This document shows, piece by piece, positions 1-64,000 of a stretch of DNA of 64,000 nt. The translations under genes and the position numbers were made by a program. The stretch covers positions 1,436,001 to 1,500,000 of the forward strand of contig NZ_CP019334.1 in assembly GCF_002163675.1 (NCBI RefSeq), written 5' to 3'. Position 1 is the stretch's first letter, and every line of letters begins with the position of its first letter. Below the pieces are notes generated by a model. That model worked only from the letters and a program-made list of their open reading frames with translations, was not told the origin of the DNA and ran no database searches. The stretch is from Polaribacter sp. SA4-12. GTDB lineage: Bacteria > Bacteroidota > Bacteroidia > Flavobacteriales > Flavobacteriaceae.

Positions 1-2
1 AT

Positions 3-419
3 ACCAAATCTTCAAATGCAGTTATTACTAGTATTGTTATAATGAATTTAGTTTTTTCTTTTGATTCAATTTTAGCTGCAATTGGTCTTACGAGCGAGAT
101 AGAGAGTTCTACAACTGCTTTTATAGTAATGGCAATTGCTATTGTAATTAGTGGTTTATTAATGCTTATTATGGCTGATAAAATATCTACTTTCTTATCA
201 AAAAATAGAATGTACGAAGTATTAGGTTTATTTATTCTTTTTATTGTTGGAATAATGTTAGTTACTGAAGGTGGACATTTAGCACACATTAAAATTTTCG
301 GCGAAGAAATTGTACCAATGAGTAAAACTACTTTCTATTTTGTATTAGCTGTTTTAGTTATTGTTGATGTTGTACAAGGAAGATATCAAAAGAAATTATT
401 AATAGAACAAGGTAAATAA
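3..419 (+). CDS. TerC family integral membrane protein, C-terminal part
   Basis: The reading frame is open to the left edge of the window, so the gene is cut at its 5' end; the ATG at 42 is internal. The visible residues include the TerC signature FSFDSILAAIG, in which the acidic residue lies in a membrane helix, followed by three further hydrophobic segments and a short basic tail ending in QGK. TerC proteins are multi-pass membrane proteins linked to metal-ion export or metal loading of exported proteins; the exact substrate cannot be told here. The gene ends just before a strong bidirectional terminator. The family call is confident because the signature and helix pattern agree; the missing N-terminal half prevents subfamily assignment. 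Confidence 0.85.
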   Translation, partial: TKSSNAVITSIVIMNLVFSFDSILAAIGLTSEIESSTTAFIVMAIAIVISGLLMLIMADKISTFLSKNRMYEVLGLFILFIVGIMLVTEGGHLAHIKIFGEEIVPMSKTTFYFVLAVLVIVDVVQGRYQKKLLIEQGK

Positions 420-441
420 ATTACTCGTAAAATACTCTTAT

Positions 442-478
442 AAAAAAAGTCGCTGTATTAATTTACAGCGACTTTTTT
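442..478. terminator. bidirectional intrinsic terminator
   Basis: GTCGCTGTA (449-457) and TACAGCGAC (464-472) form a 9-bp stem with a 6-nt loop. It is flanked by an A-run on the left and a T-run on the right, so it can end transcription from the TerC gene and from the convergent small gene on the minus strand, whose stop codon overlaps the T-run. Confidence 0.9.
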
Positions 479-848
479 ATGATATCTCAGCAATACTATC
501 TTTAATTCTTTGAGAAGTAATTTGTAGAATCCTTCTATTTATTTCTGATGAATTTTCTGAATAGAATGCAAATTCATCCATAGAAAAATGACCAACAATA
601 AAACCTAACACAATATTTTTAAAGTTATTATCTGTTTTAAAAAAAGAAGAAATATTACTTCTCTTTTTCTTATCTGGTATAACAGAAAAATCTACTTTCC
701 TTTTTAGAAGATGGTTTTTTAAAAATGCAATTAACAAAGTATGTTGCATTTTTATAATAGGCCTTAATGTATTGTTTTGAAACCTTTCCATTTCTGTAGT
801 TCCTTCGTTTACTAAATCTGCTATAATTGGTCTTTCTTTTTTATTCAT
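477..848 (-). CDS. conserved hypothetical protein, 123 aa
   Basis: This small soluble protein starts MNKKERPIIADLVNEG and is predominantly helical, with no signal peptide or membrane segment. I recognise it as a type of protein found widely in Flavobacteriaceae, where it is sometimes labelled glyoxalase. I see no glyoxalase metal-binding motif, so that label is not supported. Its start overlaps the end of the next upstream gene by 8 bp, which implies translational coupling and a shared role. The middle (around residues 55-95) alternates charged and aromatic residues (SFFKTDNNFKN, GHFSMDEFAFY). The function is unknown. Confidence 0.7.
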   Translation of the reverse strand: MNKKERPIIADLVNEGTTEMERFQNNTLRPIIKMQHTLLIAFLKNHLLKRKVDFSVIPDKKKRSNISSFFKTDNNFKNIVLGFIVGHFSMDEFAFYSENSSEINRRILQITSQRIKDSIAEIS

Positions 849-1323
849 CTAATAATTCATTCAGTTCTAATTGATAATCATATTGTAAATCTTCGTGTAA
901 TGTTGCAATTGCTTTTTTAACTAAAACAATCTGTCTATCAAAAGTATTTGTTAACCTTGGGCTTTTTTTAATTGATGGTTTAAAGTTTTTAAGCTTTGCA
1001 CAGAAATAAAGCAACAAAGCTACTTCTGTTTCCTTCTTTTTAGAATATCTGATAAACTTTTTTGTAAGTGTTAAAATCTTACGAACACTCTTTCTAATAT
1101 AAAAATAACTCTTGGTATTTATTTCAGAAAAAAGCACATCCATTTGGTCTTTTACACTTTGTATATACTGTTCTTCATCATGAGATTCATACAATAAATA
1201 CGTCAACAATTCTTTATTTTCTTTCTTAAATTTAGATAAATGCAAACACAGTTCTTTTAACTCATTTGCAGATTTATGAGAGAGTTCGTCTTTTAATTGT
1301 TTTACGGTAACTGCCTTCATCAA
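841..1323 (-). CDS. conserved hypothetical helical protein, 160 aa
   Basis: This lysine-rich protein is almost wholly alpha-helical. It begins with an ELKELCLHL-type segment reminiscent of SAP-like or helical-bundle modules, and has a basic middle (KFIRYSKKKETE) that could contact nucleic acid or a partner. There is no signal peptide. Two adjacent ATG codons open the frame and the second is equally possible. It overlaps the 123-aa gene downstream by 8 bp, so the two are very probably co-translated. I do not recognise a named family and propose no function. Confidence 0.7.
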   Translation of the reverse strand: MMKAVTVKQLKDELSHKSANELKELCLHLSKFKKENKELLTYLLYESHDEEQYIQSVKDQMDVLFSEINTKSYFYIRKSVRKILTLTKKFIRYSKKKETEVALLLYFCAKLKNFKPSIKKSPRLTNTFDRQIVLVKKAIATLHEDLQYDYQLELNELLDE

Positions 1324-1352
1324 GGATATTTTTTTACAAGATAAAAAAGAAA

Positions 1353-1380
1353 AACCTCACAAAATAGAATCTGTGAGGTT
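1353..1380 (-). terminator. intrinsic terminator after fabV
   Basis: AACCTCACA and TGTGAGGTT form a 9-bp stem. On the minus strand the stem is followed by a T-rich run, so it ends the purC-fabV transcript before the next minus-strand gene. Confidence 0.8.
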
Positions 1381-1414
1381 TATATTTTAATTCTCTTTTA
1401 AAAGAGACTAATTT

Positions 1415-2602
1415 TTATTGAATACTTGGTACGTTCACAACCTCATTTACATCAGCATCATAATCTACACCTTCAACTTTAAAACCAAAAAGGTTATAAA
1501 AATCGTTGCTATATCCTTCTAAATCTCCAATTTCTGATAAGTTTTCTGTTGTTGCTGTTTCCCAAAGTGCATTAACCTCAGCTTGTACATCTTCTCTCAT
1601 TTCCCAATCGTCAACTCTAATTCTTCCTTTTTCATCTAAAGCTAAATCTCCTCCAAATAAACGTTCGCTATACAAACGTTGAATTTGTTCTATACAACCT
1701 TCATGAATCCCTTTTGCTTTCATCACTTTATACAATAAAGAAATATATAAAGGAATTACAGGAATTGCAGAACTTGCTTGTGTAACTAATGCTTTATTTA
1801 CAGAAACATATGCTTTTCCTCCTAATGATTTTAAATCGTCAGTAATTGTAAAAGCTGTTGCTTCTAAATGATCTTTCGCAGCACCAATTGTTCCGTTTCT
1901 ATAAACTGGCTTTGTAACTTCTGGGCCAATGTAAGAATACGCAACTGTTGTAGCTCCTTCGGCTAATAAGTTTTCAGATTGTAATGCGTCCATCCACATT
2001 TTCCAATCTTCACCACCCATTACTTTAATCGTATTTTCTACATCTTCTCCTTCTGCAGGTTTTATAGAAATATCTGAAACTGTACCTGTATGAAAATCTA
2101 CAGTTTTGTTAGAAAATTCTCCACCAACTGGTTTTAAAACAGATTTATATCTTTTTCCTGTTGTAGGATCTGTTCTTACTGGCGAGGCTAAACTGTAAAT
2201 TACCAAATCAATCTGACCCAAGTCTTCTTTAATTAAGTTTACAACTTGTTCTTTTATTTCATTAGAAAATGCATCTCCGTTTATACTTTTTGCGTACAAA
2301 CCTGCTGCATTTGCATGTTTTTCAAAAGCTGCAGTATTGTAAAAACCTGGTGAACCTGGTCTTCCTTCTGTTGCTGGTTTATCAAAGAAAACTCCAATTG
2401 TAGCAGCATCCGAACCAAAAGCACTTGTAATTCTTGATGCCAATCCAAAACCTGTAGATGACCCGATTACTAATACTTTTTTTGCTCCATCAATTTTTCC
2501 TTTTGATTTTACATGTTCTATTTGATTTATCACGTTTTGCTCACAACCTGTTGGATGCGATGTTAAACAGATAAATCCTCTTGTTCTTGGTTCTATAATC
2601 AT
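1415..2602 (-). CDS. fabV: FabV-type enoyl-[acyl-carrier-protein] reductase / trans-2-enoyl-CoA reductase
   Basis: FabV catalyses the last reduction of each fatty-acid elongation cycle, using NADH to reduce enoyl-ACP, in the cytosol. The length (395 aa) is normal for the family. The N-terminus MIIEPRTRGFICLTSHP is characteristic. The nucleotide-binding turn GSSTGFGLASR lies at residues 47-57. The FabV-specific long catalytic spacing Y-x8-K is present as Tyr234 and Lys243 (YRNGTIGAAK). The start lies 10 bp after purC, so the two are probably one transcript although their pathways differ. A terminator follows the stop codon. FabV enzymes are known to be poorly sensitive to triclosan; that is family knowledge, not seen here. 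Confidence 0.96.
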   Translation of the reverse strand: MIIEPRTRGFICLTSHPTGCEQNVINQIEHVKSKGKIDGAKKVLVIGSSTGFGLASRITSAFGSDAATIGVFFDKPATEGRPGSPGFYNTAAFEKHANAAGLYAKSINGDAFSNEIKEQVVNLIKEDLGQIDLVIYSLASPVRTDPTTGKRYKSVLKPVGGEFSNKTVDFHTGTVSDISIKPAEGEDVENTIKVMGGEDWKMWMDALQSENLLAEGATTVAYSYIGPEVTKPVYRNGTIGAAKDHLEATAFTITDDLKSLGGKAYVSVNKALVTQASSAIPVIPLYISLLYKVMKAKGIHEGCIEQIQRLYSERLFGGDLALDEKGRIRVDDWEMREDVQAEVNALWETATTENLSEIGDLEGYSNDFYNLFGFKVEGVDYDADVNEVVNVPSIQ

Positions 2603-2612
2603 TGTAGTTAGT

Positions 2613-3560
2613 TTAGTTTGCTAAAAAAGAATTTACATTCTTTTCAATTCTGTTTAAAACATTTTCTGTGGAAGCTTTTACAAAAGTTTCGCCAGTAATT
2701 TGTTCGTATAATTCTATATATCTATTAGAAATTTCAAGAACTTTTTCATCGTTCATTTCTGGAATTTGTTGTCCGTCTTTTCCTTGAAAATTATTTTCAA
2801 TTAACCACTGACGTACAAACTCTTTCGATAATTGTTTTTGAGTTTCTCCTTTATCTTGTCTTTCTTGATATCCTTCAGCATAAAAGTAACGAGAAGAATC
2901 TGGTGTGTGAATTTCATCAATCAACACAATCTTACCCTCTTTCGTTTTTCCGAATTCATATTTAGTATCTACTAAAATCAATCCTCTTTTTGCTGCAATC
3001 TCAGTTCCTCTTTTAAATAAAGCGTTTGTATAATTTTCTAAAACGATGTAATCTTCTTCAGAAACAATTCCTTGAGCAAGAATCGCTTCACGAGAAATAT
3101 CTTCATCATGATCTCCATTATCTGCTTTTGTTGATGGTGTAATTATAGGAGAAGGAAATTTATCATTCTCTTTTAATCCTTCAGCCATTTCAACGCCACA
3201 CAAAATTCTTTTTCCTAATTTATATTCTCTTGCCGCATGACCAGATAAGTAACCACGAATTACCATTTCTACTTTAAATGGTTCACATAAATGACCCACT
3301 GCAACATTCTCATCAGGATTAGCAACTAACCAATTAGGAACAATATCTGCTGTATCATTCATCATTTTTGTTGCAATTTGATTCAAAATCTGACCTTTAA
3401 AAGGAATTTGACGTGGTAAAACAACGTCGAAAGCAGACAATCTATCTGTTGCAATCATGACCAAAATGTCATCATTAATATTGTAAACTTCTCTTACTTT
3501 ACCTATATAAACAGACTTCTGGTTAGGAAACTGTAAGTTCGTGTCGTTAATTGTATTCAT
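2613..3560 (-). CDS. purC: phosphoribosylaminoimidazole-succinocarboxamide synthase
   Basis: SAICAR synthase joins aspartate to CAIR in an ATP-dependent step of de novo purine synthesis. The 315-aa protein has the SAICAR-synthetase landmarks: [11 protein letters not shown] near the N-terminus, [26 protein letters not shown], the ATP/aspartate segment [14 protein letters not shown] and [10 protein letters not shown]. It is the longer form typical of Bacteroidetes and yeast Ade1, not the ~240-aa enterobacterial enzyme. A promoter-like TATTTTTG lies just upstream, and fabV follows after 10 bp. The start ATG is well placed downstream of the -7 element. Confidence 0.97.
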
Positions 3561-3583
3561 TTTTTGTTGTGTTCTTGTGGGCG

Positions 3584-3591
3584 CAAAAATA
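3584..3591 (-). promoter_or_regulatory. -7 promoter element of purC-fabV
   Basis: On the minus strand this reads TATTTTTG, an exact match to the Bacteroidetes -7 consensus TAnnTTTG. It lies 23 bp before the purC ATG. Confidence 0.65.
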
Positions 3592-3596
3592 AGCTT

Positions 3597-3998
3597 TCAA
3601 TTTCTTTTTTTTTCAGATTTGAAGTAGTTTTTTATCTGCTGCCTTTCAAAAGAAAAAACAAGCGATTTATTTTCGATTTCATCAATTATAATTAACGAAA
3701 CTCTTTTTAAATTATTAGATTCTAAAGAACCTATTTCTTCTATATCAATTTTATAAAAAACTTTTAATAATTCTTCTAAAATTAAGACATCAACTCCATT
3801 AATTTTCTTTTTTAAATCCTCTTCATTTAACGCTAGTATTTCATAAAAACCGAAATCTAATTTCCCTTTTAACTCTTTATCAAAAGACTGTAAAGAATAA
3901 CTAACATTACCTTCTCCTGTTATTTTAGCAATAAAATTCCTTAAAAAAAGCGTTATTTTCTGTATTTCTCTTTCAATAAAATCATTTCTATATTCCAT
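3597..3998 (-). CDS. conserved hypothetical protein, 133 aa
   Basis: This small acidic and basic mixed protein starts MEYRNDFIEREIQKITLFLRN and has no signal peptide. A helical N-terminal half contains a repeated LEELLKVFYKIDIEEIG-like segment, followed by a C-terminal tail rich in lysine. It begins 13 bp after phoH ends, so it is likely co-transcribed with phoH. The sequence pattern resembles an unnamed ~130-aa family found next to phoH/purC in Flavobacteriaceae, but I cannot name a domain. The function is unknown. Confidence 0.65.
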   Translation of the reverse strand: MEYRNDFIEREIQKITLFLRNFIAKITGEGNVSYSLQSFDKELKGKLDFGFYEILALNEEDLKKKINGVDVLILEELLKVFYKIDIEEIGSLESNNLKRVSLIIIDEIENKSLVFSFERQQIKNYFKSEKKRN

Positions 3999-4011
3999 AA
4001 ATCAGAAAAAC

Positions 4012-5004
4012 TTATTCTGTTTCAATACTTTTATACGCTGTAATAATTTTACGAACTAATTTGTGTCTTACAACATCTTTATCATCTAAATACACTTGTG
4101 CAATTCCACTAATATCTTTTAAAGCTAATAAAGATTCTTTAAGTCCTGAAATTTGTTTTCTAGGTAAATCAATCTGACCAGGATCTCCAGTAATTATAAA
4201 TTTGGCACTTTTTCCCATTCTTGTTAAAAACATCTTCATTTGATTATGGGTTGTGTTCTGTGCTTCATCTAATATTACAAATGCATTGTCTAAAGTTCTA
4301 CCACGCATAAATGCCAAAGGTGCAATTTGAATAACTCCTTTTTCAATAAAAGACTCTAATTTTTCATGCGGAATCATATCACGCAAAGCGTCATATAAAG
4401 GTTGCATATAAGGATCTAATTTTTCTTTTAAATCTCCAGGTAAAAACCCTAAGTTTTCTCCAGATTCTACAGCTGGTCTTGTTAAAATAATTTTTCGAAC
4501 CTCTTTTTCTTTCAATGCTTTTACTGCCAAAGCAACAGCTGTATAGGTTTTCCCTGTTCCTGCAGGACCAACTGCAAACAACATATCATTCTTCCCCATT
4601 AAAGTAACCATTTTACGTTGGTTAGCAGTTTGTGGTTTTATCAACCTTCCACTTACTCCATGAACTAAAACTTCTTTTGCGTTTATCGTTGCAGCAGTCT
4701 TTTCATCATTTCCGTTAGAAGTTAAAATTTGTTCTATGCTATTTTCATCTAAGTTATTGTACTTATTATAATACTTTATTAAGCGTTCTAAACGAGTTTC
4801 AAATTCATCTAAAATTTCTGGATCTCCATAAACTTTCAATTTAGATCCACGAGCAACGATCTTAATTTTCGGAAAATATTTTTTTATTTGCTCAATAGTA
4901 CTGTTTTGTGCTCCAAAAAAGTCTTTTGGGCTAATTTCTGTAAGCTCTATAATGCGTTCGTTCAAATGATTAATTTTTATTAATTGATTACAATTATATT
5001 TCAA
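4012..5004 (-). CDS. PhoH family ATPase
   Basis: This is a PhoH/YbeZ-type cytosolic P-loop ATPase; members are linked to RNA metabolism and ribosome maturation. A KH-like N-terminal region (residues ~20-80) is followed by Walker A GPAGTGKT at 146-153 and Walker B FVILDEAQN near 243-251, then the conserved MGKSAKFIITGDPGQIDLP. Length is about normal. No ATG fits the start: the frame opens with TTG directly after a TAG stop. A second TTG at 4965 would give MNERIIELTEISPKDFF, which matches the usual start of flavobacterial PhoH proteins as I remember them, so the true start may be 4965. The gene diverges from the SAM-hydrolase-like gene. Confidence 0.93.
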   Translation of the reverse strand: MKYNCNQLIKINHLNERIIELTEISPKDFFGAQNSTIEQIKKYFPKIKIVARGSKLKVYGDPEILDEFETRLERLIKYYNKYNNLDENSIEQILTSNGNDEKTAATINAKEVLVHGVSGRLIKPQTANQRKMVTLMGKNDMLFAVGPAGTGKTYTAVALAVKALKEKEVRKIILTRPAVESGENLGFLPGDLKEKLDPYMQPLYDALRDMIPHEKLESFIEKGVIQIAPLAFMRGRTLDNAFVILDEAQNTTHNQMKMFLTRMGKSAKFIITGDPGQIDLPRKQISGLKESLLALKDISGIAQVYLDDKDVVRHKLVRKIITAYKSIETE

Positions 5005-5036
5005 CTAAAAATAGCGAATAAATTTACTAAAATGCT

Positions 5037-5044
5037 TAGATTTG
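5037..5044 (+). promoter_or_regulatory. -7 promoter element
   Basis: TAGATTTG matches the Bacteroidetes -7 consensus TAnnTTTG and lies 50 bp before the ATG of the SAM hydroxide adenosyltransferase gene. Confidence 0.6.
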
Positions 5045-5093
5045 CGTTAAATAGTTAACAACTTTTACACATTTAATTAACAGCAATATTTTA

Positions 5094-5954
5094 ATGTCTT
5101 TAATCACTTTAACAACAGATTTTGGAACGAAAGACCACTTTGTTGGCGCTGTAAAAGGAGCTATTTACTCAGAGCTTTCTGATGCTAAAATTGTAGATAT
5201 TACTCATGAAATATCTCCTTTTAACATTACAGAAACTGCTTATATCTTAAAAAACTCTTACAAAAGCTTTCCTGATAAAACCATTCACATTGTTGGTGTA
5301 GACTCAGAATTAAGCAAAGACAATAAACATATTGCAATAGAACTAGACAATCATTTCTTTGTTTGTCCTGATAATGGAATCATCTCAATGATTGCATCAG
5401 AAATTATACCTACCAAAATTGTTGAAATAAACATTCATGATAGAGTAGAAAGTAGTTTCCCTGTATTAGATGTATTTGTACAAGTTGCTTGTTTTATAGC
5501 TAGAGGTGGTAATTTAACAGTAATTGGTAAAGAAATTCAAACATATAAAAAGATGATTGAAATTCAGCCAAAAGTAAGTCAAGCCCAAAACCAAATTGTT
5601 GGCGGTGTCGTTTATATTGATAATTATGGAAATGTAATTAGTAATATCAGCAAAAAAATGTTTCAAGAAATTGGAAAAGGACGTCGTTTTAAAGCAAATG
5701 CAAGACGTTATTCTTTCTCTAAAATATTTACAAAATACAATGAAGTTGCTGGCGATAGTGCTCATGACAGCATACAATATGATGGAGATAAATTAGCGTT
5801 GTTTAATTCTGCTGGTTATTTAGAGATTGCTATTTATAGAAGTAATTTAGATTCAGTAGGTGGCGCATCTACCTTATTAGGTTTAGGATATAGAGATTCT
5901 ATTACTATTGATTTCATCAACGATTCTAAACCAGATTACACTCCTTTAACTTAA
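5094..5954 (+). CDS. S-adenosyl-L-methionine hydroxide adenosyltransferase (DUF62 family)
   Basis: Members of this family split SAM into adenosine and methionine using water, and are relatives of the fluorinase/chlorinase enzymes. The N-terminal signature ITLTTDFGTKDHFVGAVKG includes the SAM-binding aspartate, and ITHEISPFNITETAYIL follows as expected. The C-terminal domain contains GGVVYIDNYGNVISNIS, and the length of 286 aa is typical. Two short genes follow with gaps of 6 and 17 bp, so the three are probably one operon. The physiological role of the non-halogenating members is not settled, and the neighbours do not clarify it. Confidence 0.92.
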   Translation: MSLITLTTDFGTKDHFVGAVKGAIYSELSDAKIVDITHEISPFNITETAYILKNSYKSFPDKTIHIVGVDSELSKDNKHIAIELDNHFFVCPDNGIISMIASEIIPTKIVEINIHDRVESSFPVLDVFVQVACFIARGGNLTVIGKEIQTYKKMIEIQPKVSQAQNQIVGGVVYIDNYGNVISNISKKMFQEIGKGRRFKANARRYSFSKIFTKYNEVAGDSAHDSIQYDGDKLALFNSAGYLEIAIYRSNLDSVGGASTLLGLGYRDSITIDFINDSKPDYTPLT

Positions 5955-5960
5955 GATATT

Positions 5961-6257
5961 ATGTTTATTCGAATTGTAAAAATGAGTTTTCACGAAAAAC
6001 ACATTCAAGATTTTTTATCAATGTTTGAAGAAAAAAAAACATTTATTAGAGCATCTAAAGGATGTAATTTATTAGAATTATATCAAGACAAAACAAACCC
6101 AGAAATATTTTTTACCTATTCTTATTGGGAAAAAGAACAAGATTTAGAAAACTATAGAAACTCAGACCTTTTTAAAGATGTTTGGGCAAAAACAAAAATA
6201 TTCTTCAACGATAAACCTCTTGCATGGAGCGTTGATAAAAAAGTAAGTTTACAATAA
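5961..6257 (+). CDS. antibiotic biosynthesis monooxygenase (ABM) domain protein
   Basis: This 98-aa protein has a single ferredoxin-like ABM fold. It opens with FIRIVKMSFHEKHIQDFLSM and continues with KGCNLLELYQDK and a YSYWEKEQDLENYRNSD segment, the pattern of small dimeric ABM proteins. Such proteins range from heme-degrading enzymes to quinol oxygenases to proteins with no known substrate, so only the fold is called. It sits 6 bp after the SAM hydroxide adenosyltransferase gene and 17 bp before the acetyltransferase gene and is probably co-transcribed with both. Confidence 0.85.
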   Translation: MFIRIVKMSFHEKHIQDFLSMFEEKKTFIRASKGCNLLELYQDKTNPEIFFTYSYWEKEQDLENYRNSDLFKDVWAKTKIFFNDKPLAWSVDKKVSLQ

Positions 6258-6274
6258 AAATTAGATAAATAAAA

Positions 6275-6802
6275 ATGGATTTCGATTTCACTCCTTTTCC
6301 TGTTCTAGAAACAGAAAGATTAACATTAAGAGCATTAAATTTAAACGATGCAAAATCAATTTTTGGTTTAAGAACCAACAAAGAAGTTAATGAATTTATT
6401 GACAGAAAAACACCAAGAAATCTTTCTGAAGCAAGAGCTTTTATCGATCGTATTTCTAAACTAACTTCAGCTAATAAAGGGGTTTTTTGGGTATTAGAAT
6501 CTAAAAGCAATCATCAATTAGTTGGTACTATTGGTTTACGTAATTTTGAAGATGAAGAAGATTATGCAGAACTTGGGTATGAAATAGACCCTAGTTACCA
6601 GCAAAAAGGTTTTATGAGTGAAGCTTTTGACGTAGTTTTAGAATACGGATTTAATCAAATGGAATTAAAAACCATTGAAGCTTTTACACATAAAAATAAT
6701 ACTGCTTCTATTGCGTTATTAGAGAAACAAAAATTTGTTTTTGAACCTGAAATAAAAGATGAAGGTTTCGAAAACAATATCAGTTATAGATTAAAGGCTT
6801 AA
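6275..6802 (+). CDS. GNAT family N-acetyltransferase (RimJ/RimL-like)
   Basis: The 175-aa protein has the RimJ/RimL layout: an N-terminal ETERLTLRALNLNDAKSIF, a central VGTIGLRNF strand and the acetyl-CoA binding region around YELGYEIDPSYQQKGFMSEA. After that comes the typical TIEAFTHKNNTASIALLEK. It transfers an acetyl group from acetyl-CoA to an amine; ribosomal protein N-termini or a small molecule are both possible. It is the last gene of the short operon and is followed by a terminator-like hairpin. Confidence 0.9.
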   Translation: MDFDFTPFPVLETERLTLRALNLNDAKSIFGLRTNKEVNEFIDRKTPRNLSEARAFIDRISKLTSANKGVFWVLESKSNHQLVGTIGLRNFEDEEDYAELGYEIDPSYQQKGFMSEAFDVVLEYGFNQMELKTIEAFTHKNNTASIALLEKQKFVFEPEIKDEGFENNISYRLKA

Positions 6803-6813
6803 TCTTTTACAAG

Positions 6814-6851
6814 CTCAGACTGATAATTAAGAAGTAATCTGTTAGTCTGAG
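6814..6851 (+). terminator. terminator-like hairpin
   Basis: CTCAGACT and AGTCTGAG form an 8-bp stem with a 22-nt loop, followed by TTTGTTC. It closes the operon before gldF. Confidence 0.55.
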
Positions 6852-6881
6852 TTTGTTCAAAAAAAAAACAATCGTTAAACA

Positions 6882-7598
6882 ATGTTTGCAATTTTAAAAA
6901 AAGAATTCAATTCATTTTTTGCAAGTCCGATAGCTTATTTAGTTATTGGAGTTTTCTTGTTAATTAACGGTTTGTTTTTATGGGTATTTAAAGACGAGTT
7001 TAATATTTTAAATGCTGGTTTTGCAGATTTAAATTCATTTTTCTTTTTAGCTCCTTGGGTATTTTTATTTTTGATACCTGCCATTACCATGAAAAGTTTT
7101 GCTGATGAATTTAGCAGCGGAACTATAGAACTCTTAAAAACAAAACCAATTTCTGATTGGCAAATTGTATTAGGTAAATTCTGGGCATCACTCCTATTAG
7201 TTGTCGTTGCTTTAATACCAACTTTGACTTATGTGTACACTGTTTATCAATTAGGAAACCCTGTTGGAAACATCGATTTTGGAAGTACAATTGGATCCTA
7301 TATTGGTTTACTATTTTTAGCTTCTACCTATACAGCAATTGGGTTATTTACCTCAACACTTTCTAAAAATCAGATTGTGGCTTTTATATTAGGCGTTTTT
7401 ATCACCTTCTTTTTGTATTATGGATTTGATGCCATTTCTACTTCTCTTGGAAATGAATTAACCATCAAAAAAATGGGAATTAACGAACATTTTAGAAGTA
7501 TTTCTAGAGGCGTAATTGATACCAGAGATATTATTTACTTTTTAAGTGTAACTGTATTCTTTTTATTCATCACTAAAATGCGTTTAGACAATGAATAA
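6882..7598 (+). CDS. gldF: gliding motility-associated ABC transporter permease GldF
   Basis: GldF is the membrane permease of the GldA-GldF-GldG ABC transporter needed for gliding in Flavobacterium. The 238-aa protein starts MFAILKKEFNSFFASPIAYL, as usual, and has six hydrophobic segments typical of ABC-2 permeases, with the conserved MKSFADEFSSGTIELLKTKPIS between the second and third. The gene overlaps gldG by 8 bp. The ATPase gene gldA is not in this window, which is common because gldA is often unlinked. The gene shows the gliding/type IX-associated heritage of the host; it does not prove that this strain glides. Confidence 0.95.
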   Translation: MFAILKKEFNSFFASPIAYLVIGVFLLINGLFLWVFKDEFNILNAGFADLNSFFFLAPWVFLFLIPAITMKSFADEFSSGTIELLKTKPISDWQIVLGKFWASLLLVVVALIPTLTYVYTVYQLGNPVGNIDFGSTIGSYIGLLFLASTYTAIGLFTSTLSKNQIVAFILGVFITFFLYYGFDAISTSLGNELTIKKMGINEHFRSISRGVIDTRDIIYFLSVTVFFLFITKMRLDNE

Positions 7599-9231
7599 AA
7601 AAATAAAAAATATAGCAATTCTAATTATTGGTTTGATTATTCTAAATATCATCAACCAATCTTTTTACACACGTTTAGATTTAACTTCGGATAATCGTTA
7701 CACGCTTTCTGAAACCACAAAAAACATTATTTCTAATGTTGATAATTTTCTTTTTATAACGGTTTATTTAGAAGGCGATTTTCCTTCAGAATTTAAAAGA
7801 CTACAAGCAGAAACACGTCAGTATTTAGAAGAATTAGCAGCAGAAAATTCAAACATAAAAATCAATTTTGAAGCGCCAGATAATCAACGAGAAGATTTGA
7901 TTAAAAGAGGAATGCTACCAAGTCAATTAACTGTTGAAGAAGATGGTAAATTGTCTGAAGCTATCATTTTTCCTTGGGCAGAAGTTTCTTATGGTAATAA
8001 TTTTACTATTGTTTCTTTATTACCTACTGCAATTGTTGCATCGCAAGATGAACAACTGCAAAAAGCAATTGAAAATTTAGAATATAGTTTTTCGAATGCG
8101 ATTCATTCCATCACTCAAAAAGAACGAAAAAGTATTGCTGTTATTACTGGAAACGGAGAATTACAAGATATTTATCAATATAGTTTTTTAAGTGAAGTTG
8201 CAAAAAAATACAGTTTAGCCAAATTTACGTTAGATTCTGTAGCGACAAATCCACAGCAAACTTTACAAGATTTAACTTCTTTAGATTTAGCAATTATTGC
8301 GAAACCAACTCAAAAATTTACAGCAAAAGAAAAGTTTACATTAGACCAATATATTGCTAACGGAGGAAAAACTTTGTGGATGCTAGATAATGTGCAAGCA
8401 GACCAAGACAGTTTATTTTCTGGCGGAAAAATGTTAGCATATCCAAGAGATTTAAATTTAACAGATTTGTTATTTTCTTACGGAATAAGAATCAATACCA
8501 CTTTAATTAAAGATTTATATGCTGCTCAAATTCCTGTTGCAACAGGTAAAGTTGGCAATCAAACGCAGTTTAAAAACTTAGAATGGTTTTATCATCCTTT
8601 GGTTGGTGGAAATCCTAATCATGTAATTACAAAAAACGTTTCTCCTGTAAGATTGCAGTTTGCAAATCAGATTGATACTTTAACAAATAATATTAAAAAA
8701 ACACCTTTATTGGTCAGTTCTTTATTGACGCAAAAAGTAGGAACTCCTACTATTATTGGGTTACAATCTATTGCTGATGAAGTTATTGAAAATGATTATA
8801 AAGGCGGAAACCAATTGTTTGCTGTTTTGTTAGAAGGCGATTTTAATTCAGCTTATAAAAACAGGGTAAAACCTTTTGAAACTCCACTTTTTAAAGAAAA
8901 CGCTACCAACAATAAAATGGTGGTAATTTCTGATGGTGATATTGGAAAAAATCAAATTTTAAAGAAAGAACCTTTTGATTTGAATAGAGACAAATGGACA
9001 AATCAACAATTTGGAAATAAAGACTTTCTAATAAATACGATTGATTATTTATTAGATGATACTGGCTTAATTCAGCTAAGAAACAAAACATTACAGATTA
9101 GAACTTTGGACAAACAAAAGGCTTTTAAAGAACGTACTTTTTGGCAGTTTTTAAATATTGTTTTACCGTTGCTGATTTTGTTTGCTTTTGGATTTATCTT
9201 TAAGTATTTGAGAAAAAGGAGATATAGTTAA
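7591..9231 (+). CDS. gldG: gliding motility-associated ABC transporter substrate-binding protein GldG
   Basis: GldG is the large periplasmic partner of GldF. A single N-terminal membrane segment (residues ~5-25, KNIAILIIGLIILNIINQSF) is followed by a long periplasmic part containing the family features RLDLTSDNRYTLSETT and KTLWMLDN. A C-terminal membrane helix lies near residues 518-540, with a basic cytoplasmic end (YLRKRRYS). The length of 546 aa is normal. The start codon lies inside the last codons of gldF, indicating coupled translation. Confidence 0.95.
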   Translation: MNKKIKNIAILIIGLIILNIINQSFYTRLDLTSDNRYTLSETTKNIISNVDNFLFITVYLEGDFPSEFKRLQAETRQYLEELAAENSNIKINFEAPDNQREDLIKRGMLPSQLTVEEDGKLSEAIIFPWAEVSYGNNFTIVSLLPTAIVASQDEQLQKAIENLEYSFSNAIHSITQKERKSIAVITGNGELQDIYQYSFLSEVAKKYSLAKFTLDSVATNPQQTLQDLTSLDLAIIAKPTQKFTAKEKFTLDQYIANGGKTLWMLDNVQADQDSLFSGGKMLAYPRDLNLTDLLFSYGIRINTTLIKDLYAAQIPVATGKVGNQTQFKNLEWFYHPLVGGNPNHVITKNVSPVRLQFANQIDTLTNNIKKTPLLVSSLLTQKVGTPTIIGLQSIADEVIENDYKGGNQLFAVLLEGDFNSAYKNRVKPFETPLFKENATNNKMVVISDGDIGKNQILKKEPFDLNRDKWTNQQFGNKDFLINTIDYLLDDTGLIQLRNKTLQIRTLDKQKAFKERTFWQFLNIVLPLLILFAFGFIFKYLRKRRYS

Positions 9232-9275
9232 ATTTTGAAAGTATTCAGTTTTCAGTTGCAGTAAGCAGAAATAAA

Positions 9276-9324
9276 AGTTCTCGATACAATTTTCTCTTAA
9301 AATCGAAAAGCACTCGAACTGACA
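9276..9324. repeat. intergenic repeat with imperfect inverted ends
   Basis: The 320-bp gap after gldG holds no gene. This part has AGTTCTCGA on the left and TCGAACT on the right, enclosing a short AT-rich core. From memory, similar 'TTCTCGATACA...CACTCGAACTGACA' stretches recur between genes in many Flavobacteriaceae; that recollection has not been checked. Confidence 0.45.
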
Positions 9325-9390
9325 GACTCTTCAAACGTTGTTCCTTCTACAATCTCAAAACCTTGAAAAATTCAATATAACAAACGTACT

Positions 9391-9487
9391 GTCATTTCGA
9401 AATGAGCTTTTTTAAGCGATTGAGAAATCTCATAATAAAATGATTATCTTAGAAGAGATTCTTCCTTATACTTCGTCAGAATGATAA
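9391..9487. repeat. intergenic imperfect palindrome (flavobacterial type)
   Basis: The segment begins GTCATTTCGAAATGAG and, after GAGAAATCTC, returns as AAGAGATTCTT...CTTCGTCAGAATGAT, so its two arms are roughly inverted copies. This is the layout of short repeats common between flavobacterial genes. The remainder of the gap is degenerate T/A-rich DNA without coding sense. Confidence 0.5.
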
Positions 9488-9551
9488 AACTTTCAATTTT
9501 GAACAACTGAACCTTTCCAACTTTCAACTTTAAAACTTTAAAACTTTCTAA

Positions 9552-10316
9552 CTAACCAATCTTCAACAAATCATCATGAATAAAAGTATAATCTAAAACA
9601 TCCTGTAGTTTTTTAGAACTGATAATTTTCCATTCATACACTTCATTATTTTCAAATTCAGGAAGCTCAAAATCGTTACTTAATTTTGCAATTGTATAAA
9701 ATTCTCTTCTTGTTGGATGATGATTAGAACACGCATTAAAAGTTTGATCCCAACAATTTTGATCGATAATTGTATGAATAATTTCGATACAATCATCTTT
9801 ATGAATCATATTAACAAAACCTTTTGGCTGTGGTATTTTTCGTCCGTTTTTAAACCAGCTAGAAGGTTGTCTATCATCACCAAATAAACCAGCAAAACGA
9901 ATTATTGTCGTTTCGAAGAAATTGTTCTGTCTAAATAATTCTTCAATTTCTGTTAAAGGCGTTTTTAAAACGGCATCTTCTTCAGTCATTACTTTATTTA
10001 GTCTTCCATAAACAGAAGTAGAACTTATAAATATTACTTTTCGAACATCAGAATTTTCTATTTGAGAAATTAAATTTTCAAAACCATCAACATCTTTAGA
10101 CGTAATTGCAATGATTAGAATATCAGAATTTAAGAAACCATCAAACTCTTCAAAATCAGAAATATCAACAATATAAGGTTCTATATTATTCATTTCTAAA
10201 GTCTCTAATTTTTCTTCTCTAGTGGTAGAACCTTTTACAGAATACCCTTCATTTAACAAAGAAATTGCTAAAGGTTTTCCTAACCAACCACAACCTAAAA
10301 CACTAACTCTCTTCAT
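9552..10316 (-). CDS. NAD(P)-binding SDR/epimerase-like protein (YeeZ-like)
   Basis: The 254-aa protein has an N-terminal Rossmann turn VSVLGCGWLGKPLAISLL (GxGxxG at ~8-13) and a later FISSTSVYG segment resembling the catalytic region of extended short-chain dehydrogenases. It then has IRFAGLFGDDRQP and the conserved MIHKDDCI. The usual Y-x3-K motif is not clear, so it may bind NAD(P) without being a classic epimerase. The same general form is seen in the E. coli YeeZ family. No neighbour gives its substrate. The ATG start is well placed. Confidence 0.82.
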   Translation of the reverse strand: MKRVSVLGCGWLGKPLAISLLNEGYSVKGSTTREEKLETLEMNNIEPYIVDISDFEEFDGFLNSDILIIAITSKDVDGFENLISQIENSDVRKVIFISSTSVYGRLNKVMTEEDAVLKTPLTEIEELFRQNNFFETTIIRFAGLFGDDRQPSSWFKNGRKIPQPKGFVNMIHKDDCIEIIHTIIDQNCWDQTFNACSNHHPTRREFYTIAKLSNDFELPEFENNEVYEWKIISSKKLQDVLDYTFIHDDLLKIG

Positions 10317-10365
10317 AAATTGAATTTAAAAATGGGTGAATTTTATCAATAAAAATAATTTTACA

Positions 10366-11034
10366 TTAACATTGTGAACCTTCTGCACAACAATTATCGT
10401 CTTTTACTAATTTACATGAAACTACCGCTAACAATGCTCCTAAAATTGGCGCTGTAATATACATCCATAAATGTTGCAAATTACCAGAAACAATCGCTGG
10501 TGCAATAGATCGTGCAGGATTCATAGAAGCGTTTGTAATTGGACCTGCAAACATAGCTTCTAACAAAACCACTGCGCCAACTGCAATACCTGCAACGACA
10601 CCAATTTCTTTACTTCCTGTAGATACATTTATAATAACGACCATTAAGAAAAAAGTTAGTAATAACTCTAATACAAAAGCGCGCCAGACATCTACTGTCG
10701 GTATTGTTGCTCCTAAAGTTTCACTTGCAGGAAACAGAAACCAAAGAATTAAACTTGCTGCAAAAGCGCCCAAAATTTGAGCGATTATATATTTAGGAAC
10801 TTCTTTCCAAGAAAACTTTTTAGCATACGCAAAAGCAATAGAGACTGCAGGATTAAAATGCGCTCCTGAAGTTTCGCCAAAAGCATAAATCATTGCCATA
10901 ACGATTAATCCCCAAGTAATTGCGATTCCTACATGTGTTACTTCTCCTCCAGTAACTTCGTTGATTGTCATTGCTCCTGTTCCGCAGAAAATCATAGAGA
11001 ATGTTCCAATAAATTCAGATATATATTTCTTCAT
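10366..11034 (-). CDS. MIP family aquaporin/glycerol channel
   Basis: The protein forms a six-helix membrane channel. The two pore half-helices are seen as SGAHFNPAVS and NASMNPARS, both with intact NPA boxes, and each half of the protein has three hydrophobic segments. I chose the ATG giving MKKYISEFIGTFSM. A longer frame to 11064 would begin upstream of the -7 promoter element found at 11054-11061, so it cannot be the start. The C-terminus ends in a cysteine-rich tail (DDNCCAEGSQC). Water and glycerol selectivity cannot be decided by eye. Confidence 0.93.
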   Translation of the reverse strand: MKKYISEFIGTFSMIFCGTGAMTINEVTGGEVTHVGIAITWGLIVMAMIYAFGETSGAHFNPAVSIAFAYAKKFSWKEVPKYIIAQILGAFAASLILWFLFPASETLGATIPTVDVWRAFVLELLLTFFLMVVIINVSTGSKEIGVVAGIAVGAVVLLEAMFAGPITNASMNPARSIAPAIVSGNLQHLWMYITAPILGALLAVVSCKLVKDDNCCAEGSQC

Positions 11035-11053
11035 AGTTCTTAAAAAATAGTTG

Positions 11054-11061
11054 CAAAGATA
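11054..11061 (-). promoter_or_regulatory. -7 promoter element of aquaporin gene
   Basis: On the minus strand it reads TATCTTTG, an exact TAnnTTTG match, 19 bp before the chosen ATG. It fixes the start codon of the aquaporin gene. Confidence 0.65.
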
Positions 11062-11144
11062 CAATCCCTTATTTTAAGTTTTTGTTAACATTTCTCGTTT
11101 TTTGAAATCGTAAATTTAACATCACAAATCAAAACGAACCAATT

Positions 11145-12074
11145 ATGAGAAAAAATTCAATCAAATTTTTAAGTATATTATCAGTATTTGCACTTTTAAA
11201 TTTTACAAGTTGTAAAAATAAAGAGATTAAGGAGAAAGTTATAGAAAAAGAAGTAAAAAAGGAAGTGAAAGCTCCTACTAAAATTTCTGCTCCAGCTCCA
11301 AGTCCTTCTTCAACTTTAATACAAAAAGTAGGTTTAACAGATGTAACTGTAGAATATTCTAGACCAGGAATGAAAGGTAGAACTATTTTTGGTGATTTAG
11401 TGCCCTATGGAAAAACTTGGAGAACTGGTGCTAATGCGAACACAAAAATTACATTTAGTACAGATGTTGCTATCGATGGAAAAAATATAGCTGCAGGTAC
11501 TTATGCTGTTTACAGTATACCTAATAAAGAATCTTGGGATATTATGCTATATTCAGACTCAAGCAATTGGGGAAATCCTAAAGAATGGGATGAAACGAAA
11601 GTGGTTGCTAAAGCTTCTGCCAAGGTTATTAAAATGCCAATGGATGTTGAAACTTTTACAATTACTTTTGATGATTTAACAAATAATTCTGGAGTTCTAG
11701 GTTTACTTTGGGAAGATGTTTATGTTGGTATGCAATTTGATGTTCCTACAGATAAAAATGTAATGGCTTCTATTACTGAAGTAATGAAAGGGGAACCAAA
11801 TGCTGGTGCATATTATGATGCTGCTGTTTATTATAAAACTGCAAATAAAGATGTAAACCAAGCAGTAACTTGGATTGACAAAGCTATCGAATTGACAAAA
11901 GAAGATCCAAAATTTTGGTACTTACGTCAGCAATCTTTAATTCATGCAAAAGCTGGAAAAACTGAATCTGCAATTGCAGCTGCAAAACAATCTTTAGCTT
12001 TAGCTGAAAAAGCTGGAAATGCTGGTTATGTAAAAATGAACAAAGCATCTTTAAAAGAATGGGGAGCTAAATAA
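11145..12074 (+). CDS. DUF2911 domain-containing lipoprotein with C-terminal TPR-like region
   Basis: A lipoprotein signal peptide (hydrophobic stretch ending NFTSCKNK) precedes a lysine- and glutamate-rich linker. The DUF2911 domain follows (residues ~60-190), recognisable from LTDVTVEYSRPGMKGRTIFG, YGKTWRTGANANTKITF and AAGTYAVYSIPN. The last ~100 residues are helical and repeat-like (NQAVTWIDKAIELTKEDPKFWYL), resembling tetratricopeptide units. The protein should be anchored in the outer or inner membrane facing the periplasm. DUF2911 has no established activity. A strong terminator follows; nearly the same sequence is repeated 2 kb downstream. Confidence 0.9.
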   Translation: MRKNSIKFLSILSVFALLNFTSCKNKEIKEKVIEKEVKKEVKAPTKISAPAPSPSSTLIQKVGLTDVTVEYSRPGMKGRTIFGDLVPYGKTWRTGANANTKITFSTDVAIDGKNIAAGTYAVYSIPNKESWDIMLYSDSSNWGNPKEWDETKVVAKASAKVIKMPMDVETFTITFDDLTNNSGVLGLLWEDVYVGMQFDVPTDKNVMASITEVMKGEPNAGAYYDAAVYYKTANKDVNQAVTWIDKAIELTKEDPKFWYLRQQSLIHAKAGKTESAIAAAKQSLALAEKAGNAGYVKMNKASLKEWGAK

Positions 12075-12088
12075 TTGGTTTTTCTTTT

Positions 12089-12131
12089 TTAAAATATTTA
12101 AAATCTCAAGTGAAAGCTTGAGATTTTTTTT
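12089..12131 (+). terminator. terminator of the DUF2911 gene, left copy of a duplicated sequence
   Basis: AAATCTCAAG (12101-12110) and CTTGAGATTT (12117-12126) form a perfect 10-bp stem with loop TGAAAG, followed by a run of T. The same ~45 bp recurs at 14163-14205 with only about three changes, on the far side of the PLP-enzyme gene. The 170 bp between here and that gene hold nothing else that I can recognise. Confidence 0.85.
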
Positions 12132-12304
12132 GCTCTAAGAAAAGAACTTTACTATCGATACAAAACATCTTTTAGTAACCTACTAGACAAATATTTAAAA
12201 CAAACGTTATATTAGAATGGGTAAAACATAATGTAACAAAACGTACTATAAAGCTTAAAAAGTCTAATTAACGTATATTAACAGCCTGTTTAAAGATCTA
12301 AATT

Positions 12305-14149
12305 ATGCAAAACAATAAAATACGAAACTATATTAAAGAAGTCTTAGAGAATATGCCAACTGATTGGCTAAATCTAACAACGCATCGACTAGATATTTAT
12401 AATGAAAATTTAGCTAAAACTGAATTTTTAGAACAGTTTGAAATCTTATTTAATAACAATAATTCTAAATTATCTGCATTAAATGAATTACCAACTGCTT
12501 ATGATTACATTCGATTAGGTCATCCTTTATCTTGTTTATTAGAATGGTTAATTGGAAAATTAAATAGCGTAAAATCACAAAATGTAATTAGTTTTTCATC
12601 TAAAGCTATTCCCATTTTAGCAATCTTAAGAAAAAACTTATTAAAGAAAAAGAATACACAAATAATTTATACAGGTGAATTACCTGATTTTTTTAATGTT
12701 GAAATATTAAAAAATATTTATGGTTATAAATTTGACTTAAAGAAAGTTGTAGAAAATACATCCATTTCTAAATTTAATGGGAGTACTATTTTAATTGCAC
12801 AGAATGAAGATTTTTCTAATTTTGATCTCTCAAAAAACATTGATTTCTCAATCAACCTTCACGCTCATCTTGGAAGTATATTAATAGTAAATGGAGCACA
12901 AAACGAAAATTATATATCAGACATTCAGCACGTAAGAAGAAGAGAAACAATTGCAATGATACCTGCACATTCTCTCATTGCATTAAAAATGATTGCAGAA
13001 CAATCTACTGCTTATCATCAAAAAGATAATGTAGAAACAAATAAAACGCTTGTTTTAAACGCTATTAAAGAAATTACAGGAGCAAATACAAAACCACTCG
13101 TTGCTTCTAGTGGACTTTCTATTCAGTATGCAATTTTAATGGGACTCGTTCACAATGCATTAGAAAATCATAAAGGAAAAGCTATTAAAATTATTGTTCC
13201 ACCAAATTGTTATGGAGGTACAAATGACCAAGCTAGACGAGTTGCTGCGTGCATTAATAATGTTGAAATTGTAGATTTACATGTTGATGGTGATAATGAT
13301 ATGCTTAAAAGTATAGACACCGTTTTAACTAAAATAGCGAGTGAAGATGCTGTACCTTATATAATTGCTGAAATACCTACAAACCCAAGAGTTGAAGTTC
13401 CAAACTTGATCCAATTAAAGGCTGTTTTAAGTAAAGAACGTAAAACGTTAACTGGTGAAATTGCTATTGATCCTGTTTTTGTTTTAGACCAAACTTTTTG
13501 TCCTAATGTTCATTTTTTAGGAGAAGGTGAAATTCTCTCAACAGTTAGAACAATTTCATTTGCTAGTGGATCAAAGTTTCCTAGTGGCGGAAAATGTACT
13601 TCTGGTTATTGTATCGGAAACACAAAAACGGTTGCACTAATAGACAAAATTGAAACACACTTAACTCTTTGTGACAATGAAGCTACAGCGTTTCAATATG
13701 AAATATTAGCCCAACAGTTGCCATCTATGAATCAAAGAATTTATGACGCGTATACAAACACTCGTAAATTTGTAAACTTTATTAAAGAGACTTTACCAGA
13801 AGCTAAAATCAATTTTGTGTCAGAAGAATTGGCACAACAAGGATTTACACCTTCTGTTTTTTCATTAGACTTACCAACTAAAGGAAATACAGATGAAGAA
13901 AAAGAAGCGTATAAGAGGGATTTAAATCATAAATTAATTAATTTAATGATTACAGAAATTCCTGATGAAAGTAAATACTGTGTAAGTTATGGTCAGTTAA
14001 ACGGATGTTATTGGACAATACCTGCAACATCTACACAAGGAACCACAAAAGAAGGTGACAAAGATTATATTGCTCGTGTTGCACTTTCGCCTAATATGAA
14101 TCTTAAACTTCATCAAAAAGTATTTTTAGACTTTGTCAGAAATATTTAG
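12305..14149 (+). CDS. PLP-dependent enzyme of the Cys/Met metabolism family
   Basis: The C-terminal two thirds resemble fold-type I enzymes of the cystathionine synthase/lyase group. Visible landmarks are SSGLSIQYAILMGL, PPNCYGGTNDQARRVA (cofactor phosphate and substrate loop), AEIPTNPRVEVPN, an aspartate in FVLDQTF, and the lysine-bearing stretch FASGSKFPSGGKCTSGY, where the Schiff-base lysine should lie. At 614 aa it is about 200 residues longer than the usual ~400, and the extra length is at the N-terminus. It is probably a transsulfuration-like lyase or synthase, but the substrate is not predicted. The gene is bracketed by two near-identical terminator copies and looks like an inserted cassette. 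Confidence 0.8.
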   Translation: MQNNKIRNYIKEVLENMPTDWLNLTTHRLDIYNENLAKTEFLEQFEILFNNNNSKLSALNELPTAYDYIRLGHPLSCLLEWLIGKLNSVKSQNVISFSSKAIPILAILRKNLLKKKNTQIIYTGELPDFFNVEILKNIYGYKFDLKKVVENTSISKFNGSTILIAQNEDFSNFDLSKNIDFSINLHAHLGSILIVNGAQNENYISDIQHVRRRETIAMIPAHSLIALKMIAEQSTAYHQKDNVETNKTLVLNAIKEITGANTKPLVASSGLSIQYAILMGLVHNALENHKGKAIKIIVPPNCYGGTNDQARRVAACINNVEIVDLHVDGDNDMLKSIDTVLTKIASEDAVPYIIAEIPTNPRVEVPNLIQLKAVLSKERKTLTGEIAIDPVFVLDQTFCPNVHFLGEGEILSTVRTISFASGSKFPSGGKCTSGYCIGNTKTVALIDKIETHLTLCDNEATAFQYEILAQQLPSMNQRIYDAYTNTRKFVNFIKETLPEAKINFVSEELAQQGFTPSVFSLDLPTKGNTDEEKEAYKRDLNHKLINLMITEIPDESKYCVSYGQLNGCYWTIPATSTQGTTKEGDKDYIARVALSPNMNLKLHQKVFLDFVRNI

Positions 14150-14162
14150 TGGAATGATTCTT

Positions 14163-14205
14163 AAAAATATTTAAAATCTCAAGTGAAAGCTTGATGTTTT
14201 TTTTG
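14163..14205 (+). terminator. second copy of the duplicated terminator
   Basis: This copy of the sequence at 12089-12131 carries one extra A near its start and GATG where the other has GAGA. The stem still forms with a single mismatch and is followed by eight T. It can end the PLP-enzyme transcript. The following gap to 14409 also holds AAGTAAC/GTTACTT with an A-run to its left, and an inverted pair CTGATATAA (14266-14274) and TTATATCAG (14290-14298), but no gene. Confidence 0.75.
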
Positions 14206-14409
14206 TTTTAAACAAGTATTTATACCTATGGCTTTTGTCCTTTAAAAAAAGTAACTTCGTTACTTCTGATATAAGTCATTGAAAATAAGTTATATCAGTA
14301 AACTGTTATGCTTAATAAAAACACAACATTTTGTGGAGTCCAGTTACCACGATAAAAACGGGGCGTTATCAGAAAAGCCTAATGAGTATGAAAACTAAAC
14401 CCGTTAATT

Positions 14410-14730
14410 ATGAAAAAAGGTATGACTAAAGTGAGTGTATTGTATCCAAATGGAGAAGATAAAACATTTGACATGGATTATTATTGTAACACCCATTTAC
14501 CAATGGTTCGTAAATTATTAGGAGACTCTCTTAAAGGGGCAACTGTTGAAAAAGGATTAGGTGGAGCTACACCTGGATCAACTGCACCATATGCCGGAAT
14601 GGGAAATATGTATTTTGATTCTGTAGAAGATTTTGGAAAAGCTTTCGGTCCAAATGCAGAAAAAATAATGGGTGATCTACCTAATTTTACAAATATTGAA
14701 CCTATTATTCAAGTAAGTGAGGTAATGTAG
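14410..14730 (+). CDS. EthD family protein
   Basis: The 106-aa protein has the EthD ferredoxin-like fold: KVSVLYPNGEDKTFDMDYY followed by the hallmark THLPMVRKLLG and later GMGNMYFDSVEDFGKAFG. EthD proteins are small dimers, often accompanying oxidative degradation pathways; many have no assigned substrate. The gene stands alone between short non-coding stretches in the accessory region before hutH, so context does not help. Residues ~50-60 (LGGATPGSTAPYAGMG) match the usual glycine-rich loop. Confidence 0.88.
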   Translation: MKKGMTKVSVLYPNGEDKTFDMDYYCNTHLPMVRKLLGDSLKGATVEKGLGGATPGSTAPYAGMGNMYFDSVEDFGKAFGPNAEKIMGDLPNFTNIEPIIQVSEVM

Positions 14731-14805
14731 TAAAATGAAATAAACCTAACCATAACATTGTATGAAAGACTTTAGAACGCCTTTTATACTTACCATTAGC
14801 GAATC

Positions 14806-14907
14806 TACTCAAACAATTCATCACAATCAATTGCTAAAGAAGTAATAAATTAAAGGTATTTTTAATTTCATAATGTAAAACTCAATCTTCTTCTAGGATA
14901 GAAACAT
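14806..14907 (-). pseudogene. degenerate copy of the 3' end of hutH
   Basis: About 102 bp match the last codons of the intact hutH gene 4.8 kb away, in the same orientation, with roughly 86 percent identity by hand alignment. The copy still ends ...CDELFE then TAG, but contains an in-frame TGA and a 1-bp deletion, so it cannot be a functional coding end. It lies directly downstream of the EthD gene. The similarity fades at the left exactly at the stop codon. Confidence 0.85.
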
Positions 14908-14997
14908 ATATCTTAATTACACAACTAACTATATTTTAAGATGCTAACTTTAAAAAAAACTTAAAACTTTATAATTAAGAAAAAAAAGATGTTATCT

Positions 14998-15023
14998 GTA
15001 ATAGTATCAAATGATACTATTAC
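14998..15023. repeat. perfect 12-bp inverted repeat
   Basis: GTAATAGTATCA and TGATACTATTAC are separated by AA, giving a 26-bp near-perfect palindrome in an otherwise gene-free stretch (14908-15174). The two-base centre makes an RNA hairpin poor and an operator or recombination site more likely. Nothing else in this stretch is recognisable. Confidence 0.6.
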
Positions 15024-15174
15024 ATAGAAGTTTTCTTATGAAATTACACCAACTATTTTAAACCTAATTTTTTCTATTTCAGAAAAAATTGGAGAAAGAA
15101 ATAAAACAAGATTATATATTAAAAACGGGGCTAAACATTAACTAATTTTACTATAAAATAATTTCAAAAAAACC

Positions 15175-15855
15175 ATGTCTTTAAAACCCAATCAACAATC
15201 TATTGTAATGTTAGGAGCAAGTGGTGCTGTTGGTACAGAAACTGTAAATACTTTACTTAAATTAAAGAACATTAAGCAACTAACATTGCTTGGTAGAAAC
15301 CCAATTACCAATATAAATGTTGATTTTGTAAATCAATACAAAATAAGTATAAGCGACACCAATTCTTACTCGAAATACTTAGAGAATCATACAACTGCTA
15401 TTTGTACTTTAGGAGTTGGTGAACCTTCAAAAGTAAGTAAAGAAGATTTTATAAAGATTGATAAAACAGCTGTACTAGATTTTGCAATAGCATGTAAAAA
15501 AGCAGGCATTACCCATTTTGAATTATTAGCTTCTGTTGGTGTAAGTCCTAAATCAAAATCTTTTTATTTAAAAACAAAAGGCGAATTAGTAGAAGCGTTA
15601 AAAGAATTAAATTTTGAACGATTAAGTATCTTTCAACCTTCAATGATTTTAACACCAACTAACAGATATGGAATTTCTCAAGCAATTACTTTAAAAGTTT
15701 GGCCACTTCTTAAACCGCTTTTAATTGGTGGACTAAAAAAATATCGTGGCATTCCTGTAAATATTCTTGGGCAAGCAATGGCAAAGAATATTTTTAATAA
15801 AGGTGAAGCATACGAAATACTACAATGGAACGAATTTTATTCAATACTTAAATAA
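15175..15855 (+). CDS. NAD(P)H-binding atypical SDR protein (HTATIP2-like)
   Basis: The 226-aa protein carries the dinucleotide turn VMLGASGAVGTETVNTLL at residues ~10-27, then LTLLGRNP, ICTLGVGEPS and a LLASVGVSPKSKSFYLKTKGE segment. Here the Y-x3-K pair of the SDR superfamily appears as YLKTK. The overall plan matches short atypical SDRs related to human HTATIP2/TIP30 and bacterial NAD(P)H-binding proteins. The substrate is unknown. It ends 4 bp before a fresh-looking copy of the hutH 3' end and is preceded by a decayed one, so it seems to be a cassette inserted next to hutH. Confidence 0.82.
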   Translation: MSLKPNQQSIVMLGASGAVGTETVNTLLKLKNIKQLTLLGRNPITNINVDFVNQYKISISDTNSYSKYLENHTTAICTLGVGEPSKVSKEDFIKIDKTAVLDFAIACKKAGITHFELLASVGVSPKSKSFYLKTKGELVEALKELNFERLSIFQPSMILTPTNRYGISQAITLKVWPLLKPLLIGGLKKYRGIPVNILGQAMAKNIFNKGEAYEILQWNEFYSILK

Positions 15856-15859
15856 AACT

Positions 15860-15901
15860 TTACCCAAACAATTCATCAGAATCAATTACTAAAGAAGTAA
15901 T
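15860..15901 (-). pseudogene. second copy of the last codons of hutH
   Basis: These 42 bp differ from the 3' end of hutH (19644-19685) at one position only. They encode ITSLVIDSDELFG followed by TAA, the true end of the enzyme, with nothing of the gene body beyond. The identity is higher than in the copy at 14806, so this duplication appears younger. The 150 bp to its right hold no supported gene. Confidence 0.9.
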
Positions 15902-16027
15902 TCTGTTATTGTAATTTCCTTTTATAATTTTAATTACCTAGAAAACTCAAATGATTATAGTTCTTTTTAAAAGCATGAACTCTAAGCCAATAAGAAATTA
16001 CATTTTTTAATAGAAAAATTTATTTAT

Positions 16028-16035
16028 TATATTTG
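16028..16035 (+). promoter_or_regulatory. -7 promoter element
   Basis: TATATTTG fits TAnnTTTG and lies 20 bp before the ATG of the coiled-coil protein gene. Confidence 0.55.
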
Positions 16036-16054
16036 ATTCTATTTTTTTTTACAA

Positions 16055-17890
16055 ATGAAACACTTATTGCTTCTTTTTATATTAGTATTTATACTACCTA
16101 CAAATAGTTTTGCGCAAAAAATACAAGAACCTAATTACCCAAATTGTAGCGAACTTCGTGGAAAAAATGAAAACTATGCATCTCCAGATGGAAAGTACAT
16201 AACTTGGTGTGAAATGAAAAAACAGACAGCTTATGTACGTTGTCAATGTACTAGAGAAAAGATGTTTGCACAGTTTAAAAAGCAAATTGAAGATATAAAT
16301 AACAAGATTGAACAAGTAAATGAACAAGCCAATAGTTATAGGAGTAAGTATGATAGTAGCTATAAAGAATCGCAAAAACATAAGGAAGGACTTTATGTAG
16401 ATGACAATTCTAATTACGAAGGCGATAGACAAAATACATTAAGAGCTCTTAAAAGTTCTCTACAATACAAGCAACAACAACTTAAATATTTAGAAGAAAG
16501 CGCTCGTTTAAACGAAAGAAAACCTAGCTATAATAACTCTTCTAGTTACAAAGATCAATCTATTAAATATGCTAAAGATGCTGTTGAAAACTTAAAAAAA
16601 GAAATAGAAGAAGTTACCAACAAGAAAAAAACAAAAAAGATATCTCTTTCTTTTGGTAAAACTAGTTCCAATTCTTCTAATAGAACTCCATCCAACAACT
16701 CCAACTCAAGTTCTAAAAACATTTCCAACCAAAATCAAAACAATAACAACTCACAGAGTTACACTCAAAAATATAAGACAAATCAAAAATCGAGTAATCA
16801 AACTAGAACAGAAACATATCAACAAAAACAAGCTCGTTTAAAACAAGAGAAGAAGAATAAAGAAATTGAAGAAAATAATAAAAAATACAAAGCGCAATTA
16901 GCTCGTATTGAATCTAATAAAAAGTTTCACGCAAAGATGGAAGCTTATAGTAAAGGTGCTATGTCTAAATTTGATAAGGCTGCACAAGGAGATTTAATGG
17001 CTGCAGGAATTATGAAAGGTACTTATGCAATAGCGATGGCTTCGCAAGGTTACACAGATAAAACTGCAATTGTTGGTGCTGCCGCTAATATTATTGGTGG
17101 CCTTATGGAAAACGCTCAAAGAAAAAGAGCTGAAGAAGCAAGACTTGCAGCAATTGCAGCTGAAAAAAGAAAAAGAGAAGCTGCAAAGCGTAAATTTATT
17201 GCAAAACTAGTAAGAAATAGAAAACTTACTTTAACTAGAATGCCTGCATATAAATACCCTAATTTTTTAACAAATGAATCGTCAAATTCAGTTTTTTTCT
17301 TTGCAATGTTAGCCAATGAAGAAAAGTTAAAAGAAGATTTACCAGAAATAAAGATTACCGATTTAATTGAAATCTCTAGATATTCTGATGGAACTTGGCC
17401 TTCTGAAAACAGTTTTAAACAAAAGCTGACAAAGTATGGTAGTTATGATGTGCGCATTATTGGTGCTTTTACCAATTATAGTATAGCAAGTAAAAAACTA
17501 GAACAGTTAATTAAAGGTTTTGCTGAAAACGGAGTGAAAATAAAATTGATAAACGCTGCAAAAGATTTTATAATTTCAAAAAGAGATAATATTACAACGA
17601 CCAATTCTTCAGAAAAAAAAGGTTTTTGGGGAAAATCAATTTCTGAAGATAGTAAAGAAAAGAAAAAAATAGTTTCTACTAAGAAACCAATAAAGAGTAC
17701 AAAAAAAGTGTTAATTGCTAGTGAAAATGATTTCTGGGGAAAATCAATTACCTTAGAAAAAAAGAAAGACTCTATATTAGCTAAAAAGAAAGTAGCACCA
17801 AAAAAGAAGAAAAAAGATTTGTGGGAAAAAACAATTAAAGTAGAAAAGAAGAAAGACTCCACATCAAAAAAAATAAAAAAAGGATTTTAA
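16055..17890 (+). CDS. secreted coiled-coil, lysine-rich protein with C-terminal FWGKSI repeats
   Basis: A cleavable signal peptide (LLLLFILVFILPTNSFAQ) leads a 611-aa protein that should be periplasmic or surface-exposed. Residues ~60-190 are coiled coil. A Ser/Asn-rich linker follows (~200-260), then a second charged helical region and a glycine/alanine-rich patch (AAQGDLMAAGIMKG, around 310-340). A compact part near 395-490 could be a small SPOR-like fold, which is only a guess. The C-terminus has three spaced copies of a W-centred motif, FWGKSI, FWGKSI and LWEKTI, embedded in poly-lysine. The SUMF1-type gene follows after 27 bp and is probably co-transcribed. I do not recognise a family. 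Confidence 0.75.
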   Translation: MKHLLLLFILVFILPTNSFAQKIQEPNYPNCSELRGKNENYASPDGKYITWCEMKKQTAYVRCQCTREKMFAQFKKQIEDINNKIEQVNEQANSYRSKYDSSYKESQKHKEGLYVDDNSNYEGDRQNTLRALKSSLQYKQQQLKYLEESARLNERKPSYNNSSSYKDQSIKYAKDAVENLKKEIEEVTNKKKTKKISLSFGKTSSNSSNRTPSNNSNSSSKNISNQNQNNNNSQSYTQKYKTNQKSSNQTRTETYQQKQARLKQEKKNKEIEENNKKYKAQLARIESNKKFHAKMEAYSKGAMSKFDKAAQGDLMAAGIMKGTYAIAMASQGYTDKTAIVGAAANIIGGLMENAQRKRAEEARLAAIAAEKRKREAAKRKFIAKLVRNRKLTLTRMPAYKYPNFLTNESSNSVFFFAMLANEEKLKEDLPEIKITDLIEISRYSDGTWPSENSFKQKLTKYGSYDVRIIGAFTNYSIASKKLEQLIKGFAENGVKIKLINAAKDFIISKRDNITTTNSSEKKGFWGKSISEDSKEKKKIVSTKKPIKSTKKVLIASENDFWGKSITLEKKKDSILAKKKVAPKKKKKDLWEKTIKVEKKKDSTSKKIKKGF

Positions 17891-17917
17891 ATATTAACCA
17901 AAAACTACAATTTTCAG

Positions 17918-19444
17918 ATGAAATTATTCACCCTAATTAGCTTTTTTTTACTCATTACTTTTTCAGTATCAGCGCAAAGTTCTTTAGCAAAAATAGAATA
18001 TAGTTATGCCGAAGAAGCATATCGTGCTAAAAACTACGTTAAAACAATTAATCATTTAGAAGAAGTAAAATCTTTGCTTGGTGGCGAAACAAATGGGTTG
18101 GTAATGTATTTAGAAATTATGTCTCGTAATCATCAACGCATTTCTTTATATAAAATTTTGCAACAATCTGTAGGCACAGATTTAGTTGGTGCTTTTGATG
18201 AAAAAACTGATTTAGATATAGAAAAACTGATTAATAAAGCGAGTTCAGGTGATAAAGATGCCAAGTATAAATTAATAATAGCCATTACAAAGGAACAATA
18301 CAAAAAACAAAATCTAAAGTTTGATAACAGTATGTTAAAGAATGAGATTTTTGTAAAGCATGTAAAAAAGATTGCAGATACAATGAATTTTGAGAGCTTT
18401 AAACAAGCTACTAATCTGATTAAAAGGGGAAATAAAAACTCTATTGATGAGTGGTTAGCATCCAATGAAAAAATAGATAACTTAAGTAGTTCGTATTTAA
18501 AAAACTTTGAAGATGAAGTTCCTTTAGAAAAACTAAAACAGGTCTATGAAATTAAAAAAGAGATTCGTCCTTTTATAGAAAACAACACCTTAATTACAAA
18601 AGCATGGTCTTTATTAGCTGAAGAGAAATACGAACTTGCTTACACTAAATTTAATGAATTAAATGCTCTAGGAATTAATAGCAAAACAGTTTTAACCAAA
18701 TTAAAACCTGTTATTGAAAAAAATAAATTAGAAGCAGCATCCATAAAAACTCAAGAAAAAGGTATAAAAAACATTGAAGAAAACATGGTTTTGGTAAAAG
18801 GTTCCTTAACTGTTTCTGAATCTATAGATCCAGAAGGGAATACCGTGTTAGAATCAATTAAAGATTTGTATGTAAGTAAATACGAAATAACACAACTCGA
18901 TTATTGGTCTATAATAGAAACCAATAGATTAAAGGTTTCTACATGTAAAACCTGCCCTATAACATTTTCAACAAGAAGTTTTGTTGATAATTTTATCAAA
19001 AAATTAAATGAATTATCAGGAAAAAAATACAGATTACCAACCAAAGAAGAATGGTTTTGGTTTGCAACTGGAGGTAGAAAAACTACGGATGAAAAGAGAG
19101 GAATTAATGAGGAGAAAGCAGACAATATAGACAAATACGCTTGGTATAAGAAAAACAGTAATGAAAGACGTCAAAAAGTGGGTTTAAAAGAACCTAACGA
19201 ATTAGGCTTGTACGATGTTTGGGGTAATTTATCTGAATATACAACTACAAATGCTGTTGGTGGTGCTTTTAATACTTTAAAAAGACGCTTTAGTTCTGGC
19301 GATGATTATACCGAATCCTATAAAGTAAATAACGAAGAAAAATCATTAGGTAAACGTAAGGTTTTTGATTTAAGTATTATTGGTGTTGGAGAGAATAAAG
19401 AAGATAAGAAATTAGGAATTCGCTTGGTTAGAGATGTAAATTAG
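17918..19444 (+). CDS. secreted protein with N-terminal helical repeats and C-terminal formylglycine-generating-enzyme-like (SUMF1) domain
   Basis: The signal peptide MKLFTLISFFLLITFSVSAQ is followed by ~260 residues of TPR-like helices. The last ~230 residues form an FGE/SUMF1-type domain, recognised from LYVSKYEITQLDYW, YRLPTKEEWFWFATGG, ELGLYDVWGNLSEY, VGGAF and LGIRLVRD. The two copper-ligating cysteines near the end of catalytic FGEs are not apparent; the only cysteines in the domain are in STCKTCP. It is therefore more likely structural, like the SUMF1-fold gliding proteins GldJ/GldK. It pairs with the coiled-coil gene upstream, and a strong terminator follows. Confidence 0.82.
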   Translation: MKLFTLISFFLLITFSVSAQSSLAKIEYSYAEEAYRAKNYVKTINHLEEVKSLLGGETNGLVMYLEIMSRNHQRISLYKILQQSVGTDLVGAFDEKTDLDIEKLINKASSGDKDAKYKLIIAITKEQYKKQNLKFDNSMLKNEIFVKHVKKIADTMNFESFKQATNLIKRGNKNSIDEWLASNEKIDNLSSSYLKNFEDEVPLEKLKQVYEIKKEIRPFIENNTLITKAWSLLAEEKYELAYTKFNELNALGINSKTVLTKLKPVIEKNKLEAASIKTQEKGIKNIEENMVLVKGSLTVSESIDPEGNTVLESIKDLYVSKYEITQLDYWSIIETNRLKVSTCKTCPITFSTRSFVDNFIKKLNELSGKKYRLPTKEEWFWFATGGRKTTDEKRGINEEKADNIDKYAWYKKNSNERRQKVGLKEPNELGLYDVWGNLSEYTTTNAVGGAFNTLKRRFSSGDDYTESYKVNNEEKSLGKRKVFDLSIIGVGENKEDKKLGIRLVRDVN

Positions 19445-19485
19445 AAAACCTTAAAAAGGTAAATTCACACATAAATTGTAATTAA

Positions 19486-19516
19486 AAAAAGCCTAAATAA
19501 AAGTTTAGGCTTTTTT
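19486..19516. terminator. bidirectional intrinsic terminator
   Basis: AAGCCTAAA and TTTAGGCTT form the stem, flanked by an A-run and a T-run. It closes the two-gene module before the convergent hutH gene. Confidence 0.88.
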
Positions 19517-19643
19517 GGTCAACATGTATTTTTCTTATTTATTTTTTTTAATAAAATTTAGCTACAAATACTTGATTTTAAATCAGTTACTACTGATTCG
19601 TTTTATTAAAACAAGATCTTAGCAAGAGTAACGTTAAGCAAGT

Positions 19644-21152
19644 TTAACCAAACAATTCATCAGAATCAATTACTAAAGAAGTAATAAAATTAGAAGCGTT
19701 TTTAATATCATAATGTAAAACTCTATCTTCTTCTACAATAGAAACATCTTGTCTAAACGAGTTAACAATACTTTCGATAAATGGAGAACTTTTTCCGTTT
19801 GCAAAACTTAAAGCTTGCGAACCAGTAAACAATTCGATACTTAAAATAGTTTGTAAATTATCTACTACTTTTTTACATTTTGTAGCTGCATTTGCTCCCA
19901 TAGAAACATGATCTTCTTGTCCGTTACTAGATTCAATAGAATCTACACTTGCAGGAGTTGCGTATTGTTTATTCTGACTTACAATACTTGCTGCTGTATA
20001 TTGAGGAATCATAAAACCCGAATTTAAACCTGGGTTTGCAACTAAAAAAGGAGGTAAATGTCTGTGTCCAGAGACTAACTGATAAGTTCTTCTTTCTGAA
20101 ATATTTCCTAATTCTGAAATTGCAATTGCTAAAAAATCTAATCCTAAAGCCAATGGTTGTCCGTGAAAATTTCCACCAGAAATAATTTCATCTTCATCTA
20201 CAAAAATATTAGGATTGTCTGTTACCGAATTAATTTCCGTTAAAAATGTCTTTGTTACAAAACGAATCGTATCTTTTGTTGCTCCGTGAACTTGAGGCAT
20301 ACATCTAAAAGAATAAGGATCTTGCACGTGTTGTTTTTCTTGAGAAATCAACGCACTATCATCTAATAAATCTTTAATTCTTTGTGCTGTTTTAATTTGA
20401 CCATTATGAGGTCTCGCAAAATGAATTAACTCATTAAAAGGTTCTACTCTTCCATCAAAACCTTCTAAAGAAACAGTACCAATTACGTCTGCTAAATAAG
20501 ATAATTTATGAGATTTCAACAAACAGTAAATTCCGTAAGAAGACATAAACTGTGTTCCGTTTAACAACGCCAAACCTTCTTTAGATTGCAAGTTTATTTT
20601 ATCCCAAGAGAAAATTTCTAATAATTTTTCTGTTGCTATTTTTTCTCCTTTATAATATACTTCTCCCAACCCAATTAAAGGTAGAGACATGTGTGCAAGT
20701 GGAGATAAATCTCCAGAAGCACCTAAGGAACCTTGCTCATAAATTACAGGAATAATATCATTATTGTAAAATTCAATCAATCTATTTACAGTTGCTAACT
20801 GCACTCCTGAATGCCCATAACTCAAAGATTTTACTTTGAATAATAGCATTAGCTTTACAATTTCACTAGAAACCTCATCACCTGCACCACAAGCATGACT
20901 CATTACTAGATTCTCTTGAAGTTTCTGTAAATTATGATCATTAATTTTTACATTATATAAAGCGCCAAAACCAGTATTAATACCATAAATAGGTTTCGAA
21001 ATCGATTTCGTTTTTTCATCTAAGTATAATCTGCATTTTTCGATTCTTTGAATTGAAGCATCAGAAAGTGCTAATTTTATATCAGAAGAAATAATTTCTT
21101 GAATTTTAGATAAATCTAATGGAAGTGAATCTATATAATGAAATGTACTCAT
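19644..21152 (-). CDS. hutH: histidine ammonia-lyase
   Basis: HutH deaminates histidine to urocanate, the first step of histidine degradation. The 502-aa protein contains Ala145-Ser146-Gly147 in GSLGASGDLSPLAH, which cyclises to the MIO electrophile. It also has the active-site loop YGINTGFG (56-63), the conserved QDPYSFRCMPQVHG, and SSNGQEDHVSMG. Tyrosine ammonia-lyases are the close alternative, but the pattern is that of HutH. No other hut gene is adjacent. The last codons of this gene recur twice upstream of the preceding accessory genes, marking its 3' end as a place where DNA has entered. Confidence 0.94.
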   Translation of the reverse strand: MSTFHYIDSLPLDLSKIQEIISSDIKLALSDASIQRIEKCRLYLDEKTKSISKPIYGINTGFGALYNVKINDHNLQKLQENLVMSHACGAGDEVSSEIVKLMLLFKVKSLSYGHSGVQLATVNRLIEFYNNDIIPVIYEQGSLGASGDLSPLAHMSLPLIGLGEVYYKGEKIATEKLLEIFSWDKINLQSKEGLALLNGTQFMSSYGIYCLLKSHKLSYLADVIGTVSLEGFDGRVEPFNELIHFARPHNGQIKTAQRIKDLLDDSALISQEKQHVQDPYSFRCMPQVHGATKDTIRFVTKTFLTEINSVTDNPNIFVDEDEIISGGNFHGQPLALGLDFLAIAISELGNISERRTYQLVSGHRHLPPFLVANPGLNSGFMIPQYTAASIVSQNKQYATPASVDSIESSNGQEDHVSMGANAATKCKKVVDNLQTILSIELFTGSQALSFANGKSSPFIESIVNSFRQDVSIVEEDRVLHYDIKNASNFITSLVIDSDELFG

Positions 21153-21236
21153 ATCTTAATTTAATTGGTCTTCAAATGTGCGAATTCAGTTCTGTATATA
21201 CAAGTGATTTAACTATTTTTATTTACCTATAAATGA

Positions 21237-21244
21237 TATATTTG
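21237..21244 (+). promoter_or_regulatory. -7 promoter element
   Basis: TATATTTG matches TAnnTTTG and lies 25 bp before the ATG of the thioredoxin-like lipoprotein gene. Confidence 0.6.
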
Positions 21245-21268
21245 TAATTAAATTTAAGAATACAAACA

Positions 21269-22297
21269 ATGAAAAAATTAAGTCTTGCCATTTTTGCTTT
21301 ATTCGTAATAGCATCATGTACAAAAGAACATTCTAAAGATTACATTTCTTTATCTGGAAAACTAGAAAATAACAAAGATTCTATAATTACTATATCTGGA
21401 AGAACTGGTGTTATTAAAACTATTTCTATTAAAGAAGATGGTTCTTTTAAAGATACTTTAGAAGTTCCTAAAGTAGATATCTATACTTTTCAAACAAGTA
21501 GAGAAAAAAGAGCTCCAATATATTTAAAAAATGGTTTTGACATTTCTATTAAAGGTGATGCAGATAAATTTATGACTAGTTTTGAGTATTCAGGTGCTGG
21601 GTCTGCAAACACTAAATTTATTGTTGCTCAATTAGATAAAAGTAAAAAAATAGGAAACCCTGCTGATATTTTGGCTTTAGAGAAAGAAGCTTTTACAGCA
21701 AAAATGAGTTTATTAAAAAAAGAATATGATAGTATTTTAAATTCTTATAATGACTTAGATAGTTCTTTAGTTGACATGGCTACTAAGCAAAATTTACAAA
21801 TGTTTGATTATTTTGAAAAAACATATAAAACAAGTAAAATGATGGGGAAAGGAAAACCTTCTCCTAAATTTGAAAACTATGTTGATTTTAAAGGTGGTAA
21901 GAAATCTTTAGATTCTTTTAAAGGAAAATATGTGTATATAGATGTTTGGGCAACTTGGTGTGGACCTTGTATTAGAGAGATACCTTCTTTACAGAAATTA
22001 GAAAAAGAATACCATAATAAAAACATTGAATTTGTTAGTATTTCTACAGATGAATCTAGAAGAAGTGGTGGTTCTTGGGAAGCAGCAGAAAAAAAATGGA
22101 GAGATTTTGTGAAGGAAAAACAAATGGGTGGAGTTCAATTATGGGCTGGACAAGATTATGCACTTCAACAAGCATATCAAATTACTGGTATTCCAAGGTT
22201 TATTTTAATTGATCCACAAGGAAATATTGTAGATTCAAATGCACCAAGACCTTCTGATCCAAGATTAAAAACGTTATTTAATTCTTTAAAGATTTAA
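21269..22297 (+). CDS. TlpA-like thioredoxin-domain lipoprotein
   Basis: A lipoprotein signal peptide ends at the cysteine of IASCTKEH. Residues ~25-130 resemble the DUF4369 domain that often precedes TlpA domains in Bacteroidetes. From ~195 on there is a thioredoxin fold with YIDVWATWCGPCIREIPSL, where the CGPC pair is the redox centre, and the cis-proline region ITGIPRFILIDPQG. It should work in the periplasm as a disulfide reductase or isomerase. It stands as a single gene with its own promoter and a perfect terminator after it. Confidence 0.93.
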   Translation: MKKLSLAIFALFVIASCTKEHSKDYISLSGKLENNKDSIITISGRTGVIKTISIKEDGSFKDTLEVPKVDIYTFQTSREKRAPIYLKNGFDISIKGDADKFMTSFEYSGAGSANTKFIVAQLDKSKKIGNPADILALEKEAFTAKMSLLKKEYDSILNSYNDLDSSLVDMATKQNLQMFDYFEKTYKTSKMMGKGKPSPKFENYVDFKGGKKSLDSFKGKYVYIDVWATWCGPCIREIPSLQKLEKEYHNKNIEFVSISTDESRRSGGSWEAAEKKWRDFVKEKQMGGVQLWAGQDYALQQAYQITGIPRFILIDPQGNIVDSNAPRPSDPRLKTLFNSLKI

Positions 22298-22314
22298 TAA
22301 AAATAACCTCATAA

Positions 22315-22350
22315 AAAAAAGCGAAATCTAAATTTAGATTTCGCTTTTTT
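22315..22350. terminator. perfect bidirectional terminator
   Basis: GCGAAATCTAAA and TTTAGATTTCGC abut as a 24-bp perfect palindrome with A-run and T-run flanks. It serves the convergent thioredoxin-like gene and accA. Confidence 0.92.
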
Positions 22351-22370
22351 TTTATAATATAAACAGAAAC

Positions 22371-23324
22371 TTATTCTTTATAAACTCCCATAGCAGCATA
22401 TTTATCCATTCTTTGAGAAACAAGATCTACATCATTTAAATCTTTTAACTCATCAAAAGCAGCAACAATTTGCGCTTCAACAGCTTTAAAAGCTCCTTGT
22501 CTGTCTGTATGTGCTCCACCAACTGGTTCTTGTATAATTCCGTCAATTAACTTTAACCTCTTCATATCTGTACCTGTTAATTTTAACGCAGCAGCAGCTT
22601 GTTCTTTATACTCCCAACTTCTCCATAAAATAGAAGAACAAGATTCTGGAGAAATAACGGTATACCAAGTATTTTCCATCATATAAACTCTATCTCCTAC
22701 TCCAATACCTACAGCACCACCAGAAGCTCCTTCACCAATAACAATTGTTATAATTGGTGTTTTTAAGCGAGTCATTTCTAAAATGTTTCTAGCAATTGCT
22801 TCACCTTGTCCACGCTCTTCAGCCTCTAAACCTGGATATGCACCTGGAGTATCTAATAAAGTAACAACAGGAATTTTAAATTTCTCTGCCATTTTCATTA
22901 AACGTAAAGCTTTTCTATAGCCTTCAGGATTTGCCATTCCAAAGTTTCTGTACTGGCGTGTTTTGGTATTATATCCTTTTTGCTGACCTATAAACATAAA
23001 AGATTGATCACCAATTTTACCTAAACCACCAATCATGGCTTTATCATCTTTTACATTTCTGTCTCCATGAAGCTCCATAAAAGTATCTCCACAAAGTGCT
23101 TTAATATAATCTAATGTATAAGGTCTATTAGGGTGTCTAGATAATTGAACTCTTTGCCAAGGCGTTAAGTTTTTATATATATCCTTTCTAGCTTTTGCTA
23201 ATTTTTTCTCAATTTTCTTACAAGTAGCGCTTACATCTACTTCACTCTCTTTACCAATAATCTGGCACTTATCTAATTGATCTAAAAGCTCTTTAATAGG
23301 CATTTCAAAATCTAAATATTCCAT
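22371..23324 (-). CDS. accA: acetyl-CoA carboxylase carboxyltransferase subunit alpha
   Basis: AccA with AccD transfers the carboxyl group from biotin to acetyl-CoA, making malonyl-CoA for fatty-acid synthesis. The 317-aa length is normal. The conserved [52 protein letters not shown] and the oxyanion-hole glycines [15 protein letters not shown] are all present. accD is not in the window. A promoter lies upstream, and the convergent terminator ends the transcript. Confidence 0.97.
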
Positions 23325-23358
23325 ATTGTAGTAATTTGGTTTTCGTTGTTTGTAAGAA

Positions 23359-23366
23359 CAAACATA
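23359..23366 (-). promoter_or_regulatory. -7 promoter element of accA
   Basis: On the minus strand it reads TATGTTTG, an exact TAnnTTTG match, 35 bp before the accA ATG. Confidence 0.6.
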
Positions 23367-23398
23367 CTATAAAATTAGTTGTTTTATTAAGAAATAAG

Positions 23399-24313
23399 TT
23401 ACTTTTTTCTAACAGTTTTTTCTTTAATTTTATTTTTTATAAGCGTTTTATTCTTAATAATACCGTTTAGTAAAACGACAAACAATACTATAAAAGCGCC
23501 AAAATAAAATTCTGGATTCATTTTTTCTTTCTCTCCAAAAATAAACAACGCCAAAATAATGGCATAAATAGGTTCTAAATTTATGGTTAACATTACTGTA
23601 TATGGCGATATATATTTCATCACATTAACAGAAGCAATAAAAGCATAAGCTGTACAAACACTACTTAAAATAACAAGATATAACCAATCTAACTTTACAA
23701 CTTCAAAGAATGATATCGTAAAACCATTGGTAAACAGCAGGTAAATTGAGATAAAAAGGACTCCAAAAAACAACTGATAAAGTGATATTACACCTCCAGA
23801 ATATTTCTTAATAAAAAGACCATTAAAAACTGAAAATAAAGCACTTAAGAATGATGAAATTAACGCATAGATAATTCCTAATTTATATTGACTTTCAAAA
23901 TTAAAAATTATATACAAACCAAAAATCACAATTAAACCCAATATAATCTCTAAAGGTTTAATTCTTCTTCTAAAAAAAATAGGTTCTATTAAGGATACAA
24001 AAAAAGCTCCTGTACTCATCGTGACTAAAGCAACTGAAACGTTAGAGACTTTTATCGCTTTAAAAAAGAAAATCCAATGTAGTGCAATGATTACTCCAGT
24101 AACAAAAAACTTAAGAATTCCTCTGGCATCAACTTTAAATGATTTCTTTTTTATAATAAAATACAGTACTATAAAAATAACAGCTAAAGACATTCTGTAC
24201 CAAACTAATGGAACAGCATCTAAACTTATTAAGGCGCCTAAAATAGCAGTAAACCCCCAAATAAAAACGATTAAATGTAATAGTAAATAATTTTTGAGTT
24301 TACTTTCTTGCAT
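23399..24313 (-). CDS. DMT superfamily (EamA) transporter
   Basis: The 304-aa membrane protein has ten hydrophobic segments in two five-helix halves. Each half carries an EamA-type pattern, such as VWGFTAILGALISLDAVPLVWYR in the first and the closing LEPIYAIILALFIFGE in the second. It is a drug/metabolite transporter whose substrate cannot be inferred. It overlaps the LptF/G-type gene upstream by 14 bp, implying coupled expression, although a shared function is not obvious. The basic C-terminal tail is cytoplasmic. Confidence 0.9.
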   Translation of the reverse strand: MQESKLKNYLLLHLIVFIWGFTAILGALISLDAVPLVWYRMSLAVIFIVLYFIIKKKSFKVDARGILKFFVTGVIIALHWIFFFKAIKVSNVSVALVTMSTGAFFVSLIEPIFFRRRIKPLEIILGLIVIFGLYIIFNFESQYKLGIIYALISSFLSALFSVFNGLFIKKYSGGVISLYQLFFGVLFISIYLLFTNGFTISFFEVVKLDWLYLVILSSVCTAYAFIASVNVMKYISPYTVMLTINLEPIYAIILALFIFGEKEKMNPEFYFGAFIVLFVVLLNGIIKNKTLIKNKIKEKTVRKK

Positions 24314-25391
24314 TTAAGTATAAATAAATAGCCAGACAACCAAAAAACAGGTTTGGCATCCATACATATAATAGAGAGTTTACACCTGCAACTGCTCCTA
24401 AAACTTCTGATATTTTCATTAAGAAAACATAGACAAACATGATACCAATACCAATGGCTAAATTAACTCCTGTACCTCCTCTTCTTTTTCTAAAACCTAA
24501 AGCAACTGCAATAATTGTTAAGATATAAGAAGCTACTGGTAAACTTGTTCTTTTATGAAGTTCTACCAAATAGGCATTTAAGTTTTTAATACCTCTCTTT
24601 TTAGAGATCTCTATAAATTCACTTAACTCACCTGAAGGCATTTCTTGTGCTAACGCAGATTTATATATTAAATCTCTAGGTGTAAAGCTAAAAACGGTAT
24701 CGATTTTTGTTCCAGAAAAGATACTATCTCTATCCTTATAAATTTTTCGTAGTTTCCAAGTAGAAAGCTTAAATGTAGAGTCTTTGTCGTTATAACTTAT
24801 TCTGTTAGCAACTAGTTTTGATTTTAATTGTATGCCATCATAAAGTTCTGACGTAAAATCATAACCAGATTTCGTTTCTGTATTAAAACTTCTTATAAAA
24901 ATGTAAGTACTATCTGTTAATTGTAAACTAAAATCGGTAACTCTTTTTAATTCATTTTTTTGTCTAGCGCTACTAATGTATTCTTTTTCAAACTGCTTTC
25001 TTTCCTTACTACTCATAGGCACCACAAAATGGTTCATCCCTAAAGAAATAATTGTTATTAAAGTAGCTCCTATAAAATAAGGATACAAAAATCGTGTAAA
25101 AGAAACTTTTGCATTTGTAATTGCAATAATTTCTGTATTGTTAGAAAGTTTAGATGTAAATAAAATTACAGCAATAAATAATGCCAAAGGCATAAAAGTA
25201 TTGGCATAATAGATAATGAAATTCTTGTAATATTCATCTACAATTTGATAAAACCCTAAATCTACATGCTCCAGAAAATTATCTATTTTCTCTGATATAT
25301 CTATAGCAATGGCAATAGGAATCAAGATTAATAGGGTAAACAAAAAAGTTACCAAAAATCGTTTTAATATGTACCAATCAATTATCTTCAC
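24300..25391 (-). CDS. LptF/LptG family permease (YjgP/YjgQ)
   Basis: LptF/LptG permeases extract lipopolysaccharide from the inner membrane and feed it to the periplasmic bridge. The 363-aa protein begins MKIIDWYILKRFLVTFLFTL, has three N-terminal membrane segments, a large periplasmic beta-jellyroll middle (~125-270) and three C-terminal segments (VASYILTIIAVALGFRKRRGG). Whether it is LptF or LptG cannot be told here. The 97 bp between tgt and this gene are a low-complexity run of TGTGTAAT-like words with no gene. Confidence 0.9.
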   Translation of the reverse strand: MKIIDWYILKRFLVTFLFTLLILIPIAIAIDISEKIDNFLEHVDLGFYQIVDEYYKNFIIYYANTFMPLALFIAVILFTSKLSNNTEIIAITNAKVSFTRFLYPYFIGATLITIISLGMNHFVVPMSSKERKQFEKEYISSARQKNELKRVTDFSLQLTDSTYIFIRSFNTETKSGYDFTSELYDGIQLKSKLVANRISYNDKDSTFKLSTWKLRKIYKDRDSIFSGTKIDTVFSFTPRDLIYKSALAQEMPSGELSEFIEISKKRGIKNLNAYLVELHKRTSLPVASYILTIIAVALGFRKRRGGTGVNLAIGIGIMFVYVFLMKISEVLGAVAGVNSLLYVWMPNLFFGCLAIYLYLNARK

Positions 25392-25488
25392 TTATGTTGT
25401 GTAATTGTGTAAATGTTTAATTGTGTAACTGTAAACTGTGTAATCTTACTTTTTTCACTGTTTACTGCTACTGAAAAACAGCCTACTT

Positions 25489-26619
25489 TTAAAGTCTTTT
25501 ATCCATTTGTTTTACCATTTTATCTTTCCATTCTCTAAAATCTCCAGCTAAAATATGTTTTCTTGCTTCTCTTGTTAACCAAACGTAAAAACCAAGGTTA
25601 TGAATAGAGGCAATTTGTTTTCCTAACATTTCTTTCGCTGCAAATAAATGACGTAAATATGCTTTTGAGTACATAGTATCTACCCAAGTAATATCCATAT
25701 CGTCAATTGGAGAAAAATCATCTTCCCATTTTTTATTTTTAATGTTGATAGAACCATGTGCAGTAAACAACATTCCGTTTCTTGCATTTCTTGTTGGCAT
25801 TACACAATCGAACATATCTATACCCAATGCAATGTTTTCTAAAATGTTAATTGGCGTACCAACTCCCATTAAATAACGTGGCTTGTCTTCTGGTAAAATT
25901 TCTGTAACAACTTCTGTCATTGCATACATTTCTTCTGCTGGCTCACCAACTGAAAGACCTCCAATTGCATTTGCTTGTTGACCAGAATTTGCTATATATT
26001 CTGCAGATTGTCTTCGTAAATCTTTATATGTACTTCCTTGTACAATTGGCATAAATGTTTGCTCAAAACCATATTTAAAGGGTACTTTATCTAAATGAGT
26101 TATACATCTATCTAGCCATCTATGTGTCATGTGCATAGAACGCTTTGCATAATTGTAATCACAAGGATAAGGTGTACATTCATCAAAAGCCATAATAATA
26201 TCAGCACCAATTGTGCGCTGAGTTTCCATTACGTTTTCTGGCGTAAAATGATGCATAGAACCATCTATATGACTTTTAAACTTTACACCTTCTTCGTTAA
26301 TTTTTCTTCTTCCTGATAAAGAATATACTTGGTAACCTCCAGAATCTGTAAGAACGTTACTATCCCAATTCATAAACTTGTGTAAACCACCCGCTTTTTC
26401 TAGAATTTTTAAACCTGGACGTAAAAATAAATGATATGTATTTCCTAAAATAATATCTGGTTTTATTTCGTCTTTTAGCTCTGTTTGATGCACTCCTTTT
26501 ACGGTTCCAACAGTTCCCACGGGCATAAAAATTGGGGTTTCAATAACTCCATGATCTGTAGTTATTGATCCTGCTCTTGCCTTGCTTTTTGGGTCGGTAA
26601 TTTTTAAGTCGAATTTCAT
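25489..26619 (-). CDS. tgt: tRNA-guanine(34) transglycosylase
   Basis: Tgt exchanges guanine 34 in GUN-anticodon tRNAs for preQ1 on the way to queuosine. The catalytic FDCVMPTRNARNG and the nucleophile region TDSGGYQVYSL are present. The zinc-site cysteines seen in many Tgts (CxCxxC) are replaced by ITWVDTMYSKAYLRHLF, as in other Bacteroidetes. I chose the ATG giving MKFDLKITDP; an upstream TTG would lie between this ATG and the promoter. The exact -7 element is so close that the mRNA must have almost no leader. Confidence 0.95.
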   Translation of the reverse strand: MKFDLKITDPKSKARAGSITTDHGVIETPIFMPVGTVGTVKGVHQTELKDEIKPDIILGNTYHLFLRPGLKILEKAGGLHKFMNWDSNVLTDSGGYQVYSLSGRRKINEEGVKFKSHIDGSMHHFTPENVMETQRTIGADIIMAFDECTPYPCDYNYAKRSMHMTHRWLDRCITHLDKVPFKYGFEQTFMPIVQGSTYKDLRRQSAEYIANSGQQANAIGGLSVGEPAEEMYAMTEVVTEILPEDKPRYLMGVGTPINILENIALGIDMFDCVMPTRNARNGMLFTAHGSINIKNKKWEDDFSPIDDMDITWVDTMYSKAYLRHLFAAKEMLGKQIASIHNLGFYVWLTREARKHILAGDFREWKDKMVKQMDKRL

Positions 26620-26625
26620 TGGTGG

Positions 26626-26633
26626 CAAAGATA
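26626..26633 (-). promoter_or_regulatory. -7 promoter element of tgt
   Basis: On the minus strand this reads TATCTTTG, an exact TAnnTTTG match, only 6 bp before the ATG. Transcription would start at or within a few bases of the start codon. Confidence 0.6.
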
Positions 26634-26714
26634 CTATTATTTAAGAATTGAAAAATAAAATGAACTGTTATATAAAACCAAAAAATATTTTAATGGTTTT
26701 GCTGGCTAAAATGT

Positions 26715-26798
26715 GCGTTAAGGATTGAAGTGGAAATCCTTTTTTATTTTTTGGAATAAAAAAGATTGCAACGTAAAGCCTGACCTGAAAGGGAACGC
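26715..26798. ncRNA. structured intergenic element between tgt and rluF
   Basis: The outer ends GCGTT (26715-26719) and AACGC (26794-26798) can pair, enclosing a hairpin AAGGATT/AATCCTT (26720-26726 with 26735-26741). The element also holds AGCCTGACCTGAAAGGGAACG. From memory, near-identical 'GCGTTAAGGATTGAA...GCCTGACC...GGGAACGCCC' stretches are very common between genes in Flavobacteriaceae, in either orientation. Whether it is an RNA or a mobile repeat is not known to me. Confidence 0.5.
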
Positions 26799-26808
26799 CC
26801 AAAAAATA

Positions 26809-27696
26809 TTACCAACGTTTCTTTTTGGATGAAGCTATAGCGTTTCTTTTAGTTTTTGGTGATGATTTTCTAAAAGAGGCACTTTTTTTATTGAAATCGT
26901 TTTTAGTAGGTGCTTGTTTTCTCTTTGGTTTTGCTTGTTTTGGCTTCTCTTTAACTACAGATGCTTCTTCGGTTTTTGATGAACTAGAAATCATGGTATT
27001 AATTTCTTTCATTTCTTCATCTGTTAATTCTCGCCAATCACCTGATTGTAAATAACCAAGCTCTACGTTCATAATTCTTGTACGTTTTAACTTAGTTACT
27101 TCGTAATCTAAGTATTCGCACATTCTACGAATTTGACGGTTTAAACCTTGTGTAAGAACGATTTTAAAGATTTTATCGCTTATTTTTTCTACCAAACATT
27201 TTTTAGTCATGGTTCCCAAAATAGGAATTCCACTTCCCATACTTTCGATAAAATCGTCTGTAATAGATTTATCTACAGAAACAATGTATTCTTTTTCGTG
27301 ATTATTTCCTGCACGTAGAATTTTATTGACAATATCGCCATCGTTTGTTAAGAAAATTAATCCTTCTGATGGTTTGTCTAAACGTCCAATTGGAAACAGT
27401 CTTTCTGGGTAATTTACATGCTGCACAATATTGTTTGGTTCTCTATCGTCTGTTGTAGAAACAATGCCAACTGGCTTATTTAAAGCAATGTATAGTGTTA
27501 CGTCTTTTGGTGTTACAAGACGACCATCGAACTTTACAACATCTTTTTTACCAACTCTATTACCTAATTGAGTTGGTTTACCATTTATAGTAATTCTGCC
27601 TTCTTTAATATATTTTTCTGCTTCTCTACGAGAGCATACACCTGAAGAACTTATATATTTATTAAGGTTTGTAGATTTTTGATTTGTATTGTCCAA
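26809..27696 (-). CDS. rluF: 23S rRNA pseudouridine synthase RluF-like
   Basis: An N-terminal S4 RNA-binding domain ([21 protein letters not shown]) is followed by the RsuA-family catalytic domain with the aspartate in [34 protein letters not shown] and [13 protein letters not shown] match the E. coli RluF pattern closely. RluF isomerises uridine 2604 in 23S rRNA. A ~55-residue basic tail rich in lysine and serine extends the C-terminus. No ATG is available near the start: the frame begins with TTG (TTG GAC AAT), just downstream of an exact -7 element, so a TTG start is likely. Confidence 0.92.
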
Positions 27697-27712
27697 TGAG
27701 AAATATTTTCTG

Positions 27713-27720
27713 CAAAAGTA
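27713..27720 (-). promoter_or_regulatory. -7 promoter element of rluF
   Basis: On the minus strand it reads TACTTTTG, an exact TAnnTTTG match, 16 bp upstream of the TTG start codon. Confidence 0.6.
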
Positions 27721-27741
27721 AGTATAAGATTATAATCTTAT

Positions 27742-28986
27742 TTAATCTATTTTCTTTTTATTGAACCATTTACCTACGAAATTTAAATTTAGAGTGATTT
27801 TATGAAAATTTTCTTCAATTAATTTGTTTTCGAGAGTACCTTCTCTACCATAAGAATAAGAGATGTTAAAATTATCATTACTATATTTTTTCATTGGTAA
27901 ACCTAAACCAAATGACACAAAATAACTGTCTATCTGTTGGTTAGATATTTTTAAAAAACCTGTATTATAGTTGACTCCTACTCTATATTTTATATTAGAC
28001 CAATAATTAAATTTATTTTTTGAAGATACATATTCTACTCCAAAAGCATAAATAGATTGATTTGCATATTGTTCGTTACTTAGTTGTTGGTCAGTTTCTC
28101 CCCAAAGTAATTTTCTATAATCTAAACTAGTTGTAATTTGTTTATCTATTACTGTTGTAATACCAACTCCGTAAGAAAACGGAAGATCAAAATTATCTAA
28201 ATCATTTTTTACTTCTTCTTCTATTGTTATTTGTGCTCCATCTGAAGTTGTTTTATAAGATGATCTTGTTTGGTTTCCACTTAACGATGTTGGCAATTCT
28301 AATGTAGCTCCAATAGTAGTTTCTACTTTTTTAAATGTTGGTAATTTATACTGAAGACCTGTTTTTAACTTTACGCCTCCATAATGATTCTGATCGCTTA
28401 TAGAAACCAGCGAACCTGTATAAATTAGACTTTCTTGTTCTATTAAACCAAACAAAAAAGAAACATCTACACCAAGAGATAAATTTTTAGCGACTTTAAA
28501 ACCTGTCGATAAATAGAATTTATTTAATCCACCAGAACCTGTTATTCTTGTAATGTATGTATCCGTAGAACCTTCAATTGCATTTTCTATATCAATATTA
28601 TATCCTGTTTTTGTGTAAGGAAGCAAACCAATACTCATACCCCAATCTTTACTTAAAGGAAAAGCAATTGCAATATGTGAAATATTACCATTATTAGTAG
28701 TTTCACTTGAATTACTGGTTTTTAATGTTGAATAGGTTCCGTTTAATCCAAATTCATACAGAAAAGATTTTTGCACAATGTTTCCTAAACTAGCAGGATT
28801 CAATATGTTAATTTCAAATGGATTTGATTGCGCTATACCTGTGTTTCCTAAACCTGTTAAACCACCTGTTGAAGTTTTATTCTCTACTCCTAAACCAAAT
28901 AAAGAATAAGGTGTGTTTGTGTTACTCTGCGCAAATAAACCGTTTATTGAAGCGACTAATACTATTAATATTATTTTCTTTTTCAT
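27742..28986 (-). CDS. outer-membrane beta-barrel protein (OmpP1/FadL-like)
   Basis: A signal peptide (IILIVLVASINGLFAQ) is followed by NTPYSLFGLGVENKTSTGGLTGLGNTGIA, the N-terminal pattern of flavobacterial FadL/PorV-like barrels. The body alternates polar and aromatic residues and ends with LNLNFVGKWFNKKK. The length of 414 aa suits a 14-stranded barrel. FadL-type channels import hydrophobic molecules, but in Bacteroidetes close relatives also serve type IX secretion, so the function is left open. The gene follows the DUF4270 lipoprotein gene by 1 bp and is surely co-transcribed with it. Confidence 0.82.
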   Translation of the reverse strand: MKKKIILIVLVASINGLFAQSNTNTPYSLFGLGVENKTSTGGLTGLGNTGIAQSNPFEINILNPASLGNIVQKSFLYEFGLNGTYSTLKTSNSSETTNNGNISHIAIAFPLSKDWGMSIGLLPYTKTGYNIDIENAIEGSTDTYITRITGSGGLNKFYLSTGFKVAKNLSLGVDVSFLFGLIEQESLIYTGSLVSISDQNHYGGVKLKTGLQYKLPTFKKVETTIGATLELPTSLSGNQTRSSYKTTSDGAQITIEEEVKNDLDNFDLPFSYGVGITTVIDKQITTSLDYRKLLWGETDQQLSNEQYANQSIYAFGVEYVSSKNKFNYWSNIKYRVGVNYNTGFLKISNQQIDSYFVSFGLGLPMKKYSNDNFNISYSYGREGTLENKLIEENFHKITLNLNFVGKWFNKKKID

Positions 28987-28987
28987 C

Positions 28988-30307
28988 TTAATAGTTTAAA
29001 TGTTTTACTGATAATTTCACTTCGTTATTTGTAGTTGCATCATTTTCAATAACCAACGTATTTACCCTGTTACTAAAGTCTGAATATTGAACCATTAATG
29101 CATAATTTAGGTTGGTTTCTGTATATAAAATTTCTTCTACAAACCCACTTAAATCTACTGTGTAATATGTGTTATCATCAAACTCATCAGTATCTTCATT
29201 TAACAATGCGTACACAGTATTACCATCAATATCACTCAGTTGGTTTATAATTCTATTTTTATGATCTATAACATAAACAATCAATGATTCTGGTAAAGGA
29301 TTATCATCATTATAACTTCCTTTTAAAGGATTAAAAGTTAACGTTGCACTTAAAGTTGTTGAATTTTCGGATAGCTCTGAAAGCTTTTTTATTGACGGAA
29401 TTTCTATTCTCATTGAAATTCCTGTTCCTGCTTGGGTAAATATTAAATTGTCTGTTGTTTCACTTAATTTAATTTCTTCTCCGTCTACAAAATCACCTAA
29501 AGTAGTATTAGATAAATCTGTATCAATTTCATTAAATTGTTGTGCAGCACTAGAAATTACAAAATCTACATAATAACTATTGTCTTCACTATCATCATCT
29601 TCTATTGTATAGTACAATCTCATGCTAGAGTTACCAGATGCACTTGCAGTTGTTTGTGTATTAAAACCTAAAACATGGTTGCTTTCTGAAGTATCTGCAA
29701 CAATAGCTAATCCTTTAAAATACTGTAAAAAATCATCTGAAGTATTAATATCATTGTCTACAATTTTATTGAATATATCTTCACCTAAAACATCATCCAT
29801 TTTAATAAAAAGAGAATCTGTTGCCTTATTTGGTTTTGGTGTAAATGATATTTCTCCTAAAACACCAGTACTGTATTCTAATGAAGATGTATTGTAAAAA
29901 TCAGTTCCTTCTTCTGGCTCAAAAGTTTCGGTTATTCTATGAAGTTTATAGGTTTGTATTTTAGTAGTATCTCCATAATAGTAATTGTCATAATTTAAAA
30001 TCATACCAATAGAATCATACACAGCGTCTGAGTCTATTGTAAAACTAGATGTAATTAATTGCAAATAAGATTTTGATGATAAATGACCAAAGTTCTCATC
30101 GATTACACTTCCTAATAGAATTCTATTTGTACTTGATGTTAATAAAGAATCTAACTTAATAGTACCTGTTTTAATAGAGAAAGTATCTATAACTCTCACT
30201 TGAATATTATTATCTATAAAATCACTTCCAACTTCATAAGTTGTATCGTCTGTAGTACAAGATGCTAGAAAAACAAAACTTATAAAACCAATAATTAAAT
30301 ACCTCAT
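28988..30307 (-). CDS. DUF4270 family lipoprotein
   Basis: A lipoprotein signal ends at the cysteine of FLASCTTDD. The mature part opens TYEVGSDFIDNNIQVRVIDTFSIKTGTIKLDSL, the hallmark of DUF4270, and continues as a mostly beta-stranded 439-aa protein with ILLGSVIDENFGHLSSKSYLQL. DUF4270 proteins are Bacteroidetes surface or periplasmic lipoproteins of unknown role. The tight 1-bp spacing to the barrel gene suggests that the two proteins act together at the outer membrane. Confidence 0.9.
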   Translation of the reverse strand: MRYLIIGFISFVFLASCTTDDTTYEVGSDFIDNNIQVRVIDTFSIKTGTIKLDSLLTSSTNRILLGSVIDENFGHLSSKSYLQLITSSFTIDSDAVYDSIGMILNYDNYYYGDTTKIQTYKLHRITETFEPEEGTDFYNTSSLEYSTGVLGEISFTPKPNKATDSLFIKMDDVLGEDIFNKIVDNDINTSDDFLQYFKGLAIVADTSESNHVLGFNTQTTASASGNSSMRLYYTIEDDDSEDNSYYVDFVISSAAQQFNEIDTDLSNTTLGDFVDGEEIKLSETTDNLIFTQAGTGISMRIEIPSIKKLSELSENSTTLSATLTFNPLKGSYNDDNPLPESLIVYVIDHKNRIINQLSDIDGNTVYALLNEDTDEFDDNTYYTVDLSGFVEEILYTETNLNYALMVQYSDFSNRVNTLVIENDATTNNEVKLSVKHLNY

Positions 30308-30489
30308 TTTACTTTTTCAAGCAAAAATATTAGAGTAATTATCATCAAAAATCATAAAATATATAAACAGTGCTTTTTTATAGACTTATCATCGAAAAAC
30401 ACCTTTAAACCCAATAATTAACACCTTTTAAGAAAATTAACATTTGGTTTACATGTTCATCTATAAAATAAGCTCGTTTGTCTATTTCG

Positions 30490-30521
30490 TTGTATTATCT
30501 ATTTAATAGCTTTTAGGTTTG
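30490..30521 (+). promoter_or_regulatory. -33/-7 promoter of the kelch lipoprotein gene
   Basis: TTG at 30490-30492 and TAGGTTTG at 30514-30521 fit the Bacteroidetes sigma factor consensus in sequence and spacing. The element overlaps an upstream in-frame TTG, so that codon cannot be the start. Confidence 0.65.
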
Positions 30522-30551
30522 CTGAATAATTATGAAAATAAACTTTATCTA

Positions 30552-31562
30552 ATGAGAAAAACAAATTTTATACAAAAGAGCAAAATTCTCTTTTTAGCAA
30601 CATTAATAATGTCTCTATTCTTTGCTAGTTGTACTAGTGATGACGATGATGACGATGAATATGGAAACTGGGTTGAAAGCTCAACTTTTGATGGAAATTC
30701 AAGAGCAAACTCTGTAAGTTTTACCATTGGTACAAAAGGATATTTAGTTACTGGTTATGATGGTGATGATTATTTAGCTGATACTTGGGAATATAATTCT
30801 GATGGAGATTACTGGGTACAAAAAGCTTCTTTTCCTGGAGTTGCAAGAAGTAGTGCCGTTGGTTTTTCTATAAACGGAAAAGGTTATTTAGGAACTGGTT
30901 ATGATGGAGATAATGAATTAAATGATTTCTGGGAATATGACCCAACAACGGATTCTTGGGAACAAAAAGCCGATTTTGGTGGAACTGCAAGATATGGTGC
31001 CATCGGTTTTTCTATTGGTAATGATGGATATATTGGAACGGGTTATGATGGTAGTGAACAAAAAGATTTTTGGAAATACGATGTTGCAACCAATACTTGG
31101 GAACAATCTGTAGGTTTTGGTGGAGAAAAACGCCAAAATGCTTCTGTTTTCACTATTGATGACGTTGCCTATATTGGTTTAGGTATTCATAATGGTGGTT
31201 ACGAAGAAGATTTTTATTCTTTTAATGGTTCTAGCTGGACAAGGTTAACCGATTTAGATGATGATGACGACGATGATGATGATTTTGAGATACAGCTAAG
31301 TAGTGGAGTTGCATTTTCTTTAAACGGAATGGGTTACGTAACAACAGGAATTGCTGGTTCTATTACAACAGAAAGTTGGTCTTATGATCCATCTACAGAT
31401 ACTTGGGATGAATTACCTGCATTTGAAGGTTCTGCAAGACAAAATGCATCTGCTTTTACTTTTACTGATAAAGCTTTTGTTTTAATGGGAAGAAGTGGTA
31501 GTTATTATTTTGATGATGTTTGGGAATTTAGACCAGATGAATTAGAGAATGAAGATGATTAA
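30552..31562 (+). CDS. kelch-repeat lipoprotein
   Basis: The chosen ATG gives a lipoprotein signal ending at the cysteine of FFASCTSDDDDDDEYG. The rest is a series of ~48-residue kelch blades, each with a GYLGTGYDG-type double glycine and a W-E-Y-D-P-x-T-D-x-W unit (EYNSDGDYW, EYDPTTDSW, KYDVATNTW, SYDPSTDTW), forming a beta-propeller. Two aspartate runs are present, one after the lipid cysteine and one of nine or more in the middle encoded by GAT/GAC repeats near 31257-31284. It should sit at the cell surface or in the periplasm; the partner is unknown. A strong terminator follows. Confidence 0.88.
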   Translation: MRKTNFIQKSKILFLATLIMSLFFASCTSDDDDDDEYGNWVESSTFDGNSRANSVSFTIGTKGYLVTGYDGDDYLADTWEYNSDGDYWVQKASFPGVARSSAVGFSINGKGYLGTGYDGDNELNDFWEYDPTTDSWEQKADFGGTARYGAIGFSIGNDGYIGTGYDGSEQKDFWKYDVATNTWEQSVGFGGEKRQNASVFTIDDVAYIGLGIHNGGYEEDFYSFNGSSWTRLTDLDDDDDDDDDFEIQLSSGVAFSLNGMGYVTTGIAGSITTESWSYDPSTDTWDELPAFEGSARQNASAFTFTDKAFVLMGRSGSYYFDDVWEFRPDELENEDD

Positions 31563-31589
31563 CGTTACAAATAGTTAATAATATTTACA

Positions 31590-31640
31590 GGTTAAAAATT
31601 AATTTACAGAAATGCATTTTAATTTTTAACCTATTTTTTT
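31590..31640 (+). terminator. intrinsic terminator
   Basis: GGTTAAAAATTAA and TTAATTTTTAACC form a 13-bp stem with a 16-nt loop, followed by a T-run. It ends the kelch gene transcript. Confidence 0.85.
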
Positions 31641-31709
31641 TATGAAAATTACAACAGTCTTTTGGGAGTCTTTTAAGAGGCTTACTATCTAATTTTGTCC
31701 TTTCTAATA

Positions 31710-32750
31710 ATGAATAATTTGAGTACTCTTTTAAAAAAATCAAACACAACCATTATTGTTCATATTGTAATGTGGGCATTCTTTTTAGCAATTACTGCTA
31801 TTCAGTCAAATTTTAGGTTTAATACAATTCATAATGAGTTTTACTTTTTAAATATCATTTTTATTGCTGTCTTTTATTTGAATTATGCTTTTCTAATTCC
31901 TAAGTTTTTACTGAATAAAAAAATCATTCTTTATATCGTTATTTCTTTAGCTTTAATCTTCATTTTTATTTTTATATTAGAAACAGTATTAAAACCTAAA
32001 ATAAGACCTCGTTTATTAGATGAAATGTTAAACAATCCTAAACAATTTAGGGAAAACAACATCAATTTAAACCCTCCTATTTTACTGCTATTATTCTTTG
32101 CTTTAAGTACTTGTGTTAAATTAGTTTCAGAATGGTATCGATCTGAAAAAGAAAGAACAATTGCTGCTTCTCAAAAAATAAACTCTGAATTATCTTTTTT
32201 AAAAGCTCAATTAAATCCGCATTTTTTATTCAATACATTGAATAGTATTTATTCTTTAGCAAATAAAAAATCTGATGATACTACTGTTGCTATCGTTACA
32301 CTTTCTGAGTTAATGCGCTATATGATTTACGAAGCAAATGAAGAGTATATTTCCTTAGAGAAAGAGATAGAATATATAAAAAACTATATCTCTTTACAGT
32401 TGTTACGATTAAAAGATTCTAGTGGCGTAAAAATAAATGTTCACGGAGATTTAAATTATAAAATAGAGCCTTTATTACTTATTTCTTTTATTGAAAATGC
32501 CTTTAAATATGGAACTGATTATAAAGGAAAAACAGATATTCAGATAAAAATATCTACGACTAATAATGAATTACATTTAGAGGTTTATAATGTTTCTTCC
32601 TTACAAAACGCCATCAAAAGAAATTCTGGTATCGGTTTAGAAAACATACAAAACAGACTGAATTTATTATACCCGAATTCTCACAATTTAGAAATTACAA
32701 GTGATAAAAAATCATTTGAAGTCAATTTAAAAATCAAATTAAAAAAATAG
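31710..32750 (+). CDS. LytS/YehU-type sensor histidine kinase
   Basis: Four N-terminal membrane segments lie in the first ~135 residues, followed by a short linker helix and a His_kinase domain. The phospho-accepting histidine is His171 in LKAQLNPHFLFNTLNSIYSL, and the ATP-binding region shows SFIENAFKYGTDYKG and SGIGLENIQNRL. I chose the ATG giving MNNLSTLLKK over a TTG 15 bp upstream. The LytTR regulator gene begins 3 bp after the stop codon, so the two make a classic membrane-sensor/response-regulator pair. The signal is unknown. Confidence 0.92.
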   Translation: MNNLSTLLKKSNTTIIVHIVMWAFFLAITAIQSNFRFNTIHNEFYFLNIIFIAVFYLNYAFLIPKFLLNKKIILYIVISLALIFIFIFILETVLKPKIRPRLLDEMLNNPKQFRENNINLNPPILLLLFFALSTCVKLVSEWYRSEKERTIAASQKINSELSFLKAQLNPHFLFNTLNSIYSLANKKSDDTTVAIVTLSELMRYMIYEANEEYISLEKEIEYIKNYISLQLLRLKDSSGVKINVHGDLNYKIEPLLLISFIENAFKYGTDYKGKTDIQIKISTTNNELHLEVYNVSSLQNAIKRNSGIGLENIQNRLNLLYPNSHNLEITSDKKSFEVNLKIKLKK

Positions 32751-32753
32751 GTT

Positions 32754-33461
32754 ATGAAATGTATAATTATTGATGATGAGCCTCTAGCATTAGAATTATT
32801 AGAAGATTTTATATCTAAAGTTCCGTTTTTAGAATTGGTAGGTGCTTGCTCTAGCGGTTTTGAAGCAACGACTATTTTACAAGAACAAAAAATTGATTTA
32901 ATTTTTACAGATATAGAAATGCCAGATTTTTCTGGAATCGATTTTATAAAATCTTTAGATAATAAACCAATGTTTATTTTTACAACAGCATACTCACATT
33001 ACGCTGTAGAAGGTTTTAATTTAAATGCGATAGATTACCTGGTAAAACCAATTCCTTTTCATCGGTTTTTAAAAGCTGCTACAAGAGCACAAAATTTATT
33101 AAAATTAAAAATTGAAGAAGAAACTCCTATTGTAGATCAAAAAGCGAGTCCTCAATTTATTTTTGTAAAATCTGAATATGAGAATTTAAAAATAAACCTA
33201 GCAGATATAAAATATATAGAGTCTTTAAAAGATTATATTAAAATTCATACGCATAAAGAAAAACCAATTTTAACCTTAAGTAGTCTTAAGAATTTTGAAA
33301 AAAAATTAGGAAAATTAAACTTTATACGTGTGCATAAATCTTATATCGTTTCTTTAAAACACATCTATTCTGTTCAAAGAAATAGAATTATTATTGATGA
33401 TAATTGGATTCCGATAGGTTTAAATTATAGAGATGATTTTATCAAAAGAATAGATAACTAG
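32754..33461 (+). CDS. LytTR family response regulator
   Basis: A receiver domain with acidic pocket IIIDDEP, phospho-acceptor Asp53 in LIFTDIEMPDFSG and conserved lysine in DYLVKPIPF is followed by a LytTR DNA-binding domain (~135-235). That domain has FVKSEYENLKINLADIKYIESLKDYIKIHT and FIRVHKSYIVSLKHI. It should be phosphorylated by the kinase encoded 3 bp upstream and then control transcription. No direct target site was identified in this window. Confidence 0.93.
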   Translation: MKCIIIDDEPLALELLEDFISKVPFLELVGACSSGFEATTILQEQKIDLIFTDIEMPDFSGIDFIKSLDNKPMFIFTTAYSHYAVEGFNLNAIDYLVKPIPFHRFLKAATRAQNLLKLKIEEETPIVDQKASPQFIFVKSEYENLKINLADIKYIESLKDYIKIHTHKEKPILTLSSLKNFEKKLGKLNFIRVHKSYIVSLKHIYSVQRNRIIIDDNWIPIGLNYRDDFIKRIDN

Positions 33462-33463
33462 TT

Positions 33464-34066
33464 TTACAATTCTATACTTCTAAAAGTTAAATTAATTCTT
33501 GGTGATCTTACTTTTTTAGTGGGTGGTAATCTGTGTAACCAATTGGTTTGTGTTCCTTCTCTCATCACCAATAAACTACCGTTTTCTAAAACAATATCTA
33601 TTCTTTGTTTATTCTCCTTATGCTTAAAAGAAAACTTACGTTCTGCACCCAAAGATAATGAGCCAATTGCTCCATCTTTCTTTAACATTTTTTCTCCATC
33701 AGAATGATACGCCATCCCTTCTTCTCCAGAATGATATAAGTTTAGTAAACAAGAGTTAAAGGTTTCTCCACTTTCCTTTTCTACTATTTCTTTTAATTCT
33801 AACAATTCTTTTGTGAAAATATTTGCGGTTTTTGTTACTTTAGAATAGGTATAAGAATATGCTGACTCTCCATACCAAGCAACTTTCCTTTTGGTAATTA
33901 TCTTTTTACCAAAAATAATAGCTTCATCATTTTTAAACTGAATAGATTCCATCAATTTTTGATAATAAAAACTACATTGATTTTTATTCAAAATTATTCC
34001 ATGATAATTTGTAATTCCATCAAAAGGTAAAATATTTTTTATTGTTTCTGTAGAGAATAAATCCAT
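33464..34066 (-). CDS. AlkB-like 2-oxoglutarate/Fe(II) dioxygenase
   Basis: The protein has the AlkB iron ligands: H-x-D in YHSDGE (His121, Asp123 from the chosen start) and the distal histidine in NWLHRLP. It also has the 2-oxoglutarate- and substrate-binding arginines in RINLTFRSIEL. AlkB enzymes repair alkylated bases by oxidative demethylation. The chosen ATG gives MDLFSTETIKN; a TTG 15 bp upstream is less likely. It converges with the LytTR regulator gene with only 2 bp between stop codons. It most resembles the short ALKBH2/3-type bacterial group. Confidence 0.9.
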   Translation of the reverse strand: MDLFSTETIKNILPFDGITNYHGIILNKNQCSFYYQKLMESIQFKNDEAIIFGKKIITKRKVAWYGESAYSYTYSKVTKTANIFTKELLELKEIVEKESGETFNSCLLNLYHSGEEGMAYHSDGEKMLKKDGAIGSLSLGAERKFSFKHKENKQRIDIVLENGSLLVMREGTQTNWLHRLPPTKKVRSPRINLTFRSIEL

Positions 34067-34127
34067 AAAATAAAAGTACAAATTAAACTTGAAATGATTA
34101 CTTTTAATACCTTTAAAATAATATTGT

Positions 34128-35006
34128 ATGCATGATAACTTAATAATATTAGCAGGTGGAGCTTCTTCTAGAATGAAAAAACCAGCAACCTCAAAAACTA
34201 TAAATTCTGATGAAACTGCACAAGCAAATAACAGAAGTAAAAGTTTAATTAGTTTAGATAATACAGGAAGACCCGTTTTAGATTATCTTTTGTACAATGC
34301 TAAAAAAGCGGGTTACAAAAACATCTATATTGTTATCAATGAAAAAGGTGGGTTGTTTAAAGAATTCTACGGAAATAAAGAAAGAGACAATGATTTTCAC
34401 GGATTAAATATTTCTTTTCCGATTCAATATATTCCAAAAGAAAGAGAAAAACCTTTTGGAACAGCAGATGCACTTTTACAAGCTGTTGAACAATTTACAG
34501 AATTGAATAATCAATTTTATACGGTTTGTAATAGCGATAATTTATATTCAACAAAAGCACTCAAATTACTAAGAGAGACTGAACATAAAAATGCTTTTAT
34601 CAGTTATAATAGAGATGCTTTAGAATTTCCTTTAGAACGAATTTCTAAGTTTGCATTAACAAAATTAAATGAGGAAAACGAGCTTATCAATATTCTTGAA
34701 AAACCTTCAGAAAATGATGTTCCTAATTTTTATGATAGAGATGGAAAGCTAAGAGTTAGTATGAATATTTTTAAGTTTGATGGAAAAGAGTTTTATCCTT
34801 TTTTAAAAAATTGTCCTGTACATCCTATTAGAAATGAAAAGGAAATGCAAACTTCTCTTTTAAATTATATTAGTGAAACCAATAATAAAGTTGTTGGAAT
34901 TCCACTTTCTGAACACGTTTCAGATTTATCTTCTAAAGATGATATTGTAATTGTAAAAGCATACTTAAAAAAATACTATTCAATATTAGATTGGAATTCT
35001 ATTTAA
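34128..35006 (+). CDS. nucleotidyltransferase family protein (sugar-phosphate type)
   Basis: The N-terminal LIILAGGASSRMKKPA is the nucleotide-binding loop of nucleotidyltransferases. RPVLDYLLYNAKKAGYKNIYIV, the substrate region PFGTADALLQAV and the metal-binding stretch CNSDNLYS follow. The 292-aa form lacks the left-handed beta-helix of GlmU. It probably makes an NDP-sugar or a related activated compound; the sugar is unknown and the neighbours do not help. An unusual polar insertion (ATSKTINSDETAQANNRSK) follows the glycine loop. Confidence 0.85.
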   Translation: MHDNLIILAGGASSRMKKPATSKTINSDETAQANNRSKSLISLDNTGRPVLDYLLYNAKKAGYKNIYIVINEKGGLFKEFYGNKERDNDFHGLNISFPIQYIPKEREKPFGTADALLQAVEQFTELNNQFYTVCNSDNLYSTKALKLLRETEHKNAFISYNRDALEFPLERISKFALTKLNEENELINILEKPSENDVPNFYDRDGKLRVSMNIFKFDGKEFYPFLKNCPVHPIRNEKEMQTSLLNYISETNNKVVGIPLSEHVSDLSSKDDIVIVKAYLKKYYSILDWNSI

Positions 35007-35113
35007 GTAGTTATTTTTTTAGCGATCTATTTTATATATCCATTATAGTTACTTTCAAAAGTTTCAATAAAAATCGGTTTTAATAACGTTTAATTTAATT
35101 TGGTTGTTATCGA

Positions 35114-35602
35114 TTAATTGTTATCTCTTGACTGCAATAATCCTGGATGATACTTCTTTAAAAAGGCATTTCGTTCAGCATCCATTCTTTTAATCATTTT
35201 TTCTAACTCAGCGTGTTGCGTTTTCCAGTTTCTTAAAAAGTAGTCTTCTTTAAAAAAATCACTCATAAAAAGGGAATCTTTTTTAGGGAAAAAAGAGAAG
35301 TCTTCATTCCATTTAAATGGTGAATTTTCATCAAAATGCACTTTAAAAGAATTCATAATGCTGTCTAAATTTACTCGTAGAGAATCTCCTTTTACATTTG
35401 AATACGACCACAAATAAATAGAATCATACTTTATGAGATTCCCAAATTCGTCATATTCTTTATGCACATCCCACTTTTCTTTGGGTTTAACAATCGTTTT
35501 ATCTTTTTCTTGTTGATTATTTTCTCCTTGCTGTTGTTCTTTTTTAGGGCTGTTACAACTTATAATAATCAAGATGACTAACAAATTTATTATTTTTTTC
35601 AT
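35114..35602 (-). CDS. small lipoprotein of unknown function
   Basis: A lipoprotein signal ends at the cysteine of IISCNSPKK. A glutamine- and lysine-rich linker (EQQQGENNQQEKDK) and a helical domain with repeated aromatic/acidic words (KWNEDFSFFPKKDS, DFFKEDYFLRNWKTQHAELEKMI) complete the 162 aa. It follows the other small lipoprotein gene by 48 bp and is probably expressed from the same dyad promoter at 36151-36193. No family is recognised. Confidence 0.75.
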   Translation of the reverse strand: MKKIINLLVILIIISCNSPKKEQQQGENNQQEKDKTIVKPKEKWDVHKEYDEFGNLIKYDSIYLWSYSNVKGDSLRVNLDSIMNSFKVHFDENSPFKWNEDFSFFPKKDSLFMSDFFKEDYFLRNWKTQHAELEKMIKRMDAERNAFLKKYHPGLLQSRDNN

Positions 35603-35650
35603 TTTAATATTTTTTAAATTTAATAATTACTACATTTTTATTTAAGCTTT

Positions 35651-36043
35651 TTAATTCCTTTTACTTCTTCTACTAGTTTGTAAACTTGTTCCTCTTCTCT
35701 TTGTATTATCTCCTTGGTGATAATTAGTAATATTATCTCCTCTATAATTTTTTATGCGTACAAACCTGCTTCGTTTAAGGTCGATAGACCTATATTGTGA
35801 GGGCAACACTTTAACTGTTAACCAAGCCTTATTTTTTAAATAAATATAACTTCGAAGTGATAAGTCGTAATAAATATTATGCTCAGGAAAATAAACATAT
35901 CTAACAGTTTCAATTCTATTTGGATAAAACCAAGGTGGTGGGGGTATTTCTAATCTAGAAGAAAAAACTACAGGTCCACAACTTTCTATCATAAACATAG
36001 ATGTAAATAGTATAATTATTAGAAGGTATTTTCTCTTTTTCAT
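35651..36043 (-). CDS. small proline/arginine-rich lipoprotein of unknown function
   Basis: The signal peptide leads to the cysteine in IESCGPVVFSS. The mature 110 residues include a proline-aromatic cluster (IPPPPWFYP), the repeated tyrosines VRYVYFPEHNIYYDLSLRSYIYL and a basic C-terminus (SLQTSRRSKRN). The pattern resembles small stress-associated envelope lipoproteins, but I cannot name a family. It is the first gene behind a TGA-N6-TCA dyad with the same spacing to a -7 element as in the stress genes to the right, so it probably belongs to the same regulon. Confidence 0.75.
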   Translation of the reverse strand: MKKRKYLLIIILFTSMFMIESCGPVVFSSRLEIPPPPWFYPNRIETVRYVYFPEHNIYYDLSLRSYIYLKNKAWLTVKVLPSQYRSIDLKRSRFVRIKNYRGDNITNYHQGDNTKRRGTSLQTSRRSKRN

Positions 36044-36150
36044 CTGGTTTTATTTGTTATCAAATGATTAAACGAAATTCATTAATAATCATTTAGATAG
36101 GTGTTTATCTAATTACGACACCTCATTTCATCATCAAATATATTTATATA

Positions 36151-36193
36151 CAAAGGAAGTATACCTAGAAAGAAAACAAAATGATTAAGGTCA
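36151..36193 (-). promoter_or_regulatory. dyad-type promoter, site 1
   Basis: The dyad TGATTAAGGTCA (36182-36193) lies 23 nt from CAAAGGAA (36151-36158), which on the minus strand reads TTCCTTTG, one change from TAnnTTTG. It points at the small lipoprotein genes. The rest of the 281-bp gap holds only a possible weaker -7 element, TATCTTTA at 36274-36281, for the CheB-CheR gene. Confidence 0.6.
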
Positions 36194-36324
36194 TTTTGGT
36201 GGTTGATTACATAAAAGAAGCTTTTTTAAATATTTAATAAGTAAAAAAAACCCTAATTTATTTATATATTAATTATCTTTATTCTATTAGTAAAAATCAC
36301 CTTTTAAATAACAATACCATTTCT

Positions 36325-39312
36325 ATGGCAAAAAAGAAAATAGCTACTACAGAAGAAATTACAAAACCAGTTTCTACAAAAAAAAAGACTGTATCAAACA
36401 ATAAAAACAATCCTTTTCTTGTAGTGGGTATGGGTGCATCTGCAGGTGGCTTAGAAACTTTTAAGGAATTCTTCTCTTCGGCACCAAAAAATATGGGTAT
36501 GGCTTTTGTTATCGTACAACATTTAGACCCAACACATAAAAGCCTTATGGTACATCTTTTAGAAAGCCATACAGATATGCAAGTGCAAGAAGCTAAAGAT
36601 CATACACTCGTTTTACCCAACAATGTTTATATAATTCCTCCTAATAAAGATATGGCTATTTTTAAGGGTATATTACACCTTATGGATCCATCTGCTGCTA
36701 GAGGGTTTAGAAAACCAATAGATTTTTTCTTTAAATCTCTTGCAGAAGATCAACAGGAAAAAGCCATTGGAATTATTTTATCAGGAACTGGTACAGAAGG
36801 TACACTTGGGCTAAAAGACATTAAAGGCTTAGGAGGGCTTACTATTGTTCAAAATCCAATTACAGCTAAATATGATGGAATGCCAAGAAGTGCAATTTAT
36901 GCTGGAGTAGAAGATTTTGTTCTTGAAGTTAATAAAATACCAGATGTACTTATTAAGTACGCTAAAAACAGAACGCTTAACACAGGAAGAAAACCAACAA
37001 TAGCATCATCAATTAATGACCTGCTTGAAAAAGTCTTTATCTTACTGCGTAATGAAACTGGATGTAATTTTGGAGATTATAAAAACAGTACTGTTATACG
37101 CAGAATAGAAAAGCGAATGGCATTAAACCAAATAAATAAATTAGAAAACTATTTAAAATACCTTCAAAAAAATAAAGAAGAAATTAAAAAGTTATTTGAT
37201 GAATTACTAATTGGTGTTACCAGTTTTTTTAGAGATAATGAAGCTTACAATATAATTGAGAACACTATTATTTCACAAATAGTTAGCAAAAAAAAAGAAG
37301 GAGATACCATTCGTATTTGGGTTGCAGGATGCTCTACAGGTGAGGAAGCATACTCCTTAGCCATACTTTTTGATGAAGCTATTAACAAGCAGACAAAATC
37401 AATAAAGTTGCAAATTTTTGCTTCTGATTTAGATGAACGTGCAATAAATATTGCAAGGCAAGGTGTTTACCCAGAAACTATTTTTACAGATGTAACACCA
37501 GAACGTTTGCAGCGTTATTTTAAAAGTGAAGCTAATACCTACAGAATTAATAAAGAAATTAGAGATAAAGTTATATTCTCTGAGCATAACTTAATCAAAG
37601 ACCCTCCTTTCTCAAAACAAGATATGGTAAGCTGCAGAAACTTACTTATCTATTTAAATATTGAAGCACAAAAAAAAGTGTTTGCCATATTCCATTATGC
37701 TTTAAACCCAGAAGGAATATTGTTTTTAGGAAGTTCGGAATCTCTTGGGGAATATGCCGATTTATATGAAGTAATCGATAGAAAAAACAAACTTTTCAAA
37801 CATAAAAAAGTAACTAAAGACAAAATACCAGATATTGGCTATTTATTTAGAGAACCTACAAATTTTAAAGCTACTACTACCAATGTTACCCTACCTAAAC
37901 GAGAACAATTTAGCAATCTGTCTAAAATTACAGAGCAGTTACTTTTAGACAATTACGCACCTGCTAGCGCAATTATTAATTTAAAAGGCGAAGCAGTTTA
38001 TTTTACTGGAAATACAGGTAAATACTTGCAACCTTCACCTGGAGAAGCAAGGCTTAATATTGTAGATATGGCAAGAGAAGGACTTAAAACCGACCTGCGT
38101 GCAATAATCTCTAAAATAAGGAAAAGTAACGCCATAGAAATTAGAAAAAACATTAATGTAAAAACAAATGGTAATCATCAAATAATAGATTTGTGTTTAA
38201 GACCTTTAAAACATCTCTTACCTAATGAAGATTATTTTATGCTTACTTTTGAAGATAAAGACATACCTGCTACCGATAATAAAAATGTACAAATAAACCA
38301 TACAGACGACACCTCAGAATTACAAGCTTTAGAGCAAGAATTAATTGCCACAAAAGAATTTTTAAGATCTACAATAGAGCAATTAGAAGTTTCAAATGAA
38401 GAGTTAAAGTCTTCTAATGAAGAGTTACAATCTAGTAATGAAGAGTTGCAGAGCACTAATGAAGAGCTAGAAACCTCTAAAGAGGAACTACAGAGTGTAA
38501 ATGAAGAAATTGTAACGGTTAATACAGAACTACAAGGTAAAATTGATGAACTAGCACAAGCTTATGATGATATGAATAACTTGCTTGCCAGTACAGAAAT
38601 TGGCACTATTTTTCTGGATGCCAATTTAAATATTAAACGATTTACACCACCAATGTCTAAAATTATAAACCTTATACAAAGTGATGTAGGAAGGCCTGTA
38701 CAAGACTTATCATCTAACCTTATTTATGAAGGAATAATTGAAGACGCTAATAAAGTATTAGAAAAGCTTGTTCCTTTTCAGGCAGCGGTAAAAAGTAATG
38801 ATGGTATTTGGTACCAAATGCAAATAATGCCATATCGCACATCTCTAAATGTTATTGAAGGTGTTGTTATTACTTTTGTTGATATAACTAAAGAAAAATC
38901 GCTTGCTGTAGAATTAAATGAAATTAATGACAACTACGAACATCTCTTAGAATTAACACAAACAACAGTATATACTCAAAACCAAGACCTTATTTACACA
39001 AGTATGCTGCAGAAAGGTGTAGCGTTTCAATCGCAACTATTGGTTGGTAAAACAGATCGAGATTTCTTTTCTAAAGAAGATGCAAAAAAATTAGAAATTT
39101 TAAAAAATAAAGTACTAAAAACAAAAAAAGCATACAGGGATATTGTTTCCCTAGAGATTGGAGGAAAAACTCAATATAACAACCTTACAATAAGACCAAT
39201 TATTATCGATTCAGAAATTACTGGAATTGCTTGTACATCAACTGATATTACTGAGTTGTATCAAGCAGAAAAAAAATTAAAAGACATCAATAAAAAAATG
39301 AATGGCAGCTAA
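36325..39312 (+). CDS. CheB-CheR-PAS hybrid signalling protein
   Basis: The 995-aa cytosolic protein joins a CheB methylesterase domain (~30-215) to a CheR methyltransferase domain (~225-500). A linker and long heptad coiled coil (~660-760; SNEELKSSNEELQ-type repeats) and two PAS domains follow. CheB shows Ser39 in GASAGG and His66 in VQHLDP; the third catalytic position has Glu158 (SGTGTEGTLG) where Asp is usual. CheR has RIWVAGCSTGEEAYSLA and VSCRNLLIYL. It probably regulates signalling outside chemotaxis, since no chemoreceptor gene is near. The histidine kinase gene overlaps its end by 11 bp. Confidence 0.92.
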   Translation: MAKKKIATTEEITKPVSTKKKTVSNNKNNPFLVVGMGASAGGLETFKEFFSSAPKNMGMAFVIVQHLDPTHKSLMVHLLESHTDMQVQEAKDHTLVLPNNVYIIPPNKDMAIFKGILHLMDPSAARGFRKPIDFFFKSLAEDQQEKAIGIILSGTGTEGTLGLKDIKGLGGLTIVQNPITAKYDGMPRSAIYAGVEDFVLEVNKIPDVLIKYAKNRTLNTGRKPTIASSINDLLEKVFILLRNETGCNFGDYKNSTVIRRIEKRMALNQINKLENYLKYLQKNKEEIKKLFDELLIGVTSFFRDNEAYNIIENTIISQIVSKKKEGDTIRIWVAGCSTGEEAYSLAILFDEAINKQTKSIKLQIFASDLDERAINIARQGVYPETIFTDVTPERLQRYFKSEANTYRINKEIRDKVIFSEHNLIKDPPFSKQDMVSCRNLLIYLNIEAQKKVFAIFHYALNPEGILFLGSSESLGEYADLYEVIDRKNKLFKHKKVTKDKIPDIGYLFREPTNFKATTTNVTLPKREQFSNLSKITEQLLLDNYAPASAIINLKGEAVYFTGNTGKYLQPSPGEARLNIVDMAREGLKTDLRAIISKIRKSNAIEIRKNINVKTNGNHQIIDLCLRPLKHLLPNEDYFMLTFEDKDIPATDNKNVQINHTDDTSELQALEQELIATKEFLRSTIEQLEVSNEELKSSNEELQSSNEELQSTNEELETSKEELQSVNEEIVTVNTELQGKIDELAQAYDDMNNLLASTEIGTIFLDANLNIKRFTPPMSKIINLIQSDVGRPVQDLSSNLIYEGIIEDANKVLEKLVPFQAAVKSNDGIWYQMQIMPYRTSLNVIEGVVITFVDITKEKSLAVELNEINDNYEHLLELTQTTVYTQNQDLIYTSMLQKGVAFQSQLLVGKTDRDFFSKEDAKKLEILKNKVLKTKKAYRDIVSLEIGGKTQYNNLTIRPIIIDSEITGIACTSTDITELYQAEKKLKDINKKMNGS

Positions 39313-41026
39313 AAATTCCATAAATGATAAATTAAGAAGAAGAGCAGAAACTAAGGTTGATAAAAATCTAGATTTGCTTAAAGATGTTACTTTGGATAAT
39401 GCCAAGGTTTTACTGCACGAACTTGAAGTACACCAGATAGAACTGGAAATGCAAAATGAAGAGTTACGTGAAACCCAACATCGTCTTGAAGAGGTAAAAG
39501 ATCAATATACAGATTTGTTTGATTTTGCTCCTATAGGTTACTTAGTATTAGATAAAAAAGGAGTAATTGTAAACATTAATCTTACAGCCTGTGATCTTCT
39601 AGGTGTTGAACGCGCATTAATTAAAGGCAAACCTCTTTCTGCTTATATGGAAAATGGTGAATCTCAAAAATTATTCCTAAAATTACAGGATGCTTTTAAA
39701 ACAGGTAATCTTGAACATTTTGAGCTTGAAATGAGACATAAAAGCAACACTTTTTTCACAGCATCACTTCAAGGTATTATAACATTAGATAAAAATCAAT
39801 CAGATTATTTATGTAGAATTTCATTTCAAGATATAACTAGTACCAAAGAAGCTGAAGCCATAATACTTAGACATAAGATTTTAAAAAAAGAAAAAGAAAT
39901 AATACAGCAATATTTAGATTTAGCTCCTATTATTTTTCTTTTATTAGATACAGATAATCAGGTGCAAATGATTAACCAAAAAGGATGTCATTTAATAGGT
40001 GGAAAAGTTCAAGATATAATTGGGGAAAATTTGTTTGAGGTTTTTTTAAGGGATTTTGATACTAATTCTACTGAAGAAACCTTTTTAAATTATAAAAAAG
40101 ATAGCACATCAATCCCTTCTAACTTTGAAAGTAAATTGATAAATACTGTTGGTAAAACACAAATTATATCGTGGACAAATGTCGGTTTGTTAGACGATAA
40201 AGGAAAACTTACAAGTACTTTAATGGCAGGTGAAGACATTACCGAACGAAAAAAAATAGAGAACATTAAAGAACAATACACACAAGATCTTGAAGATATA
40301 GTAGAGCAAAGAACACTCAAGTTGACTGAAGCTTTACATAACGAAAAAATGGTAAACGAAATGAAAACGGCATTTGTTTCTATGGCATCTCATGAGTTTC
40401 GCACACCATTAACCAGCGTAATGTCATCTGCTATCTTATTAAACAAATATAATAACCTCCAACAATACAATAAACAACCACGACATATAAATCGTATTAA
40501 ATCTTCCGTAAAACAACTTACAGAAATACTCGAAGATTTTCTATCAATGGATAAATTAGAACGAGGAATTGTAAAGACAAATAAAGATTCTTTTAATTTA
40601 AAGATATTAACTCAAGAAATACTAAAAGAACTAGAATGGTCTTTAAAAGAAAAACAACTCATACATTTTGAATACAAAGGAGACTCTATGGTTGTTTTGG
40701 ATAGAAAAATCTTAAAAAATGTATTTATGAACCTAATTACGAATGCCATAAAGTATTCTGACACGGATATATTAGTTACTACAACTGTAAAGGATAATAT
40801 TGTCTCTATTGGTTTTATAGATAAAGGAATTGGTATTCCTAAAGAAGACCAAAAACATCTATTCAGCAAGTTCTTTAGAGCAAAGAACGCTGCTAATATT
40901 CAAGGAACTGGGCTTGGTTTAAGTATTGTAAAACATTATGTTGATTTATTGAATGGAGAAATTTCTTATGAAAGTAAATTAGGAGAAGGTTCTAAGTTTT
41001 ACATTTCATTACCACAAAAAACTTAA
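39302..41026 (+). CDS. PAS domain sensor histidine kinase
   Basis: A helical N-terminus (LLHELEVHQIELEMQNEELRETQ), typical of kinases that follow CheB-CheR hybrids, precedes two PAS domains (~65-185 and ~200-320). A dimerisation helix then carries His364 in FVSMASHEFRTPLTSVMSS, and a full HATPase domain shows NLITNAIKYS, IGFIDKGIGIP, LFSKFFRAKN and GTGLGLSIVKHY. There are no membrane segments, so it senses a cytosolic or diffusible signal. It overlaps the hybrid gene and surely works with it. No receiver-domain partner is adjacent. Confidence 0.93.
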   Translation: MAAKNSINDKLRRRAETKVDKNLDLLKDVTLDNAKVLLHELEVHQIELEMQNEELRETQHRLEEVKDQYTDLFDFAPIGYLVLDKKGVIVNINLTACDLLGVERALIKGKPLSAYMENGESQKLFLKLQDAFKTGNLEHFELEMRHKSNTFFTASLQGIITLDKNQSDYLCRISFQDITSTKEAEAIILRHKILKKEKEIIQQYLDLAPIIFLLLDTDNQVQMINQKGCHLIGGKVQDIIGENLFEVFLRDFDTNSTEETFLNYKKDSTSIPSNFESKLINTVGKTQIISWTNVGLLDDKGKLTSTLMAGEDITERKKIENIKEQYTQDLEDIVEQRTLKLTEALHNEKMVNEMKTAFVSMASHEFRTPLTSVMSSAILLNKYNNLQQYNKQPRHINRIKSSVKQLTEILEDFLSMDKLERGIVKTNKDSFNLKILTQEILKELEWSLKEKQLIHFEYKGDSMVVLDRKILKNVFMNLITNAIKYSDTDILVTTTVKDNIVSIGFIDKGIGIPKEDQKHLFSKFFRAKNAANIQGTGLGLSIVKHYVDLLNGEISYESKLGEGSKFYISLPQKT

Positions 41027-41064
41027 GACTTCATTTATAATCTCTTCAACTTAAAGGAAAATCA

Positions 41065-41472
41065 TCATAAATTTTTTACAAATTTAAAGACAATTTTCTT
41101 AAACTTTAGAAATTCATTTTTAAAAGAATCCATTCTAACCATGAGCTTACGATGGTTTTCTCTATAAATTGAATCGGATACTCCTTTTTCATTTTTTTGC
41201 AGCCTAGATAATATTTTTTCATGTGCAATAATATCATTCTCCATATATTTAAAGAGATTGACATGTATACCTTCTAAATCTTCCAAAATTTTTCTAAAAT
41301 CTTTTTGATGATCTTCTTGAGGCTCTTTTTTCTTAAGTAAAATATCGAAAAATTTAATCTCATCTTTCCAAAAATCTATGGTTCCTAACCATTCTTGACT
41401 TTCAAAATGTAAAACATTAAGTCCTGCTTCTAATAATAATGCTGATTTTGGATTTAAAACTTCTGTATTCAT
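41065..41472 (-). CDS. helical protein of unknown function in the stress island
   Basis: I place the start at the ATG giving MNTEVLNPKSALLLEAG. The frame runs on to 41550, but that codon lies inside the promoter found at 41550-41557. The 135-aa product is almost all helix (FRKILEDLEGIHVNLFKYM, HRKLMVRMDSFKNEFLKFKK) and looks like a small helical bundle. There is no signal peptide. It is read away from the BON gene from its own dyad promoter, so it should respond to the same regulator. I recognise no family. Confidence 0.75.
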   Translation of the reverse strand: MNTEVLNPKSALLLEAGLNVLHFESQEWLGTIDFWKDEIKFFDILLKKKEPQEDHQKDFRKILEDLEGIHVNLFKYMENDIIAHEKILSRLQKNEKGVSDSIYRENHRKLMVRMDSFKNEFLKFKKIVFKFVKNL

Positions 41473-41549
41473 ATCTTTAAATTTATTGATTTTTATTAGC
41501 AATGAAAATCTTATTATTCTAATCAAAAAAGAACAGATAATTAGAAACA

Positions 41550-41592
41550 CAAAGGTTTCAATTATTAATACAAAACAAAATGATGTAGGTCA
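41550..41592 (-). promoter_or_regulatory. dyad-type promoter, site 2
   Basis: The dyad TGATGTAGGTCA (41581-41592) is 23 nt from CAAAGGTT (41550-41557), which on the minus strand reads AACCTTTG, one change from TAnnTTTG. It drives the small helical protein gene. Confidence 0.65.
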
Positions 41593-41654
41593 TTAAGACA
41601 ATAAACTTAATGACCAAAATGAATAAAAAATAAAATGTTAAAAAACACATCAAC

Positions 41655-41697
41655 TGATACTGATCATTTTCAACAACTTACAGTTAATATACATTTG
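41655..41697 (+). promoter_or_regulatory. dyad-type promoter, site 3
   Basis: The dyad TGATACTGATCA (41655-41666) is followed by TTTT and, after 23 nt, by TACATTTG (41690-41697), an exact TAnnTTTG. It lies 39 bp before the BON gene. Confidence 0.72.
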
Positions 41698-41736
41698 AAA
41701 AACATTAATAATTGTTAAATTAAAATTATATAAATT

Positions 41737-42405
41737 ATGAAAACAGATGCAGAAATTAAAGAAGATGTACTAGATGAATTAGCATGGCAACCTAATATCG
41801 ATGAAACTCAAATTGGAGTTATTGTTGAAAACGGAGTAGTAACCCTAAGTGGTGTTGTTAATAATTACGCTAAAAAATTAGCTGCAGAAAAAGCAGTAAA
41901 AAGTGTTGATGGTGTAAAGGCAGTAGCTGAAGACATTAAAGTTATTTACGGAGTAAATTACAAAAAAACAGATAAAGAAATTGCAAAAGCTGTTGTAAAT
42001 GCTTTTGAATGGAATTCTTCTGTTCCTGAAGATGATATTACCATAAAAGTAGAAAACGGTTGGGTTTACCTATCTGGTGAAGTACAATGGATGTATCAAA
42101 AAAATGCTGCAAAAAATACAATTAAAAATTTATTGGGTGTAAAAGGTGTAAGTAATTCTATTAAATTAGAAAACAATATTGAACCTAAAGAAGTAAAAGA
42201 CAGAATTAAAAAAGCTTTTCATAGAATGGCAATGCTAGATTCTAATGCTATTACTCTTGAAACTCATGGCCACACAGTAACATTACGAGGAAAAGTACAT
42301 TCTATTAAAGAAAAAGAAGATGCAGAAACAGCTGCATATAATGCTCCTGGAGTTTACGATGTTAAAAACGAACTTAAAGTACAGTATAGTACAGAATATG
42401 CGTAG
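41737..42405 (+). CDS. triple BON-domain protein
   Basis: The 222-aa protein consists of three BON domains of ~70 residues. Each has the pattern IGVIVENGVVTLSGVVNNYAKK / ITIKVENGWVYLSGEVQWMYQK / ITLETHGHTVTLRGKVHSIKEK followed by a helix and a closing V-x-x-V strand. BON proteins such as OsmY respond to osmotic and stationary-phase stress and bind membranes or lipids. No signal peptide is visible, so this one appears cytosolic. It has the best dyad promoter of the island, and the triplicated RNA units follow it directly. Confidence 0.93.
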   Translation: MKTDAEIKEDVLDELAWQPNIDETQIGVIVENGVVTLSGVVNNYAKKLAAEKAVKSVDGVKAVAEDIKVIYGVNYKKTDKEIAKAVVNAFEWNSSVPEDDITIKVENGWVYLSGEVQWMYQKNAAKNTIKNLLGVKGVSNSIKLENNIEPKEVKDRIKKAFHRMAMLDSNAITLETHGHTVTLRGKVHSIKEKEDAETAAYNAPGVYDVKNELKVQYSTEYA

Positions 42406-42436
42406 CATTATTATTACTAAGTACAATTTTATAATA

Positions 42437-42471
42437 ATAACCCTGATTTTATTAATTAAAGTCAGGGTTAT
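42437..42471 (+). terminator. terminator hairpin after the BON gene
   Basis: ATAACCCTGA and TCAGGGTTAT form a 10-bp stem with a 15-nt loop, followed by a short T-rich stretch. Confidence 0.65.
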
Positions 42472-42574
42472 CATTTTAATAAAAAAACAGTTATAGTGAA
42501 TACTCTCAAAAAAATAATATAACCAAAACTTTATTTGCTGTTTTAATTAAATATTTAAATAAAAAACACTCAAT

Positions 42575-42617
42575 TGATCTAGGTCATTTTAGAACCTGAA
42601 ATACCATTGTATCTTAG
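42575..42617 (+). promoter_or_regulatory. dyad-type promoter, site 4 (RNA copy 1)
   Basis: The dyad TGATCTAGGTCA (42575-42586) is followed after 23 nt by TATCTTAG (42610-42617), one change from TAnnTTTG. The predicted start is near 42621. Confidence 0.68.
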
Positions 42618-42620
42618 CTG

Positions 42621-43034
42621 TATAATTAGTAACAAAAGCGTTCTTTGAAAAAATATAAATATAGATTTTGATGTAGCAATATAGAAAAATCTTAAGGGTG
42701 TCTAAACTCTTTTTAACCATACTTGTTTTTGTGTTAACTTAGAAATAAGTGTATGCATAAATGATGTAATTGGCAAAAAAGAGATACAATACCTTTTAGA
42801 AAGCCAGAACATTCTGGTGTTCTGGTTTTCTTTTAAAATATAATTAAAGTACAGATCTCTATTTACTGTAAAGTGAGTAGGATCGTTGTGAAGGGATTGA
42901 TATAAATTTTTATCAAAGATTCATTTGTTTTAGATTCTAGCAATAGAATGTTTAAACATATTGAATTAATGGTTGAAATGAAATTAATCTCATCATAAGA
43001 AACGGGAAGCCTTGGCTTCTCGTTTCTGTTTTAA
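42621..43034 (+). ncRNA. structured RNA, copy 1
   Basis: This region is inferred to be transcribed from the dyad promoter. Hairpins: ACTTA-GAAA-TAAGT; a terminator-like CCAGAACA/TGTTCTGG stem followed by TTTTCTTTT (42804-42834); a long stem GATC-CTATTTACT / AGTGAGTAG-GATC capped by GTAA (42854-42884); TTGATA/TATCAA (42897-42916); ATTCTA-GCAA-TAGAAT (42934-42949); and the final 13-bp stem GAAACGGGAAGCC / GGCTTCTCGTTTC with a T-run (42999-43034). A shorter ~210-nt RNA could end at the first terminator. No known RNA family is recognised. Confidence 0.7.
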
Positions 43035-43062
43035 TTAAATATTTAAATAAAAAACACTCAAT

Positions 43063-43105
43063 TGACATAGGTCATTTTAGAACCTGAAATACCATTGTAT
43101 CTTAG
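43063..43105 (+). promoter_or_regulatory. dyad-type promoter, site 5 (RNA copy 2)
   Basis: The dyad TGACATAGGTCA (43063-43074) is followed after 23 nt by TATCTTAG (43098-43105). The layout is identical to copy 1. Confidence 0.68.
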
Positions 43106-43108
43106 CTG

Positions 43109-43523
43109 TATAATTAGTAACAAAAGCGTTCTTTGAAAAAAATATAAATATAGATTTTGATGTAGCAATATAGCAAAATCTTAAGGGTATCTAAACTCTT
43201 TTTAACCTTACTTGTTTTTGTGTTAACTTAGAAATAAGTGTATGCATAAATGATGTAATCGGCAAAAAGGTGATACAATACCTTTTAGAAAGCCAGAACA
43301 TTCTGGTGTTCTGGTTTTCTTTTAAAATATAATTAAAGTACAGATCTCTATTTACTGTAAAGTGAGTAGGATCGTTGTGAAGGGATTGATATAAATTTTT
43401 ATCAAAGATTCATTTGTTTTAGATTCTAGCAATAGAATGTTTAAACATATTGAATTAATGGTTGAAATGAAATTAATCTCATCATAAGAAACGGGAAGCC
43501 TTGGCTTCTCGTTTCTGTTTTAA
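43109..43523 (+). ncRNA. structured RNA, copy 2
   Basis: It is nearly identical to copy 1 in all hairpins. The stem AGATTTTG/CAAAATCT (43152-43159 with 43174-43181) is perfect here, while copy 1 has one mismatch at its inner end. The first terminator stem is at 43293-43314 and the final one at 43488-43515. A 16-codon frame starting ATGTTTAAACAT occurs in copies 1 and 2 only. Confidence 0.7.
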
Positions 43524-43551
43524 TTAAATATTTAAATAAAAAACACTCAAT

Positions 43552-43594
43552 TGACATAGGTCATTTTAGAACCTGAAATACCAATGTATCTTAG
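43552..43594 (+). promoter_or_regulatory. dyad-type promoter, site 6 (RNA copy 3)
   Basis: The dyad TGACATAGGTCA (43552-43563) is followed after 23 nt by TATCTTAG (43587-43594). It is conserved although the unit around it has diverged. Confidence 0.68.
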
Positions 43595-43597
43595 CTG

Positions 43598-44008
43598 TAT
43601 AATTAGTAACAAAAGCGTTCTTTGAAAAAGATAAATATAGATTTTGATGTAGTAATATAGCAAAATCTTATAGGTATCTAAACTCTTTTTAACCTTACTT
43701 ATTTTGTAATAACTTAGTAATAAGATTATAGATAAATAATGTAACAGGCAAAAAAGCGATACAATACCTTTTAGAAAACCTGAACATTCTGGTGTTCGGG
43801 TTTTCTTAAAAAAAACAATTAAAGTACTGATCTTTATTTACTGTAAGCTAAGTAAGATCGTTGTGAAGGGATTGACATAATTTTCGTCAAAGATTCATTT
43901 GTTTTAGATTCTAGTAATAGAATGTTTAAACACATTGAATTAATGGTTTAAATGAAATTAATCTCATCATAAGAAACGGGAAGCCTTGGCTTCCCGTTTC
44001 TGTTTTAA
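43598..44008 (+). ncRNA. structured RNA, copy 3 (diverged)
   Basis: The copy has many substitutions but keeps the stems. The first terminator is CCTGAACA/TGTTCGGG (43779-43800). The long stem has a T-A pair where copy 1 has C-G at its base, with one internal mismatch near the loop. The TTGAT/ATCAA stem is now TTGAC/GTCAA. The GCAA loop is GTAA and the GAAA loop is GTAA. The final stem is fully paired (43973-44000), where copies 1 and 2 have one G-U pair. The protease gene starts 30 bp beyond its end. Confidence 0.7.
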
Positions 44009-44037
44009 ACTACTTATATTAAGAATAACTACATATC

Positions 44038-45063
44038 ATGAAAGAAATACTCTTTGTTTTTTATTTTTTTATAACATTTATTGGCACTGCACAAAAATTA
44101 GCAGACTGCTATGAAAATGTCAAATCTTCTGTCGTTGTCATAAATGTTTTAAGTGTTGCTCCCAAAGCCACAAAAAACAACCTAACATTAGTAGCTAAAT
44201 CTTTACAAGGATCTGGTGTTTTAATTTCCGAAAAAGGAGTTATTTGGACAGCTTCTCATATTGTACAAGCTGCAGAATTGGTTAAAGTTGAGTTTTTAAA
44301 TGGAGCTGTTTATGATGCAGAAGTAATATCCAATAATCCTTTAGCTGATATCGCTTTGATAAAAATTAAGGGCGATTTTATTTTAAAAGGTGCAAAAGTA
44401 GCTAAAATTGGAAATTCTGATAAGCTTAGAATAGGCGATGATATTTTTATTCTTGGTGCACCATATGGTCTTAAACAATCCATAACAAAAGGAATATTAA
44501 GTGGAAGACATATTCATAAGGGTTTAAGTGATGATTTTAATAACATCGAATTTCTTCAAACTGATGCAGCTATAAATCATGGTAGTTCAGGAGGACCAAT
44601 GTTTAATATGAAAGGAGAAGTCGTTGGCATAACTAATAGTATGTACACTTTATCAGGTGGATTTAGTGGAATTGGTTTCGCAATATCATCAAATACAGCT
44701 AAAAAGCTAATGATGGAAAAACCTACTATTTGGACAGGTATGAAATTTGTAATCGTTAGTGGAAATATAGCCAAAGCACTTAATGTTCCAAAAGAATCAG
44801 GTTTATTAATTCTTAACTTATCCTCTAAAGGTGTCGCTAATAAAATAGGTCTTCGTTCTGGTACTATTGATGCCACTATTGACGGTACAGACATCGTAAT
44901 TGGAGGGGATATTATATTAGATTTTGCAGGAATCGGTTTTAATACATTTGATTTCCGAAGTAAAATAAAGAAAAAGTTAGAAGAGTATGGTAAAAGAGAT
45001 TTAATTCCAATAACTATTTTAAGAAATGGTAACATACTTTCTCTCGAATTTGAAAGGGAATAG
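44038..45063 (+). CDS. HtrA/DegP-like serine protease with PDZ region
   Basis: A signal peptide (ILFVFYFFITFIGTAQ) directs the 341-aa protein to the periplasm. The trypsin-like domain has His74 in WTASHIV, Asp104 in PLADIALIKI and Ser184 in NHGSSGGPMFN, a complete triad. The last ~100 residues resemble one PDZ domain (SGLLILNLSSKGVANKIGLRSG, LRNGNILSLEFE), shorter and more divergent than in DegP. It should degrade or guard misfolded envelope proteins. No promoter of its own is visible: its ATG lies 30 bp after the third RNA's terminator, so it may depend on read-through. Confidence 0.9.
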   Translation: MKEILFVFYFFITFIGTAQKLADCYENVKSSVVVINVLSVAPKATKNNLTLVAKSLQGSGVLISEKGVIWTASHIVQAAELVKVEFLNGAVYDAEVISNNPLADIALIKIKGDFILKGAKVAKIGNSDKLRIGDDIFILGAPYGLKQSITKGILSGRHIHKGLSDDFNNIEFLQTDAAINHGSSGGPMFNMKGEVVGITNSMYTLSGGFSGIGFAISSNTAKKLMMEKPTIWTGMKFVIVSGNIAKALNVPKESGLLILNLSSKGVANKIGLRSGTIDATIDGTDIVIGGDIILDFAGIGFNTFDFRSKIKKKLEEYGKRDLIPITILRNGNILSLEFERE

Positions 45064-45112
45064 ATTTACTTAAAATAACCTAATTTATTAAATCTAGTTT
45101 ATATAAAAATAG

Positions 45113-45155
45113 TGACTTAGGTCATTTTGATAAATAGTATCTATATCTATTTTTG
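45113..45155 (+). promoter_or_regulatory. dyad-type promoter, site 7
   Basis: The dyad TGACTTAGGTCA (45113-45124) is followed by TTTT and, after exactly 23 nt, by TATTTTTG (45148-45155), an exact TAnnTTTG. It lies 32 bp before the hydrolase gene. Confidence 0.75.
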
Positions 45156-45187
45156 TTTATAACGATAACATTTCAAATAAATAAAAT

Positions 45188-45841
45188 ATGCAAACTACAT
45201 TTGAAACTATAAACTACCAAGCAATAAATATACCTACAAAAGAGATTATACTAAAAGGGCGTTTACGAATTGCGGAACGTAAAAAAGGGCTTATCATTTT
45301 TTCTCACGGAAGTGGTAGTAGTCGATTAAGTCGACGAAATAATTATGTTGCAGACTTGCTTCTACAAGAAGGTTATTCATCAATATTGTTCGATCTATTA
45401 ACTGAAAAGGAAGATTCAATATATGAAAACAGGTTTAACTTAGATTTACTTGCTCAGAGATTAGTTATAGTAACTAAATGGGTTGACAAACAAAAAGAAA
45501 TACAGAATCTACCTATTGGCTTTTTTGGTGCAAGTACAGGTGCTGCTTCGGCTCTTATTGCAGCAACATTATTAGGTAATAAAATAAAAGCAATCGTATC
45601 TAGAGGAGGAAGACCAGATTTAGCACAATCTATTTTAAATAAAATAAAGACACCAACACTTTTAATTGTTGGTGGCAATGATAATGTTGTCATAGAATTA
45701 AATAAAAATGCTTTTAGCCAATTAAAAGGAATCAAAAAAATTGAAACTATTGCAGGTGCAACACATTTATTTCCAGAACCAGGAAAGTTAGAAGATGTAG
45801 CTAAATTAACTTGTAATTGGTTTGATAAATACTTAAAATAA
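45188..45841 (+). CDS. alpha/beta hydrolase (dienelactone hydrolase-like)
   Basis: The 217-aa hydrolase has the oxyanion region IIFSHGSGSSRLSRR, the nucleophile elbow GASTG with Ser116, an acid in LIVGGNDNVV and His in AGATHLF. No signal peptide is seen. Similar hydrolases are found fused or adjacent to phosphoribosyltransferases of the type encoded 6 bp downstream, suggesting a joint but undefined reaction. The pair is expressed from dyad site 7. The substrate is unknown. Confidence 0.9.
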   Translation: MQTTFETINYQAINIPTKEIILKGRLRIAERKKGLIIFSHGSGSSRLSRRNNYVADLLLQEGYSSILFDLLTEKEDSIYENRFNLDLLAQRLVIVTKWVDKQKEIQNLPIGFFGASTGAASALIAATLLGNKIKAIVSRGGRPDLAQSILNKIKTPTLLIVGGNDNVVIELNKNAFSQLKGIKKIETIAGATHLFPEPGKLEDVAKLTCNWFDKYLK

Positions 45842-45847
45842 TTAAAA

Positions 45848-46480
45848 ATGATATTTAAAGATAGAATTGAAGCAGGTAATCTATTGGCTAGCAAATTAGA
45901 GGCTTATAGAGGCCAAAATGCTATAATTCTTGCGATACCAAGAGGAGGAGTTCCTTTAGGCTACATTATTGCCAAAAAGTTGCATTTACCTTTAGAAGTT
46001 GTGCTCTCTAAAAAAATTGGGCATCCACTTCATAAAGAATATGCAATTGGTGCCGTAACATTAAAGAGTAAGGTTTTAAGTGATGCCGCAACAGAAGTTG
46101 GGAAGAATTATATAGAAGAAGAAATTAAAAGAATTAGAACACTGCTTACTAAAAGGTATCAAGAATATTATAGCAACAGAACTCCTCTTAAATTAAAAGA
46201 CAAAATATTAATTATTGTTGATGATGGAATTGCAACAGGTAATACCATTTTATCTACCATAGAGATGCTTCATAAAGAAAAACCAGAAAAAATTTTAGTG
46301 GCAATTCCTGTGGCTTCTCAAAGTGCAATACAAAAGCTACGAAACACACCTTTTATAGATGATGTTATTTGCCTTAACACTCCTGTTAATTTTAGAGCTG
46401 TTGGTCAGTTTTATCAGAATTTTGACCAAGTTGATGATGCAGAGGTTAAAATCTTATTAAATAAGGAAACTGTAAATTAA
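45848..46480 (+). CDS. phosphoribosyltransferase family protein
   Basis: The 210-aa type I phosphoribosyltransferase has the PRPP loop IIVDDGIATGNT at ~122-133 and the early LAIPRGGVPLGYIIAKKL and VVLSKKIGHP segments. Such proteins are annotated in stress clusters of many bacteria, and a similar type occurs in the mycobacterial dormancy (DosR) set. The acceptor base is unknown. It lies 6 bp after the hydrolase gene and is therefore in the same operon. Its stop codon lies only 8 bp from the convergent esterase-like gene. Confidence 0.9.
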   Translation: MIFKDRIEAGNLLASKLEAYRGQNAIILAIPRGGVPLGYIIAKKLHLPLEVVLSKKIGHPLHKEYAIGAVTLKSKVLSDAATEVGKNYIEEEIKRIRTLLTKRYQEYYSNRTPLKLKDKILIIVDDGIATGNTILSTIEMLHKEKPEKILVAIPVASQSAIQKLRNTPFIDDVICLNTPVNFRAVGQFYQNFDQVDDAEVKILLNKETVN

Positions 46481-46488
46481 TTGTTTAT

Positions 46489-48432
46489 CTATTTATCAAA
46501 TAATCCAAATGGGTGAATGTCTGTAAGCTTTGTTGGTGCTGTTTTAGTTTTTAATGGTGTAATCGCTTTTGTTTTATTAAACCAAATATATTCATCAAAC
46601 TGAGATGGTAATACTGCTTTAAAATAATGACTCATCAATTCTGTTTCTGGTTTATAAACGACTCCAATAGCACGTTGAAATTTTGGAGTACTTAATAAAT
46701 CTCTCAATTTTTTTTCTGAATTTTCTTCTCGCAAGGGCAGTGTAAAATTAGGTACATTAGTTTTGTGACAAAGATTTTCATAACTATTCTCTATAGACTC
46801 ATTCACATTAATTTTCTCCATAGATTCTCCCCAATTTCTGGCTGCTGCAACAGTACCGGTATGAGTACCAAAACCAATATGATAAGACTTAGTTCCAAAA
46901 TGTTCTTTACACAAATGTCCAATATTTATTTCACCTCTAGCGTACATTTCAGTTGCTAAGGCATTACCAATATGAGAATTATGTGCCCAAACAACGGCTT
47001 TAGAATCTTTACCAAAATAAGACAACAATGATTTTAAGGTATAAAACATATGAAAATCTCGTAAATTCCAAGACTCTGCACTACCATAATACATTGCTCT
47101 ATAATAACGTTCTGCATCAATTACAACCGTTGCATTTTGATAAGCATAAAAATACTCTTGAGAATGATTCAATTTGTTTTTGTTTTTTAACAAGTCAAAT
47201 AACATATCAAGAATTTCTTTCTCACAACCTGCTATTTTATTATTAGCTACCAACCTACCATAAACTGCAGGGTTTGACATATAAGGTGTAATACACGCAT
47301 ATTTTGATTTTGCTAATTCTGCTAACTCTGTATCAATATCTGTAAGATATTTAATAACTAAATCTATTGAGTTTTCTAATCCATATAAATCTAAACCATA
47401 AAAACCTATGGTATTATTATGCTTGGAATTGTGTTTTTTTAGCCACTCAACAAAATTAAGTACTTCTTTATTTTTCCACATCCATTGTGGAAAACGTGCA
47501 AAAGGCATCCAGTCTTGTGATTTGTATTGATTTCTTGTGTAATTATTAATTTGTTCAGCATCAGACCAATCTGCTTCAGCACAAACAAAATTAAATCCTT
47601 TTTTTTCTATAAGTGCTTTTGTAATTTCTTGTCTCGTTAAATAAAACTCCGAGGTTCCATGAGAAGCTTCTCCCAATAAAACTACTTTAGCATCACCAAT
47701 TCTTTCCAACAATCCATCGATAGGAAATTTTTTAATGGTTTTAAAGGGAAGAGAATTAATTCCTATTTCATCGACACATTCTTTTTCTGAATATGTTTCA
47801 GTTCCTATTTTAGGTAGTATTTTGGGGTTTGGTATAAAATAACTATCCTTTACTGCTTTTTTAGCATATTCGTTTTCAGATATTCTTATTATAATTTCTA
47901 GAATTACATGAGACCAATCTGGACCTACAGGAGCTAATAATTTAGCCCCTAATTTTAGTTGCTCTTTTATGGTTTTTGTTATTTCTTTAAATTCTGTAGC
48001 AATTAAAATGGCATCGAATGGCCCTTTTTCTTCCCATCCAATTTCTGGATTTCCTGTTTTTATAAATACATTGTCAATATCTATCGATTTTAAGACTTCC
48101 AACGTCCAATTTGCATACGTTTCATTCGTTTCAATAGTATAAACTTCTTTATAAATTTTTGAAAGCACCACTAAAATATAAATAGAGTCTACACCTGTTA
48201 TTAGAATTTTATCTTGCTTTTTTATCTTTAATTGCTCTAACATTCGGGCAACTACAATAACTCTTGGTTCTGTTTTTTCTAATGATTTTTCAATTCTTAT
48301 ATCTTCATAAAAATAAGGATGAAGTATTTCTGATAAAAAAAATGCTTCAGGTATGTCTTGAAAAGCCTCTAAAAGTAATTCATTACTTATTCCCTTGTCT
48401 TCTAACTGTTCTTTGATGCTTATTTTTTTCAT
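46489..48432 (-). CDS. fusion of a PCMT-like domain and an erythromycin esterase-like domain
   Basis: Residues ~1-205 resemble protein-L-isoaspartate O-methyltransferase (KEQLEDKGISNELLLEAFQDIP, then GPFDAILIATEF and LGAKLLAPVG). The SAM-binding loop, normally a glycine-rich ExGTGSGY, reads ITGVDSIYIL, so methyl transfer is doubtful. Residues ~240-647 are an erythromycin-esterase-like domain with GEASHG carrying Glu255 and His258, FNFVCAEADWSDAEQIN and VWAHNSHIGNA. Ere-like domains in stress clusters need not inactivate macrolides, so resistance is not implied. A dyad promoter (48548-48590) points at it. Confidence 0.88.
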   Translation of the reverse strand: MKKISIKEQLEDKGISNELLLEAFQDIPEAFFLSEILHPYFYEDIRIEKSLEKTEPRVIVVARMLEQLKIKKQDKILITGVDSIYILVVLSKIYKEVYTIETNETYANWTLEVLKSIDIDNVFIKTGNPEIGWEEKGPFDAILIATEFKEITKTIKEQLKLGAKLLAPVGPDWSHVILEIIIRISENEYAKKAVKDSYFIPNPKILPKIGTETYSEKECVDEIGINSLPFKTIKKFPIDGLLERIGDAKVVLLGEASHGTSEFYLTRQEITKALIEKKGFNFVCAEADWSDAEQINNYTRNQYKSQDWMPFARFPQWMWKNKEVLNFVEWLKKHNSKHNNTIGFYGLDLYGLENSIDLVIKYLTDIDTELAELAKSKYACITPYMSNPAVYGRLVANNKIAGCEKEILDMLFDLLKNKNKLNHSQEYFYAYQNATVVIDAERYYRAMYYGSAESWNLRDFHMFYTLKSLLSYFGKDSKAVVWAHNSHIGNALATEMYARGEINIGHLCKEHFGTKSYHIGFGTHTGTVAAARNWGESMEKINVNESIENSYENLCHKTNVPNFTLPLREENSEKKLRDLLSTPKFQRAIGVVYKPETELMSHYFKAVLPSQFDEYIWFNKTKAITPLKTKTAPTKLTDIHPFGLFDK

Positions 48433-48547
48433 GATCTTTTTTTTTAAATATTCTAAGCGATAAAACCTTTAATGTTTAGAAAAGCATTACGCTGTTTGTT
48501 TATCTTTTTTAATCATTTTATTTTATCAGCTCCATTACTAAGAAATA

Positions 48548-48621
48548 TAAATTTAGTACAGTTTATGAAATTACAGAATGACACAAGTCATTGTGGTTCC
48601 TTACTGCATAATTTAAATTTA
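48548..48621. promoter_or_regulatory. two-way dyad promoter, site 8
   Basis: The dyad TGACACAAGTCA (48579-48590) has TAAATTTA exactly 23 nt away on each side (48548-48555 and 48614-48621). Read outward, both are one change from TAnnTTTG. It could start the esterase-like gene on the minus strand and the GH130 gene on the plus strand. Confidence 0.6.
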
Positions 48622-48635
48622 ACAAAAAGTGAAAA

Positions 48636-49697
48636 ATGGAATTGGTTACCAAACACGGTGTTATTATAGAAAAAACAATAAATAGTTTTGAGAATTTGGG
48701 AGTTTTTAATCCTGCTATTATGCAAGAAGGAAAAACGGTTCATATGTTTTATCGCGCTGTTAGAGAAGGTAATTTTTCTACGATTGGATATTGTAAATTA
48801 GAGGGTCCTTTAAAAATTATTGAACGAGCTAAAGAGCCAATATTTTATCCTGAAACTCCAGAAGAATTCCAGGGAGTTGAAGATCCTCGAATCACTAAAA
48901 TTGAAGATACTTATTATTTGTCTTATGCTGCTTATGATGGTATTAATGTATTTGGTGCGTATGCAACATCAAAAGACTTGAAAAAATTTGAACGCGTAAA
49001 AATCATTACACCTAAGTTTACTTTTGAAGAATATTCTGAGTTGATTAAGAAAAATTTTAAGAAAATTAGTCTTATGCACTTAATGTTTTACAATCTATTT
49101 AATAGATATAGATTGGCAAAACTAATGAAGAGTAAAATATATGTATGGGACAAAAACATTGTGTTTTTTCCAAAAAAAATAAAAGGAAAATTTGCAGTCT
49201 TACACCGATTATATCCTTCAATTCAAATTTTGTATTTCAATTCTCCATCAGAACTTACTCATGAATTTTGGAAAGATTATATATCAAATCTTCAAAAACA
49301 TATTGTACTTATTCCAAAATACAAATTTGAAAATGGGCATATCGGTGCAGGATGCCCACCAATTGAAACAAAAGATGGTTGGTTACTTATTTATCACTCC
49401 GCACAATTGACTCATAAAGAATATACTTATCATGCTTGTGCAGCTCTTTTAGATCTTAAAAATCCAAAAAAAATAATTGCTAGATTAAAAGAACCATTGT
49501 TTTCGCCAACCGAATCTTACGAAAAAGAAGGATATGTAGATGATGTTGTTTTTCCAACAGGAACAGCTGTTTTTGATGAAGAACTATATATCTATTATGG
49601 TGCTGCAGATAGCAGTGTGGCAGTAGCTTCTGTAAATATTAATACTCTTTTAAATGAACTTAAAAAAAATAAAGATGAAAGAAAAAACAAAATCTAA
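48636..49697 (+). CDS. glycoside hydrolase family 130 (phosphorylase-like) protein
   Basis: The 353-aa five-bladed propeller matches GH130, whose members phosphorolyse or hydrolyse beta-mannosides. Visible features are NLGVFNPAIMQEGKTVHMFYRAVREG, QGVEDPRITKIEDTYYLSYAAYDG, GHIGAGCPPIETKDGWLLIYH and DVVFPTGTAVFDEELYIYYGAADS. The predicted mRNA start lies only about 10 nt before the ATG. The GT4 gene overlaps its 3' end, so the two likely process one mannose-type oligosaccharide inside the cell. Mannosyl-substrate use is inferred from the family only. Confidence 0.9.
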   Translation: MELVTKHGVIIEKTINSFENLGVFNPAIMQEGKTVHMFYRAVREGNFSTIGYCKLEGPLKIIERAKEPIFYPETPEEFQGVEDPRITKIEDTYYLSYAAYDGINVFGAYATSKDLKKFERVKIITPKFTFEEYSELIKKNFKKISLMHLMFYNLFNRYRLAKLMKSKIYVWDKNIVFFPKKIKGKFAVLHRLYPSIQILYFNSPSELTHEFWKDYISNLQKHIVLIPKYKFENGHIGAGCPPIETKDGWLLIYHSAQLTHKEYTYHACAALLDLKNPKKIIARLKEPLFSPTESYEKEGYVDDVVFPTGTAVFDEELYIYYGAADSSVAVASVNINTLLNELKKNKDERKNKI

Positions 49698-51975
49698 GAT
49701 AGTATTCCTATCTACAATTCCTCCTACTGAATGTGGTATTGCTACTTTTACTACAGATCTTGTTACTGCTATTTCAAAGGGTTTTAATGATAGTATAGAA
49801 CCTTTATTATGTGATTTAACCAGCAATCCAAAATCTAATAATGGACATTTTAATTTGAATCCAAAAGAGAAGAGTGAATATAGTAAAGTTGCGGAAGAAA
49901 TTAACAAGGACCCTTTAATTAAATTAGTTCATATTCAACATGAATTTGGTTTGTTTGGAGGAAAATATGGAAGTTACCTTCTCTATTTTTTAGAAACCAT
50001 TAAAAAACCTGTTGTTCTTACCTTTCATAGTGTTATTCCAAATCCTGACTTAGATATAAAATCTTTTGTGCAAGTGCTTTCTTCATATGTAGATTCTATT
50101 TTTGTAATGACCAAAAAATCTCAAAATATTTTGATTGAAGATTATTTGATTCAAGAAAATATGATAACTTATATTCCACATGGAACTCATATTGTAAACT
50201 ATGCAGAACCTAGAGATATAAAAAAGAAATTTAATTTAGAAAACCGTACATTATTATCAACTTTTGGTCTTTTAGGACCTGGAAAATGTATTGAAACTGC
50301 GATAAATGCATTGCCTGAAATAATTAAACATACTCCTAACCTTCTCTATTTAATTATAGGTAAAACGCATCCAAATACTATTGAGAATAACATTGATAAT
50401 TATAGAGATTATCTTAAATGTTTGGTCGTATCTAATAAATTAGATAACCATGTTCTCTTTATAGATCGTTATTTAGAAATTAACGAACTACTTGAATACT
50501 TAAAAGCTACAGATATTTATCTTTTTACTTCAAAAGACCCAAATCAAGCTGTTAGTGGCACTTTTACGTATGCAATGAGTTGTGCTTGTCCTATGGTAGC
50601 AACTTCCATTCCTCATACAAGAGAAGTACTAACTTCAGATTCTGGTATCTTAATAGATATCGAAAATTCGAAACAACTCGCTGAAGCTGTAGAAAAAATA
50701 CTCTCTAATGATGATTTAAGAAACTCTATGGCTATAAATGCTTTTCAGAAAACAAGAGAGTCTTCTTGGGAAAACATTGCCGTAAAACACTTAAATTCAT
50801 ATAAAAAACATATCGATAAACTAGAAGAAGTTCAATTTAAGTATCCATATATAAACTTAGATCATATTAAGAGGTTAACTACAACACTAGGTATCATTCA
50901 GTTTAGCAAAATAAATAAACCAGATATTACTTCTGGATATACACTTGATGATAATGCTCGTGCTCTAATTGCTATGAGTATGAATTATCAACTTTATAAG
51001 AATAAGGAAGATTTGCTTTATTTGAATGTTTATTTAAATTTTATAGAACGCTGCCAACAAGAATCAGGTAATTTCACTAATTATATAGATGAAAACAATC
51101 ACGAACATATTCAGAATTCTTATGTAAATCTAGAAGATTCAAATGCACGAGCAGTTTGGGCACTGGGATATGTTATTTCTTTAAAAGAGGATCTTCCTAA
51201 ATCAATTATCAATAAAGCAACAATTTGCTTACTCAAATGCTCTCAATGGGTTCCTAACTTACTATCTCCAAGAGCTATTGGTTTTGCTATAAAAGGCCTG
51301 TATTTTTATTATGTAGGAACTAAGGACAAATATGTAATATCTATTATTGAAAAACTAGCGAAGAACTTAATAACCAATTACGATATAAACGCCATAAAGG
51401 ATTGGAAGTGGTTTGAAAATTATATGACTTATGCGAATAGTATCCTTCCTGAAGCAATGTTGTACACCTATCTTTTAACAGGAAAAAAGAAATATAAAAA
51501 TGTAGCTATAGAGTCCTTTGATTTTTTATTATCCAAAATATTTATTAACGGAAATTTTAAGGCTATTTCAAACAATGGCTGGTATCAAAAAGAAATAGAA
51601 CCTAATCAGTTTGGTGAACAACCTATTGATGTTTCTTATACAATACAAACATTGAATATTTTTTACAAAACGTTTCAAAGAGATGATTATAGATCTAAAA
51701 TGGAAATAGCTTTTAGCTGGTTCTTAGGTAAAAACCAATTGAGTCAAATTATGTACAATCCAATTACTGGTGGATGCTATGATGGTTTAGAAAAAACGCA
51801 CGTTAATCTCAATCAAGGTGCAGAATCTACTGTGTGCTATCTCACTGCTCGTTTAGTGATGGAACAAAATAGTATTTCAGAACAACGAGAAATCATCAAA
51901 AGACAAAAACAAGTTGTACTTCAATTGTTGGGAAATAAAAGAGATGAAAAATATAGAAAAATTGCCCAGAATTAA
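49654..51975 (+). CDS. GT4 glycosyltransferase with C-terminal helical (six-hairpin-like) domain
   Basis: Residues ~1-375 form a GT-B glycosyltransferase of family 4: STIPPTECGIATFTTDL, HIQHEFGLFGGKYGSY, TYIPHGTHIV, LSTFGLLGPGKCIETAI, then the donor loop SKDPNQAVSGTFTYAMSCACPMVATSIPHTRE. The remaining ~390 residues (SGYTLDDNARALIAMSMNYQ onward) are helical, with repeated D-N-A-R-A / D-S-N-A-R-A-V-W-A-L patterns as in (alpha/alpha)6 barrels. The gene starts 44 bp inside GH130; an ATG 21 bp further (MKEKTKSKIV) is also possible. The product is a plausible partner of GH130 in making or trimming a mannoside. Confidence 0.88.
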   Translation: MNLKKIKMKEKTKSKIVFLSTIPPTECGIATFTTDLVTAISKGFNDSIEPLLCDLTSNPKSNNGHFNLNPKEKSEYSKVAEEINKDPLIKLVHIQHEFGLFGGKYGSYLLYFLETIKKPVVLTFHSVIPNPDLDIKSFVQVLSSYVDSIFVMTKKSQNILIEDYLIQENMITYIPHGTHIVNYAEPRDIKKKFNLENRTLLSTFGLLGPGKCIETAINALPEIIKHTPNLLYLIIGKTHPNTIENNIDNYRDYLKCLVVSNKLDNHVLFIDRYLEINELLEYLKATDIYLFTSKDPNQAVSGTFTYAMSCACPMVATSIPHTREVLTSDSGILIDIENSKQLAEAVEKILSNDDLRNSMAINAFQKTRESSWENIAVKHLNSYKKHIDKLEEVQFKYPYINLDHIKRLTTTLGIIQFSKINKPDITSGYTLDDNARALIAMSMNYQLYKNKEDLLYLNVYLNFIERCQQESGNFTNYIDENNHEHIQNSYVNLEDSNARAVWALGYVISLKEDLPKSIINKATICLLKCSQWVPNLLSPRAIGFAIKGLYFYYVGTKDKYVISIIEKLAKNLITNYDINAIKDWKWFENYMTYANSILPEAMLYTYLLTGKKKYKNVAIESFDFLLSKIFINGNFKAISNNGWYQKEIEPNQFGEQPIDVSYTIQTLNIFYKTFQRDDYRSKMEIAFSWFLGKNQLSQIMYNPITGGCYDGLEKTHVNLNQGAESTVCYLTARLVMEQNSISEQREIIKRQKQVVLQLLGNKRDEKYRKIAQN

Positions 51976-51999
51976 TTTGAAAAACGGATAGTTTTAAAC

Positions 52000-54654
52000 T
52001 TACAGTGTACCGCCAAAACGTTTAATTATTTGAGCTAAAACTAGTGAGCTCATAGAAAATATTAGGATTGTTAAAAATTGACCTGAAGATAAAGACATTA
52101 ACGAAAGTGCTTTAGATATAACAGGTATGATATAAGCTAAATATGTTAAAAATATACATAAAATAATAGCTACCCAAATCCAGATATTGGTAGTAACTTC
52201 ATTTTTAAAAAATGATAAATGACGTGCAGGCATATTAAAAACATTGAGTAGCTGAGAAGAAATAAGTGTATAAAACCCCATATTATTTATTTGATTTGCA
52301 GAAAGATGTAATACAAAATAAGAATATACGGTAATACCCAAAACTGCTAAACTTATACTTATTCCATAAATTATTGTTGTTCGCCAATGTTGCTTTGTCA
52401 TTATTGGCTCTCGAGCATTTTTTGGAGGTAATTGCATTATATCTTCCTCTCCTTTACCTAATCCTAAAGCTAATGCTGGAAATATATCCGTTATAACATT
52501 TAAAAATAGAATTTGTAAAGGCAACAAAGGAGATGGTAAGTTTAAGATTGCAGCAACACCTACAGAAAGTATTTCGGCAAAATTACTCGATAAAAGATAC
52601 ACAACAAACTGACGAATATTTTGAAAAATTACTCTTCCTTGTTTTATAGCCAATTCAGTTGCAATAAATCTATCATCTAAAAGGATAATATCTGCTGCTT
52701 CTCTTGCAGCATCAGTACCTCTAATTCCCATAGCAATACCTACATTTGCTTTCTTTAATGCAGGAATATCGTTAATACCGTCTCCTATCATCCCTACAAT
52801 ATTGTTATTTTTCTGAAAGAATGTTATAATGGCTATTTTTTGCTCTGGAGTAACTCTTGCAAAAACAGAAGCATTTAGAAATTGTTCTTTTTCATTTTTA
52901 GTAAGCGTATCAATATCTTGAAAGGAATTCCCTAAGAAAACGTTCCCTTCAGAACTATTTTCGGTTAATAACCCTATATCTGTAGCTATTTTTTTTGCAG
53001 TTCCTGGATGATCTCCAGTTACCATTATCACCTTTATTCCAGCTTTTTTATAACTTTCTATTATTGGCTTTACATCTTTTCTTGCAGGATCAATAAAACC
53101 AACAACACCTATAAAAGTAAAATGTTCTAACAGGTCTTTCTTTTCTGGTTTTGATGTTGTTTTTTTATATGCAAAAGCTAATGTTCTAAAACCTTTAGAA
53201 GCCAAGTTATTGACTTTATGAATCCATTCTTCTTTGGTATCAAAAAGTTTAGATTCCCCATTTTTTAAAATCATATTACATTGCGTAACAACATTTTCAA
53301 AAGCACCTTTCATATAAACACTATAACCATCTGTATTAGAATTTGCGGTTATCATCATCTTACTTTTGGTATTAAAAGGTATTTTTAAAATTTCTGGGTT
53401 GTTATTTCTGATAGATTTCAAATCGAATCCATTTCGCTCTGCAAAATCTAATAAAGACAAATCTATAGTATCTCCATATCTTTCTTGTAACGATAATTGC
53501 ACATCATTACAAAGTATGCCCGTTAGAACTAGTGTATCAAAATCTTTTCTTTGCTTTAATTTTGGTAAAAAATGGAATTCATTAGAATGTACGTTTTCTA
53601 TCAATTGCGTTCCAAGCACAAGAGTTTGTACTTTCATATCATCTTCAGTAAGTGTTCCTGTTTTATCTGTGCAAATAATATTGGTTGCTCCCAAAGTTTC
53701 TACATCTCCTAATTTTTTGATAATCACCTTCTTTTTTGATAGTAGAACCATTCCGTGAGCAAGAGCAATAGTAGCTACAATTGGTAAACCTTCAGGTATT
53801 GTTGCCACAGCTAATGCAATTCCTGTTTGAAACATTAGCAAAATATCATTTCCTCTAATAATACCAGAAATCACAATAAATATGGTAAAAAAGAATGTTA
53901 ACCAAATAAGACGCCCACTTAATCGATTTAATTTTTTTTCAAGAGGCGTATGTTCTTCTTTAGCATTCATAGCCATTTGCTGAATTTTACCTAGTTGAGT
54001 ATTCATTCCCGTTGCTACCACAATGCCTTTTCCTCTTCCAGAAAAAACAGTAGTACCTTTAAAAATCATATTGATTTGAGAAACTATGGGAGTGTTAATA
54101 TCCGTCAACTCATTTATCTGTTTTTCCACAGGAATACTTTCTCCTGTTAAAGAAGCTTCTTTTATCATTAAGTTTTCTACGGAAATTAAACGAGCATCTG
54201 CTGGTACAACATCACCTCTTTTAAGAATAATGATATCTCCAGGAACCAACATTGTTGTTTTCACTTCTATAATCTTACCATCTCTAATTACTTGAGAGAG
54301 TAGATGGCTTAGACTCATTTTTCTAAGTGCTTCTAGAGATTGTCTTGCTTGCAACTCCATAAAAAAACCTATTGCTGTTGTAATAACAATAACAATAAGA
54401 ATTGCAAACCCCTCTAACCAATTTTGAAATAGAAATGCAAGTAAGGTTGCAATAGCCAGAATATAGATAATTGGATCAATAAATTGATTGGCTAAAATTT
54501 TCCATTTACTTTGCTTCTCCTTTTTTAAAATTTCATTTTGTTTGTAATAAAGAAGGCGTTTTGATGCTTCTTTTGAGCTTATACCTTTATTGATATTTGT
54601 TTCAAAGTTTTTGGCTACATTCTGAAAAGAAATTGAGAAGTAATGATGTATCAT
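52000..54654 (-). CDS. P2A-type cation-transporting P-type ATPase
   Basis: The 884-aa pump has an N-terminal cation-ATPase domain, the actuator loop SLTGES (168-173) and phosphorylated Asp330 in CTDKTGTLT. It also has the hinge MVTGDHPGTAKKIA and IGDGINDIPALKKANVGIAMG. The membrane motifs IPEGLP (286-291) and NVITDIFPALALGLG place it with Ca2+-type (IIA) pumps; calcium or another divalent ion are options. It lies downstream of hsp20, separated by a long hairpin, so some transcripts may continue from dyad site 9. Mycobacterial CtpF in the DosR set is a comparable pump. Confidence 0.92.
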   Translation of the reverse strand: MIHHYFSISFQNVAKNFETNINKGISSKEASKRLLYYKQNEILKKEKQSKWKILANQFIDPIIYILAIATLLAFLFQNWLEGFAILIVIVITTAIGFFMELQARQSLEALRKMSLSHLLSQVIRDGKIIEVKTTMLVPGDIIILKRGDVVPADARLISVENLMIKEASLTGESIPVEKQINELTDINTPIVSQINMIFKGTTVFSGRGKGIVVATGMNTQLGKIQQMAMNAKEEHTPLEKKLNRLSGRLIWLTFFFTIFIVISGIIRGNDILLMFQTGIALAVATIPEGLPIVATIALAHGMVLLSKKKVIIKKLGDVETLGATNIICTDKTGTLTEDDMKVQTLVLGTQLIENVHSNEFHFLPKLKQRKDFDTLVLTGILCNDVQLSLQERYGDTIDLSLLDFAERNGFDLKSIRNNNPEILKIPFNTKSKMMITANSNTDGYSVYMKGAFENVVTQCNMILKNGESKLFDTKEEWIHKVNNLASKGFRTLAFAYKKTTSKPEKKDLLEHFTFIGVVGFIDPARKDVKPIIESYKKAGIKVIMVTGDHPGTAKKIATDIGLLTENSSEGNVFLGNSFQDIDTLTKNEKEQFLNASVFARVTPEQKIAIITFFQKNNNIVGMIGDGINDIPALKKANVGIAMGIRGTDAAREAADIILLDDRFIATELAIKQGRVIFQNIRQFVVYLLSSNFAEILSVGVAAILNLPSPLLPLQILFLNVITDIFPALALGLGKGEEDIMQLPPKNAREPIMTKQHWRTTIIYGISISLAVLGITVYSYFVLHLSANQINNMGFYTLISSQLLNVFNMPARHLSFFKNEVTTNIWIWVAIILCIFLTYLAYIIPVISKALSLMSLSSGQFLTILIFSMSSLVLAQIIKRFGGTL

Positions 54655-54687
54655 CTTTGTAACGTATAAAAAAGGTGATTATTAAAC

Positions 54688-54733
54688 CACCCTTTAACCT
54701 AAATAATAAAACTATTACTTAGGTTAAAGGGTG
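54688..54733 (-). terminator. long hairpin between hsp20 and the ATPase gene
   Basis: CACCCTTTAACCTAA and TTAGGTTAAAGGGTG form a perfect 15-bp stem. The T-run on the minus strand is several bases away, so termination may be partial, or the stem may protect the hsp20 mRNA end. Confidence 0.65.
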
Positions 54734-54777
54734 ATTCAGTTTGAAGAACAAAAAAGCTATATTAGAAACTAGTTGTA

Positions 54778-55251
54778 CTAAGCTATTTCTATTTTCTTTG
54801 GTTCTTCCTTTTTAGTTTCTTCTTTTTTAGCAAGATCAAAACTAAGAATTCCATCGTGGTAACTAGCCGTAATTTCCTCTTCCTTAATATTTTCTGGTAA
54901 TAGTAGTGATCTCGAAAATGAGTTGTAGCTGAATTCCTTTCTTGTGAAATTATCCTCTTTTTCTTTCTTAGAGTCTGACTTTTCTGCAGAAATATTAAGA
55001 TAACCATCATCTACGGTTACTTCAAAATCTTTCTTTGAAAAACCAGGAGCTGCAAGTTCTATTTCAAATTTATCATCTTCCTCTTTAATGTTTAAAGCAG
55101 GCTCTTCTGATTTTCCATTCCAAAAATTTTCTAATAACGACTGACCATTATTCCATAATCGATTTCCTGAAAAATCATCGGAATCAAAATAATCTCTTGT
55201 TATTAAATCTCTAAATGGTCTTTTTCTGTTTTTAAATTTTACTAGTGACAT
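54778..55251 (-). CDS. Hsp20/alpha-crystallin family small heat-shock protein
   Basis: This 157-aa holdase binds unfolding proteins without ATP. The alpha-crystallin domain spans ~50-145: ALNIKEEDDKFEIELAAPGFSKKDFEVTVDDGYLNISAEKSD, then EEITASYHDGILSFDLAKKEE. A basic N-terminus (FKNRKRPFRD) and a lysine/glutamate tail ending KKIEIA contain the usual I-x-I anchor (IEI). Its promoter carries the perfectly palindromic dyad of the set. It is the classical marker gene of dormancy and stress clusters. Confidence 0.95.
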   Translation of the reverse strand: MSLVKFKNRKRPFRDLITRDYFDSDDFSGNRLWNNGQSLLENFWNGKSEEPALNIKEEDDKFEIELAAPGFSKKDFEVTVDDGYLNISAEKSDSKKEKEDNFTRKEFSYNSFSRSLLLPENIKEEEITASYHDGILSFDLAKKEETKKEEPKKIEIA

Positions 55252-55287
55252 AATTTTATAATTTATGATTAAACAATTTATCTATTA

Positions 55288-55330
55288 CGAATTTATCACC
55301 ATAATGTAATTTATGAAATGACCTAGGTCA
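55288..55330 (-). promoter_or_regulatory. dyad-type promoter, site 9 (hsp20)
   Basis: The dyad TGACCTAGGTCA (55319-55330) is a perfect palindrome. After 23 nt comes CGAATTTA (55288-55295), read on the minus strand as TAAATTCG, one change from TAnnTTTG. The start would be ~32 nt before the hsp20 ATG. Confidence 0.65.
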
Positions 55331-55363
55331 ATAGGCACATAGAAAAGTCAACATATTTTTTTT

Positions 55364-55788
55364 CTATTTAGTGTTTTTAAATTTATATGTTGATTGTCCG
55401 TTTTTTTTAACACTAGTACGTTTATTTCTTAATATTACTATTTTATACGAAAATTTAGCACAAGATTGAGTGGTACTACGATTTTTATGCTCTAATATTT
55501 AGCTTATACTTTCAATTGAAATACCATTCGAAATCGTTCTTATAGTTGTAAATGTAAAACGCGATAAACGAAAGGTTAGGTTTTTATTGACATCAAAAAT
55601 AGTTGCTATTTCCTTTAATTAGCCATTCCTTTTTTGATTGCATAGCACTGTAATAAAATTTGTTTATCTAATAAAACCTGGAGCTTCTTATACTTCTCTA
55701 AAATTGATTCTGCAGTACGTATTAATGGAAAAGTACTTTGAGTTTTTTTATCCTTTTGGTTTTATCTTTTTTTTACATCTCACAAAAT
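55364..55788 (-). pseudogene. decayed tyrosine recombinase (integrase), C-terminal part
   Basis: Translating the minus strand and allowing one frameshift gives QSTFPLIRTAESILEKYKK, then LKEIATIFDVNKNLTF, SNGISIESIS, a TAA stop, ILEHKNRSTTQSCAKF and a final TAG at 55364-55366. This follows the Bacteroidetes integrase core pattern VPL..AESI.EKYK / YLKEIA..F.INKNLTFH.ARHTF / LSNGV.IE.VSKMLGH.NI.TTQHYAK. The catalytic region is ruined: HxAR has become RLSR, the second histidine is Phe, and the tyrosine of HYAK is Cys. No N-terminal half is visible because the fructokinase gene begins there. Confidence 0.85.
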
Positions 55789-55790
55789 AT

Positions 55791-56678
55791 TTAATTCAAT
55801 GGATTAATAAAATCATTAATATTTTCTATTGTAATTTTAGGGTTTGCTCCTTCACTTTGTGCTACTAATGCACCAACTGCACAAGCAAAATCTATTGCTT
55901 TTTGAGGGGCAACTTCATTTAATAATTGACTTGTTAATGAGCCTAAGAAAGAATCGCCAGCGCCTACTGTATCTATTACCTTTATTTGAAAACCACTATT
56001 ATAAAATAATTTACCATTGTATAATAAAACAGCTCCATGTGGACCTTTTGTAACACAAACGTGTTTGGTATTTGTTTTTTCTGCAATAAATTTTATGTTC
56101 TGCTCTAAGGAATTATATTTTGAGCCCAGTGTTTTACAAACTTCATACAACTCATCATCATTAAACTTAATGAAGTCAGCTTTTTCCATTAAATATGATA
56201 GTACTTCTACTGTGTAATATGGTTGTCTTAAGTTTAAATCGAAGATTTTATATTTTGCAAATTCAATTAATTGATACAATGTATTTCTAGACGTTTCATC
56301 TCTTGCAACAAGACTTCCAAAAACAAAGGCATCAGCATTTAGAACTAAATTTCTTGCTCCTTCTGTAAATCTTATTTTATCCCAAGCCCTTGGATATTTT
56401 ATATCATAAGACGCAGAACCTTTTTCATTGAGCATTACATTTACCTTACCTGTTTGGAATTCTTTTTTAATTTGAATATTTTCTGTATTGACTTTATTTT
56501 GATTTAAATACTCAATTAATTTTTTACCATATTCATCTTCACCTATTGCACTTACCATTGCAACCTTATGGTTGAATGAACTTATTCTACTGGCTACGTT
56601 TAATGGAGCTCCTCCAATTTTTTTATGTGTAGGAAAAACATCCCACAATACTTCACCAAAACATACTATTTTAGACAT
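55791..56678 (-). CDS. PfkB family carbohydrate kinase, probable fructokinase
   Basis: The 295-aa ribokinase-fold enzyme begins MSKIVCFGEVLWDVFPTHKKIGGAPLNVA, has the sugar-binding GGAPLNVASR and ends with the catalytic DTVGAGDSFLGSLTSQLL, where GAGD holds the base. It should phosphorylate fructose to fructose 6-phosphate in the cytosol. It is the last gene in the minus-strand fructan locus, 101 bp after susD, beyond a terminator-like stem. The start ATG is unambiguous. Other sugars are possible from sequence alone; the neighbouring GH32 gene favours fructose. Confidence 0.9.
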   Translation of the reverse strand: MSKIVCFGEVLWDVFPTHKKIGGAPLNVASRISSFNHKVAMVSAIGEDEYGKKLIEYLNQNKVNTENIQIKKEFQTGKVNVMLNEKGSASYDIKYPRAWDKIRFTEGARNLVLNADAFVFGSLVARDETSRNTLYQLIEFAKYKIFDLNLRQPYYTVEVLSYLMEKADFIKFNDDELYEVCKTLGSKYNSLEQNIKFIAEKTNTKHVCVTKGPHGAVLLYNGKLFYNSGFQIKVIDTVGAGDSFLGSLTSQLLNEVAPQKAIDFACAVGALVAQSEGANPKITIENINDFINPLN

Positions 56679-56714
56679 CTTTTAATTTTTTTTTATCTGT
56701 ATTAATTAAAAAAA

Positions 56715-56744
56715 GAAAGAGATTAACAAATGTTAACCTCTTTC
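56715..56744 (-). terminator. intrinsic terminator after susD
   Basis: GAAAGAGATTAAC and GTTAACCTCTTTC pair with a single mismatch around loop AAAT. On the minus strand a run of seven T follows. Confidence 0.8.
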
Positions 56745-56779
56745 AAAACTATTTTTAAATTCACAAAAAAACAGCTTTA

Positions 56780-58525
56780 TTAGTAACCCGGGTTTTGATT
56801 ATATAAACCTCCCGTAAAATCAATCTCTCTTTGAGGTATTGGATAATACTCATCTCTACCCGCAGTAAAATTAGCATTTGTTAAAAAATCTTTTCTTGTT
56901 TTTTCAACTGCTAAATATGCGTTTAGAACTTGTTCTGCCATACCCCATCTTACTAAGTCAAAAAATCTTGGACCTTCCATACCAAACTCTAAACGTCTTT
57001 CGAACATTAAAGCTTTAAAAGCTTCAGATTTAGATAAACCCATTGGATATTCTCCAACATTATATACATCTGTTGCTCCTGCATCTATTTGTCTTTGCGT
57101 ACTAGCTGCTGCTCTTCTTCTAACTTGGTTAATTATGGCTAACCCTGCATCTACTTGATTCATTTGAATTAAAGCTTCTGCTTTAAATAAAAGTACATCT
57201 GCATATCTGATAAAATCTACATTTTTTGATGTTCCAACAAATGGGCCTTCTTTTACATAACAACCACAATCCGGAGCTTGTTGTTCTTTCATATTCCCAA
57301 AATAACCATAGACTCCAGGATCTCTCGCCCAACTAAAGTTGTAAATCATATCGCCAGAAGTATTTACCGTATTTCTATATTTAAAAGGACGCCCAGGAAT
57401 ACCAACTGTATGGTCTATTCTTGGGTCTAAAGTAATTCCTGCAGCTAAAGCAGTTTCTCCATTTGCATCTACAACGTCAAAAATATTACTATTATTAAAA
57501 GTATCTAACATAGGAAGTCCTAAAGCATTAGTTTTAAATGCATTTACCATGTTTTGACTAGCCAAATGAAAACCACAACAACCATATAAACCAGTTCCAT
57601 GAGGCGAATTTAATCCAGTTACAAAACTTACTCTACTAACAGTTGTACCGTCATTAATAGAAAATTGTGCAGCCCAAATAGATTCTGAACCATTATCAAA
57701 ACCATCTAAAAAGTTGTTACCATAATCCACTTCTAATGAACTAGTTACATCACTTACATAATCGACAACTTCTTGTAATTTAGACATGTTTATATTTGTA
57801 ACTGCATGATTATCATTTTGCTCATAAGCTTGGTATAAACGTAGTTTTGCTAAATATGCTGCTGCTGCGTTTTTGTCTGCTCTACCAACTTGATCTTGAG
57901 ATTGAGGTAAGTTATCATAAGCAAATTTAAAATCATCTGCAATTGTGTTCCATAAAGCATCATTATCTACATCATTAGAAACTTTAATAATTTCATCTTG
58001 CGTTAAATCTTCTGTGATATATGGAATTTTTTTAAACAATAGTTTAAGCATAAAATGAGAGTGCGCTCTTAAAAAACGAAGTTCTCCTTGTCTTATAGCT
58101 TTGTTTGAATATTCTGCATCTGGTATATCATTAATTACTTTTAAAGCAAAATTAGCTCTCGAGATTGCTTTATAATAATTAGTCCAAGTTCTTGGTCCCA
58201 TCCAATCTAAAGGATCGTCTGCAATTGTTAAGTTGTATTGTTCATATCTATCTACAATATCAACATCACCTCTACCACCACCACCTTTGTAGGCATCATC
58301 AGATCTAACACTTCCATAAACCCACATGTTAGTAAGTGGACCTACCATGTCATCATTTGCTATTCCTGCATATGCTGCAACAACTAATGCTTCTGCATTT
58401 TCTGCTGTTGCTACGTTTTCATTAGATAATACACCTTCTGGCTCATATTCTAAGAAATCATCAGAACATCCTGCTATTAAAAATGTAGCAAAGATTCCAG
58501 CTAATAATAATTTTATATTCTTCAT
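56780..58525 (-). CDS. SusD/RagB family glycan-binding lipoprotein
   Basis: The lipoprotein signal ends at the cysteine of LIAGCSDDFLEYEPEG. The 581-aa protein has the SusD tetratricopeptide scaffold (IRQGELRFLRAHSHFMLKLLF, AAAAYLAKLRLYQAYEQ) and the C-terminal signature FGMEGPRFFDLVRWGMAE. It caps the SusC pore on the outer face and binds the oligosaccharide before import. The susC gene lies 11 bp upstream. In this locus the ligand should be a fructan or sucrose-type oligosaccharide. Confidence 0.95.
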   Translation of the reverse strand: MKNIKLLLAGIFATFLIAGCSDDFLEYEPEGVLSNENVATAENAEALVVAAYAGIANDDMVGPLTNMWVYGSVRSDDAYKGGGGRGDVDIVDRYEQYNLTIADDPLDWMGPRTWTNYYKAISRANFALKVINDIPDAEYSNKAIRQGELRFLRAHSHFMLKLLFKKIPYITEDLTQDEIIKVSNDVDNDALWNTIADDFKFAYDNLPQSQDQVGRADKNAAAAYLAKLRLYQAYEQNDNHAVTNINMSKLQEVVDYVSDVTSSLEVDYGNNFLDGFDNGSESIWAAQFSINDGTTVSRVSFVTGLNSPHGTGLYGCCGFHLASQNMVNAFKTNALGLPMLDTFNNSNIFDVVDANGETALAAGITLDPRIDHTVGIPGRPFKYRNTVNTSGDMIYNFSWARDPGVYGYFGNMKEQQAPDCGCYVKEGPFVGTSKNVDFIRYADVLLFKAEALIQMNQVDAGLAIINQVRRRAAASTQRQIDAGATDVYNVGEYPMGLSKSEAFKALMFERRLEFGMEGPRFFDLVRWGMAEQVLNAYLAVEKTRKDFLTNANFTAGRDEYYPIPQREIDFTGGLYNQNPGY

Positions 58526-58536
58526 TTTAATATTTT

Positions 58537-61500
58537 TTAAAAGTTAATGTTAAGACCAAGTGATAATGTTGTTGGAACAGGAATGTTATCTACATTTGTT
58601 CTTTCAGGATCTGATCCTATATAGTCTTTAGGTGTAAACCAAAATAAATTTTCTCCTTGAACGTAAAATCTTAAACTTGACATACCTGCGAATTTATTTA
58701 CAATTTCTTCTGGTAAAGAATATCCAAATGACATGTTTCTTACTTTGAAATAAGAATTCTTTCTGTAAAGATAATCAGAGGTTCTTGTATCGTTATTTAC
58801 AAGTGATGCCGCTGGAATATTTGAACCCGTATTGGTTGGAGTCCATGCGTTTAAAACACCTAAACCAGCATTTTCTCTTCCTTGTACAAAATTATTCCAG
58901 TATATATATGGGTCTAAACCTATTCTACCTGCCACACCAGAACCGAATACAGAAAAGTCGAAGTTTTTATATTCTAAGTTTACTCTAATTCCATATTCTA
59001 AATCTGGTAAAGTTGTACCAATAAAATCTCTATCTTCTACACCTATACTACCATTACCATCTAAATCTTGAAATTTTAGTCCTCCAGGTCTAGCTCCAAC
59101 TTGAGTAGGGCTTGCATCTATATCTGCTTGACTTTGAAATAAACCATCTGTTTTATATCCGAAAATTGAAAATTGAGAATGCCCAATAATTGAATTATCT
59201 AAAGTACCAGGGTAAGAAGATATAACCTCATCTGGTAATGCCGTAATTTTATCTTTAAATGCTCCGAAATTAGTAGAAACTGTTAATTTTAATCCGTTTT
59301 CAAAAGTATTAGCGTATGCTAAAGCTAATTCCCAACCGTTAGTTTCTGTTGTTGCTCCATTTAATACTCTTTGTTGTCCTTCTCCTACAACAGAAGCAAT
59401 TGGTGGTGTTGTTAAAATATCACTAGTTTCTCTAGTAAAATAATCGAAAGTACCAATTACTTTATTGTTTAATAAAGAAAAGTCTACACCAAAATTAAAT
59501 TCTTTTGTAGTTTCCCATTTTAAAGCTGGGTTTGATGCTTGAATTGATACAAAACCAGATGGTAAATTACCTGTGTTATTCCCGTTTAAATCATAAGCGG
59601 TACCAACATTGTAAAACGTATTAAAGAAAAAAGTGTCTCCAGTAGCTTGTAATTGATTTTGCCCGTAATTAGATTGAAATAAACCAAAACGTGCTAAATC
59701 TCCGATAGATTGGTTACCAACTTCACCATAACCCGCTCTAAATTTTAAAGAATTTACAATTTCATTTTCTTTCCAAAAATCTTCATTACTAATTCTCCAT
59801 CCTACAGTTGCTGCAGGGAAAATACCATATCTATTATCTGCTCCAAATCTTGATGAACCGTCTCTACGTACAGTTATAGAAGCTAAATACTTATCTTCGA
59901 AGCCATAATTTACCTTAGCAAATTGAGACAACAATCTACTACCAGTAGAAGATCCTAAGTTTGTTTTTGCACCTGTAGCTGCATCTAACTGAAAGAAAGA
60001 TTCTGTTTCTACTGCAAATCCGTCTGCTTGAGCAATAGAACTATCTTGATCGTCTTTAATCGATTCTGCTCCTAAAAGCACTCCAATTTTATGCTTTTCG
60101 GCTAATTCTACATTATAATTTAAGGTGTTTGTAAATACTAAACTTGTAAACTTTTGATTACCTTGTATTAATCTATTTGTAGCTCTTGTTATAAAACCAT
60201 TGTTAACTTTTCTTTCAATATCTCTTCTGTCCACTACATTATAGTCTATACCTAAGCTAGTTCTATATGTTAGATTTTTTGCGATATCAAACTCTCCATA
60301 AATATTTCCAAAAAAAGTGGTTCTATTAGTATTGTCCCAACTATTAAGTTGTTGCATTAAAACAGGATTATTTCTGTCTGAATAACCAGAACCCAAAGGA
60401 CCAGCAAATTCTCCGTTTGCATCATATACAGGAATTGTTGGTGCTAATGATATAGCTAAACTGGTTGTATATGCACTACCAACATCTCTAGAAGCTAAAG
60501 TTTCATCTGAAGTAGACATTTGTGAATTTACACCAACTCTTAATCTATTATCAAATAAATTAAAATTAGAGTTTAATTTTGCTGTAATTCTTTCGTAACC
60601 GGTATTTTTTAATATACCTGTATTACTTAAATGACCTATATTTATTAAGTGAAATGAATTATCTGTACCTCCAGAAAATGAAATTTCATTATTGTATAAA
60701 TATCCAGTTTGGTAAGTTTCATCTTGCCAATCAGTATCTCCAACTGGTACACTTGTATCTCCTCCAACAAAAGGTTTAACAGTAACACTGTTTAAAACAG
60801 GATTATTAATATCACCATTCCAATCAAAATTATATATTTCACCATAACCACCATTAGGGTCTGCACCATCATTAACAGATGCTTGCCATAATGCTTCACC
60901 TCTTTGCAATGCATTTAGCATTTTATAACGTTGTTTTTTTTCTGATAAAACTGAAACGTTTGAATTTATACTAATTTTAAATTTTTCTGCACCTCCGGCT
61001 TTTGAGCTGTTTTTTGTAGATACAACCACCACACCATTTCCTGCACGAGCTCCATAAAGTGAAGATGCAGAAGCATCTTTAAGAATTTGAACAGATTCTA
61101 TTGTACTTGGGTTTAAACTTGCAAAAACTTCTTGCCTTAGTGTTGGCACACCATCAATAACAAACAATGGGTTGTTGTTACCAAGGGTAGTTGCTCCTCT
61201 AATTAGTATATTGTTACTTGTACCTGTTGGGTCTCCGTTTTTCTCAATAAATAAACCAGCTACCTGGCCTTGTAAACTTTGTACGGCACTACCTGTACTT
61301 AAACCTACTCCTTTAATAGGAGCCATTTCTACAACAGATATTGCGCCAGTTACATCTACTTTTTTCTCTTTAGAGTAACCTGTTATTATTATTTCATCTA
61401 GTTGACTTGCTTCTGCTGTTAATACAACATTTATAACACTTCTACCATTTATTTTTATGGTTTCGGTTTTGTAACCCAAATAACTAAAAACCAATGTGTC

Positions 61501-61698
61501 TTCACCTTTTGCATTGGCTACAGTATAATTTCCATCAAAATCGGTTGTTGTTCCCGTTTGTGTACCAGACACTCTGATAGATACTCCTGGTAATGGTATA
61601 TCTCCATCTTTATCAGTAACAACGCCTTTTACTTGAGCTTTGGCGGATATGCTGAAAAGAGCAAATGTTGTTAGTAAAAAAAGTAATTTACATTTCAT
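58537..61698 (-). CDS. SusC/RagA family TonB-linked outer-membrane protein
   Basis: A signal peptide (LLFLLTTFALFSISAKAQ) is followed by a carboxypeptidase-like beta domain (VKGVVTDKDGDIPLPGVSIRVSG, ~23-100). Then come the plug (LQGQVAGLFIEKNGDPTGTSNNILIRG, PLFVIDGVP) and a long 22-stranded barrel ending LSLGLNINF. At 1053 aa it is of standard size. It imports the SusD-bound oligosaccharide with TonB energy. It lies between the GH32 and susD genes with gaps of 14 and 11 bp, all one operon. No anti-sigma-interacting N-terminal extension is present. Confidence 0.96.
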   Translation of the reverse strand: MKCKLLFLLTTFALFSISAKAQVKGVVTDKDGDIPLPGVSIRVSGTQTGTTTDFDGNYTVANAKGEDTLVFSYLGYKTETIKINGRSVINVVLTAEASQLDEIIITGYSKEKKVDVTGAISVVEMAPIKGVGLSTGSAVQSLQGQVAGLFIEKNGDPTGTSNNILIRGATTLGNNNPLFVIDGVPTLRQEVFASLNPSTIESVQILKDASASSLYGARAGNGVVVVSTKNSSKAGGAEKFKISINSNVSVLSEKKQRYKMLNALQRGEALWQASVNDGADPNGGYGEIYNFDWNGDINNPVLNSVTVKPFVGGDTSVPVGDTDWQDETYQTGYLYNNEISFSGGTDNSFHLINIGHLSNTGILKNTGYERITAKLNSNFNLFDNRLRVGVNSQMSTSDETLASRDVGSAYTTSLAISLAPTIPVYDANGEFAGPLGSGYSDRNNPVLMQQLNSWDNTNRTTFFGNIYGEFDIAKNLTYRTSLGIDYNVVDRRDIERKVNNGFITRATNRLIQGNQKFTSLVFTNTLNYNVELAEKHKIGVLLGAESIKDDQDSSIAQADGFAVETESFFQLDAATGAKTNLGSSTGSRLLSQFAKVNYGFEDKYLASITVRRDGSSRFGADNRYGIFPAATVGWRISNEDFWKENEIVNSLKFRAGYGEVGNQSIGDLARFGLFQSNYGQNQLQATGDTFFFNTFYNVGTAYDLNGNNTGNLPSGFVSIQASNPALKWETTKEFNFGVDFSLLNNKVIGTFDYFTRETSDILTTPPIASVVGEGQQRVLNGATTETNGWELALAYANTFENGLKLTVSTNFGAFKDKITALPDEVISSYPGTLDNSIIGHSQFSIFGYKTDGLFQSQADIDASPTQVGARPGGLKFQDLDGNGSIGVEDRDFIGTTLPDLEYGIRVNLEYKNFDFSVFGSGVAGRIGLDPYIYWNNFVQGRENAGLGVLNAWTPTNTGSNIPAASLVNNDTRTSDYLYRKNSYFKVRNMSFGYSLPEEIVNKFAGMSSLRFYVQGENLFWFTPKDYIGSDPERTNVDNIPVPTTLSLGLNINF

Positions 61699-61712
61699 AA
61701 TTTAAATTTGAT

Positions 61713-63305
61713 TTAGTTAATATTTAATTTATTTACTTCTATATTATCAAGAATTAATTCTTGATTATTAGTTTCTATAGAAAAGGTTGAATAGGGTTGG
61801 TTTGGAAAAAATATTTCTGTCATAACAGTTTCTCCTTCATCAAAAAATAATTCTATAGAGGTTTTATCTATTAATATTGTTCCTGATAAATTTTTATTAG
61901 ATGATGTTCTAGCAGCATAAGAAATTTTACCTGCAAATTTTTCTGAAAAATTTATTTGTCCAGATTTTTTACGATCAATAAAAAAAGAATTCTTAGCATG
62001 ATCATAGCCAAATAAAAGTGAGTCATTTACTTTGTTAGACAGTATAAAAGTGAAGCTTTTATCATCTAAATTGTTTATATTAAACTTTATTTCAGAACTA
62101 GCTAAATCAATAGATTCTGAACCAATAATTTTTGTGTTTCCGTTTACAGAAATATTTTCTTTTTTAAATTTGGTGCCTCTATATTTATTTAAATCTTGTA
62201 CTGGGTTAGAAATTAATCGATAACCATTATCATCTTTTTTAAGTTCTACTTTTCTAGGAATTGTCATTGCACTTCTCCATGTTTCTGTTGGTACTTTTAC
62301 TGCATAATCCCAATTAGACATCCAGCCAATCATTAATTTAGCACCATCTTTTGTTCTTGCGTTAGACCAAGAAACACCCGCATAATTATCTTTACCAAAA
62401 TCTAACCAGTAATTATGATTTTCTTTTAAGCTTTTTTCAAATTCTTTATCAATTTTAAAATTTGTACCATCAAAATCTCCAATAAAATATTGTGTTGCAC
62501 TTCCACCATTTGGACCACCAGTTCCAACACTTACAAATAATACCCATTTAAATTCTTCTGTACCTTTAATTGGTAGTTTAAATAAATCTGGACATTCCCA
62601 AACTCCATCTTTAGAATTTTTATTTTTTTTAAATTCTGAAAGTAAGTTCCAGTTTTTAAAATTTTTAGAATCGTAAAACATAATTTTATCTCCAGCTGCT
62701 AGAGACATAATCCATTTATGTCTATCTTCATCCCAAGTAATTTTTGGGTCTCTAAAATCTTTTATATTTGGATTTTTTATTACTGGATTACCCTCATATT
62801 TAGTATAGGTTTTTCCTTCATCATTACTAAAAGCAATACTTTGTGTTTGCGTTACTTTTCCATCTCCATTATCTAAATGATTTGTATACATAGCTACAAT
62901 AGGTATTGCATTACTAACTTCTCCAAAACCAGAACTGTTACTAATATCGACCACTGCACTTCCTGAAAAAATAGTACCTAATTTATCTGGATAAATGGCT
63001 ATTGGCTGCTCTATCCAAGAAATCATATCTGTACTAATAGCGTGTCCCCAATGCATTGGTCCCCAAACATTGCTATTTGGGTGGTATTGAAAGTATAAAT
63101 GATAGTAACCATTATAATAGAACATTCCATTAGGGTCATTCATCCATGCTTTTTTGGGAGTAAAATGAAAGTTAGGACGATATTTTTCTAACACTAAAGT
63201 ACTGTCTTGCTCTTTTGACAATTTAGATTTCTTGTCAGTTTTGGCTATATCTTTACAGCCAAAACTTAACAAGATCACAATTAATACTAATTCAAATTTT
63301 TTCAT
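61713..63305 (-). CDS. GH32 fructanase (levanase/inulinase-like) lipoprotein
   Basis: The lipid-attachment Cys17 in LSFGCKDI anchors a 530-aa enzyme. The five-bladed propeller shows the nucleophile Asp57 in WMNDPNG, the transition-state stabiliser Asp186 in FRDPKI and the acid/base Glu237 in WECPDLF. A C-terminal beta-sandwich follows from ~375. GH32 enzymes of this plan release fructose from levan, inulin or sucrose. It probably acts at the cell surface or in the periplasm next to SusC/SusD. The transporter gene lies 2 bp upstream on the same strand. Confidence 0.94.
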   Translation of the reverse strand: MKKFELVLIVILLSFGCKDIAKTDKKSKLSKEQDSTLVLEKYRPNFHFTPKKAWMNDPNGMFYYNGYYHLYFQYHPNSNVWGPMHWGHAISTDMISWIEQPIAIYPDKLGTIFSGSAVVDISNSSGFGEVSNAIPIVAMYTNHLDNGDGKVTQTQSIAFSNDEGKTYTKYEGNPVIKNPNIKDFRDPKITWDEDRHKWIMSLAAGDKIMFYDSKNFKNWNLLSEFKKNKNSKDGVWECPDLFKLPIKGTEEFKWVLFVSVGTGGPNGGSATQYFIGDFDGTNFKIDKEFEKSLKENHNYWLDFGKDNYAGVSWSNARTKDGAKLMIGWMSNWDYAVKVPTETWRSAMTIPRKVELKKDDNGYRLISNPVQDLNKYRGTKFKKENISVNGNTKIIGSESIDLASSEIKFNINNLDDKSFTFILSNKVNDSLLFGYDHAKNSFFIDRKKSGQINFSEKFAGKISYAARTSSNKNLSGTILIDKTSIELFFDEGETVMTEIFFPNQPYSTFSIETNNQELILDNIEVNKLNIN

Positions 63306-63307
63306 AT

Positions 63308-64000
63308 TTATTTAATACTTTTTTTTATTAATTTTTCACTTAATTCTTCAAGAGAAATACCTTTAGTTTCTGGCATCATAAAAACTACAAATAACAATTG
63401 TAACATCATCATTACTGCAAAAAATAGGAAGACAAAACCAGCTCCTATAGTAGCGAATAACGAGGGGATTAAAGCTGGTATTAATGCCGCTAAAAACCAA
63501 TGTGTTGAACTCCCAAAAGATTGCCCTGATGCTCTTAAGTGATTTGGGAAAATTTCTGAGATAAATACCCAAATTACAGCACCTTGCCCAATAGCATGAG
63601 CTCCAATAAACATAAATAAGAAAATTGGTACAGCCATCCCTGACCATCCAAAAAAGAAGGCACAAGCAACAAGACTTAAAGAAATTATATAACCTATAGA
63701 ACCAAAATACATTAAAGTTTTTCTACCTAATTTGTCTATTAAAAAGACCCCTAAAAGTGTAAATACTAAATTAGTTACTCCAATACCAATACTACTCAAA
63801 AGAGCAGTATTTTCTCCTAAACCTGCTTCTTCAAAAATTCTAGGAGCATAGTATAACAGCGCATTAATACCAGATAATTGGTTAAACATTGCTATTAGAA
63901 AAGCTAGAGTTAACGGAATTCTATATTTTTTTAAGAAAATGTTTTCATGTTTTAAAGCTTCCTCATCATTATTAGATAAATCTAAAATTAAAGCATCAAT
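63308..64000 (-). CDS. MFS sugar porter, C-terminal part
   Basis: The frame is open to the right edge of the window and continues upstream of an internal ATG at 63889 as KYRIPLTLAFLIAMFNQLSGINALLYYAPRIFEEAG, the hallmark of sugar porters such as XylE/GalP, so the gene is cut at its 5' end. The visible part holds helices 7-12, with DKLGRKTLMYFGS and the closing PETKGISLEELSEKL. It lies 2 bp before the GH32 gene and should carry fructose or a short fructoside across the inner membrane. Confidence 0.93.
   Translation of the reverse strand: MDALILDLSNNDEEALKHENIFLKKYRIPLTLAFLIAMFNQLSGINALLYYAPRIFEEAGLGENTALLSSIGIGVTNLVFTLLGVFLIDKLGRKTLMYFGSIGYIISLSLVACAFFFGWSGMAVPIFLFMFIGAHAIGQGAVIWVFISEIFPNHLRASGQSFGSSTHWFLAALIPALIPSLFATIGAGFVFLFFAVMMMLQLLFVVFMMPETKGISLEELSEKLIKKSIK

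Follow-up and report, generated by a model that had tools for sequence, protein, structure and literature searches.

A multi-copy, modular structured RNA gene with a boxA-like leader is predicted at a stress locus of Polaribacter and in other Flavobacteriaceae

In the genome of Polaribacter sp. SA4-12, three tandem units located between a triple-BON protein gene and a trypsin-like protease gene appear to be copies of one gene for a structured RNA. A covariance model, which the earlier sequence-only reading of this DNA had recommended, was built, and homologous units of many genera were found to keep the structure through compensatory change. Comparison supports the reading of the homologous units as a multi-copy structured RNA gene under a dyad like that at the neighbouring stress genes. 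We propose, with a probability of roughly 0.6, that its product is a regulated, antiterminated, modular, trans-acting RNA working by stoichiometry, as a protein sponge or a scaffold. Positions refer to the window, i.e., the whole analysed stretch of 64,000 nucleotides, except where a locus of another numbering (L010 and the like) is named.

The array was delimited by three direct-repeat families (D1–D3), which give three head-to-tail copies in the region 42535–44008 with start spacings of 488 and 489 nt. The three tandem units of ~488 bp between the BON and protease genes that had been described before are thus borne out. The units and their neighbours are as follows.

42535..43034, + strand: unit 1 (promoter plus RNA gene), from direct repeats; profile match 42555–43032, E 5.7e-98
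43023..43523, + strand: unit 2, from direct repeats; profile match 43043–43521, E 4.9e-98
43512..44008, + strand: unit 3, 91–92% identical to units 1 and 2, from direct repeats and BLAST; profile match 43532–44006, E 1.3e-94
41737..42405, + strand: neighbouring triple BON-domain protein (Pfam BON), with a dyad upstream at 41581
44038..45063, + strand: neighbouring trypsin-like protease (Pfam Trypsin_2; ORF), starting 30 nt past unit 3

BLAST within the genome gave 98% identity to unit 2 for unit 1 and 91% for unit 3, in line with the earlier description of two near-identical copies and a diverged third. No further unit of comparable score was detected by BLAST in the 3.99-Mb chromosome, where the next best match is a 32-nt piece of 37 bits; a sequence-only model of the units (R1) added one weak match in the same genome (E 8e-4). 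The BON protein next to the array has its closest relatives in Winogradskyella thalassocola and two uncultured records, at 86%.

Each unit opens with a putative promoter, composed of a dyad of the CRP type (TGA-N6-TCA) and a candidate -7 element.

42575..42586, no strand assigned: dyad TGATCTAGGTCA of unit 1, CRP-type TGA-N6-TCA, centred ~41 nt upstream of the predicted start
43063..43074, no strand assigned: dyad TGACATAGGTCA of unit 2, TGA-N6-TCA pattern
43552..43563, no strand assigned: dyad TGACATAGGTCA of unit 3, TGA-N6-TCA pattern
42610..42617, + strand: putative -7 element TATCTTAG of unit 1, from sequence
43098..43105 and 43587..43594, + strand: putative -7 elements of units 2 and 3, from sequence

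The dyad is present in all 38 full-length units of the collection, and exactly 39 nt past its start lies TTAG in 25 units and TTTG in 13, so that in 38/38 units it stands at a fixed distance from the -7 element, as in a CRP/FNR-type promoter. The Bacteroidota -7 consensus we take to be TAnnTTTG. Given the -7 element at 42610–42617, the unit 1 transcript would start near 42622, which would place the dyad centre near -41, the position of class II activators. The claim that every unit bears the same dyad promoter as the neighbouring stress genes holds for 42575, 43063 and 43552, and for 41581 at the BON gene. A window search allowing two mismatches, for which about four matches are expected by chance, also located dyads at 36182, 45113 and 55319, upstream of a CheB/CheR-PAS gene, a hydrolase gene and another stress-island gene, respectively. 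At locus L010 (10011–10086, - strand) the promoter part alone of the unit profile matches (E 5.7e-5); here a dyad promoter may serve a different gene.

Downstream of the predicted start, each unit carries a boxA-like sequence reminiscent of rRNA leaders.

42640..42650, + strand: boxA-like GTTCTTTGAAA of unit 1, from sequence and comparison with rRNA leaders
43128..43138, + strand: boxA-like GTTCTTTGAAA of unit 2, on the same basis
43617..43627, + strand: boxA-like GTTCTTTGAAA of unit 3, on the same basis

A strict script finds such a sequence in 34 of 38 units, at 58–65 nt from the start of the dyad, and a looser script finds it in all 38. In the same genome, the four rRNA leaders bear GTTCATTGAAAA, and the unit sequence GTTCTTTGAAA equals the rRNA leader sequence GTTCATTGAAA in 10 of 11 letters. 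The joint pattern GTTCWTTGAAAA occurs seven times in the genome, in the four rRNA leaders and the three units and nowhere else, with the qualification that its W was picked after both forms had been seen and that the reversed control pattern likewise gives seven matches. The boxA letters read GTTCATTGA in rRNA and mostly GTTCTTTGA in units. Most units appear to differ from the rRNA leaders of relatives by a steady A-to-T change, since GTTCATTG is kept in 8 of the 12 relatives that had a 16S match among the 14 searched for 16S leaders. A pairing between boxA and the linker before the 3' module was considered and dropped, because 6 of 17 units have a C-A mismatch at one of the paired positions.

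The evidence for a folded RNA is comparative as well as thermodynamic. For unit 2, whose predicted RNA measures 415 nt, the computed folding energy is -124.7 kcal/mol, and shuffled versions average -75.1 (z -10.4; 0/100 shuffles as good); this RNA matches the ~410 nt with many hairpins noted at the outset. In the RNAalifold structures of 17 units, compensatory changes are seen at 21 of the 31 pairs in the 3' part and at 26 of the 36 in the 5' part; these alignments (A1/A2) exclude the irregular locus L075, two near-identical copies of L069 and the partial second piece of L073. The structure derived from the 17 units was then tested on a further alignment (A4), composed of unit 3 and 15 units found by the sequence-only R1, with unit ends taken from profile or model matches. 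A4 excludes the partial loci L144, L148, L150 and L151 as well as two of the copies in L136. One of the 16 rows of A4, unit 3, had contributed to deriving the structure. On A4, 86.7% of 907 cells pair, against 75.2 ± 0.8 when shuffled and at most 51.3% when slid, and changes on both sides occur in 45 of 57 pairs against 23.5. The two long hairpins pair in 94–98% of cells. For the inner hairpins the share is 77–85%, except for the outer part of the first one, with 69%; three of these inner helices reach only 69–79%. For the two long-range helices, one per module, 82.5% of cells pair against 74.6 shuffled and the covariation score is 0.362 against 0.229, in a register chosen by eye on A4 itself and with one of five measures no better than shuffles (73/500 reach it). 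The + strand can be assigned as the RNA because G-U cells outnumber A-C cells by 133 to 28 in the 15 held-out units. GNRA loops cap the four inner hairpins in 50 of 64 cases in A4 (58/68 in A1/A2) and the two long hairpins in 1 of 32 (1/34).

43774..43805, + strand: 14-bp long hairpin in the middle of unit 3; 12 of 14 pairs changed on both sides, 94.2% of cells paired (A4)
43972..44001, + strand: 13-bp hairpin at the end of unit 3, with GTTTT after it; 9 of 13 pairs changed on both sides, 97.6% of cells paired

To judge from its sequence, the end hairpin of unit 3 is likely a terminator. Over 16 units, the 8 nt past the hairpin contain on average 2.75 Ts at the middle position and 4.25 at the end; because fewer Ts follow it, the first closing hairpin may not terminate. 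The two terminator-type stems per unit that had been reported are both present; each looks like the hairpin that closes one of two homologous modules.

A protein product is not apparent. The longest frames in 25 transcripts (15–68 aa) differ in strand, place and length, save among copies within one genome; with no common frame visible by inspection, the coding reading was dropped and the earlier claim of no conserved reading frame stands for these transcripts. Rfam gave no match at gathering score over the window units, and over the window and ten homologous loci the Rfam 15 matches at that score were confined to DUF805, Flavo-1 and one tRNA, none of which lies within an array, which upholds the statement that no family was recognised. 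The window instances are a DUF805 RNA (RF03081, 14328–14396, 72.3 bits) and a Flavo-1 RNA (RF01705, 26696–26789, 64.6 bits). GOLLD, ROOL and OLE, families that have Rfam models, gave no match in the window and the ten loci. The DUF3800-I RNA (RF02969) scores 36.3, 28.9 and 28.9 bits, below its gathering threshold of 44.2 (E 0.0019); its alignment to the units breaks several model pairs, and it is absent among matches up to E 0.3 in five homologous loci. A lax scan returned 34 sub-threshold matches up to E 10 from scattered families; the best, BSnc120 (E 0.0014, 27 bits against a threshold of 114), was rejected, as was a sub-threshold L20-leader match in L203 (30.2 bits, E 0.064). No description of this RNA family turned up in the Rfam scans or in a full-text search of open-licence papers. 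The sequence-only reading had itself named a conserved peptide frame, an Rfam hit and a mobile repeat as findings that would speak against it; all three were sought and none was found.

Each unit is apparently a tandem of two homologous modules of ~180 nt. Each module combines a GNRA hairpin and a long hairpin with a long-range helix that encloses a UAGNAAUA hairpin. A covariance model of the 3' module (R2), of whose alignment the window 3' modules are members, gives the following matches.

42661..42835, + strand: 5' module of unit 1, matched in register by the 3'-module model, 36.3 bits
42853..43032, + strand: 3' module of unit 1, 180.7 bits, member of the model alignment
43151..43324, + strand: 5' module of unit 2, 37.2 bits
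43342..43521, + strand: 3' module of unit 2, 180.7 bits, member of the model alignment
43638..43807, + strand: 5' module of unit 3, 28.7 bits, the weakest, with one opposite-strand match scoring higher (34.0 bits)
43828..44006, + strand: 3' module of unit 3, 180.1 bits, member of the model alignment

In 28 of 35 two-module full-length units, from 15 loci, the whole of R2 aligns with the 5' half without a shift of register; scores lie between 22 and 43 bits, with one of 51.5, and the remaining 7 of 35 have no 5'-module match. Because opposite-strand matches from the palindromic end hairpin reach 40.5 bits and overlap this range, scores alone are insufficient for the weaker 5' modules and would be no proof. 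The case for module homology is built on register, layout and the better scores, and it is strengthened because the order of elements is equal in both halves, long-range helix included.

The number of modules in a row varies across genomes from 1 to 6. Lutibacter locus L027 has six behind one leader (identified by eye), and L030, L033 and L075 have three each. The rows in L203 and L205 comprise three and four modules, respectively, with their first and last modules matched only partially; L202 has one and L206 one clear module. By eye, As rather than Ts mostly follow the inter-module long hairpins of L027, L203 and L205. Half-units composed of a promoter and a 5' module only occur in L141 (5807–6086), L143 (5578–5840) and L073 (6234–6494), where they adjoin a full unit or partial pieces; they are possibly independent one-module RNAs. 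A weak module match between full units in L136 (9167–9275, - strand, 37.2 bits) is perhaps a decayed copy.

Module number also bears on the idea that the transcripts are abundant boxA decoys, titrating NusB/S10 off rRNA operons and slowing ribosome synthesis in stress. The boxA-like sequence near the 5' end of 34/38 units by the strict script, the confinement of the pattern to rRNA leaders and units in this genome, and the many gene copies would all suit such a decoy, which however leaves the conserved downstream structure unexplained. Moreover, because the six modules of Lutibacter L027 share one leader (by eye), it was the modules rather than boxA that multiplied there. We regard the decoy as quite improbable.

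To trace relatives, BLAST against Flavobacteriaceae genomes, as had been suggested, was run with unit 3. It revealed five tandem copies in G063, one copy in G118 together with parts of a further cluster there, which holds four unit copies, and matches in six additional genomes among 299 of the family; one of these, a 36-nt match in G400, was not confirmed by the profile over its locus (L077). Among 43 loci fetched via the BON protein, a profile search placed the RNA in five: Kordia aestuariivivens (L012), Flagellimonas allohymeniacidonis (L041) and three Lutibacter (L027, L030, L033). R1 detected the RNA in 16 of 249 genomes of the family draw, i.e., 16 of 235 genera, at E 1e-4, and in 16 of 166 genomes of the genus at E 0.01, of which six lie beyond 1e-10 and ten are weak (E 6e-5 to 0.0096). 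Among 345 genomes of the class, nothing but the own genome matched R1. R2 detected 21 of 249 family genomes at E 1e-3; its default filters miss the modules of L202 and L206, which score 60.7 and 47.7 bits with filters off. The union of both models places the RNA in 24 of 249 sampled family genomes, own genome included, with eight of these from R2 alone and five of the eight resting on E 2e-4 to 6e-4. Unit copies per genome range from 1 to 7, the highest number being that of G031 in the genus search with R1.

Tandem copies, up to seven per genome, could also be expected of a functionless mobile or satellite repeat. Nothing similar to the units was found in plasmid and phage records, however, and the regulated promoter is retained at fixed spacing, the structure shows compensatory changes, and stress genes of a recurring set are often found close to the copies; we find this explanation hardly credible.

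A candidate regulator emerged from the gene neighbourhood. RR-CRP, in which a response regulator is joined to a cNMP-binding domain and a CRP-type HTH (DNA-binding) domain, adjoins the array in G063 (L069), and near-full-length relatives, 43–64% identical, are present in ten others of the 29 RNA loci. A close class of RR-CRP (E 1e-120 or better, 19 genomes, with the cut placed at a gap seen in the finished table) was found in 12 of 16 R1-positive and 7 of 233 R1-negative genomes (Fisher p 9e-13, descent ignored). Any RR-CRP at E 1e-60 occurs in 23 of 24 genomes positive by R1 or R2 and in 89 of 225 others (p 4e-8, descent ignored). In 12 of the 24, six with the close class and six with a more distant one, it lies within 10 kb of the RNA, where chance would give ~1% per genome for two such genes placed at random in 3.5 Mb. 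The association has exceptions in both directions: 7 of the 19 close-class genomes have no RNA match, and G233, with a weak RNA match, lacks RR-CRP at E 1e-60. The Polaribacter genome encodes a close-class RR-CRP with an adjacent PAS histidine kinase, 330 kb from the units. This RR-CRP gene (chromosome position 1809979; locus L153, 1480–2568 and 3481–3759) stands behind the PAS kinase, near a frame that by eye looks like a second BON-type protein.

The neighbours of the RNA, in the window or in relatives, include BON, dienelactone-hydrolase-like, phosphoribosyltransferase, erythromycin esterase, DUF2267, PfkB, YkuD, DUF302 and ribosome-hibernation (S30AE) proteins. This set resembles low-oxygen or dormancy loci. 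In Burkholderia, the low-oxygen-activated (lxa) locus reportedly brings BON-domain and universal stress proteins together. The lxa locus (PMC6127331) belongs to another phylum, and the word sRNA is absent from that paper. In G389, an S30AE gene adjoins a partial unit (L151, 5933–6247).

The neighbourhood also speaks to a cis-acting role, in which the unit would be a leader or attenuator controlling the protease, or other genes, downstream of it. The window protease begins 30 nt past unit 3 and a number of relatives have a co-directional downstream gene, but the first ORF downstream faces the RNA at 13 or more of the 29 loci (simple ORF caller, ≥80 aa), downstream genes vary between loci, and more Ts follow the end hairpins than the middle ones. 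It is above all the orientation of downstream genes that led us to drop this reading as very unlikely.

Under the trans-acting model we favour, each unit would be a gene for a non-coding RNA of ~400 nt, activated by a sensor kinase and RR-CRP through the TGA-N6-TCA dyad at about -41 alongside the surrounding stress genes. RNA polymerase would pass the boxA-like signal, which would load the Nus antitermination factors of rRNA, so that the long untranslated transcript gets finished. The RNA would then fold into a series of ~180-nt modules that each combine a GNRA-capped hairpin, a long hairpin and a long-range helix around the UAGNAAUA hairpin, and these modules would bind and hold a protein, as a sponge or scaffold, rather than target one mRNA each. 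Action by amount seems most likely because the length of a module row (1 to 6) and the number of units in a genome (1 to 7) both vary, and the GNRA-capped, tertiary-looking folds would suit a protein partner. Structure, module build, promoter layout, boxA-like sequence and RR-CRP association are supported by comparison of sequences; to these we add, by inference, transcription, RR-CRP binding, Nus binding, stoichiometric action and the partner. The sequence-only reading thus held as far as it went: a multi-copy RNA under a stress-type dyad agrees with the compensatory changes and with the lack of a common frame and of an Rfam match, "regulatory" being the inferred part. It had overlooked the boxA-like leader, the two-module build and the link to a response regulator of the CRP type.

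A base-pairing role is possible as well. Here the units would encode a regulatory sRNA in several copies whose loops or linkers pair with stress-response mRNAs, in the manner of sibling sRNAs, which are typically multi-copy, with a promoter each and apparent two-component control. The large size, long-range helices and GNRA-capped inner hairpins nevertheless look like a folded object, not open seed regions, and rows of 1–6 modules would be unusual, so we hold this alternative to be rather unlikely, if worth keeping in view. A bolder extension of the stoichiometric model is a polymer-like RNA: in low-oxygen or energy stress, the rRNA antitermination machinery would make strings of the ~180-nt module, whose number evolution tunes by module and unit duplication, and which would build or hold a ribonucleoprotein body, or sequester a translation or transcription factor, in dormancy. 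We offer it tentatively, as a speculation with the odds against it.

If transcribed as predicted, the units represent a conserved RNA family in an abundant marine bacterial group, with a structure backed by compensatory changes, a likely regulator amenable to deletion and an unusual two-level repeat. If the model is true, boxA antitermination would extend to a stress RNA, and the natural variation in module number would make dose and scaffold models directly testable.

Several known systems share single traits with the units. As in boxA-antiterminated rRNA operons, a boxA-like sequence lies early in a long untranslated transcript, and CRISPR arrays are likewise boxA-antiterminated untranslated transcripts; the unit product, however, is neither rRNA nor crRNA, and Nus binding at the units is putative. 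CsrB/RsmZ are protein-titrating RNAs with repeated binding modules, two-component control and stoichiometric action, as proposed for the units too, but they use short GGA hairpins where the units have ~180-nt modules. LhrC-like sibling sRNAs come in several near-identical copies with their own promoters under a two-component system, whereas the units are much larger and have two-level repeats and a boxA-like leader. GOLLD, ROOL and OLE, described as ornate large structured bacterial RNAs (PMC12286853), resemble the units in being large and highly structured, and the GNRA-type loops of the units suggest tertiary contacts. A mark of that class is assembly into RNA-only homo-oligomers. The units differ in their repeated ~180-nt modules of variable number. 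The STAXI motif, according to its description (PMC2864571), is a structured element in two or three tandem repeats and so shares tandem repetition with the units; as portrayed there, it is mainly a pseudoknot near DNA-handling genes, in contrast to the GNRA hairpins, long hairpin and stress locus of the units. A new RNA family is in itself a known kind of thing; what is new here is the boxA-like leader, the two-level repeat and the variable number of modules.
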